Positions 1 through 64,000 of a stretch of 64,000 nucleotides of DNA are shown piece by piece. The stretch is taken from assembly GCA_932294295.1 (NCBI GenBank), contig OW028573.1:66441829-66505828 (forward strand), in the 5' to 3' direction. Numbering within the stretch: position 1 is the first letter of the stretch; each line of letters begins with the position of its first letter. Made by a program: the position numbers and the translations under genes. The DNA comes from Alitta virens (lineage: Eukaryota; Annelida; Polychaeta; Phyllodocida; Nereididae). The notes beneath the pieces were generated by a model. The model was not told the origin of the DNA. It did not search any database and saw only the letters and a list, made by a program, of their open reading frames with translations.

Positions 1-540
1 TTTATTGTAGCATAGTTCATACTGATTCCATCATGTTTTCGGATTGAAAATAGACCAAATATTAAGCGAGATATTCATCTGAGAATGCAGTTCTGTCAAT
101 TTATTCCAAAATTACCAGCAATCAGGTTGGTTTGTGGATTTAAGCACGCTAAGTTTATCTCTGTTTGACTTCTGATGTAATCATTTCTGACGTTGTATTA
201 CATTCTTATATCTTTTAATTAGAGATATGTATTGTTCATTATGCACAGGAATATCTAGGCTATGTGTTTTAGCATAGTTATCAGCAACTTTCCTAGCATC
301 TTTACATTCATCATCATACCAATTATTAACAGGGAAGGTGTTTGTTGCAGGCTTGAGGTATTTTTTCTTTAATGTGGACTCTATGCTATACTTTAAATAT
401 TCATAAGTGGAACATATAACTACATCTGTACCAACATTCTCACTTATGCTCTCAGTGATACTGAAAAGTTTATCCTGTGCTGGCTCACTTTTGAGACTGT
501 TTACAGAATAGTCTATCCATGTCAAATACATAATAAAATC
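1..540 (-). pseudogene. Non-LTR retrotransposon (LINE) ORF2 fragment
   Basis: The reverse strand of 181-531 is open for 116 codons. It contains NNWYDDECKDARK followed by a basic stretch (LIKRYKNVIQRQK). The W-[FY]-D-x-E-C-K motif is typical of the linker between the endonuclease and reverse transcriptase domains of non-LTR elements. No endonuclease or RT catalytic block is present in the visible part, so this is a short dead fragment. Sequence on both sides (1-180, 540-607) has no further support as coding. I infer a CR1/Jockey/I-type LINE but cannot assign the clade. A host gene is unlikely because the fragment has no plausible splice partners. Confidence 0.55.
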
Positions 541-620
541 TTCGGTTATGAAGTGAATTGTTAGCAGGTTTAGGTTGTATGCATCCAGTGTTTTCGTGGG
601 ATGCTTTTATAGGAATTGTG

Positions 621-878
621 AGCCCTCGAAGGTCCTGGGCCTCCAAGCGGCGAGGGTGGAAACACTTGGGGTGAAGTCCTCTATCCCCAGTGGCTAAAAC
701 AGGACAGTGTGCATTGCACAAGCTGCTCCAGCTATCCAACGCAGACACTTATTGATTTTTTGCATGCTTCTGGTTTCTACTACCAACTATGGATGATCAA
801 TCTTACCCTAGAGAGCCTCTACATAGCCCACTCAGGTGCTGATGAGGCATTAAACAATAACACTACCTACTACCTACC
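621..878 (+). mobile_element. SINE-like element with LINE 3' end, full length (copy 1)
   Basis: A 257-bp insertion starts at the same GCCCTCGAAGG as two other copies (51625, 54506) and ends in a CTAC-rich tail. The target-site duplication TATAGGAATTGTG is at 608-620 and 879-891. The last ~145 bp match the 3' end of the I-clade LINE at 13776-14933, including the end of its ORF and its 3' UTR. The first ~110 bp are unrelated to any LINE sequence visible here. It is either a SINE with a novel head that borrows the LINE tail, or an internally deleted LINE keeping its 5' terminus. Confidence 0.85.
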
Positions 879-891
879 TATAGGAATTGTG

Positions 892-1250
892 GATACAGTA
901 GGTCTTTCAGTTCAAAATAATGCCCAACCTTGAAAATTTCACGTTTGCTGTCCATACTCTAACCATTCGGCCACTCTGCCAGGATTGGCCTCTCTGACAT
1001 TAGCCTGTGTACACTACCAAATTGGTATATCCGGGTAATACTACGCCAGACCTTGGAAGAAACATACATGTAAGGTCTATTTGCCTCAGCACAGACACTG
1101 ATTACAGGAGACCACCAATTTAATGTCTCATCCAAATGATATCCTATCCTATTTCTTTCGGCCTGTGTAATATCATTTAGTTGAACTGTTTTTTTTAAGT
1201 TAAACGCATTTTAACTTTAAGTTAAAACCAAACTTTCAATTTCACCTCAG
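892..1250. other. Spacer with a tRNA-Ser-like fragment and Harbinger flank
   Basis: The reverse strand of about 940-985 reads like the 5' half of a serine-type tRNA (GTGGCCGAATGGTTAGAG, an A-box match). The B box and 3' half are degenerate, so it is probably a decayed SINE head rather than a tRNA gene. The remaining bases up to the transposase start show no gene. No clear terminal inverted repeat of the Harbinger element was found here. Confidence 0.3.
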
Positions 1251-2066
1251 ATGGGCCAATACGAACGCTTGATGAATGAATTATTGATGGAGGATGCAAC
1301 CCACTACAACAACTTTGTGAGAATGGAGCCAGCCATGTTCCAAGAGCTGCTTGCCAAAGTTGGGCCCAGAATTACCAAGCAAGACACCTTCTGGAGGAAA
1401 GCTTTGGAGCCAGGACTCAGGATTGCCATCACCCTGAGGTATTTGGCAACTGGCAACAGCTACAAGTCATTGATGTATGACTTAAGAGTGGCCCACAATA
1501 TCATTACTGAAGTGTGTGAAGCCATCCTAGCCGAGTATGCAGAAGATGTCATCTCCTGTCCAACTACACCAGAAGAGTGGAGAGAAGTTGCACAGCTGTT
1601 TGAGGCAAGATGGAACTTTCCCCATTGTATTGGTACCATAGATGGGAAGCATGTGGCCATCAGGTGTCCTCCCAAAGGAGGTTCACTCTACTATAACTAC
1701 AAGGGCTTCCATTCCATTGTACTCATGGCTCTTGTGGATGCAAACTACAAGTTCATCTATGTGGATTGTGGAGCAAATGATTCTGGATTTGATGGAGGAG
1801 TTTTTGCTGCAACAGCCCTGAGGGAAGCTCTAGAATATGAGACCATTGGATTACCTCCACCTGAACCTATTGCTGGTGGTGACAGACCTGTACCATACTT
1901 CATCGTTAGGGATGATGCCTTCCCTTGAGAACCTGGCTGATGAAACCACTGCCTCTGCAATTACACTCCAGAGCCAGAAGAATTGTGGAGAATGCCTTTG
2001 GTATCCTGGCATCAAGGTTTAGGTTTCTGCTAGCCATTATGCCCCAGAATGGTAAACACAAAATTG
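1251..2066 (+). pseudogene. PIF/Harbinger transposase, frameshifted and truncated (element 1)
   Basis: The ORF 1251-1928 (225 aa) encodes a HARBI1/DDE_Tnp_4 type transposase. Visible landmarks are CIGTIDGKHVAIRCP with the first catalytic Asp, and YVDCGANDSGFDGGVF with the second. The third, in IVENAFGILASRF, lies in another frame at about 1977-2030 because the reading frame shifts near 1925 and roughly 30 bases are missing relative to the second copy at 63056-63988. The protein would end soon after 2065, losing the C-terminal part seen in that copy. The start ATG at 1251 is supported by a shared N-terminal region (LATGNSYKSLMYD). It pairs with the convergent Myb/SANT-like gene at 2931-4567. 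PIF/Harbinger elements normally carry these two genes, and the accessory protein helps the transposase bind DNA. This copy cannot make an active enzyme. Confidence 0.9.
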
Positions 2067-2412
2067 AAGGGGCATGAATGAGGAGAAGTGGAATGTTTTC
2101 AGACTAAAAAATTTTTTTACTTAAGGGACCAGAACATTTAAGATAGACGAGGTTGGTGGGTTTTTGGATGAAACAAAAAATAAAAATTATTATTTCAGGG
2201 GCCAAAAAATTGGAAGATTTTAGACTATATTAGCATACAAATTTACCAACAACAAAAAAAGAAAGAAAAGAAACCTAATTTTTGATGACCAAACATTTAG
2301 AGAAAGTGAAAGTTATTTAAAGGGGGAAAAAATTGGAGAATGGCCAAGAAGAGATATAGTTGGTGGGTCAGGGACAATTTATTTTTGATTTGTCACACAA
2401 GCTGCACGGTGT
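2067..2412. other. Decayed interior of Harbinger element 1
   Basis: AT-rich sequence with A/T runs and no supported gene. By position it replaces the 3' end and 3' UTR of the transposase gene. Confidence 0.4.
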
Positions 2413-2449
2413 GCTCTTTTGGGAGGATTTGGTGGCCTTGAAAAAGGCC
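2413..2449 (-). promoter_or_regulatory. Histone-type 3' end signal (stem-loop plus HDE) in Harbinger element 1
   Basis: Read on the minus strand, 2449-2434 is GGCCTTTTTCAAGGCC: a 6-bp stem with a UUUC loop that fits the metazoan histone mRNA consensus GGYYYUUHUNARRRCC at every position. It is followed at once by ACCA (2433-2430), the usual cleavage context. About 12 bases further on comes CCCAAAAGAGC (2423-2413), resembling the purine-rich histone downstream element that pairs with U7 snRNA. It lies downstream of the stop codon (2931) of the minus-strand Myb-like ORF, about 70 nt away once the later SINE insertion (2513-2912) is subtracted. The same arrangement recurs at 62997-63035. Confidence 0.75.
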
Positions 2450-2512
2450 ATACATTTTTTTGGAGTTTTCTTGTTTTTTCTACTGGAAAATCAACTGGAA
2501 AAGGAACAGGAT

Positions 2513-2912
2513 CCCGGTCGAGCCTATGTTGGATGGCTGTTTCATCCTTCATCTCATTGCCATGGTCTCTGCCTGTCCTAATTAGCCCAGCAGGTGCAGA
2601 AATACAGGACGTAAAGCCCTAATCACCCACCCCAGTACCGGGGCGGGGGCCTAGCTCAGAGGTAGCGCTCTTGGCTTCCAACCGCTGGGTCCCGGGTTCG
2701 ATTCCCGGTCGAGCCTAAGTTGGATGGCTGTTTCATCCTTCGTCTCATTGCCATGGTCTCTGCCTGTCCTAATTAGCCCAACTGGTGCAGAAATACAGGA
2801 CGTAAAGCCCTAATCCACCCACCCACCCACCCACCCCAGTACCCTGCCTGTCCTAATTAGCCCATCAGGTGCAGAAATACAGGACATAAAGCCCTAATCC
2901 ATCACCACCACC
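2513..2912 (+). mobile_element. Composite tRNA-SINE array inserted in Harbinger element 1
   Basis: A 400-bp insertion flanked by the duplication AGGAACAGGAT (2502-2512 and 2913-2923). It holds three SINE units in the same direction: a 5'-truncated one (2513-2635), a full one (about 2643-2836), and a 3' fragment (about 2843-2912). The full unit has a Pol III A box (TAGCTCAGAGG, 2652-2662) and B box (GGTTCGATTCC, 2695-2705), then a tRNA-unrelated body and a CACC-rich tail. One duplication bounds all three units, so they probably inserted together as one multimeric transcript. Confidence 0.8.
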
Positions 2913-2930
2913 AGGAACAGGATAAGGTGA

Positions 2931-4567
2931 TTACTTCTTCGGAGACATCTGAGTCATACGGAAGAACGAGTTCATCAGCTGGCTCATGTGGAGCGGAGTC
3001 AAACTGGCAGGAACGTTGTCACTGGCAGACGGCAAGGAACCCACTGAAGGAGGGTTCAAGGAAGAAGAACCAGGTACCACTGGAGAAGGTACAGCAGGGA
3101 AGACACCCAATGAAGGTCCAGGTCCAGAAGACTGGTAGGTACCTGCAAGCTGGAACCTGGCAACTGAAGAAGCTCCTGCAGGCTGTAAAGAAGCTGAAGA
3201 AGACGGCTGTGCAGACATCATCTGCAAGGTAGTCCATTGTTTCTCAGGAGTTATAGTGTGCTGGAACTGGCTGAACAATGGCTGAAACATCTGGGCCTGC
3301 TGCTGCTGATGGAGCTGCTGCTGCTCAATAATCAACTGCTGCTGTTGCTGCTTGTTCCTCTTGACTGGCGCCTTCATCTGCAGGAAGAATGACATCAGCT
3401 GGGCTTCGACGTCGTTATACGTGTCCAAGTCCAACGGAAGACACTCAGAATATATGTAGTCAGTCATTGAGCGGATTCTCAGGGTTTTTCGGATCTGCAG
3501 GAGGAGGAGGCTGTGCGATGGCTTTGATGTGCTGATCAATCCTTGCAACTGTCACCTAATTTAGAGCTTGTTGCAGAAGAATGATCACCAGTATTCTTCC
3601 TCTTCTTGAAGGGACCACCCTTGGTTCTCGCTGGGAAGATTGGACTTGGCTCGACGTCAACTTCTTCCAGTTCTTCAAGCCCAGAATCTTGCTGCCCTGC
3701 ACTGGAGCTGTCATCAAAGTTGGGCAGTTGTTTGTTGCTCTTCCCAATCTTCTTCTTTAGGTTGGAAGCTTGACGAGACGGCACCCTGGAGATGTGTTGC
3801 TCAAGGAACCCAAAGTTGGCGATAATCCACTTCTCTGTCTCTGTTGGATTTCTCTTGGCTGTACCGGAAGGGCCCCGCTTGATGAGCTTTCCAGCACTGG
3901 TTCTGATAGACTCAAGCCAGGTCTTCAACTGTAGCCCAGTACAGGGGACACTGAGGGTCTGTACCTTGTCCTTGATGAACCTCATCTTCCTCTGATGATC
4001 CTTGTAGTCATGTCTGGTCCTGTCATAGAATATGTCATTCTCCCGGTACCAGTCAGCAATGTCTTGCTCATTATTGGGGGTAGAAAAAGCTTCTCAGTCT
4101 TCATCTTGGCTTCTTCTGAGATGCAGCAGGAGCAGTGGCGGAGGAGACCTGGGTGGCAGGAAATTCATTTGCATCACTATCATCATCTTCTTCTTGGGTG
4201 TCTTTCTTCTCCTTCTCTACATCAAAGTTTGGATCTCTGTCGCTGTCAACCATGTCAACATCAGAAGACTTGGCAGAAGACTTGTCTTCTTGGCAGTGGA
4301 CTTGAGAGAAGACTGTTCAGAAGACTTGGCAGAAGACTTGGCAGGACACTTGGCAGAAGACCTGACAGGAGACTTGGCAGGAGACTTGGTAGGAACCTTG
4401 GTGGGAGATTTGGTAGGAGCGTAATAAGAACAACTGGCAGGACTAGAAGGAGCTGCAGGAACACTGGATTCTTCAGACTCAAATATTTCTTCCCCAGAGG
4501 CAAGTGAAGAAGGCTCTTCTGCTGTGATTTTTTTCTTTCCAAGATTGCGTCTTTTCTTGGGTCCCAT
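2931..4567 (-). pseudogene. Harbinger Myb/SANT-like accessory protein, frameshifted (element 1)
   Basis: The ATG at 4567 in an ACCATGG context opens a protein in three frame segments: about 4567-4217, 3985-3536 and 3548-2931. The N-terminus is Lys/Ser/Pro-rich with SPTK and SPAKSP repeats. The middle (PCTGLQLKTWLESIRT, then PSGTAKRNPTETEKWIIANF) matches the trihelix Myb/SANT-like domain of the intact second copy at 61686-62575. The C-terminal part is rich in Gln (3290-3355) and Ser/Pro. At least two frameshifts break it. A TATA box on the minus strand (TATATAA, 4697-4691) lies about 125 bases upstream of the ATG. In PIF/Harbinger elements this second protein binds DNA and helps import and target the transposase. 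The run of a histone-type 3' signal behind it is unusual. Confidence 0.8.
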
Positions 4568-4697
4568 GGTGAAAAGGTAAAGTTGAAACAGCAGACAGGA
4601 ACAGCAGCAGCAGCAGAAAAGAATACGGCGAGGTCGATCAGTTTCTATCAAAGGCAGAGATGTGAATGAAGTTTGCCTCACTGCGAATAATTATATA

Positions 4698-5840
4698 CTG
4701 CTGGCCGAGGTCACATGACGAGCCAACTGGCCCTGCAACCGTCTGCACCAGTTGTTAACGTAGCAGCCAGTGACTTACTCATGGCACATGGGAGTCACAC
4801 ATAGCGTACGTAGGTATTGATTTTTCTATACGTAAAAACCGGTCACTTATCTGTGGTACACGTGAGTGCACACGTAGAAGCCGACGGTTTAATCGTCGCA
4901 CACGTACCTCTCCTGCCTGGTTCTTGACACCCACGTGTGCTATGGTTAACCCGCCGGCTTCTACGAGTGTCTCATGTGTGACTTGGCGTATGCCACGAGT
5001 GCCTCTACGGCAACAACGGCTTCACTACGGTTGCTAACTATAAACAATCACCCACAAGTTTTCTACGGAAGTTTTGAACATGAGCAAAATATCTGTCGAT
5101 TTTGGAAGTTGTTCTCGGTTCGGGGACGGCTGCGAGGAATCGAGTGTGTTCACTGTATTGTACGACAACCTCCCGATAACCATGGTTGCAGTACGGATGC
5201 CCAATTTTGCGCAATATTACATAATTCTACAAGAGCAATACGGTTTCAACAGAAGAACTGACTGTGAGAATAAGTGGCGTTCACACTGTCACGGATAAGA
5301 CCTACAAGTGACCATGTATGAAAATATTTTTTTAACTCTTGCTCATCCTTGGCCATACATGATTCATTCGCCAAGCGTTTTACATATACTCACGCTACTT
5401 GGCTCCTGGTAGCACTAAGTCATCCATGTCCATATGCGGAGAGGGCGAAATCTTTTAAAAATGTTTAAACTTTGGCGGACGTTCTACAAGTGAACTGTTT
5501 ATAAGTTATGTAACATGCTCGGGATTCACTCGCAGAGCGTTCTATATACATTCTACGTCTGTTCTACATACATCTGTGGCCATACTTGGCCATACGTAGC
5601 CACTGTCTATCCATAATATTCGCCATCCACTCGCGTTCACTCGTAAAATGCTCGGCGGTCGTCCGTCAACCTATCCTCATTTACTCTTGAGTCACTCGCA
5701 TAAGCGACCTACGAGTGCCTCCAAAATGCCTCCACGGATGCCTCACGAGTGTTTGATGGACGTCTGCTAAGCAATCTACGACTGCCTCATGTACGCTCTT
5801 CGAAGAAATGTATACGTGATTAACAGAGCCACGAGTGAGA
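4698..5840. other. Subterminal region of Harbinger element 1 with CTACGAGT motifs
   Basis: There is no supported gene. The region is denser in CpG than its surroundings and repeats ACGAGTG/CACTCGT words many times (for example 4961, 4995, 5638, 5708, 5743, 5832). The other Harbinger element has the same CTACGAGT-type words beside its terminus (61120-61340). I read these as transposase-binding subterminal repeats. The terminal inverted repeat itself was not recognised, so the outer limit is approximate. Confidence 0.4.
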
Positions 5841-6336
5841 AAGTATATATAGCTAGAACTATATTTTGGCACATTTAATCCTGACCTCTGACCCGACCTT
5901 CTTTTGAAAATAGTCCAATCCCATAATCCCAATATAGCAGTGATGTCCATTCCTGGCGGAATGGCAAGCTGGGTAGTGTTGCTGTCAATATTAAAAAATG
6001 CCATCAGCCAATTAAAAAAAATGTATAAATCAAGAAATGCTGCTTTGATTTTTTTGCAAATTTAATCGAGTATGTATTAGAGAGAAATGCATATTCAAGT
6101 AATTAATAAGGTCCTATCTTAATTCCACCTTCAGTAAGTGCATGTGCTGCAATACCTGGGCCACACTACAAACACCTATTATGCAATACATTTATTCAAG
6201 AAACACCATTTCAGACATACAGCTGTTTAAGAATTTGGTACTGTGATAAGATTTCGGCTAAAACAAGCAAATACACTAAAAAAAAAAAAACAACCATAAA
6301 AATATGTCTTTAAACTTGTGTTCTTTTCAAACCGTT
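5841..6336. other. AT-rich spacer
   Basis: No supported gene. A minus-strand ORF at 5681-6004 has no known domain. Confidence 0.4.
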
Positions 6337-6354
6337 AAGATGATAAAATGTGTC

Positions 6355-6632
6355 AATGAACCGGCACCGGTATGCCAGAGTTGTCGGTGCCCCCTAACAA
6401 TCAAACATATTTTATTAGATTGCAGCCACTTACAACGCTTTAGAAGACCTTTGTTTCAAGCTAATACCTTACAACATCTCTTTACCAGATATCCAACCCA
6501 GACAATTATTGATTTTTTATATGCTTCTGGTTTCTACTACCAAATATAGTTAATCAATCTTAACCTAGAGAGCCTCTACATAGCCCACTCAGGTGCTGAT
6601 GAGGCATTAAACAATAACTCACACACACACAC
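6355..6632 (+). mobile_element. 5'-truncated I-clade LINE insertion (278 bp)
   Basis: Flanked by an 18-bp target-site duplication, AAGATGATAAAATGTGTC, at 6337-6354 and 6633-6650. The insert encodes the C-terminal zinc-knuckle-like segment of the LINE protein (PVCQSCRCPLTIKHILLDC) down to its stop. It then has the 3' UTR ending in AACAATAACTC and an AC repeat tail. It is almost identical to the end of the longer copy at 13776-14933. The perfect duplication suggests recent insertion. Confidence 0.92.
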
Positions 6633-6862
6633 AAGATGATAAAATGTGTCTTGTTTCCATGTAGGAAGGTTAATATTCAGATGACCTCAAATGAGATGAG
6701 TTACAAAATGTTGACCAAGTGTGCCATTGTTAGCCAGTTGAATCCAGCACAACCGTAATGTGATATCTGTCCCATGACAGTTAACAGAGTCAAAATTACC
6801 AGACACAATACAAGCAGTATAGTTCTGTAAAATGTTGTATTTCATTTTAATAGATTTATGGT

Positions 6863-6889
6863 TTCATTCATTCATTCATTCATTCATTA
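6863..6889. repeat. ATTC microsatellite
   Basis: About six and a half uninterrupted copies of the tetranucleotide ATTC. Confidence 0.95.
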
Positions 6890-9562
6890 CAAAGTTCTTG
6901 ATTGATTGACTATTTATTGATTGGTTGCAAGATTGATTGCTTGCTTCATTTGTTCATACTATACTATCAGTTTGGAAGTGTGCTGATGTACAATTCTAAA
7001 GTTCTCTAGTTTAATTTTGATTTCACCTTATACGAAAATTGACTTGTATAAGTCTCATTTGTGTAATCACTGCTGTTAAGCTTCGAGATAATATTATGCT
7101 GTGGTTCACCAGTATTGATGTGCATTAGTCATATGCTAGCTATGTGCTTCAAAAGTTTTGCCATAAATTACGCCTGTAAACATATGGTAAATGTTTGGTA
7201 TTTTTCTGGCAGATTTAGTACCAATTAAGCATTCTTATGATAAATGCCATGTAGGTTTCGCCTGTGCAGCGTTATCACCTCATCATTAAATCTGCACGTG
7301 ACAAGATTAACTTCGTTGTTACATAATATCCATGCAACTGATTGTTCCCTCTCCAGATGTTTTCATTGAAGTTTTGTTTCCTTGAAATCAATATTCTTTG
7401 CTGAGTTCACCCCAATTCAATTGCTTAAACTGTGGCATGGTGCAGCGATGCAGTGATACGATAAATAAAATGTATATCATTGTTCATGGTTAGCTGGTGA
7501 AAAGCAATGATTATTAGCAATGCAAGAGAACTGGTGTTCAATGCCAAAGAACTGAGAATGCAGTGCCAGGGATGTCTAGGTGATGCCAAAGAACCATAGG
7601 GATTACCATGGAGCTGGGGCATCTATAGCTCGCAGGGAGAGATCACCATGTGCCATACTGCAGTGCTCACTGCAGGGCGTGCTGGTTCTGCAGGCGTTAT
7701 ATGCTGTCAACCTGCGTTGAGCCGCTTGCAGCCGCCACTGCTGATGCTGTTGCTGCTGCTGCTGTTGCAGATGCAAGTTGATGGAAGCCGTGGCTGCTGA
7801 TGCAGACGCACATATAGATACTAGACGTCTAAAGAGGGGATTTACCAAGGAGCCAGTGTGAAGCTGGGAGGTTGTGCATGAAACCAGCTGTTGATTAGAA
7901 GTACAAGGACTGACACAACGTGACGAGGAATGCAATGACGGCCCCTGTCAAGTAAAAACCTTAAGATACGTGTGAAGAGAACGTTGGTCTACTGGCAGTG
8001 TCATGACCGAACCAAGACGGTGAGTACAGCTAGAGACCTTGCTGGGAGGGAGATAGGCAGGCAGGGAGGCCTTGGTGCTAGGCCTGATGATACCTTTTCC
8101 TTAGCTCCCTACATTAGACCTCCCAGAGCTAGGGAGCAGGGCATATGTAGGGGCAATTCCAGGCACAGCAATGGCCGAGTTATATTAGAAGTTGAGGCGG
8201 TGCTTTGCAAGATCAGCTGTGTGATTGCTCGGGGGTAGGCATCAGCTGTTGCCTGCCAGAAACGCAAAGCTTGGCTGAGCAAGAACTTCCATAGAATTGG
8301 AGATGAAGCTGCCTTTATGGCATGGTGTTCTTGCTCTCGTGGTGAACCCCAAGTGCCCAATAAATCACCTGTCGCCTTCCCTCCATCTTTGTCACCTATA
8401 TAAAATACACCTTGTAGGCCTACAGGACACCCTTGTTTGACAACTTAGTACTTACCCCATAACATTTAGAAGTCGTTATGAACATTGTGATGTCGTGTGT
8501 GATGTTATCTGTACTAAACCATTAATGCTCTGGACTAATTATTAACAAAGGTAATTTACATGAAACACAGAGCTCCAATTAAGCGTTCGAAATCCGTAGT
8601 GAGATTTCCCCCAATTAAACTATAGTTTACTCTCATGCAGCGGCTTAGATTACATGGTGTGATGCTTGGGTTTTTCATGCTACAGATCTCCTGCATTCAT
8701 AGCTTCAACTTTGCACAAAAGGTTTTCACCCACCACTTTACATATATCAGGATCAGCGTAGTCTTCATGTGGCTTATCTGATGGCAGAATTACTTTGAGG
8801 TGCCTGTGTAGTTTTGTCTGCAAGACTGGGTGTGGTTTGCCGTTCTTGGCTGGCATTTAATAATGCTTTACGATCTATCTGTTCAATGTTATTATCAGTG
8901 CAGTCGATTTTAAATACTTGAGCTGAGATGATCTTGTGCTCTGGTTTGAATTATTAGGAATCATTTTTCGGGCGATGATGATATATGATGCCAATAAGTG
9001 AAGGAACCAGATGACAATAAGGCTTGCTGCTTCCAAACAGTGCCTTCTAAGTTGGCAAATATAGGATTGGAAGGTCACCACATAGTGAGAGCAATTCCAA
9101 TGGCAGGGCAACACTTGGGATCCAATGGCAGGTCGCTTCCTCTGTCCCCTCCAGTTGAATTGTGTGTGGGTGGCTGAGTAGTTATAGAGGTCTCAGGCTC
9201 ATAGAGGCATTGCATTTGCGCTCCTGGACATTCTTTGTCCTAGGTTAAGGACTTTTATCAGGCTTTTGGAGAGCCTGGTCATGACCACATTGATCCATAG
9301 CACACCGCCCCTCTCAGAGCCTTTATTAGCTGAGACCTCTGGAGCCTGCTTTCCAATACAGTGCCTCTTTTTTCCTCTCTTGTTTTGTGTACCAGAACAA
9401 CACAAGACTTCAGTTTCTTTTCTGAATTTCAGTCTCCAACAAAGAATATTGATGAAAAATTGATTTTGATCTCCTCTCTGTCTAGAACTGATTATATACT
9501 GTACAAGTGTAATGTTTGACCAATGAGATTTACGTTTTCTTTTGAAATGTATGGTATTTTTA

Positions 9563-9960
9563 CCTAAGCACACCAAAGATTGAAGAAAGAGAGTTTGAAA
9601 AAAGGTGTACAGTGTATGTAATAGTGATTATCAATGTATCATGTATGTTTTTGTCAATAGTATTTTTACCTTAGACACTGAGGATATAGTCATTGTTAAT
9701 AGCGTTAGAAAAATGGTGCATAGTGTACGCAATAATGATCATCATGTACTTTCGGGTTATGATATCTTTACTTCAATACACCATGAGTATAGTGTTTGAA
9801 TTAAGGTGCATAGTTTACGTAAGAATGATATGTATTTTCGTTTTAACGATATCTCTACTTCAACACACCATGATTAGAATGTTTGAAACAAGGTACACGG
9901 TGTACATAATAGTGATTGTCATGAATTTTGTGTTACTTGTATTTGCCTACCCATTTTGTG
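9563..9960. repeat. Diverged ~95-bp tandem repeat, about four units
   Basis: The sequence cycles through the same series of words with a period near 95 bases: GTGTACAGTGTA-type, then AATAGTGAT, then a GATATCTTTACTTCAA-type word, then ACACACCATGA, then GTTTGAA. Units begin near 9598, 9707, 9801 and 9894. They are imperfect and break each other's reading frames, so the ORFs here are not genes. Confidence 0.65.
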
Positions 9961-12900
9961 TACCATTGAGCTTGTGTAAGAACCAGTAATATTATAGAGT
10001 GCCAAGCAGTTGATGCCAGATGTATGGGTAGCTGTCAGGTGAGGACTGAGGTGGTCTCTTCGAGAGACCTGATCTTGTTAGAGGTGGCCCCTGCTCAGTG
10101 CAGTCATTTCCCTCTGGTGCTTATTAAGCAGCATCCCTGGGGCTGCAGCAGGTGATCCCCTCAGCTTATCAAAAAGACAACAACAGCAACACCCTTTGGT
10201 ACTGCCATCAACTGCAGGGCTGCTGCTGCTGCTGCAGTTATACACCAGCAAGCAAAAAACCATTACAGCAACATGATAGCTAGAAGGAAAAAGAAGGGGG
10301 GAAAAAAGATTAAAAAACTTAAACGAGGTCTCATTCTTAACCATCGCTCAAGCAGAAGGAGAGAATATCTAAAGGCTGTTATTTACGCTTGCAGACAATA
10401 GGAGACACCTGCATTGCTTCATGCAGGTGCAAAATGCACCAGTAGCAATTCCAGGGATATTTGCAGGAAAGCGTGTTTGTAGCAGCGCTCATGTCAAGTG
10501 TTTTGGTTCTCATGATACGAGGCTCTGTTGGTTTATTGCTGATAAAACCCAAACCACTATCAGCCGGCTCTTTACTCGAAGCCAATCTCTTTAAATATAG
10601 CCCACATTATACATCACTTTATCTCACTTTATGCTAGGCTTGACCCTGGTTTGCACTGCACAGCATTTGTCATTGAAGACTCATCTCCTGTGGTCTTTAG
10701 GGGGAATTTATAATCCTTTTAGATCTTATATAATTTTGAATTTTTTCAAGTTTGCCAGCAAATAACCGTAGTAACGGATCTTTTGGAGACTACAGAAAAA
10801 CAGTCGTAGAAAAATAAACTGTCTTGTTTATTTTTTTTTTTTCAGATATCATGCTCTTGTATGGTGGTTTATCAGTATTCAATACTAAGTGATTTAGTTT
10901 TTATAATAGTGCATTGATTGTATGCATGAGTTAGATGGAACTTGTAATGTATTTACTCCTCTTTGTGAGGTAATGTATTGTTAGGAATGGACAAGTTCCT
11001 CAGGCACTGACAATGTCTGGCATCAAAGCCATGATTTGTGTATGTTGTCACAAAGTAGCCAATATGGCGTCTGTTATGACAATTCTATTGTCAACAAATG
11101 GATGGATATTGATAGCTTAGTCCTTAAATGGTGGGTTAGACTGAGTCCACGTGCAGACAGTGCATTACATTGCTAGTGTGCAGATATATTGAATGAGGGA
11201 TCTGTGCAGTTGTCACATAGCCCCAGGCTGTAGTCTCGTTTTGTGATTGATGGCAGGAGGCTTCGTCCAATCGCTGTTTCTCTGCTGTTCATTTCGTTGG
11301 CCAGATCGCTAGCTTTTAAATAAGCCTCCAACGCTATGGAGGTCTACAATAGAAAACAAAACAGCAAGGTAAACCCCAGCTCTGATCGGAGGCTCTGGAT
11401 CAAACTGAATCAAATTGAAATTAAAGAGGAAGTGCAGTGATTAGAGAATTGGGCATTGGTTTTAGCCCTTCGGTGTCTGTTTATTGTGATAAACAATGTG
11501 TCTGTCATTCCATTGGCATTCTATGGCAGACTGATAGATTGTCTTGCTCACTGCAATCACTGATATAATATTATCGGTGCAAACAAGTGCCCTTTTTATT
11601 AACTTTTTCTGGCCTTGGCCTCCTGACTATATGGAGAAATGGAAATATGAGATCGCAGGGATATATTAGCACCACCACTTGATAGATCTACATAATAGCC
11701 ATGGACAGAATCACATCAAATGCTGTCACTGCATCCTAATGCTGTTGGACTGGTTCAATATCAATGCAGTTGTCGTGGCCCAGCACTCCTGACCTTATAA
11801 TAGGCTGCATCAATGAATCCAATTTTCTGCTGGGTAGTGGCTCACTCTCCAGGCTAAGCTGATTGTGTGGTTATATTTTTTTTGCCCTCAAACTAATGAG
11901 CACTGTGATGGATATTTTGTAGCATGTTTCATCACAGACCTAAAATCTTACTAGAAAATAAATGTAAATTCACCAAAGCTAAGGAGATAGCTACCACTCC
12001 TGAAAGGTGCAAGCAAAGAATTAAGTCATCCATCAGCATGACGTTAACCCATCATACTTCTCCCAGATTAGGCAATCAGTTATTTGTAAACATGGTGATT
12101 CAGCGAATGACGTGTGCACTGCACCTGACAGTGTTTGCATGATGGTGTCTCGTCTGATACCCACTATTACCAAGCTAGCCGTTGATTAAATGCTTTTTGT
12201 GTTCGACCGTATGTGCCTGGATCCAATTAAGTGTAGTCTGGACTCGATTTTAATTGTTGTGTGATATATAGCAATGTTTGGCCAGATGACGAAAATATAG
12301 TCAGATGATAAACATATCTCTGTTTTCATTTGCCATTGCAATTTTTGGCCAAATAAGCTAGATGAAAAATTTACCTGAGATGTTTTCAAAGATTATATGT
12401 GCATGCAGTATATTCAATGGCAATATACTAAGGAAATGACCAAACGTTTGTAGCAACTGTGTCGACTGTAAATAAACATTTTATTCTATGCTTTTATTCC
12501 ATTATTAGAAAGTGATGATGGAGTGCTGTTCATGTGTTTAAATGTGCATCTGTTCCTAGAACATTGCAGTACAAAATACATAGTTGGGTTCAGTATTGAT
12601 TAAAGGTAAAATCCGCACTTTTATTTATTTAGATGAAAAAATAAAAATAAATACACAATTTGTGATGCCTTGATGTTTTAATAGGATAATGAAGGATGCC
12701 TTATCAATTACACGTCAATGTGTGCATTCTTATTCAAGTTTGACAGGCCAACATTTTTTAGCAGTTTAAATGTCATGTAGGTTCATGGCCAGATTGGTGC
12801 ATTTGATTTGTGTTACATTGCAGCATCATTCGTTTAATGTAAGTGGCTTTGGTAAAATGAGTCGGGTTGATTGCTTTATCAAATGCACAGTAGCATTTTA

Positions 12901-13103
12901 AAGCAATTTGTCCCTTTCCAAAATAGAACAGACTTCCCTTGTGGCCGATACATTTCGACAAAATTAATTCAATAATCTGGTTTTTCTTTTGAAACCGTCT
13001 TCCATGCATTGCTAGCAGCAAAAGCTGAAATTGGCTGAAATCGAATATTTTAACCAGGACAAAGCCTCCGTAAGTTGAGTTAAGTTTGAAATTTCCTTTT
13101 TAA

Positions 13104-13407
13104 TACCGTTAGTTTCATAAAATGTGGTTGACTCTAGACATTTGTAGTGACCTATTCCTGGCTGTAGCTATTACTGGCCAAAAACCAGCTGCTTTTGTCC
13201 ACTGCTAGCTTGTAGTTGGCTTACGCATATTAAATATGTATGTGCAATGGACATGCCTATTTTCAATAAGAAATGACAAATTAGACAAATATGCGTAACT
13301 CTCAACTTACGCAACAAATAGTGCTGCATGTACTTTTAAATCTGGCTTTGAATAATTGTATAGCAGAGGTTCAAATTGACAGGTCGTTTTTAATTAAACT
13401 AACTGTA
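13104..13407 (+). mobile_element. TA-flanked MITE with CAGTTAGTTTCAT inverted repeats (copy 1)
   Basis: About 300 bp from CGTTAGTTTCATAAAATG to the inverse word TTAAACTAACTG, bounded by TA. The family occurs at least seven times in this window (18364, 23961, 29592, 31219, 49935, 55200). It has no coding capacity. The TA target duplication points to a Tc1/mariner-type transposase in trans (inference). Confidence 0.85.
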
Positions 13408-13763
13408 TATCTTACACTATTATCCATAACTTGCATCGAATTTCATTTCTGATGTGTCACATATTTCATGCCACTTAATGTATAGTTTTCAGGTGGGTAT
13501 AATATTTATTAATACTGGACTCCTTTGTATTTGTACAGATTATTGTTTCGGGCTCTAAGAGGTTATTATAGGTTATGTTAGGTCTGCGGATTATTGAAGT
13601 CAGGATCTCTTGGTGCAGCTGTTTCATTTATAAATATAAGCCAGAAGATGCTCCAATAAAAGGGCCCATGTTGGTCATACCATGGTAGAGTGGAAGAATA
13701 TTGACTGTATCACCCATTTCCCAGCGTTATAATTTGTATGAAAATTGCTTATACCCATAGGTT
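13408..13763. other. Short spacer
   Basis: No feature seen between the MITE and the LINE target-site duplication. Confidence 0.5.
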
Positions 13764-13775
13764 ACTGTCTAGATT

Positions 13776-14848
13776 CATATGATGTAATATTTCATCCAAA
13801 ATACATGCATCATTATGAATCTCGTTCAAACGCCATTCGACCACTGGGATTACGCATGAAATTCTATCTTGAGGCTGCAAAAATTGATACTACAATCATT
13901 GCCGAGACGGAAGTACCACCCATTCCGCCATGGATTCTCCCAGTCCCGAAAGTTATCCTGGATTTGGCAGAGCTTAAGAAAAGCGAAACCAATCCGGTAG
14001 ACTATCAAAACCTATTTTATAGTATAAGGTTTAAATACGAATCGTACAAATTTCTATACACAGATGGCTCAAAAATGGAAAGACGAGTAGGCTGTGCAGT
14101 CACTTCTTATAAAACCGTTATAGCTGAATGTCGTCTTCCAGACCACTGCTCAATATACACTGCAGAATTAACAGCTATTTACCTTGCCTTAAAGAACATC
14201 GAGGACTCAGAATCAGATCGTTATGTTATCTGTTCTGATTCAAAATCTGCTCTTCAAGCAATCCAAAATAAACAACTTGATAACCCTGGGATCTTAGATG
14301 TTCTGATTAAGTATTTCTATCTTCACGAATACAAAGACATAGTATTCTGCTGGATTCCTGGACACGCTGGCATTGAAGGGAATGAAAAAGCAGACCTGGC
14401 AGCAAAAAGGGCTCTTACAAAAGAGATAACTGATTTTACCATTCCATACACTGATTTTAAAATGACTCTAAAATCTTTTATCATGTCTTGCTGGCAAAGA
14501 CAATGGAATGAATGTAATAACAACAAGTTGCATTCAATCTTACCTTGCATTCAAAATAAAATACCTAGTAGGTTCAATACTCGCAAAGATCAAGGAATAT
14601 ATCACAGATGCCTCATAGGACATTCAAGACTTACACATTTACACCTTTTAGTCAATGAACCGGCACCGGTATGCCAGAGTTGTCGGTGCCCCCTAACAAT
14701 CAAACATATTTTATTAGATTGCAGCCACTTACAACGCTTTAGAAGACCTTTGTTTCAAGCTAATACCTTACAACATCTCTATACCAGATATCCAACCCAG
14801 ACAATTATAGATTTTTTATATGCTTCTGGTTTTTACTACCAAATATAG
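13776..14848 (+). CDS. LINE ORF2 C-terminal part: RNase H and zinc-knuckle-like end (partial)
   Basis: The frame is open from the 5' truncation point to the stop. A linker comes first, then a ribonuclease H1-type domain. YTDGSKMERRVGCAV holds the first Asp. IYTAELTAIYLAL holds the catalytic Glu. VICSDSKSALQAI holds the second Asp, and FCWIPGHAGIEGNEKADLAA holds the fourth acidic site. After it comes CQSCRCPLTIKHILLDC, the Cys/His motif found at the end of many RNase-H-bearing LINEs. In I-clade elements RNase H removes the RNA template during target-primed reverse transcription. The frame is undamaged, in line with recent insertion, but this copy cannot mobilise because it lacks RT and endonuclease. 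Any upstream ATG would be outside the element. Confidence 0.9.
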
Positions 14849-14933
14849 TTAATCAATCTTAACCTAGAGAGCCTCTACATAGCCCACTCAGGTGCTGATG
14901 AGGCGTTAAACAATAACTCACACACACACACAC
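13776..14933 (+). mobile_element. I-clade LINE, 5'-truncated, with RNase H domain
   Basis: A 1158-bp insertion with target duplication ACTGTCTAGATT at 13764-13775 and 14934-14945. It has a continuous ORF to a stop at 14848, an ~85-base 3' UTR and an AC-repeat tail. Truncation removed the endonuclease and the whole RT core. This is the longest copy of the family in the window and is the reference for the fragments at 6355, 55798 and the SINE-like copies. Confidence 0.93.
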
Positions 14934-17900
14934 ACTGTCTAGATTAAGGTTGTCCCAAAGAGGCTGAGATTCCACACCAAAAGCACCCCCCCCCCCCAAA
15001 AAAAAAAACCACGTGAAAAGCAGTCTCATAGTATCTGGCTTCTTTATTATAAATTGGATCATAAGATTTGCTCACCTATCAACTGGATTTCCCTGGAGAG
15101 GAATCGGAACTGTTAGATATATTGTGCAGATTTGGCTGGAGATTATACCTTGCATTGGATGGGAGTCATATTGATTTGTATACTAGAAGGCTTACTATAT
15201 GACTTCTTGACTATTTTTTTGAGAATGGTGATGTCACAGTATGTTACCTGATGTATTAGATACTTAAGATGTTGTGCATTGAAATGGTGATCCATTGAGA
15301 CACTAAGATTTAGGTAGTGATATGCATCATTAGCAGCTACGATTTGAAAGATATATTCTAGCATTCCCATGCAATCCAATCAACAAGAACCAAACAGATT
15401 ATTTTCGATGGCTCCCTTGTTTCATTCAAATTAATACAAGAGATGACTTGGGAAAGTTAAAGTAACAATCAAAAGTAGGTCATCCCTAATATGAAAAAAT
15501 AAAAGTCTGACTCAGTACAGTGGAGTATGAAATAATGATGTCAGTGTCTTTATAAAGAAGTTCTTATCTGCATAAAGCTGCCCATTGAAGAGCAAGGTGA
15601 TGAATTATTTACTTGGGGGTTTTCTACTGTCATGTGTTGTGTGAGTTTCCATAAACTAAAGGTGTTACTTATGCCAGATTGAATCTGCAGCAAATGAATG
15701 ATAATTAATGATTCTTTAAAGAGTATGCATGGGTATTAATGTTGAATATTGCCTTTGTGCATTTTGTTATTTTTTTGTGCGTGAGTGTTAATGTTGAATA
15801 TTGCCTTTGCGCGTTTGTGCATGGGTGTTATTTTTGAGTAATGTCTCCCTTGTCATTTGTGATGTATTTGCCGTATATTTGTGGTGAATGTTGCGTGTTT
15901 TGTTGTTTCAGTAATTGGATTGCTACTTCAAGTTGGACTTTCATGTCTTTGACTGTCGCATCAAGTATTCTAGTGGTGTGCCCCCAGGCCCAAGATCTTT
16001 CACATTACACCAAGTAACAAGAGAACTGCAAGGTCATTTCAGCTTATTGATATTCTGGGACCTGCTCGCTCATTTGGAGATGGTCTATTTGTGTTTTTCA
16101 AAAGGCAATGTAAAAATAGCCATAGCTGTGTTGGTCTTAACAGTGGCCATGGAGTGCAGATCTAATGGTCATCCAGTAATGTCCTGGTATAGTTAGTGAT
16201 TGGTCATCTTGGCCAGACATGTGAACTCCATTAGCAAAGAGTGACTGACCAATAGGGCCAAGTCGGATACTGCACGAGTGACCTTCTCTTGACCTTGTAG
16301 AGTAAGGTTATGACGTTCAGAGACGGTTGGACCTTCAGTGCAATTCTTTCTTAGCCACTTTAAGCAGATATAGATTTTGTAATTTAAAAAAAGTGATGAT
16401 AAGTTTATTCTTGAATAATGGCAATGACAGAATCATGTTTCTTGTAGATCCATTCTGATTTATGATTGCAATTAATAGCCACTTATGGCACTGTTGATGT
16501 CATTCATAATCCAATGAGATTAGAGATGAAAGTTCAGGACAGTCATGATGAGTATCATTTCTACTATTAGTGCTATATGATTTCGGAAACTTGATGATCT
16601 TACTCAGCAGAGTAATCTTACTGGGAGATGATAGAATTCATCTTAATTACCCTAGCTGCATCATCAAAGATGCATGGACAAGGTCAGGTCACGTATGACA
16701 GAAACAATGCATCACTGGAAGACCTTCGCTGAACGACGGAGTATCTTCTTCATTCTGGCAAAGCAATCTCTTCAGAAAGTTTTCTTCTGGAAAGTCTGCT
16801 GATGAAGCTGCCATGGTGCTGTTTGTGATTACATGAATATACATCAGAACGCATGCTGCACATACCAAACATGTAGAAAGCTGATTTGCGTTTTTAAAAG
16901 CTTTAGTGTGATAAACAGTTTATCACACCAATGGTTAGTTTATCCCACTTGTGCTCATTTACCTTTGTCTTATATCATTATGATCTCTGCAATAGTAGCC
17001 ATTTCATCGCATTTTGGGGCTTTCATAACTACCTGGATGGTATCAAAGATTTAAACTTATGTTGAAGTCTTAAGCTATGCCATCCTATGCTATGCTATGC
17101 TGTGCTATCCTATCCTATCCTACCAGCTTTTAAAAACGAAGGAAAGGAAGTAGTTAAATACCAGTGCATTGACCTTTGTCAGGCACAGATCAATCAAGAT
17201 CCTGTTTTCATTCACTTCCAGGTTATTTATCTTAAGGATGACTTTAAAAAAACTCAACATACCAGTATAGCTCAGCTCAGCTTCCTCAACCAACTACCGA
17301 GGCAGACTTTATTAATGGTCTTATTTAAGGTGTTTATGATTCTGAAATATAATTTCGGTGTAGATCAATACTTTCGTAATTAGGATATATAACTAGCCTG
17401 TATTGAACCTTAACCTTCACTGCTACTTACACAACCTTTGAACGGGTGAATGTTTGCTGCATTTCGTGTCAAGTTGATGTATAAGTGCATTTATTTGTAA
17501 ACATTATCATAGCAGCAGCCATCAGCAGCCATCAGCAGCGATCAGAAGAGACATAGTTAGAGTTATAATATCTTGAACAAATATAGAAGCACAATGATAT
17601 TAACACACACATGCATGTTATTTGCAATACTAGGCTGCAGCACGTAGCAGTGATCTCTCTAAGGTGACTTGAATAGTGTGAGCCCAAATCAATAGTCGTT
17701 TCATGCTGATGTCCACTGGATAAAACCCATCTGTCAGGTCTATTGATGAGCCCCATTCATCCTTGGCTGCAGTCAGCAGCTCTTGCTTCTAAGTATTTAC
17801 ATGCGTTTGTTGTTATTCAAATCATCAATCAATTGCCATGTCCAACAGTTGTATGCTTTTTTTTCTAAATTCCAATAGACACTCACATTCCAATTCGGAA

Positions 17901-18363
17901 TGGATGAAAAGTAAACAGAATATGATGGGGTCATCCATCGGCGTGCAGACAATGTAGAGATGTTTTTTGTGCATATTTGACATTTCAAAGCAGCTCTATT
18001 TGTTCTTTGCTTGCAATTTTATGGCATTTAAACATTATATGACTTCATCGTACACTTCTGGGCATGCACCCATGTCTATACACGTCTGCAATCTGCGGAT
18101 CTACTGCATCTATATGACCTTCTCTATTGAGTCTTTGGTGCACTGCCAAATGGTTCCACAGTTCAAGTCTTGTTGCCAAACTGTATGGAGATGTTTCAGC
18201 CCAAATATGGATGATGTTCATAACATCTCGTTATTGACAGTCTTTATTGAAGTGTGCTAACATGAAATATATCAATAGTTAAAACCTTAAATGGATCAGA
18301 TTCTGCTGCGTATAGTATGAAAATCGATATACGATTCTTCTTTTTGTAACAATGTAATCCATA

Positions 18364-18636
18364 AAGTTAGTTTCATACAATACGGTCGAATCTAGCTGTC
18401 TGTAGCGACCTGTGCCTGGCTGTTGTCTAAACATGCTAAAGCCAGCTGCTTCTGTCCACTTCTATGGCTAATAATCGGCTTTCATCTATCACTAGATAAT
18501 TATAAACCTTGGTAAATGTAAGAAATTAATCTAATACATCATAAATATGTACTTTTAGATTCGATTTTGAGTAGCCAGCTATGACAGATTTGTGTAGATT
18601 CAATTTGACGGGCCGTTTTTAATGAAACTAACTGTA
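18364..18636 (+). mobile_element. CAGTTAGTTTCAT MITE (copy 2)
   Basis: Runs from GTTAGTTTCATACAAT to TTTTTAATGAAACTAACTG with the same internal words as the copy at 13104. Bounded by TA on the right. Confidence 0.85.
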
Positions 18637-21600
18637 TATTATAGGAGCGTTTGCATAAATCGATTCTAGTTCCGGCCCTAATAATGTTACAGAGATGATA
18701 CAAGGATATTCTGAAAGCTTTTTTTTTAGCCCTTTCTAAAGAGCTTACCTTTGTTGCACATAAGCTATTTCACATGCAGGGTGCCGCATAAAAACTTGCA
18801 CCAGCAGTTACTGCTACCTCTTCTGTTATTATCTCAAGTGATAATTATCACATGCAGCTGCAGTCATACACACAAAAGTAATTATAGTCCTACATTATCT
18901 TTATTAATATATTTTGTTGTTTCCTCACGAATTATTGATAATATGGATCTAAATATAGCACATGCACACTTATCACACCTTCGGGTCATTTTCACCTCGG
19001 CCTTTGCTATACAAGCACTAGATAATGTGACTGATCATACAGATGTGTTACAGTCACCTTTGTTGACCTTTGCCACCAAAAACAGGACAAATAGATTTAC
19101 TTTTAATAAGAAGGTAGACCATAGTCACCTTTGAGGTGGAAAGTGCCATTTTGGATTCTGATCAATTTTCTGTCTTTTCTGTCTTATTAACTGGTCCATC
19201 TCCTGAAAATCATGTGATTTTTTCGCGATTAGTTGTAGATTCAAAAAGTCCCTTTGGAATACCATTATATATCTCTTTTTTAACTTTATGACCTTGCTGG
19301 ATCAAAACTGAAACCAACCTTCTTATCATCTAATACCATAATATACATATGCTTGTATAGAAAACACTGGGAGGATTATCTGCAAATATTATTTTTTCGG
19401 TGGCTTCAGAGGTGTATTAACTAGGAAATCTCTAATTTGTAAACTTTTCTGCAACTAGAAACACCTTGCAAGCAGACAGAATTCTGACTTCTGTGACATG
19501 TGTCTCTCAGAACAGCCCTGCAGCATGCACCCTCTCAATAATTCAGACACTGATATTGTCTGACATTACAAGATCAAAAATATCACAATGACCAATTGCT
19601 TATACCCCTGACTAAATGTGGCAAAACTTTAAAAGACCTCATAAGCATTTGAGTAACCTAGAGCTATCTCCAAAGAGGATAAGCCCAGTGCAAGTTTTTA
19701 GGCCGCACCCTGTATCTTGCAAATAATGTGGTTATCAGTAAACACTATAACTCCGTACTTCTGTCATGTGTACATAATCCATAGTTCACTGCATATGGTG
19801 AAACTCTTGTAATTGACTATCAAGGAACTATTTTCCCCTGAATGATATGATTTCTCGAGAGAGACATGCCCGCACTGCTTCAATTGCCTGGTAGCAACTT
19901 TGGCAAATATTGGCACTGAGGTCTGGGATGGGGCTGTTAATTGCAGGCACTACAAAAAAAGAAAAAAGAAAGATGATTGTGGGGCTTTGGTTGAGAAGTG
20001 TGTCATTGTGCTGATTTGGCATCAGGTCCACGGGAAGGATGGTTATCCCTGCAGGCCCAGTACAGGGATGTCAACATTGTTCCATGTGATGTACAGCATC
20101 TGGCAAGGCTATTTATTAATGAAAGCAGCCACATAACTGCATCAATATAACTGCATCGGTGTTAATGCAAAATGTGGTGCAACTAATTGAAGTCAAAGGC
20201 CATTCAGTTGTCTGTTATCTCACGAGTTAAACCTTGCAGTATACATTTAAGATACAGTATGAATGTCTGGAATGCCATCTAAAATCATGGTAGACGGTTC
20301 ACAATAATGTGCAGTGATCTCATGATCTACATGAGCTAAAAGGAAGCTGATAAAAGTGAACTTAGTTTATTCAAATGAAGTGGCTGTATCTCAACGTATC
20401 CGCTTCTTGTTTATACATCTGTTGGAGCAACACTGTAGCTCAATAATTTTGCTAGTGAGAATTTAGCTGACTACACAAAAAACTAGCAACAGCAACTCTT
20501 GATATGGGAGAAGCAGTTTTTCATTACAATCAAAAATTGGCTGCGTAGACGGAAAGCTGTTGACAGACAGTCGGTGATCAGAAAAGCCACGGTGACCATG
20601 GCAGCGGACTGGTAGCTAAGGCGACAGCGACTTATCTGGCTGGATTAATACTGACAATCACAGTGGGGTGACATGCAGCTGCCTTTCAGTTGGTGTCACC
20701 TCGGGATGCTCTGGTCATCGGAGCCGCATCAGCTGCAGCAGCAGCAGCCTCTGGACCCCTGCATCTATTCATAATACATGGCTTAATATATGTCTGTGGG
20801 CTCAGGTCTTGTCGGCTCTTTAAATTTTCACCATTTCCGCAGGAACTGCATATGTATGGTTGCCTGAAGCATTGCATACTGAGGTCTTGCTTGGGGAAGT
20901 CCCTCATTGCCTTAGCGCTCCAGCTATGCTAGCTGTTTGCTTTGCTACAAACTAATGTTTAAATCAGGAATGCCGTTTCTTTCTCCCATTCTCATTGCTT
21001 AAATTTTTGCATGATTCTATCCTAACCCCAATGGCTCCATTTACTTCGGAGATATTGCACTCATCGATCTGTCACAACAATGATCCGAAGCAACATTGTA
21101 TCTTTTCATTGCAGTACTTTGATTATCCAATAAAAAAGCCTCTGCAGTCAGATCTGTTGGCATGTGTTCAAGAGCTTTTCGATTTGTCACTTTCTGCTAT
21201 GATGGACCGAATGAAAATAAATAAAATTCCTCTCTCTGCCCATTGCCAAATTCGATTGTGATGAGACATTATACCCAGGAAGTCTTCATTGAAGGAAAAA
21301 ACAAGAAAAAGAAAAGTTGTGTTTCATTTGTTAGTGAATGCATTGCTTCATGAATGAGATGGTGCAAATTTATTTCTCTGTAATACTGTAATAAGGGCAT
21401 ACAATGTGGATTTCTATTTGCTAAGTGCTAATTTCTCATGCATTTTATTCAAGCAGTGATAGATGATCTCACAGAACTTAGCAAAAATGGGAGTCGTTAA
21501 CTTCAAAAGCCAATTCACGAGACATCCTGTCAGAAAATGCAATTTGAATCTGCATCGTAATACCACAATTATGTCAGGCAGAGAAATAAGAGAAAATCTT

Positions 21601-22466
21601 AAAAGCAAAGTGGAAAAATGTTAGCAACCTGTGGGATGCAATGAGCTGGCCTCATAACCAGGTGCGAATAGCAATCGATGGCAGAGATGATGGCTCCACT
21701 GCATAAGCCCTGGTCATTGATTGTAGGCCCTCTCACGAGGCATATATCATATTTCCTACAACTTCACACGAACAAAATTATCCTTGTTGTTGTATGAGTA
21801 ATGGACTCGAAGCACTCAACAGCAATGTGTGTGTGTCTACTTTTAAAGTGATTCTCGTTGTGGTATATTCATACATAGCAGTGGTTGCTTTCAAGTTGCT
21901 TCACAAATATATTACCAGTAAGGAACAATGGTGGAATTAATTGCATATAGACCAGTTTTTCATATATATGTAGTAAATTGTCCAAGGACATGATTTTCTA
22001 GAAAGGCAAATCGGACAGACAGTAATAAAAGACAAATGGGAAAGACATTTTAAAAGATCCAACTGGCAAAGAAATTCTTAAATCTATGGTTGTTTCAGCA
22101 ACAAGGTACACTGTATTTCACCCATGCTAATGACACCATAGCATTTATGCAAATGATCGAAATACCCATAAAGGTAAATGGAAGGGTGTGGCTCTTAACC
22201 AAACAACACTAATTAACGTTGCATTGTATCATCCTGTTCCTCACATCACACGCAAACCTAAAGTTAATTTGCTTGAACACACGATAAACTGCAACGATCA
22301 ATGAGTGTAGGTCACTGAAATGCAAATGATGGCACTAAAGCATCTCCATCATTAAGCCTTTAAGCTGGCCTGAATGCCAAAAGTGACCATTGTTATATAC
22401 ATTATACCCTTGAATGTGTTGAATTGCTTGGTACAGTGTAATCTATTGTTGTAATGGCCCCTTATA

Positions 22467-22582
22467 TGCATGGCTGTTTCATCCTTCGTCTCATTGCCAT
22501 GGTCCTTACCTGTCCTAATTACCCCATCAGGTGCAGAAATACCGGACGTACATTATGTAAAGCCCTAATCCACCACCACCAC
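22467..22582 (+). mobile_element. 5'-truncated tRNA-SINE
   Basis: SINE body and CCACCACC-type tail without the tRNA head, flanked by the duplication GCCCCTTATA (22457-22466 and 22583-22592). The 5' truncation plus duplication shows that the family moves by target-primed reverse transcription. Confidence 0.85.
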
Positions 22583-23082
22583 GCCCCTTATAGGCATTGG
22601 GTACTACAGGGCACCATTTAAGTTTTATGGTAGCTTTACTGTTAATAAGATATCTCTCAATTGTGTACACGAATGCATAGGCAATTTCACAAAAGCAATT
22701 AATGCAATCACTTCTATGCAAATACTTGCCATGATAAATACAATGGTAGTTTCATATGGAAGCCACTTTACTACGATCAGAACCATCTTCGCTGTATACT
22801 GTAACTTACCCAAGGTTGACTTTAGTAAAAAAGTAGTAACGTGTAACCAACATACAATGCACAATAAAATAATCAATTAAAGTGACACAATTGTGCCTAT
22901 TGTTGATCAGAATCTTCCACACAAGGTGCTTTGGTCCCTATTGATCTGAAAATTCTAGCAACCCAATGTATAATGAATTAGAGTTCGACTTCTAGGAAAC
23001 TTCTTCTGGATGACTTGAATCTTTGAGGTTTGTCATTTCCCAACAGTCTTTGTGCTAACACCTGTATTTTGTCTTGTTACAG

Positions 23083-23117
23083 GTAGATGAGGCTCAAGAG
23101 GCTAGAAGAAATGCATA
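23083..23117 (+). other. ARRDC 5' UTR part with upstream out-of-frame ATG
   Basis: The exon starts after the acceptor TTGTTACAG, and 35 bases precede the start codon. An ATG at 23111 opens another frame that stays open through the rest of the exon, so it overlaps the main start. Confidence 0.7.
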
Positions 23118-26100
23118 ATGGATTACATTCGCAAATTCGACATAGAACTAGACAAAGAACATTATTACGCTGGGGAGAAAATTCAGGGCCATGTGCTGGT
23201 GGAGAGCGCAGAAAACCTGAAAATCAGAGGTAAGTAAATGAATCAAGCTGTTTATTTCTGCCGTTTATATCTACATGACATGCTTTCTGTGGCTTCAAAG
23301 CTTGCCAAACTATGGAGAAAACTCCCTCATTCATAGGTACATACTTGTGATGTTCTATTTCTATGCCTAGTATTCTCCTGTACACTTGCTAACCATACAT
23401 ATCCATACCATAGTCAGACGTTAATGGCCTTGTAGGTTAAAACGTCGTTAACTTCAACTGCCCTATACCCTGTTAACATGGTTTATGTCTGTCTGATTAA
23501 CATAAACTGCTACAGGACCAGTTTTTCTGCCAGCGCAGGAAGAAGATGACACTTGTATGTTCCGGTGAATTTCTATCTCATGAAAGCAAAGGAAGCGCAA
23601 AGAAAATGAACCAAAAAGGTGTATTAGTACCTGAAGGATACAAATGTAGAAGAATTTCTGCCAGTCTGGCACTCAGCGAAGAGTTTTTCTCTACTGAATG
23701 ACAGGTCTGCCGGGCTTTTGATATTGTATCAGATCCTAGTTGGTGTTAAGTTGTGGCGAGACATTGGAACCAAGATCTGACTCAATTATATGGTCTTGAT
23801 GTCTGTTCTGGAATGGTACTCATATCTAACGTTCTGTCTTATGTAAGCCAGAGTGAGCTGTAGACCATTATTTAAACACCCTGCTAACTGTCATTATAAT
23901 CCAAACAATCTGGCTAAAGCTGTCTACCGGAAGATTTTACTGAAGTGCTTCATACCGAGTGCTACAGTTCGTTTTAAAAACGGCCTGTCAAACTGAACCC
24001 AGGCAGATCTGACTGAACACAGCCGCTCACAGAGTGACTGACAGATTTCGGGGGAGCAAGAGGCACAGTGGGGGAGTAAGGAATTCAGTATCATAAATGA
24101 TCTACTTTCGTCGCCTATAGAGCAATGTTGCGAAATCACCTAGTCTGTAGACAAAGAGCTACAAAGCTAGACAACTTCTCAAAGTCGGATCTAAAAGTAC
24201 ATATTATGATATATATAAGATATATTTCTTACATTTTACAAGGTTTATTAGAGTCGACCATATTTTATGAAACTAACTGTATATTCCATTCTTAAGGCCA
24301 CATCATGATTATGACACCAGTAACATTTATGATTAAGTAGTTAATAACAATGTGACAATGTGCAATTTCAGAGTCGATTATTAGGGTTCTGTAACTAGTC
24401 GGAAGGTTTTCTATATTTCCAACAGTGGGCTACGACAGAATACTGCAATTATATAGGCTGAAAAAGTTCCCGCCCTTGACTGTGATTGGCTGAAGCAAAG
24501 TGCATCCTAGCAGCAGTATTTTTAGTGCATTTTAATGTATATTTGACATCTTATCGTTCAGTTGATTTCTGTCATTTCCCTGAGAAAATTATGTTAATGG
24601 AATCAGTTAGTTATTTAATATGTCTGAAAAGCAAAATGAGTAATACAAGGAAAAGAAAGACGTATATCTTGTTGAATTCAGGGCTGCTCAGTGAAAATAC
24701 TCTATTATGAGTCATACTGTAGTAGTTGTGTCAGGATGTGCACAGATGCTTAGTCAAATTCCTCTGATTTATTTCGTTATTAAAAAAGATTTATCGCACC
24801 TTACTGGATTTGGGATGGTACTCCCACAACAGCTGTCTACATTTGCAACAATGTAAATTCCAATTTATGCTACCACTGCTTATATGTACTGGTACTGTGG
24901 CATCCCGTCTGGCAGACAATTCATGTAGAGCGATTTAGAGCGATTTAACATCCAAAATGTATATATGGCACAGGTTTAGCAACTCATAAACAATTAAAGA
25001 GGAAAACGAGTCCATTGACTTTGTTCACACCTACAGAACCATCATTCATCAAATCAGTCTTTTGCTGACCGACTCTTTCTGAACTAGCGATCATACCTTG
25101 AATAGATATAAATTAAAGCAAAGTTCATCCAGTTATATGCCCAAGTTTTTTAAATTCAAGAAGTGCAAGTAAAACATTGCAAATGACTGTATTATCCTCG
25201 GCACAGCTCCGATAGCTGTATTATTCTCAGCACAGTCTGGCAGACAATTCATGTAGGGCGATTAAACAATTTAGCACCTTTTTTTTGCTGCCACATCCAC
25301 TGTCATTCAATCTTTGTGGTAAAGAATGGGTGGGTGGGTGGATTAGGGCTTTACGTCCTGTATTTCTGCACATGTTGGGCTTATTAGGACAGGCAGGGAC
25401 CATGGCAATGAGATGATGGATGAAACAGCCATCCAACTTAGGCTCGACCGGGAATCGAACCCGGGTTGGAAGCGTCAGCGGTGCCAGTGTGCTACCACTG
25501 AGCTAGGCCCCCCCCTTTTTGGTAAAGAATGGCTACAGAACAAAGAACTTGTGCATCCCTGCTATTGAACTGGTGATTGTGAGTTCTACAGAAACTCATC
25601 AAGGACGTGATTGCTTATTCATTGTCTGTTACTTGCATCACCATGGTCCCTTTCAAGATCACAAGTCATCACTTATCAGCATTATGACGCCCGTTGTGGA
25701 AATTTTTGTGACGTGCTGTATTGCTTTATATTCGTGACGAGCCATATTTTGTAATGAACCAAGATGAAGAGACATGATTTGGTAAAGAAATTAGATATTT
25801 CTTTACATAGTTTCATACGTATTACGAAGTTTATGGTACATCATGTATTTGCATTTGCTGTCAGACTAGTGTTGTATTTATCTCAAAAGCTTCATATCTG
25901 ACTATTATTGCTACTTAATTGCCTTGCATAGTTTGCACGATGTCTGCTGTAAGTTTATTGTCCTCAGCTCACATTTAGATAAAATTCATCTTATCGTGAA
26001 GTACAATGTAAGCACAATATATTTTATTTGCAGGAGTGAATGGGGCATAGTAAATCAGTTATGTGGGCATGCAGTGCTTGCAACTTCCTTCTTGTAATGG

Positions 26101-29100
26101 CTTCAGTGCATTTGCATCAGCAACTTTCCTCTGATGATGTAGCCTGGCTTATTATTGGTATGCATAGGAGATGAAGGCCAATCAACACAGACCTCCTCAC
26201 AAGGAATTTATGTCTAAGCTCATTTAGTGAGATATCATTAGTGGAGCAGCAGCATCATGTCATGTAACAGCAATTAGTAAGCACTACAAGTAGCTGGAAA
26301 TTTCTTGTTAGAACGTGCAACAACTAATTGATAAATCTTGCACGTGGATTATGTTCAATTATGTGTTGAAATATGTGTAGTCTTTACTTGTGCTCTGAGA
26401 AACAAACGTATATTCTTAAACTATTATATTGCATAAGTAGGTATTGTCTTGCCCATTGAAGTGCTGTGGCTGCAGTTATTGGGCAAATGACTTTCATGAC
26501 TCTCTGGGTCCACCTGTAGGACAATTCTTATCTACTAAAATTTCCAGGTTACGCTCACACTTGAAATGCCCAGTTGATACGTATAACATCTCGTCATTGT
26601 ATTTGCCTTCAGCATAAAAAATATTATACATGTACCTACTACCAACCAGGTACGATTTTTCACATTCAAGTTCATACTCCTTAAGCTGACAAGAGTAACG
26701 TACCTGGGCTGTACGAAAGTGTAAAAATGATACCCTTGTTTTCTTATACTGCCACTTATGTTAGCACAAAAACTAATCATTGCACAGGATATTAAGATGA
26801 TGTAAGGTGCTTGCCTTTCAATTATAATGCTATGGAGGGCCTGATATTAGTCGAGAGGGCCATATACAAATTCCACGAAAGCCTTGTTGGTTACCATGAC
26901 AGCCAAGCAACCCATAAGGCCCTCCTGTAAGGCTCATAATAAGGAAGTAGGTCGTGGCTGGCGAGGACCTACATTTGCATTTATGATGAGATAGCAGGGC
27001 TGGTTTCATTACACCCACAGGAGCAGCGAGGCATCCATGGACCAACAACAAACAGCTTAGCCATCCATCTTGTCCACTGTGCTAGCTGGTCCACTTTGGT
27101 CTGCTGGTGAGGTCCGTTAATGGATCTAGTTCTCTCCGCTATCAGTCTCGTCATTAGGTGAATTCCACACCTTCCCTTCAGCCTGTACTGCGGTTGGTGG
27201 GGTCTATACTTTTAGGAAGAGAGAGAAGAAGAGCTCTAACAATGCCATAAGTGGGGAAAAAAAAGTCCACCATTTTTGCCAGGCTCTAAATTTTGCTGAA
27301 GGTTGAAGGTCTGCAGGGTGGCTGTTTGCAAAAGCTTTACAAAGGCTGTAAAGTTGAGGTGTAGCGTCACTAGTTATTACAAAACACTGTAATTAATTTC
27401 CTTCAAACCTCCAGATCTCATTAATCCCTTTCATTTGCACGAAGGGATTTTGACAGCAATTGTAGATGAGATGAGGTAAAATAAAATTTTGTGTCACAAG
27501 AACAACAGAGAAACATTAGTCAAGGAGCTATTGAGCGACAATTAAAAACAATAACAATGCAATATATAAAACAATATAAAATAACAATTAGGGTAATACT
27601 CTATGATAGTCACATTTCCTTAATCAAACATGACACAGGTTGATACATGTATGATAAATCCATATCTGTGTGGTAGTGTTTCTGGCAATTTCCAGCTGCA
27701 ACATACAATACTCTATATATGCAACGTAGCAAATTGGGTAATTAGAGAGAACGTAATTTAATGTCCTTCGTGAATCACATTGCCACTGCAGCCTAAGACA
27801 ACATGGCCAAATGTGCCACGTGCGTTTTCCATGAGAAGGATAAACGCAAAAACCATGACACAATTGGCCATGTACATTGTACACAATACCTTGAGTCATG
27901 TAAATCACAGCCTTCATTAACTCACGTTTGCTCCACAAACACTCTTTCAGTGACCTGCTGTGTAATGAACAGCATCATCTCAGTGGATACGTTGCAGACG
28001 TGATTTTACAATGCACGGGGTGTGATCAGCCTCTTAAACTGCTTTGTAAGAAGGCCTTTACACAAGATTTCATCAAGCTGAACCGGAGGCTAACCACTGC
28101 AGGGTGACCTCCAATCGTAAATTCCAGCCAAACTCCCTGCTTGGCTGCCTTAATTGGAGCTCTCAGCTCTGAAGAATACAACATGCTGGCGATTGATGAA
28201 ACTACACGACCAAGTTCTCTTAAATTCATGAAAAGAGCCACCGCATGCAGTGCCCGCATGAAAAAGTCACCAGACGCTGTAAAATTATATGGTGGAGATT
28301 TGCTGCAAATAGGCAGCCAGAAGATCTCCTCCAGGGAATTTGGCATTGCTTGAAAGTTGTGCGGTGAAGCCAAACCACCCTGCCATTATAACTTCCTGTA
28401 ACAGTTAGCTGATAGAACTGAATTGAAATTTAAAGAATATAGTTAGAGGAGAACAAATTATAAAAAAAAACAATCTTGGTAATACATACAGCAATTTTGT
28501 ATAATAGTGACCTTTAGTGGAATCTGACATTGTTCAATAGAAGGTTAGAAAATTACCTTCCATTTTTGTCATCATTGAAAGTCCTGTGCCTGTTAGGGTA
28601 AGGTTGGTAATACTGGGTGAAAACCTCAAAGCCAGGTGGCCAACACAGGGATAACCTTACCGGTTAACACGTCATGTGACTGACTAACTCCATAGTTTCG
28701 ATTTCGCGCAGAAAAGAATCTAGTAATAAAAAATGTAGATGTCTAGTAATAAAAAATGTAGATGTCGATTTGGATTGACCCCAAGTTGTTTGGCTTGTTT
28801 ATGGCATTTCCATCAAGCCATCAAACGTCCTTCAAAAGGCAGATTTGCCTGATTTACCAGTCCATTGCATGGGTAGCAACATGGACCCTTATCCCTTGAA
28901 TACCACCCACTCTCTGATTCCAACAGAGGAAAGAGATGCAACATCAAAGAAGACCAAGAAGCTGAAAGAGTCGGCATGAGACCAAAGGACTTTGGCAGGC
29001 AAGAGTAAATCCACAGAATCTGAATGAGTGCGACTCGCTTTCGCATGATAACAGTTGCTGTGGCGAACCAACACCACAACACAGGACAGAGTGAGTGACA

Positions 29101-32100
29101 GTGAGAGGCCCATTAAAGCTGCCACTAATCTAATTAGAGCAATGTCAAGGGACAACTGGGCATCCACTAAGCACATTATAGCAGCTCATGGCCTCACCAT
29201 GAAAAATCATTGGCCTACTCATGGTGTATACAACACGGCGAATGTGTGCCTTAAAAGTTCCCAGGCTGGTGTCCAGTACACATTTTCAAGGTGACAAGTG
29301 TCTGATTAAGTTACCTATAGTCATCAAAGTAGGTATACTCGGACGGTAACTGTAACATCACCTGCACGTTCTGAATTTCAGAAGGTCAATGCCACCAAGT
29401 GCATCATGTGAGGAAGCGCCTGCAGTTTTGAAATTGGCTTGTCAATTTAAAGAAAATGCCAGAATAAGAGAAAAGTTAACATTGGGGTTTTCTTGGTAAT
29501 AATGCAGTACATCAGTACATGGTATGGCACTAGGGCCGTGTATAACCTCTTGTGGGTGAAGGTCATACACGTTTAGCTGGGTGTATGGTGCACTACAGTT
29601 ACTTTCATTTTAAAACGGCCTGTCAAATTGAATCTAGACAACCTCTGCTATATAATGCTACCTGCCACTAAACGGAACTGTATGGCTCTAGCTGGCTACT
29701 CAAAATCGAAAATAAAAGTACATGCAGCACCATTTGGTGCATAAGTTGAGAATTATGCATATTTGTAATCTTTTGTTGAAAGATGCATGTCGATAGCACA
29801 TACATATTTATGATATATTAGATAAATTTCTTACATTTACCAAGGTTTATATTTTTCAGTGGTGGTAGTTTAAGCCGACTATAAGGTAGAAGTAGACAGA
29901 AGTGGCTGGCTTTAGCCAGTTACAGTTACAGCCAGGAGTATGTTGCTACAGCTGACTAGGGTCGACCATATTTTATGGAACTGACTGTAGGAAGAGCCAA
30001 ATAGTGTGCATTTTGTTGGCCACCGAGGTTTTAGGTGTTCACCCACAGTGTTACCACCCTTGCCACAAAGAGGCCCAGCACTTTCAAGGGCTGTGTACAA
30101 CTGTAGAAAAATGATATAATTTGATGGTTCAACAGTGTCAGGGCAACAGCAAAGCCAGTGTCTAAGAAGGTCCAAGAGGGAAATTTAAGGACATGACAGG
30201 TCGATGTTAATGCAATCATGGGTCTAGACCAGCAGCTATGGCCATGTCTATTGTTTCTTTGATTTTTATATATTGTTTTAAAATTTTGCTATTGGTGAAC
30301 GGATCATGGATCTGTTTTTTACCCCACCCATTTGTAACTGAATGCAGCAATTGTATGTAAAATCATACCTGATTATTTACGTTTTAATGCTTACGTATAA
30401 TGAAAACACCAATATTTCGTTTTAAGCTTTTAAATCTCACACTCAACAAGGAAGTTTTCTTTTCCAGGGGTGCGTATTTTTTTAAGAGGAAAAGCTCATG
30501 TGGAATGGAAGGTGACACGAAGTGGAGAAAGAAGAACAGTCAAAGAGGACCAGTATTTCATGGATGAAAAGACTGTTGTGTGGGGAAAAGGTAAATCGCA
30601 TTCACAAAATCAAAGGATGAAATGGTTTGCCTCGCAAACAAATATTGTGGCATGACCTGAGTTTAAGGTGGTGTTTAAGTTTGGATACTCCCAATGCACA
30701 TGAGAAAGTCTTAAAACTGGCCTGTCAAGGTACCAGTTCCATGGTTGTTTAGCCTTTCTTGTACACTGCAAAATGTAATCCATACTGGTAGCCAAGATTT
30801 TATATTACATGATCCTGCGCTGCCTGATAGCAAGCCAACTGTTTTATGTTATAACCTGTTCCATGTATAATTAAGGGCAATGTGAAACAATATATATTTT
30901 TATATTTCAGACAAGAATGATGATGGCAGCATTCCCATCTTGCCAAGGGGGGACCACCGCCTGCCTTTCGAGTTCAGCTTGCCTGAATGTGCCCTGCCTT
31001 GTTCATTCGAAAGCAAAATCGGAACCATCCGATACTATCTTCGAGTCATTATAGATATCCCTTATGCCTCACCTCCACAGGGACTTAAGTACTTCACTAT
31101 AATAGGACCTCATATCGACTGTATGGAAGACAGATATCTGGTAAGAAGCTATATTTCTGAAAAACAATGGCCATTATTGCAATAAACTGAGTATACATAC
31201 AAAGTTACAAATCCATTTTACAGTTAGTTTCATAAAATACAGTTGGTTGTAGCTGTCTGTAGCGACCTGTACCTGGATGCGGTCTAAACATGCTAAAGCC
31301 AGCTGCTTCTGTCCACTTCTATAGCTAATAATCGGCTTATATCTGTCACCAGATAAATATAGATAAACCTTCGTAAATGTAAGAAATTAATCTAATATAT
31401 AAATATGTACTTTTAGATCCGGTTTTGAGTAGCCATCTATGACAGCTTTGTCTAATTTCAATTTGACAGGCTGTTTTGAATGAAACTAACTTTAAATGTG
31501 CTCCCATATGTCTCTTTATGTTGCACTTTCTGTTGTTTCAGGCCCCTACAACAGTTGTTGATCAATCTCGAAGATGCTGTCTATGCTGTATGATAGGACC
31601 AGTTAGTTTGGAAGCCACACTTGAACGTTCTGCTTATTGCTGTGGTGAAAATATTAAACTCAAGTGTGAAATACAGAATGGGTCTGACCAGAATGTCTGG
31701 GTTATCTGTAGGCTAATACAGGTAAGATTTTCTTTAATTCTTCTAACATTTCTAAGTATTGCGCAGATAGCACTCCAAATCGTTTCAGCAGATTATGGAT
31801 CCAAGTGAATGGATGTGTATGTCTTTCTACGTGAACTTTCATCTGTCAGTATCGCCGCACATTGCTCGCCGATTGAATTAAGTATGAACAAGGATAAGCA
31901 GGAATAAAAATTTTTTTATTCATCCGCGCTCACTTGCCATCCCCACTCATGACAGTGTCGTCCTGCACAATCGCAACTTTAATTCTTCTAACATTTCTAA
32001 GTATTGCCCAGATAGCTTTACAAATCGTTTCAGCGAAACAAATGATGCTGTACCGATGGTGGCCTATATAGAAACGACCTTGGGAGGGCGGAGGCCTAGC

Positions 32101-34383
32101 TCAAAGGTAGCACTCTGCACTTCCAACTGCTGGGTCCCGGGTTCGATTTCCGGACAAGCCTAAGTTGGATGGCTGTTTCATCCTTCGTCTCATTGCCATG
32201 GTCTCTGCCTGTCCTAATTAGCCCAACTGGTGCAGAAATACAGGACGTAAAGCCCTAATCACACACACAGAGAAACGACCTTGGCCTGATTTGGAATGCT
32301 ATCTGGGTGAACACGTTGAAAGAATACTGTAAACTGAACCAGTGCCATTTAATTTTTATTTTTCTGCTAGTATAAGGCTTATTTAATCTAGAGATAGTGT
32401 CTAAAGATGGTCGATCCACAGCAGATGATACAATAACTTTATAGTAAGTTGTACAAGATATTATGACATAAATTTACTCAATATATTTGTTTATTCCAGC
32501 ATATAGAATACAGAATTAACAAAGGTGTGCTGGGTTTGATGAAAGAAGTCACCCATAAAGTCTGGGAATTCAGAAGTCCCTCAGTTGCTCCACATTCAAC
32601 CAAGTCTTTCCATGATCTTCACAAGTCCTTACAGGTGCCAGTCGCCCCACCTACATTGTCAGAAGTCTGCAAACTCATCGAATTGTATTATGTTCTCAAA
32701 GTAAGTGTGGGTTTCTGTTATGCAAATTTACCTTTGATATAGTTAGATACATATATAAACAAATGCCAAATTTCTGTATTTTGCTTTTAACAGGAGAAAA
32801 TCGTTGTTGTAAAATTAATTATTTCTTTTAGTATATTTTCACTTGTTTTTGTTAAAAACCATACATCAGGTAGTTTTATAAATTATCTTAATGTGTAAAC
32901 TGACTAATATAAGCCAAATTGGGCTGGGAGTAGAACTTTGTTTAACATTGTATATACTCTAGTCAATAAAGATTTATCTATCTATCTATCTATACAATAA
33001 ATCCATTTTATAAACAAAACATTTTCCAGGTTAGTTTGGGAATGGAGAAATCTGGAGAAGACTTGGACATGGACTTCCCAATAGACATTGCCACGGTGCC
33101 ATATCGAATAACTAATGGTCCTATGCCAGAGCTCAAATACGGTATATTAGTTTCAATGTAAAAGACCACTTGAAATTTTGCATTCTGAATTTATTGGCAA
33201 CACTGTCACACTCCATCAAAGATAATCAATTCAAGTGCATGATATCACCAGTGTTTATTGTGAAATGAGGAGGCAATTTTGCTACAATGATCCCGTTTTG
33301 CAAAAAATAAATTTGGAGTAGTTGCTTATTAGAGTGTTTGGCATATTAGTGGTTACACAGAACGTGTATTGAGTTGGGCATGCACTGAAAATATTTCTGT
33401 CATGAGATAGTAGTTCCTTGCTTTGTGTTGTTGCAAACAGGGGTGAAAATACAGGGGGGGGGGGATATATACCCCCCACTTTTTTGGAAGGAAGGGGTGG
33501 TGGGTGGGGGGATATATACCTCCCACTTTTTTGGAAGGAAGGGATATAATCAATGCAATCTCCCCCCTAAAATACGTACAAATGAAAATTAATTACCACT
33601 TTTGTTGTTACACTTATTATCAGTATAAGTTTATCTGAAAAATAGTTTGGCATTAATGATCCACCATTACTTTACCTCGATCTTGACAGGACTTGTCCAC
33701 ACGTTAACTGGGACCAAGCTTGTACGAGGGAAACTCATGGCATGACAGACAGTGAAAACAACTGTCCAAAAGCTATTGAAGTTGCTCACCAGTCAACCTG
33801 AGCCAAGATTTTGACCCAAGAGAGATTATCAACAATAACAACTAATATAACGTGGCAGAAGTGCTATGCAAGACTAAAAACAAAATTTTGCTGTAATGCT
33901 TACCAGCTTTGAAATGTGCTTAAAGAGCAAATGGACCTGGATTCTCCACCATGATATAAATGACATCTTTAGTAAAAAACCAACCACAAAGTTTTGCCTT
34001 AGCACCTGAGTGCTATAATAGAATGGAAGCTGTCTTCATGATCATAATTGCTACATTGCTTACATCATTGAATTTTATTACTGTTATTTATATATATAAC
34101 ATTGTTTTTGACTTCACTTGTTACTTTTCCAGAGGTAGCATCGACTAAAGTGGAAGGAGGAGTCTATATCAGCCCTGAATTTCAGCTCGGACAGGTTTAT
34201 GATGGAACTGGCACTCATGATGAGGATATAATTCTTTATAGACCTATCTATGTGTGTATTCCTCATCAAAAGATGGAGGTAACCAACATTAACAGTTTCA
34301 ACGACACCACAGTGAACTCAGAAGGAAAGGTGTCACTGAAATCCAAACGAAGTGGCAAGGAAGAGAAGATGACCTCGGTATAG
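23118..34383 (+). CDS. Arrestin domain-containing protein (alpha-arrestin, ARRDC family)
   Basis: Coding exons: 23118-23229, 30468-30590, 30911-31140, 31542-31721, 32500-32700, 33030-33141, 34133-34383. All have GT-AG borders and compatible phases, giving 402 aa. The N-terminus (FDIELDKEHYYAGEKIQGHV) is the classic opening strand of the arrestin-N fold. Arrestin-N runs to about residue 155. Arrestin-C starts near the Cys-rich CCLCCMIGP at the start of exon 4 and runs to about residue 345. The end contains SPEFQLGQVYDG and ILYRPIYVC, shared by ARRDC2/3/4-like proteins. Alpha-arrestins act as adaptors between membrane cargo and NEDD4-family ubiquitin ligases on endosomes and the plasma membrane. 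I see no PPxY motif, the usual ligase-binding site, in the predicted tail. The start is the ATG at 23118, and an out-of-frame ATG lies 7 bases upstream. TXNIP/ARRDC subgroup is not resolved. Confidence 0.92.
23961..24274 (-). mobile_element. CAGTTAGTTTCAT MITE (copy 3)
   Basis: From TACAGTTCGTTTTAAAAACG to TTATGAAACTAACTGTA, in reverse orientation. Same internal words as the other copies. Confidence 0.8.
24428..24711 (+). repeat. ~280-bp dispersed repeat (pair with 45973-46256)
   Basis: Aligns over its whole length with 45973-46256 in a GTF2F1 intron, starting at CTACGACAGAATACTGCA and ending near ACTCTATTAT. There is no protein and no obvious inverted terminus, so the class is unknown. Confidence 0.8.
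25330..25519 (-). mobile_element. Full-length tRNA-SINE
   Basis: Reverse-strand copy with tRNA head (A box near 25490, B box near 25450), body and CACC-type tail, flanked by TGGTAAAGAATGG at 25317-25329 and 25520-25532. Confidence 0.88.
28719..28764. repeat. 23-bp tandem duplication
   Basis: Two identical adjacent copies of a 23-base unit beginning TCTAGTAATAAAAAATG. Confidence 0.9.
29592..29989 (-). mobile_element. CAGTTAGTTTCAT MITE (copy 4, longer)
   Basis: About 400 bp in reverse orientation, from TACAGTTACTTTCATTTT to TTATGGAACTGACTGTA. It is longer than the ~300-bp copies because it keeps internal sequence around 29780-29930 that they lack. Confidence 0.8.
31219..31493 (+). mobile_element. 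CAGTTAGTTTCAT MITE (copy 5)
   Basis: Lies in ARRDC intron 3 and ends only about 48 bases before the exon 4 start (31542), so it makes up the region where the branch point would be expected. Confidence 0.82.
32084..32270 (+). mobile_element. Full-length tRNA-SINE
   Basis: In ARRDC intron 4, flanked by AGAAACGACCTTGG (32070-32083 and 32271-32284). Has the tRNA head and body. The tail is ACACAC rather than CACC. Confidence 0.9.
32885..32996 (+). mobile_element. LINE 3' tail with ATCT microsatellite
   Basis: In ARRDC intron 5. It ends CTAGTCAATAAAG followed by a TATC repeat, the form of CR1/L2-type LINE 3' ends. A like ending occurs at 43994-44034. No coding part is left. Confidence 0.45.
33438..33550. 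repeat. G-rich direct duplication
   Basis: Two copies of a ~55-base unit (GGGGATATATACC followed by CCCACTTTTTTGGAAGGAAGGG). The runs of G and C at the edge resemble the termini of the hAT-type element at 35239. It lies in ARRDC intron 6. Confidence 0.6.
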
Positions 34384-35230
34384 AATCAGTATTTTGCAGA
34401 AACCTTCAATTATTACGAGCACCTCCAATGAGGAGTTTTTCCGTATATATATTGAATTTTTTTTCCAGCAACATTCTTGGCATCATCACCAATAACTGGT
34501 GACCATTACGCACATGACATTTATTACGCCTCGCTTACAGGCATCATATGCAAAGCAAAATTATTATATATGCGGTGGTAAATGTGAACGTTAAACTTTT
34601 GTGGCACTTGTAACTATTTCTTTCTCTGCAAATTTTCAACTGGTTATTTTTAATTGTTCGACTTGCTTTTGCTAAAAGTACTAAGTGAACCTGAGATAAA
34701 CCTATGCTATATCATGAAAAACAGAAATTTATACTTAGTGAGCCTTACTGTAACCTGACTTAATAACGAGTTTAAAAACTGTACTTGTCCTTGACACACC
34801 AAGCACAAATGTTACCTTAACCTGTGTTGTAAAAATGTCAGTACGCCATTTCTCCACATGGGCTTAGTGCTCAATTTTATGCTGCTGTTGTATCATCATC
34901 AACACTGATCAGCACAGAAGCTTGATAGCATATCTATCCTTCTTTACAATTTAACTGTTATCAGAATCTGCAACAGTATGTTGGTATATCTGCAAGACTT
35001 GTCTGCATGCCTAACTGTCCCACCAAATTATACTTTTGTATGGCACTCGCAACTCTTTACAATGCATAAAAATGACCTTCGCAAAACTTGAGCAATGTTT
35101 CATGTTAGAATTACGGAATGTGTAGTCATTTGTAGTTCCTGTGCCTCATAAATTACACCTATAATTAACAGATCAGTTTAAGTGGTTCTTAGATAAGTGT
35201 CTTCATATTAGGTAAAACTTGTGTCATTCT
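34384..35230. other. Probable ARRDC 3' UTR / spacer
   Basis: No other gene is seen behind the ARRDC stop codon. A clear AATAAA signal in good context is absent here. One occurs near 36896, beyond the hAT-type element. Confidence 0.4.
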
Positions 35231-35238
35231 CTTCAAGT

Positions 35239-36250
35239 CAGGGGCGCAGATCCGGGGGGTTGGGTGGGGATGATAATGTAAATATCCCCCCTGAAAATTT
35301 ACTTTATGAATGGCATATTTTATGTAAAATTCCATGCCTCAGAAATAGATACAGTACAATATTTCGGAAATGGCCTATTATTGCAGATAAAAATCATTGT
35401 GGTAGTGTACCCATATTACTGATGGTTCATGTTTGCTTTGTTTTATCTGAAAAGCTGTCCAAAGGACGTCTAGAGATTGATTTAAATAGTTATTACCCTG
35501 TTCAGTTGTACAACTGCAGCAAATTGAAGCCTTAATTGCAGGATGCCAGAATTACATAAAAGCTCTAAATACATGGGATTGCTATGCCTTGTCCGTTTTT
35601 ATGCCATATTGAAGTTTCTGTTGCTATGTCCAATGTCCAGTTGTGAATGTGTGCTAAATTAGAAAGAGGTTGAACTACAAGGCTTGGAGTTAATTGGATG
35701 CTATTGACAAAAAACCACTGATAGAAATATAAAGCAAATGTTTTACCTATCCTACCAGTCCCATGGTTTATTATTTTTGCTTGTATGTTTCTTGTCATTC
35801 ATCCCATGAATATAAAATATGATGTTGACAAAGCAGTACATGTATGGTACAAGTATATATAATTTATCCCAGGGTTTATGCCTATGGCTGTAATATTTTT
35901 GTCTATCATTGTTTGCATTTGAATGATTATAAAATATTATCACCCTTAAATATCATACATATCATATGGTATATTTTAGTAATTGCTTATAGTAATTTAC
36001 AGGTTTTTTTCTTAAAGTGTTTCCTATGCTTGTTGAATTGGTTTTTGACAATTTCATGTATCTTTGTGTCATATTATTACTTGATATTTATTTTTAAGTA
36101 AATTGATCGATTATAACAGATATACATGTTTATATTGTATTGTAATATGAGAAGTTTTTCTCAATGCTGGCCAGACATTTAAGGTATGAAGATCTCATTG
36201 GTCCTGGCAGTTTTCAACCCCCCCCCCCCCCCCCCAAATCTGCGCCCATG
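35239..36250. mobile_element. 1-kb nonautonomous hAT-type element
   Basis: The termini are inverted: CAGGGGCGCAGATCCGGGGG on the left, and CCCCCAAATCTGCGCCCATG on the right. The flanking 8-bp repeats CTTCAAGT (35231-35238) and CTTCAAAT (36251-36258) differ at one base. An 8-bp duplication and a CAGGG start are hallmarks of hAT transposons. The 1012-bp interior has no transposase. Confidence 0.78.
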
Positions 36251-36258
36251 CTTCAAAT

Positions 36259-37083
36259 AGTCGTAACCTTTATTGGAAGGTACCTTCTTAGGCTCCATTC
36301 GCGATGTCCATCCTGAGGCTGATGATTGTCTTTTGTTTCTGAAAATTCTTAAGATTAAAATATATATGGACAATGTGATGTCCAAATGTTAGTTTTTGAC
36401 AACAGTTTTCCACTTATTCTCCATCCAAATAACCAGTAATAGTTTTAAAATTATTACTTAAGTATATTGGATTTCGATGATCTTGCCATCCTAACTACGA
36501 AATACTCTGACAGAATTTGTCAAGTATCTGTTGCTACATATCCAAGAACTCTTATTGCAAGAAAGTATATGCAATCTATGACAATATAAATGCATTCTGT
36601 GAGTAAACTAAAAAAGTATCTCAACAGCAATGAATCACTATTTGACAACATTGTGCAATGATAATTTTTCTATTATCAAGATAATATTATGAAACAAACC
36701 TGAGAAGTTTTAATTTGTACACATGTATTTTGAACATGCATGACCTGACCTCTTTTGTTTCAATATAATATTCATAATGCTTTGTCAGTGTTTGTCTTCA
36801 CTGTTAGTAGTATTCAACATGCTTATATGTTGTGGGGTCCAGCATAGTAACTTGATGTCATATCTCTATATTTGTCTGTAACTTAGAATATAAAAATAAA
36901 TGAGAAAACTGACCAATAGTTCATGTTTTGTGTTTTAATTTTTCAAGGGAATAATTCATGAAAGTCATAAAAAACAAGACAGGTGATGACACACTTGCCT
37001 TTGTATCACAGGATGAGCGCAATTATCTATACTGTCAAATGATACGTTGAAAAACAGATCGTGTTATGAACTTATGAGCACTG
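36259..37083. other. Convergent intergenic stretch
   Basis: Between the ends of the ARRDC gene (+) and the unknown gene (-). AATAAA at about 36896 (+) and ATTAAA on the minus strand near 36940 could be the poly(A) signals of the two converging genes. Confidence 0.35.
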
Positions 37084-38959
37084 CTATGTGTCGTCTGAAC
37101 CAGAACTGTCATAATCCAATGCAAGACGGTTTAAATTTGTAGATGTCGGTTTAAATGAAAGAGGAGCATCTTGCATTGCAGTGTTCACTTCTGCATAAAT
37201 CTTGGCATCATAGTCACTAGTCTGCCTCACAATGTATGAGGTACTGTCATCTTCATCTTTGCAGTCTGACAGTTCTGAGCATTTCTCCACATTTTCATTT
37301 GGTGTATACTGATGTTCAAAGTTCGATTGCAAAATAGGTAAGGAGAGTCTTTCTGTTTCACTGAGAGAAGCAACATCAGCAGAGCTAGCTTGTTGGTCAT
37401 TTGTCTCCGCTGAATTGTCTGTAAAAAACAAAACAAAATAAGGACGCTGCAAAAACACAGACAGATTTATATTATGCGAATAAAATTTTCTAACATAGAA
37501 TATAAACAGCAGTTTTGTAATATGCCATACTTTTGTTGAAAGGTTTAGAACCATATGTCGTTATTATCATTAAATAGCAATTTACCATTTTCGTGTTTCC
37601 TTTTTCTCTGGCAATAAGGTCTGTCTGTCCATGGAACTTCTGTACTTTTTGGGTTAATGCTATGGAGTTTCCTCACAAATGCTTTGTATTCTTTCTCCAA
37701 ACGTGCTATTTCTGTGTGGAACTCCTTAATTTTTCGTTCTGGGTAACATGAAACTTGTGATTGCTACAACAACAGAAATTTGTTTCAGTTTATTATATGA
37801 GTGTTTCGCATATATATGTGGCTTTTTTTTTCCAGCAGCTACTTATCATGTTTATCACATATGACACATGTCTTTCTTTTATTTTTCAAGTGAAATAGAC
37901 TGCCAGCCAATCTTTTACTACCATTTACCTTGAGATTGAAATTCAGATCCTTCTTTATACTGGGAAGCCACATCTTGATCTCATCAACAGTATTCAATTC
38001 AATCTGAAGAAAATAAAATTATGTATCGTGCAAAAGCAATTGAATCAGACTCTGCCATAGCCATGCAGTATATAGGTCTGGATCCTCTACCGATCTATGC
38101 AATTTACTAAATGTTTGTTATATGAGAAGCTCGAAGTTGAGAATGAAGTACTGGTGTAAAGCCTCAGCAGTTCAAGCAATAATTGAGCAGTGAGTATACG
38201 CAAGTAAATAACATATAATTGGAAATTTCAGATGTATAAGTGAATTCCTAAAAAGCTCTAAAATGTCGCTATTTAAAAAATGTATGCACTAAATTCCTCC
38301 ACAGCAATGGGGTAAGTATATATATATACAAACTGCTCAAGAAATTATTTCATGTTGTGATTGTTTGGAACACAAAAAGTAAGTTATTTTGAAATCTTTT
38401 AAAAATGGCCTTTTCTAAATTAATTCTCCCCAAAATAAAATTTTTTACATTTTTAAAGCTAGAGACATTTTTATTCACAAAGTTTTAATATTTACAATTT
38501 GATTTTATTGCATTATTTATTCTATTTTATCTTCAATTTGGCTTTTTTTATTTTTTTGAGCTGTAAAGCACATCTGAAGGTTCTTTCCATAGATTGCACT
38601 ATTGCAAATTAATTATTTACTATTTACAAGCTGAAAAGTCATTTGGGTACTAATAACAGCGACAATATTTTTTATACATTTTAACTTAGCCACACTAGTA
38701 GCAGCTACAGTGTATTTGCATGATAAAATTAATATATATATCCTTGCTCACTTACAAGTCTGGGTCGCTTAGGATTTCGGAGTCTCTCATCTGAAAGAAA
38801 ATGCAATACAATATGTTCACACAGTTCTGATTGATATGGAAATGTGTTATTTCAACTGAGGGACTGTAAGTTTGCATACCTTCTCTTTGTTTTTCCAAGA
38901 TTATTCTGTTCAATTTGGAGTAATTTTTCTCGTAATTGCGGGCCATTATAAAGGAGATG
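37084..38959 (-). CDS. Conserved-looking small nuclear-type protein, function unknown
   Basis: Five exons on the minus strand: 38959-38880 (ATG at 38946), 38790-38756, 38003-37929, 37763-37586, 37418-37084. All borders are GT-AG, phases agree, and the sum is 229 aa. The start MARNYEKNYSKLNR resembles the first residues of Isy1-type splicing factors, but the rest does not. A basic patch (RNPKRPRL) follows, then VDEIKMWLPSIKKDL, then a helical stretch with CYPERKIKEFHTEIARLEKE that could form a coiled coil. A second basic patch (QRKRKHEN) is next, and the tail is acidic and Ser-rich, ending DYDSSGSDDT. The two basic patches suggest nuclear localisation. The first exon begins with an acceptor, so a noncoding exon lies upstream (above 38960). 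I cannot name the family with confidence. Confidence 0.82.
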
Positions 38960-39204
38960 CTGAAAATAAATAAAAAGTTTGAATAAACTGATACGGAATC
39001 ATGCACAAAAGAATCATTGTTGCTCTCAGTACAATACTTTAAGACATGCTAATAATTGAAATGAGCTTCAACTGCTTGTGTAAGTTGTGTACATGTATAA
39101 TTTGGTATAGTCAGAGAAATCATCATTATTTATCTGATTTCCCTATGGTCGTTGTTGTTGTTTCTGAAAATAATCCAACTGGGATTAAAATTGCATGTTC
39201 CATA
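38960..39204. other. Upstream intron of the minus-strand gene
   Basis: No feature recognised. By orientation it is the intron between the coding exons and an unplaced 5' UTR exon. Confidence 0.35.
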
Positions 39205-39375
39205 TGCTTTTTCATTCATCTATCTTATATTATAGATCATGTATATACATCTATAGCCTATATGACTTACTTAATTGTATATATTAAATTTTATATAAAT
39301 TATGAAATATATACAATTAAGTAATTCATATAGGCTAGATGTATATATATAGTATAGAATAAGATAGATGGTTGA
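39205..39375. repeat. Fold-back (long inverted repeat)
   Basis: Arms of about 65-70 bases (about 39208-39275 and 39308-39372) are reverse complements with few mismatches. The core words are CCTATATGACTTACTTAATT on the left and AATTAAGTAATTCATATAGG on the right. The centre is about 30 bases of A/T. Confidence 0.85.
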
Positions 39376-39389
39376 GAAAGAATATAAAG

Positions 39390-39530
39390 CTGCAAATAGT
39401 ACTATTGGCCGTTTTGGTAGGTGGCCGTTTTATCCTTTGGCCGTCTTGGTATGGTGGCCGTTTTTGCGATTGGCCGTCCTGGTATATGGCCGTTTTATAT
39501 TTGGCCGTTTTGACCAGACCCCGGTATAGT
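39390..39530 (+). repeat. GGCCGTT repeat, transposon-end-like (copy 1)
   Basis: Six or seven GGCCGTTTT/GGCCGTCTTGG words at ~20-base spacing, ending GTTTTGACCAGACCCC. About 150 bases plus some flank are nearly identical to 43855-43985. Confidence 0.85.
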
Positions 39531-40834
39531 CTAGCATACATGATCATTTATCATGTTTATGGTTCGGCCTAACTTAGGGTTATAGGCTTAGTTTATTTAG
39601 CTCTTATTATATATTATATATATTTTTTTATAAATATATATGCTTTTATTGGCACAGTAATATCTTGGAGGAATTCTCTAATTCCTCCAAGGTAATATCA
39701 TACAATGATACATGATAATATTTGTCAAACAAAAATACAGATCTAAAAAAAACATGTATTAAGTCCGCTGCTCCTACTCACTATTCAATATACATGGTAT
39801 AAAAGTTAAAGCTATACATTATCAATAGATCTACACATCCATGGTCCCAGTTGCTAGAATAGCACGGTAATAACAGTCCTATTTGTCAAATCGCAGCTCT
39901 GCAGCAGCTCTGTGGCCAAATGTTGTTGAGTGTATAATGCAGGTGGCAGCAGCGTCGCACAAAATTGGCTTTCTTATTCGGATTGAACGAGTACGATATC
40001 CGCTGTTGCACATACGCGGGGCTGGCGTGGTTGAGGTTGTGTTCTTGCGGAATAGAAGCTTTTTGAATTCACCTTCCGATTGAGTGTGAAACTAGCGCAT
40101 ACTGCAATGGCAACAAACCAGGTATATCCATGAAACTCCATATTCTCAGTTCAGTATGAAGGCTGCAAAAGTGATAGTGTATGGAAATACAGATCGTTAC
40201 ACTGACACACAAAACAAAAATGGAAAACATTGTAGTTGGTATTTACTGTAAACTGTAGTTGTAAAGAAACTTGAAGTTGAGGATGAAATACTTCCTGCTA
40301 GATTGCTCCCTATACATCCCTGAAAGAATATAGCTTAAATGTTGTTAAACCATTAGTGCCATATTATGAAACCCTAACTCTTTAACTGCCAAATTCATTG
40401 CAATATGGTCCCTAAATGTGCCAGAGGCAACAAGAGCCCTTTGCAAATTTGTCTATAAATGTTCAGCAAAAAGAATGAAATAAAAAGTAAATCAAATCAT
40501 GATAGAATAGCAGCCAAGTGTCAGAGAGAGCATACGTGGGACAGGGTGTCCCTTGTTGGAGTGTCTAGCGCAAGGGACGAGAACATTGTCAAGGTGTCCC
40601 CCATGTGGAAGACCATCAGTGATCCTCCAACAATGATTCCAGAGGCCTGATGTAAATGATGATCTTTAGATGTCGGTTACTGAAATCCAATATTAAGTGC
40701 TATCCACTGTGATTAAGTAGTGCCAGAAGTAGATATAGTTAGTGTATTTCAAATATATTATCTAACTTTCTGTTTTCTGTATTGTGTATTATTGTATGTA
40801 CTTGATATATGACAAATGGATCAATACTGAGGAG
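39531..40834. other. Spacer, possible upstream exon region
   Basis: Mostly AT-rich. 39890-40100 is richer in CpG (GCAGCGTCGCAC, ACGCGGGGCTGGCG) than its surroundings and could hold a promoter or the 5' UTR exon of the minus-strand gene. No coding evidence. Confidence 0.3.
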
Positions 40835-40960
40835 TAGAGTCAAAATGGCCAACGACCGTAACGGTCACTCCCCGTGACGGCCAACTAGTCAAAATGGCCA
40901 ACCCCATAACGGCCAATCGACCAAAACGGCCAATTATCAGGACGGCCAACTCAATATTTT
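40835..40960 (-). repeat. GGCCGTT repeat in inverted orientation (copy 2)
   Basis: AAAACGGCCA-type words, the reverse complement of those at 39390 and 43855, beginning GTCAAAATGGCCAAC. With the 43855 copy it could form the inverted ends of a ~3.15-kb element. Confidence 0.8.
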
Positions 40961-41189
40961 TTTTATTATTCATATAAATATATATATATATTCTGTTGAG
41001 TTGTAGTTAGCAAATTATCATATTTATTGGCGCACAGCGCCAATTCTTAAGTTTGTCTTCGGAGGTGTTTACGCGTAATGCTTCCGGTTTGCCGTTTTCC
41101 GAGTGGCAAATTTGAACTAACATGTTAATCCAATGGGGCCAGTTCGGGTTTATGTTCAAGCGTGTATATAGCATACTTCTACACGTCGT

Positions 41190-41580
41190 AGCGCCTTGTC
41201 ACATTGTCCGTCTTTAGTAAACTGCCTTTGGAGTGTTTTGCACTCATGTTATGTTTTATGTGTTCCATACATTTCTTGAAATCGTTGTTTGTCGACTACG
41301 CTGCTTCCTCGGCTGTTTCCGGTCACAAGATGGCGAACTCCGACGGAAATGACCGAAGTGCGTTGTACAGCTTCATGCATGTTCGGGCGAGAGGCCCCAG
41401 GCGGGGAATTCTTGCGGTGTCTTACCTTTTATTGTTCTTTTAATTTTGAAAACCCACCGGGGGCCTTTTTCCTTACTTTAATGTATTCACGCATGCGCAG
41501 TGACGTGTCTAAATGGCTATGTAGGTCAACGCTCACGTTGGTGTTGTCAGGCAAGTTAAAGGTATGTTTTCAGTAGAACT
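41190..41580. promoter_or_regulatory. CpG-rich segment with NRF1-like site, candidate promoter
   Basis: CpG density rises here against AT-rich flanks. It includes ACGCATGCGCAG (41489-41500), close to the NRF1 palindrome, and AAGATGGCG (41328-41336), a YY1-like core. GTF2F1 lacks its start exon in the sequence next to exon 44598, so this could be its promoter about 3 kb upstream. A transposon-internal origin is equally possible. Weak evidence. Confidence 0.3.
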
Positions 41581-41599
41581 TTGCAGTTTCGACACTGTC

Positions 41600-42130
41600 T
41601 GGATACCGTTTCTGTTTAGAAGTGAATTCTGTGACGTTCTGGCGTTCATTTAATGTATAATTTGTGAAGATTGATCCATTTTTGACCAAGTTATGCGGTC
41701 CGGGCGTGGTGGTTAGCGAACGTTCGCTTTGATAATGTCAGCTGCTAATATATCCGATGAAATTGCCACATAACACCGCAAATTTTGCACTTTCGACAGG
41801 GAGTGCATACCGTTTTTGTTCAGAAAGGTATTCGATGAAGTTATGCACTCTGGTCGTTGTGGTTGGCGAACGTTCGCTTTGATAATGTCAGCTGTCAAAT
41901 GGTACGGACATCGAACATGTATACAACCAGCCTCCAGCCGCCTTTGTTGCACATCTTATGTGCTCTAGTTTAATGTTTATTTTGTGAATTTTGCTCAACT
42001 TTTGACGAAGTTATGCGCTCCTATCGTCGTGGTTAGCAAACGTTCGCTTTGATAATGTCAGCTGTCAAATGGTACACATAGTCACATACTGTGGCCATTT
42101 GCACATTTCTATGTGCTCTAGTTTCCCTTA
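41600..42130. repeat. ~155-bp tandem repeat with GCGAACGTTCGC palindrome
   Basis: Three units share TTATGCRCTC, GTGGTTRGCGAACGTTCGCTT and GATAATGTCAGCTG, at about 41690-41745, 41845-41905 and 42010-42072. The second and third also share GTCAAATGGTAC. The first two units share TTTCGACA and GCATACCGTTTTTGT-type words. Confidence 0.8.
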
Positions 42131-42232
42131 TTATTACGTGCTTTCTTGGGATTATTCTATTTCCAAATATTTTGATATGATCATGTCCCAAAGCTTCCTT
42201 CCCAAGATTACAATTAGGCCATTAGATTTTCT

Positions 42233-42540
42233 AATACACTAGCAAGTCTCATTGATAATTTACGCTGCAAATTCTCAAGCAACTATTGCAACACCACATT
42301 GTGGGTTCTAACAAATAAAATTTCTGATCATCAATACTACATCACTATTGATATCCATGTAAGAATAATTAAAAAACCTCATAAAATCAAGATAGTTAAA
42401 TACAGCCAACAGGCCATAGACAATTTTAAACATGAATTGGAAACACAGGATATCATTACAAAAATAAATAGCTCAATAAAAATAACCCAAATGATAATTA
42501 TACAATACTAAACAACATAATCACAGCAGCTAGGGGGAAA
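42233..42540 (+). pseudogene. CR1/Jockey-like LINE: end of endonuclease and linker
   Basis: One frame reads SLIDNLRCKFSSNYCNTT then LTNKISDHQYYITIDIH and a Lys-rich linker. 'IDN...SDH' is the end of the AP-type endonuclease of non-LTR elements, with the catalytic S-D-H. The fragment then jumps to a C-terminal part, so the RT is missing. Confidence 0.75.
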
Positions 42541-42559
42541 TACCAGTTTAAGAAAGATA

Positions 42560-43080
42560 TTAAACTATGTGGAATAGATGTATAAGAAGATTGTTAGCAT
42601 TACCAGTCACTACTCATAGAAGTTGTTGCCTTTACTTAATAATACGTGTAGTGCCATAGAGCAAATTTATTGTAGATCTGTCAAATTAGTGCAAACCATG
42701 TTGAAATCTGACAATGTAAAAGTGTATTATATTGCCAAAAGGTTTTCTAAGTACTCCAACAGTATTATTGGTGCTAACCTAAATGTTATAGCGAAAGCCT
42801 CAGACTGTGATGTAAGAAATTTACTATTTATGAGTATACCCAGGTTGACAAATGTTTTAAAAGTCAATAATGAAGATAGTGCACCAGTGGCTTATCAAAT
42901 CATGGAATTAAAAGGTGCAATAGATGGTGATTTTAATATTGATGGTTTTAATCAGCAAGAGCTATTAGACATGTACAATTTTATTTGCTGTAATTGATGT
43001 TAAGTAGACATAGGCTCAGGCCTGTCTATTACTGTTTTTACAAATTTCACCAATGTATTTTAATGTTGTGTGTGAATAAA
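42560..43080 (+). pseudogene. CR1/Jockey-like LINE: ORF2 C-terminus and 3' end
   Basis: WNRCIRRLLALPVTTHRS then, after a frameshift near 42625, a 124-aa ORF to the stop at 42997. This order (W-x-x-x-x-R-x-L-x-x-L-P-x-x-T-H) is the post-RT region of CR1/Jockey-type elements. An AATAAA follows at about 43075. It probably belongs to the same element as 42233-42540, with an internal deletion joining the two. Confidence 0.65.
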
Positions 43081-43082
43081 AA

Positions 43083-43378
43083 AAATTTAAAAATATACCC
43101 GGGAAACAATCAAAGATATAATAAACCAAAATAATGATAAACAAAAGTATCCAAAAGAATTTAATTTAGAAGGCACAATGACCTCTAATCACAACATAAT
43201 AGCAAATTAGTTCAATCAGTTTTTCAATAAAATTGGCCCAAAACTAGCTGCAACCATAATGCAACCCGAAAATACTAACTTTAAACAATATCTAGGTAAC
43301 CCAACAGAAGTTAGTTTCCAATTTGAAAAAGTCTCAGAACTGCAAGTTGCAGAGACAATAGATAAATTGCCTCCATAT
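43083..43378 (+). pseudogene. CR1/Jockey-like LINE: pre-RT linker fragment
   Basis: Reads ETIKDIINQNNDKQKYPKEF, then FNQFFNKIGPKLAATI and VSELQVAETIDKLPP, with one in-frame stop. This is the segment just before the RT domain, followed directly by a TA repeat. It lies after the C-terminus at 42560-43000, so the pieces are out of order. Confidence 0.75.
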
Positions 43379-43854
43379 ATATATATATATCAATTGATTA
43401 CATCAGCAGTGTAGTGCTGGTTTTATGTTAGATATGTAATAGCAATCAGCCGTGACTGTTATGTCAATTGCTATTAACATTTTGAATGATGAAAGAATGG
43501 GGTAAATAATGATTTTTCATCATTGATCACATTGAAACTCTGAGTTTCAACTGATTCCTGTTTATTATGCATATTGAAGAGGGAGATTGTACAACTACGA
43601 CAAAATATTAATAATTTATATAAAATTAAATAAATATCTAAAATTAATACTGTAAACTTCATATACAATTGTAATTCATATACAGCCTGCACATTTTCAA
43701 ATGAAACCAGTCACATTTATATGGAGAATACTTCTTTTTGGTAGAAAATATGACATTTATTTATAATTTAATATATAGACTAGATGTATATATACAGGTT
43801 AGAAGAAGATAGATAAATAAGAAAGCATATATCCTACAAAAAAGCTGCAAATAG

Positions 43855-43985
43855 TACAATTGGCCGTTTTGGTAGGTGGTCGTTTTATCCTTTGGCCGTC
43901 TTGGTATGGTGGCCGTTTTTGCGATTGGCTGTCCTGGTATGTTGGCCGTTAAGAATTTGGTCGTTTTGACCAGACCCCAATACTG
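43855..43985 (+). repeat. GGCCGTT repeat (copy 3)
   Basis: Same arrangement as 39390-39530, ending GTTTTGACCAGACCCC. The flank (TAGATGTATATATA, AGATAGATAAA) also matches the right arm of the fold-back at 39305-39372. Confidence 0.85.
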
Positions 43986-44074
43986 ACTCTCTACAGTCAA
44001 TAAAATTTATCTAAGTATCTATCTATCTATCTACATATCACTTGTGCAGCCTTCATAGTATCATACCAGTTGGT

Positions 44075-44140
44075 TTGTTCAATGACCACTGAAATAATTT
44101 ACTAGACTTGTTCAATGACCACTGAAATAATTTACTAGAC
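44075..44140. repeat. 33-bp tandem duplication
   Basis: Two exact adjacent copies of a 33-base unit beginning TTGTTCAATGACCACTG. Confidence 0.95.
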
Positions 44141-44597
44141 ATCTGCATGCTTTGGTTACATGCGAAATACCCTTTTTAGAATTCCTTGAGGCTTAAGCAA
44201 TATTCAATGTCAGAACAGTGTTGTGCTAGGCTTCCGCTAAACGTTCGCCATGGTCCTCTTGGCGAAATTTATGTAACTGTGGCTAAATTAAATGCTTGAC
44301 ATTGCTTGTGGCGAAAATATGTCGAACTTAGTGGCGAAAATGCCTATGAGCCAAGCAATCTGATTGGTCCTCAGAATGGTGTCATCATTGTATTATGAAA
44401 GCTGCTTCAAATTATGCTGGCTAAACTGTCTCTGTTGTGGCTTAAAAAAATTGAACTGCTTTAGCCACAGTGGCTAAGGCTGGAATTTATTTAGAGGAAG
44501 CCTAGTTGTGGGCAGTTTGCATCTTTAATTCTTTATGCCATAGAAAACTTTGCATCGGTAAAAATAACCTGATGTCATATTATTATTTTTCATTTAG
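44141..44597. other. Region upstream of the first placed GTF2F1 exon
   Basis: No start-codon exon in the correct phase was found here. The sequence up to the acceptor CATTTAG (44591-44597) is probably intron. Confidence 0.4.
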
Positions 44598-47500
44598 GGG
44601 GCATCTTCTTCCAGTGGAGACAGTGGAGGAGGCAGACCACCTCAGGAATATACTGTCCGGGTTCCAAAGTAAGTTTACTACTAAATAGGTTTTTAGTTGT
44701 TAATAATGTATTTGATACGATGCTTGTTTATTCACCAGGTCATGTAAAAATGAACATTAATATCATTACAGTGCCAGCAATAAGAAGTATATGGTGATGA
44801 AGTTCAACCAAAATTCTGCGGTTGATTTTACCAAATGTGGAACGGTAGGTAATTGCCATATGGAGTGGGGCTAATCTGAAGCTCTTGTTATTATGCTGCA
44901 ACATGTATCATTACATGACGTCTTAGCTCTTTTCTTCATTCCACAGGCGACATTAGTACGTGAAAATAATTTGAAAGAATACAAACTGTCACACGACTTG
45001 GACCAGCTGCCAAAATTTGGTGCTGGGAGTGAATATGGTCGAGATATGAGGGAAGAAGCTCGACGTAAAAAGTATGGCATCATGGTTAAGAAGTACAATC
45101 CAAACGACCAGCCTTGGCATCTGAAATCTGGAAAAGGGAAAGAGGGGAAAAAGTAAGGTGTCTGAATGCGGTCAAATTTATGAAATGAAAATAGTATTGG
45201 TAATATCCGGATTTGTTACATTCGGTGCTGTATTATGTTTTGTTCCATAGGTACAAAGGTGTGAGGGAAGGAGGGATTTCAGAAAACGCATCATATTATA
45301 TATTCACACAATGTGCTGATGGGGCTTTTGAAGCTTTTCCTGTGGAGGAATGGTATAACTTCACACCAATGATAAGGTACAAATGTTTGAATGCCGAAGA
45401 AGCAGAGGAAGAATTCAGCAGGTAATTCGTTGTTAGTTATACATGTAAAATGTATATTGTTCTTTGTCCAAATCATGCTTGAGATTTATGGATCTATGTG
45501 GGTGGTTCAATAGGTGTGTTTCATCATTTGCAGGAGAGATAAAATCTTGAATCACTTCACAATTATGACCAAGAAAAGATTGAAAAACGATGCAGAAGAT
45601 GCAGATGATGAAGAGGAAAAGCAGACAAAAGGCAAAGGGAAAGCCAAGTCAAAATCAAAGAAAGATTTTGTAAGTGGTCTGCTCAAATAATTTTTTGATA
45701 ACATTTTAGAATTATTGGTTCAGTTAGAATAGAACAATGAAATTAAGAGAGGAGACTCGGTTAGTGATTTAGTGAAGAAATCAAAGGTTATATATTGTGT
45801 ATCAATTGTACTTAAATATTCTGTTGATCTGACTTTCAGCTATTAACAGAACTTGATGAGTGGGCACAGATAACGGATGAAGACAGTGATAATGATGATG
45901 ATGGGGATGGAGATGGCAGTGACAGTGGTAAGCAATAATGGATTTTCACAGAAACTTCTCAATATTTCTACTAGGTGGCTACGACAGAATACTGCACTTC
46001 TATTGGCTGCAAAAGTTCCCACCCTTGACTGTGATTGGCTGAAGCAAGTGAATCCTAGCAGCAGTATTTTTAGTGCATTTTAATGTATTTTTGACATCTT
46101 ATCATTCAATTGATATTCGTTATTTCCATGAGAAAATTATATTTATTGAATAAGTTATGATCTTTTACTGAAAATCAAAATGTGTAATAAGAATAGAAGA
46201 AGGACTTATCACTTGGTGAATTCAGGACTCCCCGGTAAAAAGACTCTATTATTTTACCTGTGAATTGGTTGGTATTCCAGAAAAACCCAAAAAGAAGAAG
46301 GAAGAAAAAAAAACCAAAAAACAGAAAGGCAAGAAGAGCGAGAAAAAGCGGAACTCTGATGATGAAGCCTTGGAAGACAGTGACAGTGTAGATGAGGGTC
46401 AAGAAGTTGACTACATGACGGACACAGACAGGTACACTTCATAGCTAATCTCCAAATTACATTTACAAGTAAATAAATCACATTGTCATTTGATGTTCCT
46501 GATATCAATCAATTTCAGTGAGGATGAAAACATGTACGCAGACACAGCTAAAATCAAGTCAAACAAATATGAGGAGAAAGGTGTGGATCAAGAAGAAAAT
46601 TCTGAAGAAGAGGAGGAAGAAGCAGAAGAAGAAAAGAAGGAAGAAGAACAGGAAGATGAGGAAGGAAAGGAAAAAGAAAAGAAAGGTACAATGGATATTA
46701 CATTGTATATGATTATGATGTGCAGTCAAACCTGCCTTAATGACCACCTGTATAGAAGGGTCGCCAGTTGTAAACGACCATTATGTTCTAATTCCCCTGG
46801 ACTAAAAATCATTGTTTTACACCAATACCCGTGGGTCACCACTTAATGCAGGTTTGACTGTATTACTAGGTAGATCAAACTGAAAATTGTTGCTGTTCTC
46901 AAAAACAATACATATTCTGTTTAATCAATAATGAAGAACCACCTGACGCCATGTGGCATATTTGGCAAGTGCAATATATATGGTGAATTATCTATATTTA
47001 TATCATTTATAATCGGAATTTTATGAGCATGTGGCTAGAAATTATTGTACTGGTTCAAATTCGTATTATTCTGGTAAACAAGCAGTTATTTGCTTTTTTC
47101 TTTCAGAATCTGCAAGTGAAAGCAGTGGCTCTGATTCAGACTCAGATCCGGAGAAGGATGTCTCACAGTTTAGTTCAGCCTTATTCATGCAGGTCTGTTT
47201 TATGTAACTATTTTCAAGCACCAAGAATCGGAATTTCTCGTATTACATGTGTAATGTTTTATTCTGATGTCTCTTATGATTTCTTACTGTCCAGTTTCAA
47301 ATTTTGGATTTATATTTTTAACATTGTAACAGTGTTTGTATGTAGACACATGTATTCTTTATAGGCTGGTTCAAAGAAAAGCAAGAAATCGGGAGATTCA
47401 AGCAAGTCGAACAGCCGCTCTGCAACTCCAACTTCTCAAGTTGAAGGTGAAGGCAATGAGAAAGGTACTTTGACTCTTATAAATATTAAAATCTGTGTCA

Positions 47501-47948
47501 AAAGAGACTTTTTAAGTTCGGTTTTAGAGAAATAAATGAAACTTATTTCCATATCTAACAGGCAAAAAGAGAAAACCCACTGATTCAGCAGATGGTGCAA
47601 GCTCTGCTAAGAAAGTCAAATCAGAGGGAGCCCCTCTTACTGGAAGGTTTGTCTCAAATTATCTTTTATCCCATTTTCTCATAATTTTAATATGATTTCT
47701 GATATACAATGTACAAAGCATACATTTTTGTTTTCAGTGATGGGGTAACAGAAGAAATTATCAGGAAATACCTAATGAGAAAGCCTATGACAATAAAAGA
47801 CTTGTTGCAAAAACTGCATAAAAACACAGGTATTCAAAAGGAAAAGCTGAGTGAGACCATTGCTCCAATTCTACGTAGAATAAATCCAGACAAGCTGAAA
47901 ATTAATGACAAATTACATTTACACATCAAAAATAAGAAAGCATCATGA
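44598..47948 (+). CDS. GTF2F1: General transcription factor IIF subunit 1 (TFIIF alpha, RAP74)
   Basis: Twelve exons: 44598-44668, 44772-44844, 44947-45152, 45251-45421, 45534-45669, 45840-45927, 46281-46431, 46519-46685, 47107-47192, 47365-47464, 47562-47646, 47738-47948. All are GT-AG and in phase, giving 514 codons, close to the human length of 517. RAP74 forms TFIIF with RAP30, binds RNA polymerase II, supports start-site selection and elongation, and recruits the FCP1 phosphatase. Domains: an N-terminal dimerisation barrel (EYTVRVP, then EEARRKKYGIMVKKYNPNDQ and SYYIFTQCADGAFEAFPVEE), an acidic and Lys-rich middle (DDEALEDSDS, then EVDYMTDTD, then a Glu run), SSALFM, and a C-terminal winged helix (IIRKYLMRKPMTIKDLLQKL). 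Only the start-codon exon is not placed; a few residues are missing. Introns contain a MITE and a dispersed repeat. Confidence 0.96.
45973..46256 (+). repeat. ~280-bp dispersed repeat in GTF2F1 intron (pair with 24428-24711)
   Basis: Aligns end to end with 24428-24711. Ends about 25 bases before the exon at 46281. Confidence 0.8.
46723..46860. mobile_element. 138-bp MITE with CAGTCAAACCTG inverted repeats
   Basis: Begins CAGTCAAACCTG and ends CAGGTTTGACTG, followed by TA. The inner words CTTAATGACCACC and GGTCACCACTTAATG extend the inverted repeat. In a GTF2F1 intron. No coding capacity. TA flank suggests a Tc1/mariner-type origin. Confidence 0.85.
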
Positions 47949-48061
47949 TATTGATAGATTTGAAGAGGATATTAGGAATTATTTTTAAATTGACAATTTT
48001 TGTGGGCTTTTAAAATTAACATACTTTCTGGACACACAATTGAATTTGTGCTATTTTATAC

Positions 48062-49182
48062 ACTTAAGTGGACCATGTAATGTATTCATCTTCTAATATG
48101 CAACCAGTACTAAGAATGTGTATGAATAAGATGTTTCGTAAGGTGTGGATTACTTTACCAGCGCTTAATACTATTTCACCATCTGCGCGAATGTTAGTCT
48201 TTGAAGTGGGCGTCATTCAAGACAGTACTGTACATATTGTAAATTGTGATGGTTATTTATTGTGTACATAAATGAGGTCATCTGGCTTCTTTTACAGTCG
48301 TAAATTTAGAATGATGCTTGTCTCTTTGTGTCATTTTGTTATGCAGTCACAAACCTGCCCTGACAGCCACCTTTCATTGGGTTTCTCCACTACTGAACAG
48401 CCACTTATTTAATGCTATTTATATGCTCTGACCATGTGGAGTCAGTAAAATTTGTTTCACATTAGAATACTTTGGAACAGCATTAAAATGCTTTGTTAAG
48501 GTGTGTGTGGCATTCAATCAATGAAACACAGTATACTTTTAAACAAGCATGTGATTCTCATCAAAATAGCAGCAAATTCTGCAGTAGATTTGCATAGAAT
48601 AGTATACTTAGTATAGTTTGCAATATCATGGAAGGCTATTTTCTCACCAATTTTGAACACCTCACACATTCTTGAAAGTGCTATGACCTAACAGCATGTG
48701 ACTTTCATCTAATTACTAACTCTACAAGAAAATGTCAAGATTGGGAACTCATTTCGGCTTATGTCCTTTCACTTGTCAACTTAACAATTAAATCTTTATT
48801 ATAGACAAGTGCACCATGAAATGTATTCATCTTCTATTATGCAATGTATGAAGATAATGATTTGTGATGTCTTGCTTACGTTACCAGGGCTGAATACCAT
48901 GTAACCGTCTGACTCTTCTTTGAAGTGGGCAACATTCAAGGATAGTACATATTGTGATGGTTATTTATTGTTTACATATATCAGGTCATCTGGCATCTTT
49001 TACAGTTGTAAATTAGGAATGATGCTCGTCTGTTTGGAGTCCTTTTGTTATGCAGTCAAACCTGCCATGAATTGCGCCTGTGTAGAACTTTCATTTGGTT
49101 TCTTTATTGAACTACCACTTGCCTTAAGCGGTCAAATTTATCAGTTCTCTTGGGTGACTGCTCAAGACAGGGTTGACTGTAC
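48062..49182 (+). repeat. Diverged tandem segmental duplication behind GTF2F1
   Basis: 48062-48600 and about 48800-49390 share a long series of words in the same order (TGTATTCATCTTCTA, GTGATGGTTATTTATTGT, AGGTCATCTGGC, GATGCT-GTCT, ATGCAGTCA-AACCTGCC, GCTTTGTTAAGG, AACACA-GTATACTTT, AACAAGCAT). The spacing is about 740 bases. Each copy carries a CAGTCAAACCTG-type MITE (48345 region, and 49052-49182), so the MITE was there before the duplication. Confidence 0.8.
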
Positions 49183-49390
49183 TTAAACCATTAAGTACAA
49201 CTGAGAAATGCTGTGGATTCTCTCAGAAATTGTGGAGTCAGTTTTCTTCGAATGCTTGCAAGCAGCATTAGTCGATTTTAAAATGCTTTGTTAAGGCATG
49301 TGTGACATTCAATTGATAAAACACATAGTATACTTTCAAACAAGCATTTGATTCTCATTAAATTGCATGCAGTTAAAGTTACTAGTTCTC

Positions 49391-49665
49391 CTGTAGCATG
49401 ACATAGAGTATACTTTGACTGGAAGGGGTTTAATCTTGAAAGTGCTAGACATACGGCATGTGATTCTCATAAAATTTGTGCAATATCATGTCCATTATTA
49501 ATACTTCTCAACTGCTGCTGTGTCAACAAAATTATTCAGTTATCCGGACGGTGCTAAACCGTGAAGGATGACTATAATTTTTACTGAATTTAGCAATCCC
49601 ATAATCCCCCCTGAGTGCTAACATGTGATGCGCATGCGTCATGTCACATTTTACAGCTCACTTTA
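49391..49665. other. Spacer
   Basis: Nothing recognised apart from a third weak repeat of the preceding duplication's end (AGTATACTTTGA, TGTGATTCTCAT). Confidence 0.4.
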
Positions 49666-49851
49666 CGGGGCGGGGGCACAGAGGTAGCGCTCTGGTCTTA
49701 CAACCGCTGGGTCCCGGGTTCGATTCCCGGTTGAGCCTAAGTTGGATGGCTGTTTCATCCTTCGTCTCATTGCCATGGTCTCTGCCTGTCCTAATTAGCC
49801 CAACTGGTGCAGAAATACAGGACGTAAATCCACCCACCACCCACCACCATG
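49666..49851 (+). mobile_element. tRNA-SINE, head with small deletion
   Basis: GGGCGGGGGC is joined directly to ACAGAGGTAGCG, losing part of the A box. The B box and body are normal, with a CCACC tail. Target duplication not seen. Confidence 0.8.
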
Positions 49852-49934
49852 AGACTTCAGAGCCAGACATAGGCGATAGGTGTATGAGGCTTACAGAAAA
49901 TTGCGAAAGGCAATAAATTTAATCATACAGTGTA

Positions 49935-50115
49935 TACAGTTAGTTTCATAAAATTTGTCGACTCTTAGACAGCTGTAGCAACCTATTTCTGGCTGTCTCT
50001 ATAACTGACTAAAGCTAACTGCTCCTGTGTACTCCTAGCTTATAGTTGGCTTACACCCACCGCAACTGAAAAAATTCAATCCTTGGTAAATGTAAGAAAT
50101 TCCTCTCATATTTTA
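49935..50115 (+). mobile_element. CAGTTAGTTTCAT MITE, 5' part only (copy 6)
   Basis: Starts TACAGTTAGTTTCATAAAA and follows the family to TGGTAAATGTAAGAAATT. The right inverted repeat is missing. Confidence 0.75.
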
Positions 50116-50439
50116 TGCACAACAAACAACTCTTTGGATTTAAAAATTTTAATGAGCCGAACATGATTATGGCAAGTAAAATTTGGCAACAATGGGGCTG
50201 CTTTAATCTAGTCTACAAAAAAGGTTAGAAAACTGCGTTGCATGGGCAAGGCAGGGTTAGACCAAGCATGGAGAGGTTGGTATCGAGACTTTCTGGTCCA
50301 ATTATGTGTTGGCACGAGCGAAGCAGGTGCGAAGACCAAGAGTCCTTGGAGCAGAGGTGTATGCACGTGGCTAAGAGGTAGGTGCATAGACCGAAAAAAT
50401 ACAATATAATAACTGCAAAAGGATTAAGTAAATACATAA
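50116..50439. other. Spacer / unresolved DIRS 3' terminal region
   Basis: No coding. 50225-50400 is G-rich on + and may hold the DIRS terminal or internal complementary region, but I could not match it to the other end. Confidence 0.3.
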
Positions 50440-50459
50440 AAGAACATAAACATATGAGT

Positions 50460-51420
50460 TGGGGGAAGAATCCCCAGGATAATACCCAAGCGAGCGATAT
50501 ACTAATAGAGCGAGAGCCCCCAACGGTTTAGGAATTGTTCATCAGTATTTGGGCAGAGTGCATGGGAAAGAGTGGTCATTGAAGTTGGGGTCCGAGTGAC
50601 CAATCTGAACTAGAGCTTGTTTAAGGTAGCTCAGAAATGTCGTCCGCGTCAGGGGCCGGTGGCAGTAGACAGAGTTCAAGAATAAGGGGGCCGATGGCCG
50701 AGCACTTTGGTTGAAACATAAGGACAGATAATTGATCATGAAAGTAACAGGGTACAATGGCTGAGTATTGTGAATGTAAATAGTTATGCTGTTACCAAAC
50801 GGATCGGTCTTTGAGTTGCGCAATAACAATGTAAAACACGTGGAATTAGGTAAAATAGAGACATCACATAATCTGACAAATACATCAGCATGAGCAGAAA
50901 CACATGTAAATTCTCCGCAACGCAAGAAACCATAAAATGCAGTTAAAAAGGCACATGTCAACATGGTATCCACAAATGGACCAAAAACACTATGTTTAAA
51001 CAGAATGCACAAATCATACAAAATACTGTAGGTAATAGGAAGCCTTAAGGGCTTGTGACAGTTGGTCTGAGTTTTCTTGACTGCTCTCAGAATGTAAGGC
51101 AATTGGAGATTGCTGGCTAGAATGTCAGTTTTTGCGTTTAACATAATGGAACCTAATACCAGCTAGGTACAGTTTGATAGTGTCATGACGTAGGTTGAGA
51201 ACTTGGGAACAATGGGTGACGAACGAAATGAGGATGTCTTCTTTGTTGTCGGCAGTTCGCCAAGTGGCCACGGGGCGACCAGGGCTGACATTGACAGGAA
51301 TGTCAGAAAGGCAGACAGAGCGGACGAGTAGGTGGCGAGCGTCGACTTGCTAAGCGAGTTGTCCCAGAGGTAGGATAGGCCAGCGGCTACTCCATCAAGA
51401 GGTCTTGTAGTGGGAGGCAC
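50460..51420 (-). pseudogene. DIRS tyrosine recombinase
   Basis: Two frame segments, 51420-51163 and 51144-50542. The first has the N-terminal core-binding type stretch (NSLSKSTLATYSSALSAFL). The second has AFYGFLRCGEFTC, where the Arg is the first residue of the R-K-H-R-H-Y set, a middle segment with LLRNSKTDPFG (candidate Lys), and NDHSFP at the HxxR box. The Arg of that box is lost and the frame stops soon after, at 50542. A remnant NRWGLSLY lies in another frame beyond it. The enzyme would recombine the element's ends into target DNA; this copy is inactive. Confidence 0.85.
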
Positions 51421-53288
51421 GGCGTGGGGTGTGGGATGGCGTGTGGTGCTAACTGGTGAAACTTGGGCATCTGGAATCGAGAGAGAGCATCAGCGATACA
51501 ATTTAAGTGACCAGGTATGTGCTTGGCATGAACCGTGAAGTTATTACAGGCCGCATGAAATGTTAGTTTGCGCATCAACTTGTTTATACTATGCACTTTT
51601 GAACAACCCTTTGAGATAATTTCTGCCCTCGAAGGTCCTGGGCCTCCACGCGGCGAGGGTGGAAGCACTTGGGGTGAAGTCCTCTATCCCCAGTGGCTAA
51701 AACAGGACAGTGCACATTGCACAAGCTGCTCCAGCTATCCAACGCAGACAATTATTGATTTTTTACAGGCTTCTGGTTTCTACTACCAACTATTGATAAT
51801 CAATCTTACCCTAGAGAGCCTCTACATAGCCCACTCAGGTGCTGATGAGGCATTAAACAATAACACTAACTAACTTGAGATAATTTCTACGGTAGCCTCA
51901 TTATCACAGTAGAACAGTATTCGCTTGCGTGCCCACAGATGTCCCCACATAACACAAGCCATCACGATTGGAAATAGTTCGCAAAGCACCATAGACTGTT
52001 TTTCCTTGAAGACGGCTGGTGGAAAGTGGCCTTGGAACCACTCATTTGCATGGAAGCCTCCAAAGGCAGTTGGGGTAGCATCAGTGTATAAGCACATGTC
52101 TGCAGCTTTGGTTACGTTGTCATCAAGGAAAAAACACCATTCCATCGCTGCAGAAAACGGGACCACATACGTAGATCAGCTCATACAGCTGCTGACAGGG
52201 TAACATGGTGGTGAAGTTCCTTTACGGTAGTGGACAACGCAATCAGCTGGGACTCGAATGACCTGCCTGGGCGCACCACTTTGCTAGCGAAGTTCATGTG
52301 GCCCAACATAGATAACAGTTCTCGTTTAGTGCAAGTTCTCTGGACTGCCAGGGAGGATAAAGATTGTAGTAATCGGTCAATTTTAACAGTTGGCAGCCTT
52401 GCTTGCATATTGTCTGTATCCAGAATAATACCTAGGTATTCGAGGCAAGTGCACGGGCCTTCCGTCTTGTGACCGGCTAAGGGCACGGCTAGGGTTTGAA
52501 AAATGTTCAAGAATGTGTCTTTAATGCTGGATGCATCGTCGGAAGGTTGGACGACGACTAAGAAGTCATCCAAGAGATGTGACAGGTTGGGTATAGCGTG
52601 ATTGTTAAGTGTGATCCAGCAAATTGCTTGGAATAGATGATCGAAAATCTTAGGGCTGGATCTGCTTCCGAACACCAGTCTTGTATAGAAATAGTATAGT
52701 CCCTTCCAAGCAATGCCATGGTAGGGCCACAAATCTGGAGCAATGGGGATGAGCTTAAAAGCATCCGAGATGTCAGTCTTGATCAGCATTGACCCTCGAG
52801 AAGTGGCTTTAATTATGTTGATAGCGTCATCAATTCTGACATATTGAAGGGAAAAGTCCTCCTTGTCGATAAGGCTATTAAGACTGGGGTTGTCAGGATT
52901 GTTGTGCGGGCTGACATGTCCACAATGAGCCTTTGCTTCTTTGAATACTTGTGTTCCACGAGACCCACCGGATTTATACGGAAGTGTTGGAAAGGGATCT
53001 CTCTGAAAGGCCCCAGGAGGAAACCCTTCTGTATTTCCTTGTAATTAAGGCGGAAACAGAGTCTGGGTCTTTTTGAGCGTACTGTAAGTTCTTGCATACA
53101 TAAAAAACCTCAGGGAGGGCTGAAAAGCCAGTGTGGAAATGGTGATGCAGGCCGCGAAGCAAATAATCCACGAAGGAGATGTCGGGGTGAGAAACTAGTT
53201 CGGAGGCAAGCAGGTCAATGTTTATGGGGGAAGTGGCTCTTAGCGTTATTTGTGTCGGTTTGGTGGCCCAGCCTTCTCTAAAGGGCAC
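51387..53288 (-). pseudogene. DIRS reverse transcriptase and RNase H
   Basis: RT segments are at 53288-52974, 53097-52813 and 52789-52181. Landmarks are KKQRLIVDMS, LIKTDISDAFKLIPI (first catalytic Asp), VFGSRSSPKIFDHL, and HLLDDFLVV, the LDD form of the YxDD box usual in DIRS elements. RNase H follows at 52166-51889 (CLYTDATPTAFGGF, LCELFPIVMA, LFYCDNEATVEII). It continues, after the SINE-like insertion, at 51610-51387 (AKHIPGHLNCIADALSRF). Frameshifts near 53000 and 52800 and a stop near 52170 break the frame. RT copies the element's RNA, and RNase H removes the template. Confidence 0.88.
51625..51874 (+). mobile_element. SINE-like element with LINE 3' end, full length (copy 2)
   Basis: 250 bp with the duplication TTGAGATAATTTCT at 51611-51624 and 51875-51888. 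Inserted in the DIRS RNase H region, antisense to it. Same 5' start as copies 1 and 3. Confidence 0.92.
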
Positions 53289-53323
53289 TTATGTCAAGGG
53301 TGGTCACCTTTGCAAGACGAGCA

Positions 53324-53379
53324 GTCTACATAGCCCACTCAGGTGCTGATGAGGCGTTAAACAATAACTCACACATAAC
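53324..53379 (+). mobile_element. Extremely 5'-truncated LINE/SINE insertion (56 bp)
   Basis: Only the last ~50 bases of the LINE 3' UTR (CTACATAGCCCACTCAGG to AACAATAACTC) are present, between duplications TTGCAAGACGAGCA at 53310-53323 and 53380-53393. Confidence 0.92.
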
Positions 53380-54505
53380 TTGCAAGACGAGCATACATGG
53401 GCACGAGTGCACATTGGGGAGTTGCATCCACTCTCGCTGCTGAAGTTGTTGCAAACTTCCTTTCCGAGGTGAAACACTCTGGGCCGACCGTGTGTGTCCA
53501 CGGTGGCTGGGCGCTCGGGTCTCGATCGGGGAAGAGACACTGTTTTGGGTATCTCGGCTCTGGGGGCAGAAGGGGGTACTGTGAGAAGTGTTGCCGCATA
53601 CCCCACAGGCGTTGACTGGCTTGCCTGAGAAGACATTATTGTATAAGATCTCGTCCCTGACGGACCAGTCTATACAAATATTATGAAAACATAGGGAGGC
53701 TGCAGCGCGTTGGGAAAACTGACAGTGGTAATCGTAGAACCCTTGACCGGGGTGACGTGATGCCATGTTGACAATCGTGCGCTCGTACGTGTCCAGTTCG
53801 GGCCGCCTGTGGAAATAGGTTGAAGACATGACAGCCTTGTACATGGAAAAGGCCTCTATGAATTGTGCTAAGTTAAGGGCTCTGGTTGGGACACGCAAGT
53901 CTTTGGAAGTGTCTGAGGAGACCTTCTCTGAGTTGTCACCAGAACCCCTAAAATTAGGTACGAGGAGTGCAGCCAAATTAATGTCCCTACCTTGCACAAT
54001 GGACTGTCGTAAGGCTGGAGAAACTGTGACGACGTCGGGGATGGACTGAGACGTGAAACCATAGCGAGATTGAACCGCACTGGGACGAGGGCCTTGCAAC
54101 TGTTCGGGGCTACCAGCAGCAGCGCTGGGGCTGTCGAAACCGAAGTTCCGGTAAGCTGAAGCTAGCGTGAAGTCCGCTGGAGTAACTGACAGCTGGGCTT
54201 GTTGACAAAGTTGAGGATGTTGCATGAAAGACAGCTCACTTTGACCGGTTGTTGCCGGCCCTCCGAAGACATTTAACTGGTGGTTGTTGAAACAGAAGGG
54301 TCGCCGGTGCTGTCTGCAGCTGGTTAAGCCTCCGTTCCATTGATGAGCGAATCTAGCACGTTCGTGAGCACGGATCCTATGTGATCGTCGCCATCTTGTC
54401 TGACGTCAGTAGACGGGGATTCCCTTGGATGCGCATGACGAGGCTCGTCTGGTCTCGCGCTGGGCGAGAGTTCATGCTGTGTGCTTCCCCTATCATTTCC
54501 CACTT

Positions 54506-54761
54506 GCCCTCGAAGGTCCTGGGCCTCCACGCGGCGAGGTTGGAAACACTTGGGGTGAAGTCCTCTATCCCCAGTGGCTAAAACAGGACAGTGCGCATTG
54601 CACAAGCTGCTCCAGCTATCCAACGCAGACACTTATGGATTTTTTACATGCTTCTGGTTTCTACTACCAACTATGGATGATCAATCTTGCCCTAGAGAGC
54701 CTCTACATAGCCCACTCAGGTGCTGATGAGGCGTTAAACAATAACACTACTACTTCTATTA
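54506..54761 (+). mobile_element. SINE-like element with LINE 3' end, full length (copy 3)
   Basis: 256 bp with duplication CTATCATTTCCC[A/G]CTT at 54490-54505 and 54762-54777 (one mismatch). Lies antisense in the DIRS gag. Confidence 0.9.
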
Positions 54762-55040
54762 CTATCATTTCCCGCTTCTTCCCGGGCTTTTAACATGCGG
54801 ATCAGAGCCGATCTACGAGCAGTTCGTGGGGCAGCGATTCTGCGTCGGAGGCATTCATCCCTCAGGCGTTGTAGGGTCCAATTGTCCAGCAAATCCGGGT
54901 CGTAGGAGGGCGGACGTGTTGAGGAGCATCTCGCTCCGTTGTGCTTGGGTGCCATCTTGTGAAGCGTGCAATCACGTGCTCGCCCGAAGCGTAAATATAA
55001 ACAAATCCACGTGACAGCGGGCGCTAGGAATAACGTCAAC

Positions 55041-55199
55041 AAAGGCTAGAGATGTTCAACTTGAAACGTGAAGCCGGACAGGACGTTGTGGGGTGCATAA
55101 AGAGCCAAAATATCAAATCGAATTGAGAGCAAGCACAGCATGGAGTTTCCAAGAATTGCCGGAAATGGTTGTGCATAAACTACAATTTATTATTAAATA
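55041..55199. other. Short spacer
   Basis: Nothing recognised. Confidence 0.4.
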
Positions 55200-55437
55200 G
55201 AATATACATAAATATGCATGTACAATAGACATGCATCTCTTCAATGGAAAATGACAAATATGGGTAACTCAACTTATTACCAAATGGTGAGCACTGCATT
55301 TATTCTTAGATCCGTCTTTGAATAGCCAGCTATAGCCAGACAGTTCTGTTTAGTGGCATGTATCATTCTACATCAGAAGGTGTCTAGCTTTGTATAGGTT
55401 CAATTTGACAGGCCGTTTTTAATGAAACTAACTACAT
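55200..55437 (+). mobile_element. CAGTTAGTTTCAT MITE, 3' part (copy 7)
   Basis: Matches the family from ATGCATGTACAATAGACATG to TTTTTAATGAAACTAACTAC. The left inverted repeat is absent. It lies just behind the DIRS element start. Confidence 0.78.
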
Positions 55438-55784
55438 AACCCATTCCTCCCACTCACCACTGACCTATATACATGGACAGCTGATCACCCCTTTTGGGGT
55501 GAAGCCAGACGTCTGCCAACTTACCACACCGCACCCCTCAGCACCCCTGCAGCCCTTCAGCACTGTCACTGGTGCATTCTGTTAATGGTTTTATTCCTTT
55601 TTCATCTAATCCTTGGACAATATCAAAACAGAGCTAATTAATGGCCTCCAATATAATGGCATATATAATAATTAATAAAAATATAGACAAACTTTATAAT
55701 ATACTTAAGAAAAGTTTATTTAAAACAAATTTGCAAACCATACAGTGTTACATACTGTTGTGTACATTATCTCAATACACAGGT
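55438..55784. other. Spacer before LINE insertion
   Basis: CACACC-rich then AT-rich sequence without a recognised feature. CACTGACCTATATACATGGAC at 55457-55477 is the inverse of sequence near 59810-59835, hinting that both flank members of one unknown repeat. Confidence 0.35.
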
Positions 55785-55797
55785 CTGATATATCAAA

Positions 55798-56520
55798 TAC
55801 ACTGCAGAATTAACAACTATTTACCTTGCCTTAAAGGCCCACTCAGGTGCTGATGAGCTGTTAAACAATAACTCACATAACTCACCTTGCCTTAAAGAAC
55901 ATCGAGGACTCAGAATCAAATAATTATGTTATCTGTTCTGATTCCAAATCTGCTCTTCTTCACAAATCTGAAGGGAATGAAAAAGCAGATCTGGCAGCAA
56001 AAAGGGCTCTTACAAAAGAGATAACTGATTTCACTTTTCCATACACTGATTTTAAAATGACTATAAAATCTTTTATCATGTCTTGCTGGCAAAGACAATG
56101 GAATGAATGTAGTAACAAGTTGCATTCAATTTTACCTTGCATTCAAAATAAAATACCTAGTAGGTTCAATACTCGCAAAGATCAAGGAATATATCACAGA
56201 TGCCTCATAGGACATTCAAGACTTACCCATTTACACCTTTTAGTCAATGAACCGGCACCGGTATGCCAGAGTTGTCGGTGCCCCCAAACAATCAAACATA
56301 TTTTATTAGATTGCACCCACTTGCAACGCATTAGAAGACCTTTGTTTCAAGCTACTACCTTACAACATCTCTTTACCAGATATCCAACGCAGACAATTAT
56401 TGATTTTTTATATGCTTCTGGTTTCTACTACCAAATATAGATAATCAATCTTAACCTAGAGAGCCTCTACATAGCCCACTCAGGTGCTGATGAGGCGTTA
56501 AACAATAAAACACACACACA
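55798..56520 (+). mobile_element. I-clade LINE insertion, 5'-truncated, with nested insertion
   Basis: Target duplication CTGATATATCAAA at 55785-55797 and 56521-56533. Begins inside the RNase H domain (TACACTGCAGAATTAACA) and ends with the AC tail. Compared with 13776-14933 it lacks the segment encoding the third RNase H motif (between 55970 and 55975). It carries a 47-bp secondary insertion at 55837-55883. The ORF 56057-56440 keeps the Cys/His end (PVCQSCRCPQTIKHILLDC). Confidence 0.93.
55837..55883 (+). mobile_element. 47-bp LINE/SINE 3' end nested in the LINE copy
   Basis: Bounded by the duplication ACCTTGCCTTAAAG at 55823-55836 and 55884-55897. It contains only the last 35 or so bases of the 3' UTR (GCCCACTCAGGTGCTGATGA onward) and a short tail. 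Confidence 0.92.
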
Positions 56521-56533
56521 CTGATATATCAAA

Positions 56534-56868
56534 ATATTTTATACAAATAACATTAATTTATAGAAATAATATTCATCATCACATTACAAAATATCCACCT
56601 TTTACATAAATATACATTTATACATGTACACCATTAAAAAAAAATACCAATTGTATCATATACACTTAATTGTGGCTATCAACACTAAAAATCTCACACA
56701 CAAAATCAAACAAATCTATCAACCCAATATGTTCAATTCCATCATTGTAATGGTAAAGTAATCATAACATTTAAGTTAATGAAATAACATGTTACAAGTT
56801 TTGTGTTCTGTTTCTCAAAATGTCCAAAGCATAATATTACCAGAATTGTAACACCACAGATGTAATGA
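56534..56868. other. AT-rich spacer
   Basis: No feature recognised. Probably the 3' UTR or end region of the P-type element that follows on the minus strand. Confidence 0.35.
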
Positions 56869-59008
56869 TTATTGGTGCTTGAAATTAATTAACTTTGTGT
56901 ACGTTTTCCGTACAAACCTGTCTCTATTGATTTCATTGTACCTTTTGGTGAGATGATGCAGTCGAATATATGAGAAGCAGAACACAATGCATTTGATGAG
57001 TGCAAATACATGATTGGTCTCTGGGTCATTTTCGAACATGTGATCTCTCAAATCATGAAAAACATTAGGCCCTAACACCGACAGCACTGACAATGAAATA
57101 TTTTCAGGGATATTTCTTGCCCGTGGTAGCACATCTGAGGTCTTTATCAAATGCTGGAAATGCCTCTCAGTTTCCAGGCACACTTTAATAGTGTTCTCAG
57201 AGGGCTTGATCAAACCATCTCTGTCCTTTGCTATGATAAGGTTGTGGGTATTGTCAGGCAAGAAATTTTCAGAGATTAAAGCAGAGAGGCAGTCACCACA
57301 CTTAATACGTCTCCGCATCATAAGGACCACATATCCAGCCATGTAGCCAACTGCTACTTCTTTGAAGACGGACAAGGATTCCAATTCTGGTACTTCTGTG
57401 TGGTCATCTTGTGGTGCATTGACTTGCGTAAACTCAGGATCATGCCTTCGTGCAACACTAATGTCATTGGTAGCATCAGGAACAATTGCTTGTAGCTTTG
57501 ATGATGAAAAACATGGTAAAATACTTGTGTTATCCTGGGATTGGCAGTTATCTGTGTTGCACTTGACTTCATGACGCACCATGAGACGTTTGTAGGTGGC
57601 AATGAAGTGCCTCACAATTGGGTTGTTGTTGCACCCACCAGATGATCGAACTGCTGCAAAGAAGAGCTCCAGGTGATCTTGACTGAATTTATAAGTTAAC
57701 AAATAGGACAGAGGGCTGTCAGCAGACTTTATATATTTAATGTAAATTGCTTTTATTGATTCTATGAAGGCCAAAAACCCAATGAATGCAGTTTTTCTCG
57801 TTGAAGAAGTCAAAGGTGTACCATTTGGATCTTTCAAGGAAGTTATGTAATCACGTGCTCCATCAAGAAACGATAACTTGGTTGATTTATTGGAGCTTTG
57901 TAACCTTTCCCCAAAGGATTCCTAGAGTTTAGAATATAGAAAAATCGATCAAATTTCTCAATAAACAAACATGTGGGGTAACAATCAGCAAATTGAGGTA
58001 ACTGGAGCTCTTCTTTAAAAAGACGCAATGCTGATGCAACAGAAGCACTTAGAGTTTGACTAGTCAGATTAACTTTCATTTTTTGACTTTTCCAGATGAT
58101 GTGAGCCTTTTTCAATTTACTGCCCAGATGTAGGCCCTCTTTGTCTTGAAGTTTATGCAACTCTTCAATTTACTGCCACATGATTTTATTGCCATCTGCA
58201 TCAACAATAATTCCACATGAAGCAAGTGTGACTAGCTCAAGCATATGGCATACATCAAGAATTACATAAACCTTTTCATCTGGCTTAGTAGGGTTGGGGA
58301 AGCTTGGATTCATGTTGTGTGGATTAAAGGTAGCACCAAGATTTTTCATCATTGAAAAATGACAGGATGGTAACTCCAACATTAGTAAATTTCTCAATAC
58401 ATTCACTTACTAAATTGGCTCTCTCACTTCCAGTTAATGAATGGATCATAACGTGACCTACTGGTAGTTTCCAGCTACCTTTAATGCATACAACCATAAA
58501 CACAAGTGCCTCACTGGCAAGAGGGGCAGAATCGTCATCAATTGTAGAACCCATATCAACCAAGCCGACTAGTTTCATGCCATCCCATTCAACATGCTTT
58601 CTGATGGCCATTTCATCAATCATCAAGGCTACGAGCAATGGCTCACCACTTTCTGATTTTGACTTGAGAAAATCAAAGGCATGCTTGTTAAAGCCTTGAT
58701 CCCCATGAGGGCAAATAATCGGAGCTAGTCATCATAGGCATGTTGCCAACCTTTGCCCTCCTTTTTCTTCAGGAGCCTTTGCATGACCTGCAAAGGTATC
58801 CCCCGTGAAGGTTTTTTCCAAAACCTCTGCACATGTAGCAGAGATAAGGTTTTGGTCAGTTATTTCCTTCACAACACTTTTCAAACAGTCTACCTTTTTC
58901 TTCAACCGCCTTGTTCTTTGTTGCTGACACTTCAGTTTTTTTTGGCAGCTGTTCACTTTCTCCAGGGCATTATCCAACTTTCGCTTTAATTTGGTTGGGC
59001 TGGGGGTG
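56869..59008 (-). pseudogene. P-element-type (THAP9-like) transposase, decayed
   Basis: Segments: 59008-58732 (begins at acceptor TTCTTACAG; TPSPTKLKRKLD then a Lys/Leu coiled coil), 58699-58324 (EPLLVALMIDEMAIRKHVEW and VGLVDMG, the RNase-H-like catalytic core with its first Asp), 58406-58170 (VYVILDVCHMLELV), 58160-57843 (GTP-binding insertion type) and 57837-56869 (YLLTYKFSQDHLELFFAAVR, then a Cys-containing tail). This is the domain order of P-element and THAP9 proteins after the DNA-binding THAP domain. That domain should sit in an upstream exon, which I did not find. Frameshifts near 58720, 58340 and 57840 and a stop near 58170 break it. The transposase would cut and paste its own DNA using GTP as cofactor. 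Confidence 0.88.
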
Positions 59009-59011
59009 CTG

Positions 59012-59519
59012 TAAGAATGATCAAAATGTGATGCACTCTAGACAAACAGCACCTTTTAATAAGATTATTTTGTTATTTGCTTACAATCTGGTTCTCTTGT
59101 TAACCCCATATAGGTCTGCTCCCTCCCATTAATTGTATTGCATACATACTGTAACACTTATTTATTGCCAGGAATCCCCTAGGATCATTATCATGATCAC
59201 CATGAAAGCTAGTTTGTTACACTATTTACTTTATCACACACCGGTGTGAATAGGTGAGGGGAAATACATTTACACGCATGATCATGGCAAGTTATGGATA
59301 GTTGGATACACGTGTCTTATCAATGGCATGCTTATTACTGGTCAAAAATCCATTTTTACAGCAGAACAGTGATAAACTTGATATACTTACAAGTGAAATG
59401 TTTTTCCTGGAACCTTTCCTTGTTGATTAGAACAACCCTAGGCAGCACAAACTGGCATATTTTCATAAAAATTGGCAAAAACACAAAAACATGATGCTGA
59501 CCTCAGTTGAACTTTAGTG
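59012..59519. other. Spacer upstream of the P-type remnant
   Basis: Searched for a THAP domain (C2CH) on the minus strand without success. No other feature. Confidence 0.4.
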
Positions 59520-59527
59520 TAACAAAC

Positions 59528-59722
59528 AGGGGGGGGGGGCTAGCTCAGAGGTAGCGCTCTGGGCTTCCAACCGCTGGGTCCCGGGTTCGATTCCTGGTCG
59601 AGCCTAAGTTGGATGGCTGTTTCATCCTTCGTCTCATTGCCATGGTCTCTGCCTGTCCTAATTAGCCCAACTGGTGCAGAAATACAAGACGTAAAGCCCT
59701 AATCACCCACCCACCCACCCCA
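59528..59722 (+). mobile_element. Full-length tRNA-SINE
   Basis: Head with A box TAGCTCAGAGG (59541-59551) and B box GGTTCGATTCC, body, and CACCC tail. Flanked by TAACAAAC at 59520-59527 and 59723-59730. Confidence 0.9.
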
Positions 59723-59730
59723 TAACAAAC

Positions 59731-60180
59731 GGGGGTAGAGGTGTGGTAAAATGGCGGAATGTCCAGTTCCGGTGGCTTCACTTATCACACCCCCAGATGG
59801 GGGTGATTAGCGGTCCATGTATATAGGTCAGTGCCACTCACGCCATGTCCAAAATGGATGTTTTTAAAACACTCCAACAAGAATCTGCTGCTTTTTATTG
59901 TATCTCAATTGAAGTAAAGTTACATTAAGTATTACAGACCTATTGAATTCTAGGTAACATTGTGTTGCATCATCACAAACTTAGTGTCAACCATTTAAAC
60001 TTTTACCAGGCCCACACTTGGTTTCAACATCCCTATAGACTATACTCTCCTTGCCCCCACCCCCTTTTTTTCCTCAGGGACAGCAGTTGAAAATGTGTTT
60101 TTTGAGAGTACAGGGTTTGAATAGAATTTTGCAAAAAGTTGACTCTGGTCCAACTGGCTGATTTCATAGCATCATCAATT
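59731..60180. other. Spacer
   Basis: No gene. The sequence GGTCCATGTATATAGGTCAGTG (about 59811-59832) is the inverse of one at 55457-55477. Confidence 0.35.
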
Positions 60181-60184
60181 CAAT

Positions 60185-60972
60185 TCAAGTTTATTTCAGA
60201 CAAACACACGTTACATTTTCATGCATACATGTACAGTCCATATATACAATAAACTACTTGAAGTACATATAATAACTTGTGCTGTTATTTAATATAGTTA
60301 ATATGATATGACACATTTTGATTTTGTCCACAGACTAGATGAGATTGGACGGTATACACAGTATAGATACACGTAAAACATAAGTACTTATCATATACCA
60401 AAAGGAGAAATATAACATAAACTAAGAGGACAAATATAACAAAGTTTGCCAATGTGAGGCAAGCGAGCACTGCTTTAGCTCAGCAGAATGACAACATGCC
60501 CACAAGGGATCAATCAGCCCAACTGGTGCATAAATACAGGACGTAAAGCCCTAATCACCCACCCACCCCACAAGGGATCAATCAGCCCTTGATCTATAAA
60601 TTCTGCATCTTAAACTAACTATAACATTGTTTCCTCACTATTTCACCAAAACTAGGCACCTCAGAATAGACTAGCATCTGTGAGGCACTGCACTGCACCT
60701 CCTAAGGCAAACCCAATAATATTCTACATGAGTTGTATGCAACTCGTAACCTATGATACACATTCTGGGTATATCTAAACCACAGACTACAACAGTAAAT
60801 GTTACTCAATAAGCTTTGAACAATGTACATTTAATATAGTCAGAGCATCTAGAGAACTTTCTCATAAGCATATTGCTTCTGCAGTAAAAATATCTTATTT
60901 GTTTTAGCATATCTTTATCATCTTTTAAATCTCTAATAATTATGTGACCAAGGTATTTAGCATCTTCATATG
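60185..60972 (-). pseudogene. CR1/Jockey-like LINE ORF2 end and 3' UTR fragment
   Basis: The minus strand from 60972 reads YLGHIIIRDLKDDKDMLKQI, then YCRSNMLMRKFSRCSDYIKC. This is the thumb/post-RT stretch common to many animal non-LTR elements. Further downstream, in other frames, come RMCIIGYELH-, LRRCSAVPH- and LVLVK-type remnants of the C-terminus, then a terminus near 60185 (CAATTCAAGTTTATTTC on +). Interrupted by a SINE fragment at 60521-60568. The right end is cut by the SINE at 60974. Confidence 0.7.
60521..60568 (+). mobile_element. 48-bp tRNA-SINE 3' fragment
   Basis: Only the last 30 bases of the SINE body and its CACCC tail are present. It is bounded by a 20-bp duplication, CACAAGGGATCAATCAGCCC, at 60501-60520 and 60569-60588. 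Confidence 0.9.
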
Positions 60973-60973
60973 G

Positions 60974-61102
60974 CAGGGGCATAGCTAAGAGGTAGCACTC
61001 TGGGCTTCCAACCGCTGGGTCCCGGGTTCGATTCCCGGTTGAGCCTAAGTTGGATGGCTGTTTCATCCTTCGTCTCATTGCCATGATCCCTGCCTATCCT
61101 AA
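60974..61102 (+). mobile_element. tRNA-SINE cut by Harbinger element 2
   Basis: Head and first part of the body are present up to CCTGCCTATCCTAA. The rest is replaced by the Harbinger terminus at 61103, so Harbinger jumped into this SINE. Confidence 0.85.
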
Positions 61103-61114
61103 AGCCCCGTTCCC

Positions 61115-61445
61115 ACATAGCCGAGTTACTCGTAGTCAACTCGTAGTATTACGTAACACGCCTCTCGGGCCCAACTCTTACTAAACTCTGCGATTACTCC
61201 TCGCACTCGAGAGATGTTCGGCGAGAAACTCCTGAGTCTCGTAGCGAACTCGTGAGATTTGGAGCCGAGTTTGCCGAGTCTCCCGAGTATGCCGTGCTGC
61301 ACGGCACTCGCCGCTGATTTCACTCGTATTACACTCGACTGGATGTTCAGGAGTGCGAGGAGTAATTCGCCGAATTGTAGGAGTAATTCGCCGAGTTGTA
61401 GGAGTAATTCGCCGAGTTGTAGGAGTAATTCGCCGAGTTGTAGGA
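61115..61445. repeat. Harbinger 2 subterminal repeats
   Basis: Repeated ACTCGTAG/CTCGTAG words (61127-61350), followed by four tandem 21-bp units GGAGTAATTCGCCGAGTTGTA at 61359-61442 (first unit one mismatch). Element 1 has related ACGAGT words in the equivalent region. Candidate transposase binding sites. Confidence 0.8.
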
Positions 61446-61595
61446 GTGCCAGAATTCAGTCGAGGGGGTTTAAAGTGTCACTCCGTGGGTTTAACCAGTG
61501 AATGATGTAGATCCAACGCGCTTGGACTAACTGCAAATGACGCAATGGTATCTGGGTTTGTTATGTCATCACAGTGGGGTACGCTCTCTAGGTAG

Positions 61596-61604
61596 TATAT
61601 AAAG
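61596..61604 (+). promoter_or_regulatory. TATA box of the Harbinger 2 Myb-like gene
   Basis: TATATAAAG 82 bases upstream of the ATG at 61686, with an initiator-like TCATTCA about 22-30 bases downstream. Element 1 has a TATATAA at the same relative place. Confidence 0.65.
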
Positions 61605-61685
61605 ATTGACCAGTGATCAGGGGATCATTCAGCATTTTGCTAACACACATAGAAGACCAAAAGACCGCTCCAGAAATTTTTTATC

Positions 61686-62575
61686 ATGCCGATGAAAAAG
61701 ACCAGGTTCGCCAAAAGGCCTGCAGTGGACACAGAACTATCTGCTGGATCTTCTGATGACTCTGAAAACCCGACAAAGACATCGCAGAAGACTGCTCTTC
61801 CTGTGAAGAAAATGAAGAAGTCTGCTCCAAGATCTCCTGTCAAGAGGACTACTGCTGCTGCAAGATCTCCTGCCAAGAGGACTGCTGCTGCAAGATCTCC
61901 TGGCAAGAAGACTGCTGCTGCTGCAAGATCTCCTGCCAAGAGGACTACTGCTGCTGCAAGATCTCCTGCCAAGAGGACTGCTGCTGCAAGATCTCCTGCC
62001 AAGAGGACTGCCAAGACGCGTCTGCCAGTGCCAACAAGAACGTCATCAGATGCTGGCAGTAGTAATGATGAGCCCCAGGTTGCTACTCCTGCGTCTGCTG
62101 CAGCACCTGCTACTTCTTCGCCTGCACCTGCTCCTTCGCCTGCTCCTTTGCCTGCTCCTTTGCCTGCTCCTTCGCCTGTTCCTTCGCCTGCTCCTTCGCC
62201 TGCTTCTTCGCCTGTTCCTTCGCCTGCTCCCTCGCCTGCACCTGCTACGTCCGAAGTGCCTGCTACACTTTCCTATGTTGCCAGGAAAAAACAGGAAAAG
62301 TTGTTCCTGCCAGCCACTGATGAGCAGGATATCGCTGACTGGTTTAGAGACCATCCCATTTTTTATGACCGGACCTTGAAATCCTACAAGGATTCAGGCA
62401 AGAAAATGGCCCTCATCAATGAGATGGCAAGGAAACTGAGTGTCCCCTGCACTGGATACCAATTGAAGACCTGGATGGAATCCACGCGGACTGTCGCAGG
62501 GAAACTAGTGCGGCAGGGACCATCTGGAACTGCGAAGAGGAACCCCACAGAGAAGGAGTTGTGGATTATATCGAA
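61686..62575 (+). pseudogene. Harbinger Myb/SANT-like accessory protein with SPxK repeats (element 2)
   Basis: The ATG at 61686 opens about 297 codons of real protein before the hairpin repeat cuts in at about 62579. Residues 48-112 hold six repeats of RSPxK[R/K]T separated by alanines, like the DNA-minor-groove-binding SPKK motifs of histone H1 and sperm histones. Residues 140-195 are Pro/Ala/Ser repeats. From about residue 205 the trihelix Myb/SANT-like domain starts: EKLFLPATDEQDIADWFRDH, then PCTGYQLKTWMESTRT, then PSGTAKRNPTEKELWIISNF. Element 1 continues beyond this with a Gln- and Ser-rich C-terminus that is lost here. The protein likely binds the transposon ends and works with the transposase (known role in PIF/Harbinger). 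The frame is otherwise undamaged. Confidence 0.85.
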
Positions 62576-62578
62576 TTT

Positions 62579-62935
62579 TGCCGTAGTTTTTTCTTGTTCA
62601 GAAGTGCCGTACTTTTTTTTTGTTCAGAAGTGCCGTAGTTGTGTCTTGTTCAGAAGTGCCGTATTATTTTTTTTGCTTCAGAACTGCCGTAGTTTTTTCT
62701 ATTATACTGCAATGAAAATAATGAAAGTACGGCACTTCTGAACAAGAAACAACTACGGCAGTTCTGAAGCAAAAAAAATAATACGGCACTTCTGAACAAG
62801 AAACAACTATGGCAGTTCTGAAGCAAAAAAAAATAATACGGCACTTCTGAACAAGACACAACTACGGCACTTCTGAACAAAAAAAAAGTACGGCACTTCT
62901 GAACAACCAACAACTACGGCACTTCTGAACCAATA
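62579..62935. repeat. Tandem, inverted TACGGCACTTCTGAAC hairpin repeat
   Basis: The left arm (62579-62695) has four TTCAGAAGTGCCGTA-type units. The right arm (62726-62935) has about seven to nine inverse units (TACGGCACTTCTGAACAA), with some variants reading GGCAGTTCTGAAG. The arms form a near-perfect fold-back of about 100 bp around a ~30-base A/T centre. It interrupts the Myb-like gene. Confidence 0.92.
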
Positions 62936-62996
62936 AAATATTTTGTGTGGGTCAGACAGGAACTTTTTTTTTTATTACACAAGAAGTGTACATGGT

Positions 62997-63035
62997 CTGC
63001 TCTTTTGGGAGGATTTGGTGGCCTTGAAAAAGGCC
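62997..63035 (-). promoter_or_regulatory. Histone-type 3' end signal behind Harbinger 2 transposase
   Basis: Minus strand 63035-63020 is GGCCTTTTTCAAGGCC. It is followed by ACCA (63019-63016) and then CCCAAAAGAGCAG (63009-62997). The transposase stop codon (63058-63056) is only 20 bases before the stem, the spacing usual in histone genes. Identical stem-loop and downstream sequence are at 2413-2449 in element 1. Confidence 0.8.
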
Positions 63036-63055
63036 GGGGTTGTTTTGTGGAATCT

Positions 63056-64000
63056 TTATACCATGTCATCTTGCCATGGCACTCTTCCTTCGTCTGAATT
63101 GACAAAGTCCACCAAGTACTGCCGTTGATTCTTGGCTGCTTCAGTCATAGAATGCCCTCTATTTGTTGGTGGCATTTCATCGATTTCTCCAGCTGCCCTC
63201 CAAGTTCCTGGGATGATACGATGTGTGATTGGATCTTCATGGTCCAGCATGATGTTCTGAGCAGTCGGATAAGTTATTCTCATCAGATTGTGGAGGCAGC
63301 AACATGCAATGACTATGGATTCCACTGTCTTAGTTCTGTGTGGCATGGTAGTCAGGAGACACCTGAACCTTGCTGCAAGGATCCCAAATGCGTTTTCCAC
63401 AATTCTTCTCGCCCGGGAGAGGCGGTAATTGTATATCCTCTGCTCTTTGGTCATGTTTCTGAGAGGCAGTGGCTTCATCAGCCAGGTTCTCAAGGGGAAG
63501 GCATCATCTCCGACAATGAAGTAGGGAAGAGGTCTGTGACCAGGAAGAATTGGTTCAGGTGGAGGTAATCCAATGGTCCCTTCTTCAAGTCCTTCTCTCA
63601 GGAGTGTATCATTAAAAACTCCTCCATCAGATCCAGCGCCGTTTGCTCCACAGTCTACATAGAGGAACTTGTAATCAGCATCCACAAGAGCCATGAGTAC
63701 GATGGAATGGAAGCCCTTGTAATTGAAATACACTGAACCATCTTTTGGAGGACATTTGATGGCCACATGCTTCCCATCAATGGCTCCAATACAGTGAGGA
63801 AAGTTCCACCTTGAATAGAACAGTTTCGCAACTTCTCTCCACTCTTCTGGAGTTGTGGGGCATGCCAGGACATCTTCATTATACTCCGCAATGATGGCTT
63901 CACAGACTTCTCGAATTATGTTGCTGATGGTATTGTAAGCCACTCTGAAGCCATACATGAGGGACCTGTAGCTGTTTCCAGTTGCCAAATAGCGGAGGGT
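63056..64000 (-). CDS. PIF/Harbinger transposase (HARBI1/DDE_Tnp_4 type), 5' end outside window
   Basis: The frame is open from the window end to TAA at 63056, over 310 codons, without a break. Motifs in order: LATGNSYRSLMYGFRVAYNT in the N-terminal helical part, CIGAIDGKHVAIKCPP with the first catalytic Asp, YVDCGANGAGSDGGVF with the second, and RRIVENAFGILAARFR with the Glu. These make the DDE triad of the family. After them comes CCCLHNLMR, the C-terminal motif typical of HARBI1. The protein cuts the transposon ends and pastes them at TWA targets. The undamaged frame contrasts with element 1. The N-terminus and start codon lie beyond 64000. Gene order is convergent with the Myb-like gene. 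Confidence 0.93.
   Translation of the reverse strand, partial: TLRYLATGNSYRSLMYGFRVAYNTISNIIREVCEAIIAEYNEDVLACPTTPEEWREVAKLFYSRWNFPHCIGAIDGKHVAIKCPPKDGSVYFNYKGFHSIVLMALVDADYKFLYVDCGANGAGSDGGVFNDTLLREGLEEGTIGLPPPEPILPGHRPLPYFIVGDDAFPLRTWLMKPLPLRNMTKEQRIYNYRLSRARRIVENAFGILAARFRCLLTTMPHRTKTVESIVIACCCLHNLMRITYPTAQNIMLDHEDPITHRIIPGTWRAAGEIDEMPPTNRGHSMTEAAKNQRQYLVDFVNSDEGRVPWQDDMV

Follow-up and report, generated by a model that had tools for sequence, protein, structure and literature searches.

Results

The two genes of a PIF/Harbinger transposon of the annelid Alitta virens quite probably end in the host's replication-dependent histone 3'-processing cassette, with mRNAs that are processed as histone mRNAs are. 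Behind both genes lie the parts of this cassette in their usual order, the arrangement recurs across the genome and is nearly identical to the ends of the host histone genes, and the genome has an SLBP gene. A stem-loop bound by SLBP, a cleavage site and a U7-binding element together mark replication-dependent histone mRNAs, which end without poly(A). As far as is known, this signal is otherwise nearly exclusive to replication-dependent histone genes.

A histone-type 3' end behind a Harbinger transposase

The 64,000-nucleotide stretch analysed (the window) carries a stem-loop, GGCCTTTTTCAAGGCC, that fits the consensus GGYYYTTHTNARRRCC exactly, the consensus being taken as stated in a preliminary description of this DNA (Table 1). 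As that description reported, ACCA follows immediately and the stem-loop lies 20 nt behind the transposase stop codon (63056-63058, minus strand). The downstream element that it named, CCCAAAAGAGC, is indeed present, but not at the 12 bases given: it starts 10 nt past the stem and 6 nt past ACCA. The purine-rich AAAAGAGC starts 13 nt past the stem, and in host histone genes AAAGAGAGC does so after 12. According to the accessible part of PMC7026596, efficient processing requires the AAAGAG core of the downstream element, and this core base-pairs with CUCUUU in U7. By eye, a hairpin similar in shape to the one found 3' of the window element is also seen 3' of the host histone downstream elements.

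Table 1. Positions of the cassette and of the surrounding transposon features (window coordinates unless a fetched region is named)
Feature	Position	Strand	Remarks
Histone-type stem-loop GGCCTTTTTCAAGGCC	63020..63035	-	6-bp stem, 4-nt loop
ACCA	63016..63019	-	expected cleavage region, by analogy with histone genes
AAAAGAGC	62999..63006	-	purine-rich, putative U7-type downstream element; AAAGAG core as in the accessible part of PMC7026596
38-nt block, stem-loop through downstream element	62998..63035	-	reads GGCCTTTTTCAAGGCC ACCA AATCCTCCC AAAAGAGC A
Small hairpin TACACTTCTTGTGTA 3' of downstream element	62976..62990	-	fold computed for window copy
AATAAA, possible poly(A) signal	62971..62976	-	starts 44 nt past stem
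PIF/Harbinger DDE transposase (DDE_Tnp_4)	63056..64000	-	extends beyond window; whole 441 aa at C1:66504887-66506209, stop-free
Accessory MADF/Myb-like gene, N-terminal part only	61686..62578	+	3' part and own stem-loop missing relative to intact copies
Foldback repeats	62579..62938	+	counted as part of element
Target site duplication TAA, left	61100..61102	+	TAA also after right end, beyond window
Left terminal inverted repeat AGCCCCGTTCCCACATAGCCGAGTTACTCGTAG...	61103..61140	+	
Stem-loop identical to first	2434..2449	-	accessory-gene strand of second copy
ACCAAATCCTCCCAAAAGAGCA 3' of second stem-loop	2412..2433	-	same 22 bases as behind first stem-loop
Truncated transposase, second copy	1251..2046	+	
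Broken accessory gene, second copy	2931..4565	-	read in pieces
Tandem stem-loop arrays	L014, L017, L019, L020, L022; L001, L010, L018		first five on accessory-gene side
Cassette behind Mutator-like transposase	L006:1505-1520; L067:341-356	-; +	

The consensus GGYYYTTHTNARRRCC occurs twice in the window, against 0.04 matches expected, and none of 100 shuffled windows contained two; together with the reversed controls run genome-wide (see below), these shuffles rule out a chance match. An Rfam scan of the whole window returned nothing at the gathering score. Against RF00032, whose gathering score is 34, the window stem-loop gave 30.7 bits, the second window site 26.5 and the element cassettes scanned 27.3-30.7. 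Since the host core histone genes likewise fall short (24.5-27.0 bits), this cut-off has no discriminating power in the present genome.

The transposase of the window copy matches PF13359 (DDE_Tnp_4) with 107.5 bits (104.3 for family A, 106.3 for family C; see below for the families). The foldback repeats at 62579-62938 were considered as a later insertion, a reading that was rejected because the spacer between the two genes is filled with similar repeats in other copies; they are therefore assigned to the element. The second stem-loop, absent from the preliminary description, lies inside a second, degraded Harbinger copy, where the transposase is on the opposite strand, so that the signal must end the accessory gene. 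The two window copies thus carry the signal behind different genes, which predicts one signal for each of two convergent genes, with one of the two lost in each window copy. Between the stop of the second-copy accessory gene and its stem-loop there is a tRNA-like SINE (2512-2911), and similar repeats occur elsewhere in the window.

The host histone genes and their processing machinery

The genome searched was the window's own assembly (671 Mb, 23 contigs; contigs are hereafter given C-numbers and fetched regions L-numbers). It contains 54 Pfam histone matches and a core histone cluster on C12. In the one repeat unit fetched, the histone-type signal is present in all four core histone genes: the stops of H2A, H2B, H3 and H4 lie 28-38 nt ahead of GGCCTTTTTCAAGGCCACCAAATCCTCCAAAGAGAGCAGACC, with the variant letters ACCATATCC in H3 and GGCCTTTTTAAAGGCC in H4. 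The host H2B shares 97% identity with the Urechis caupo protein, and a 5S rRNA gene is found within the repeat unit (L054:3262-3380).

Host and element cassettes were located by an exact 20-mer, so that 20 of the 38 letters of the block are identical by construction and only the other 18 count as agreement. With this restriction, the cassettes of host H2A, H2B and H3 agree with those of element families A and C at 15-17 of the 18 free letters (0.92-0.97 over the 38 nt).

The SLBP domain (PF15247) was found on C8 in two pieces or exons scoring 43.2 and 33.9 bits (cut-off 27). U7 snRNA was not located: a search with a 20-mer gave 77 matches, against 68 for the reversed pattern, and none of the seven candidates fetched was convincing.

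Each of two convergent genes has its own cassette

The 20-mer GGCCTTTTTCAAGGCCACCA has 855 exact copies in the genome and its reversed pattern none; likewise, the 38-nt block has 940 copies with at most three mismatches, and the reversed control none. These numbers rule out a single local histone pseudogene fragment, a reading that the preliminary description had named as fatal to its proposal. Among the 100 places listed, many form convergent stem-loop pairs, the two members being separated by anything from a few hundred bases to roughly 1,200. Nineteen regions were fetched because they contain such a pair, in addition to one region that continues the window copy. In all 19, matches to the transposase and to a MADF/Myb-like accessory protein each run into a stem-loop on their own strand. 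In L027, where both frames are intact (441 and 561 aa), the stems lie 20 and 25 nt past the stops. The cassette of the transposase gene had been described beforehand; that of the accessory gene had not, nor had its occurrence in a second transposon superfamily (see below).

Distances from stop to stem were measured for frames of at least 300 aa, L013 and L015 being taken as transposases by their pair-region matches. The first exact stem begins 20-23 nt past the transposase stop in 15 of 16 cases and 55 nt past it in family C. Fifteen accessory frames reach a stem-loop; it lies 15-25 nt past the stop in 14 of them and 78 nt past it in L026. Three other accessory frames (L013, L016 and L032, 302-369 aa) are cut short by an early stop, and no stem-loop follows in the next 200 nt. 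Several families have tandem arrays of two to five stem-loops spaced 26-31 nt apart (regions in Table 1), and there the U7-type element follows only the final one. In L057, L065 and L066, transposase and accessory protein have their C-termini on one strand, ahead of a single stem-loop; these are probably rearranged derivatives.

The element has a DDE_Tnp_4 transposase, a Myb/SANT-like (MADF) second gene, terminal inverted repeats and a 3-bp TWA target duplication, and in all four it is like PIF/Harbinger (PHIS superfamily), for which the accessible part of PMC4482050 gives that duplication. In families A, B and C, the accessory gene matches PF10545 (MADF) above its cut-off. The target duplication (TAA or TTA) is identical in 11 of the 16 copies for which both ends were found, and no identical duplication was seen in the other five (L010, L011, L017, L023 and L027). 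At least 24 full-length transposase matches are identical to the query at a rounded 100% (95 of 2,551 candidates scored). The element is abundant and, to judge from its copies, recently active. Named relatives of the transposase include Diadema sea urchin proteins (60-72%); none was confirmed in viral and prokaryotic collections. What sets the element apart from known PIF/Harbinger transposons is the histone-type cassette at both genes.

The cassette shares with replication-dependent histone 3' ends (RF00032) the stem-loop, ACCA, the spacer, the purine element with its AAAGAG core and a short 3' UTR. It differs from them in standing on transposon genes, in its tandem stem-loops in several families and in an AATAAA farther 3' of the transposase. 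Since this hexamer starts 44 nt past the window stem, the transposase mRNA could still be polyadenylated; one may then suppose that these are ordinary polyadenylated mRNAs in which the stem-loop serves stability, export or translation control, or that both types of end are used. An AATAAA 79-82 nt past the stop in 15 of the 16 stem-loop-bearing transposase genes fits such a scheme. However, neither AATAAA nor ATTAAA occurs within 200 nt of the stop in the family C transposase or in any of the 15 accessory frames with a stem-loop behind them, and AATAAA is absent from the 150 nt after each of the four stops in the host histone unit. In a polyadenylated mRNA, moreover, a U7-type element would be superfluous. 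I consider this explanation unlikely.

Both genes are preceded by TATA boxes in families A to C, and the accessory genes of A and B also by TCATTCA. A histone-type promoter was considered on this ground and dropped, the TCATTCA cap motif being present in none of the four host histone genes.

Retention and divergence of the cassette

To count stem-loops behind transposases independently of the stem-loop itself, a pattern for the transposase C-terminus was used that fits families A, B and D. It found 250 sites, 100 of them listed, and 54 ends were sampled: the 34 C1 sites of that listing and, of its 22 C2 sites, the first 20. The exact 16-nt stem-loop is kept in 48 of the 54. The loop has changed length in two (L031, L045), and the stem-loop is lost or disrupted in four (L029, L033, L041, L044); in L041 it is missing although the transposase frame is intact (C2:40319518-40320840). 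In the C1 sample the exact 20-mer stands behind 29 of 34 C-termini. Intact copies devoid of the stem-loop, which according to the preliminary description would speak against histone-type processing, are therefore the exception in this sample. Two of the 48 have ACAA in place of ACCA (L030, L032). The downstream element is more variable: of the 20 C2 copies, 14 have an unaltered AAAAGAGC, and on the transposase side of subfamily D the element is disrupted (CCCATTTTAAAGAACA).

Such counts might be obtained if the cassette were a passenger, captured once with a histone 3' end by an ancestral element and persisting, functionless, because the copies are young. The near-identical transposases described above favour this explanation, and among young copies so alike, identity within a family proves little. 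It is further favoured by the way in which families C and E were found, namely through the exact stem-loop, which selects intact cases.

Comparison between families is more informative. Family A is that of the window copy and family C that of L010; in each of them, transposase and accessory gene alike carry the cassette. All families but A, B and D were found via the exact stem-loop, so that the family C sample says nothing about C copies that have no cassette. Between A and C, the transposases are 0.61-0.62 identical in amino acids and 0.48 at 4-fold sites; for the accessory proteins the values are 0.33-0.37 and 0.25-0.31. The last 150 coding nucleotides are 0.60-0.65 identical, and the DNA 100-250 nt past the stem 0.58-0.66, where the same aligner gives 0.59 for random 150-mers. 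In contrast, the 38-nt blocks of the two genes agree at 37 and 36 of 38 positions, that is, at 17 and 16 of the 18 free letters. Between families A and C, silent sites in the accessory gene are thus close to saturation, and yet the cassette stands 15-55 nt past both stops with nearly all its free letters alike. As it also occurs in another superfamily, a functionless relic is distinctly unlikely.

Exchange between histone genes and element copies, by gene conversion or by repeated capture, might also keep the block uniform, in place of selection on each element. The two cassettes inside one family are indeed alike over the 38 nt (1.00 in A, 0.97 in C). However, the element blocks differ from those of the host at recurring places (CCCAAAAGAGC or CCCAAGAGAGC in elements, CCAAAGAGAGC in the host), and if capture had recurred at this one position behind each gene, that in turn would imply a use. 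This explanation, too, has a low probability. A set of 11 cassettes, drawn from five groups and from the second copy in the window, was also compared. Stem-loop, ACC and AAAT served to select them; the letters TCCTCCCA after the selected part are invariant as well, and the purine element varies somewhat.

Finally, tandem stem-loops in several families might suggest a sequence that works as DNA, for instance as a binding site for the transposase or accessory protein in the middle of the element, but this is highly improbable given that the orientation follows the gene that is ended in the 19 pair regions and that the same sequence is found at the host histone genes.

The cassette in Mutator-like and other repeats

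One stem-loop site without a convergent partner, L006, lies behind a frame of which a piece matches a Mutator-like transposase (PF20700, 81.3 bits). A neighbouring piece of L006 matches 13 places, five of which were examined. The copy in L067, 87% identical to that piece, has an open frame of 555 aa, with the stem-loop 30 nt past the presumed stop by hand count. In three further Mutator-like copies (44-65% identical), whose 3' ends are only presumed, no such motif was found in the 701-801 nt fetched. Two copies of a superfamily unrelated to PIF/Harbinger thus share the cassette. Their blocks are 0.87-0.92 identical to those of the host histone genes and 0.84-0.87 to the Harbinger blocks; there is a faint hint that the Mutator lineage may have captured the cassette separately.

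Among 12 further unpaired sites on C1, eight have transposase or accessory matches. Three of the 12 (L055, L062, L063) belong to a third repeat family, which has an open frame ending 20 nt ahead of a cassette with ACCATATCC, as in host H3. The frame of L062 has no Pfam match, and this family is left out of the transposon count.

Discussion

The preliminary description suggested that the transposase mRNA may be processed like a histone mRNA. The host-like 3' ends, their recurrence and their retention among copies support this suggestion, which I extend to the accessory gene. The element would consist of two convergent genes, each a single uninterrupted frame in intact copies and each ending in a stem-loop, ACCA, a spacer and a U7-type element. 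SLBP would bind the stem-loop, the downstream element would pair with the U7 snRNP, and the pre-mRNA would be cut behind ACCA, yielding transposase and accessory mRNAs that lack poly(A). From what is established about SLBP and histone mRNAs, expression in S phase is expected: the element mRNAs would be made and kept alongside those of the histones, during S phase and in germ-line or embryonic cells that divide rapidly. The copy number of a cut-and-paste element can rise when it moves from DNA already replicated to DNA not yet replicated, and S-phase timing would therefore pay.

The cassette suggests, then, a possible histone-like expression of the element, which would tie it to DNA replication. 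A broader proposal, which I put at about even chances, is that at least two unrelated cut-and-paste superfamilies have captured a histone 3' end, thereby gating transposase and accessory protein to S phase, coupling transposition to replication and raising copy number.

Little is known of how transposition is timed to replication in eukaryotic cut-and-paste elements. If the proposal is true, a defined RNA signal with known trans-acting factors could time transposition. If, in addition, the mRNAs have no poly(A), RNA-seq on poly(A)-selected material under-reports such elements. No Harbinger family of this kind was known to the author of the preliminary description, and searches of the open-access literature, as far as the texts were accessible, likewise gave no transposon with a histone-type 3' end. 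In the accessible part of PMC9179366 the strings 'polyadenyl' and 'stem-loop' both have zero occurrences, as do 'polyadenyl' and 'histone' in that of PMC4482050.

A weak lead concerns the accessory protein, which might be a CDK target. SPxK/R is the minimal CDK consensus. In family A the protein has seven [ST]Px[KR] sites, a number reached in none of 1000 shuffles; family C has five (reached in 6 of 1000) and family B two (355 of 1000). The SPxK/R repeats, at L027:2849-4531 and L010:2525-3880, are accordingly enriched in families A and C and not in B.
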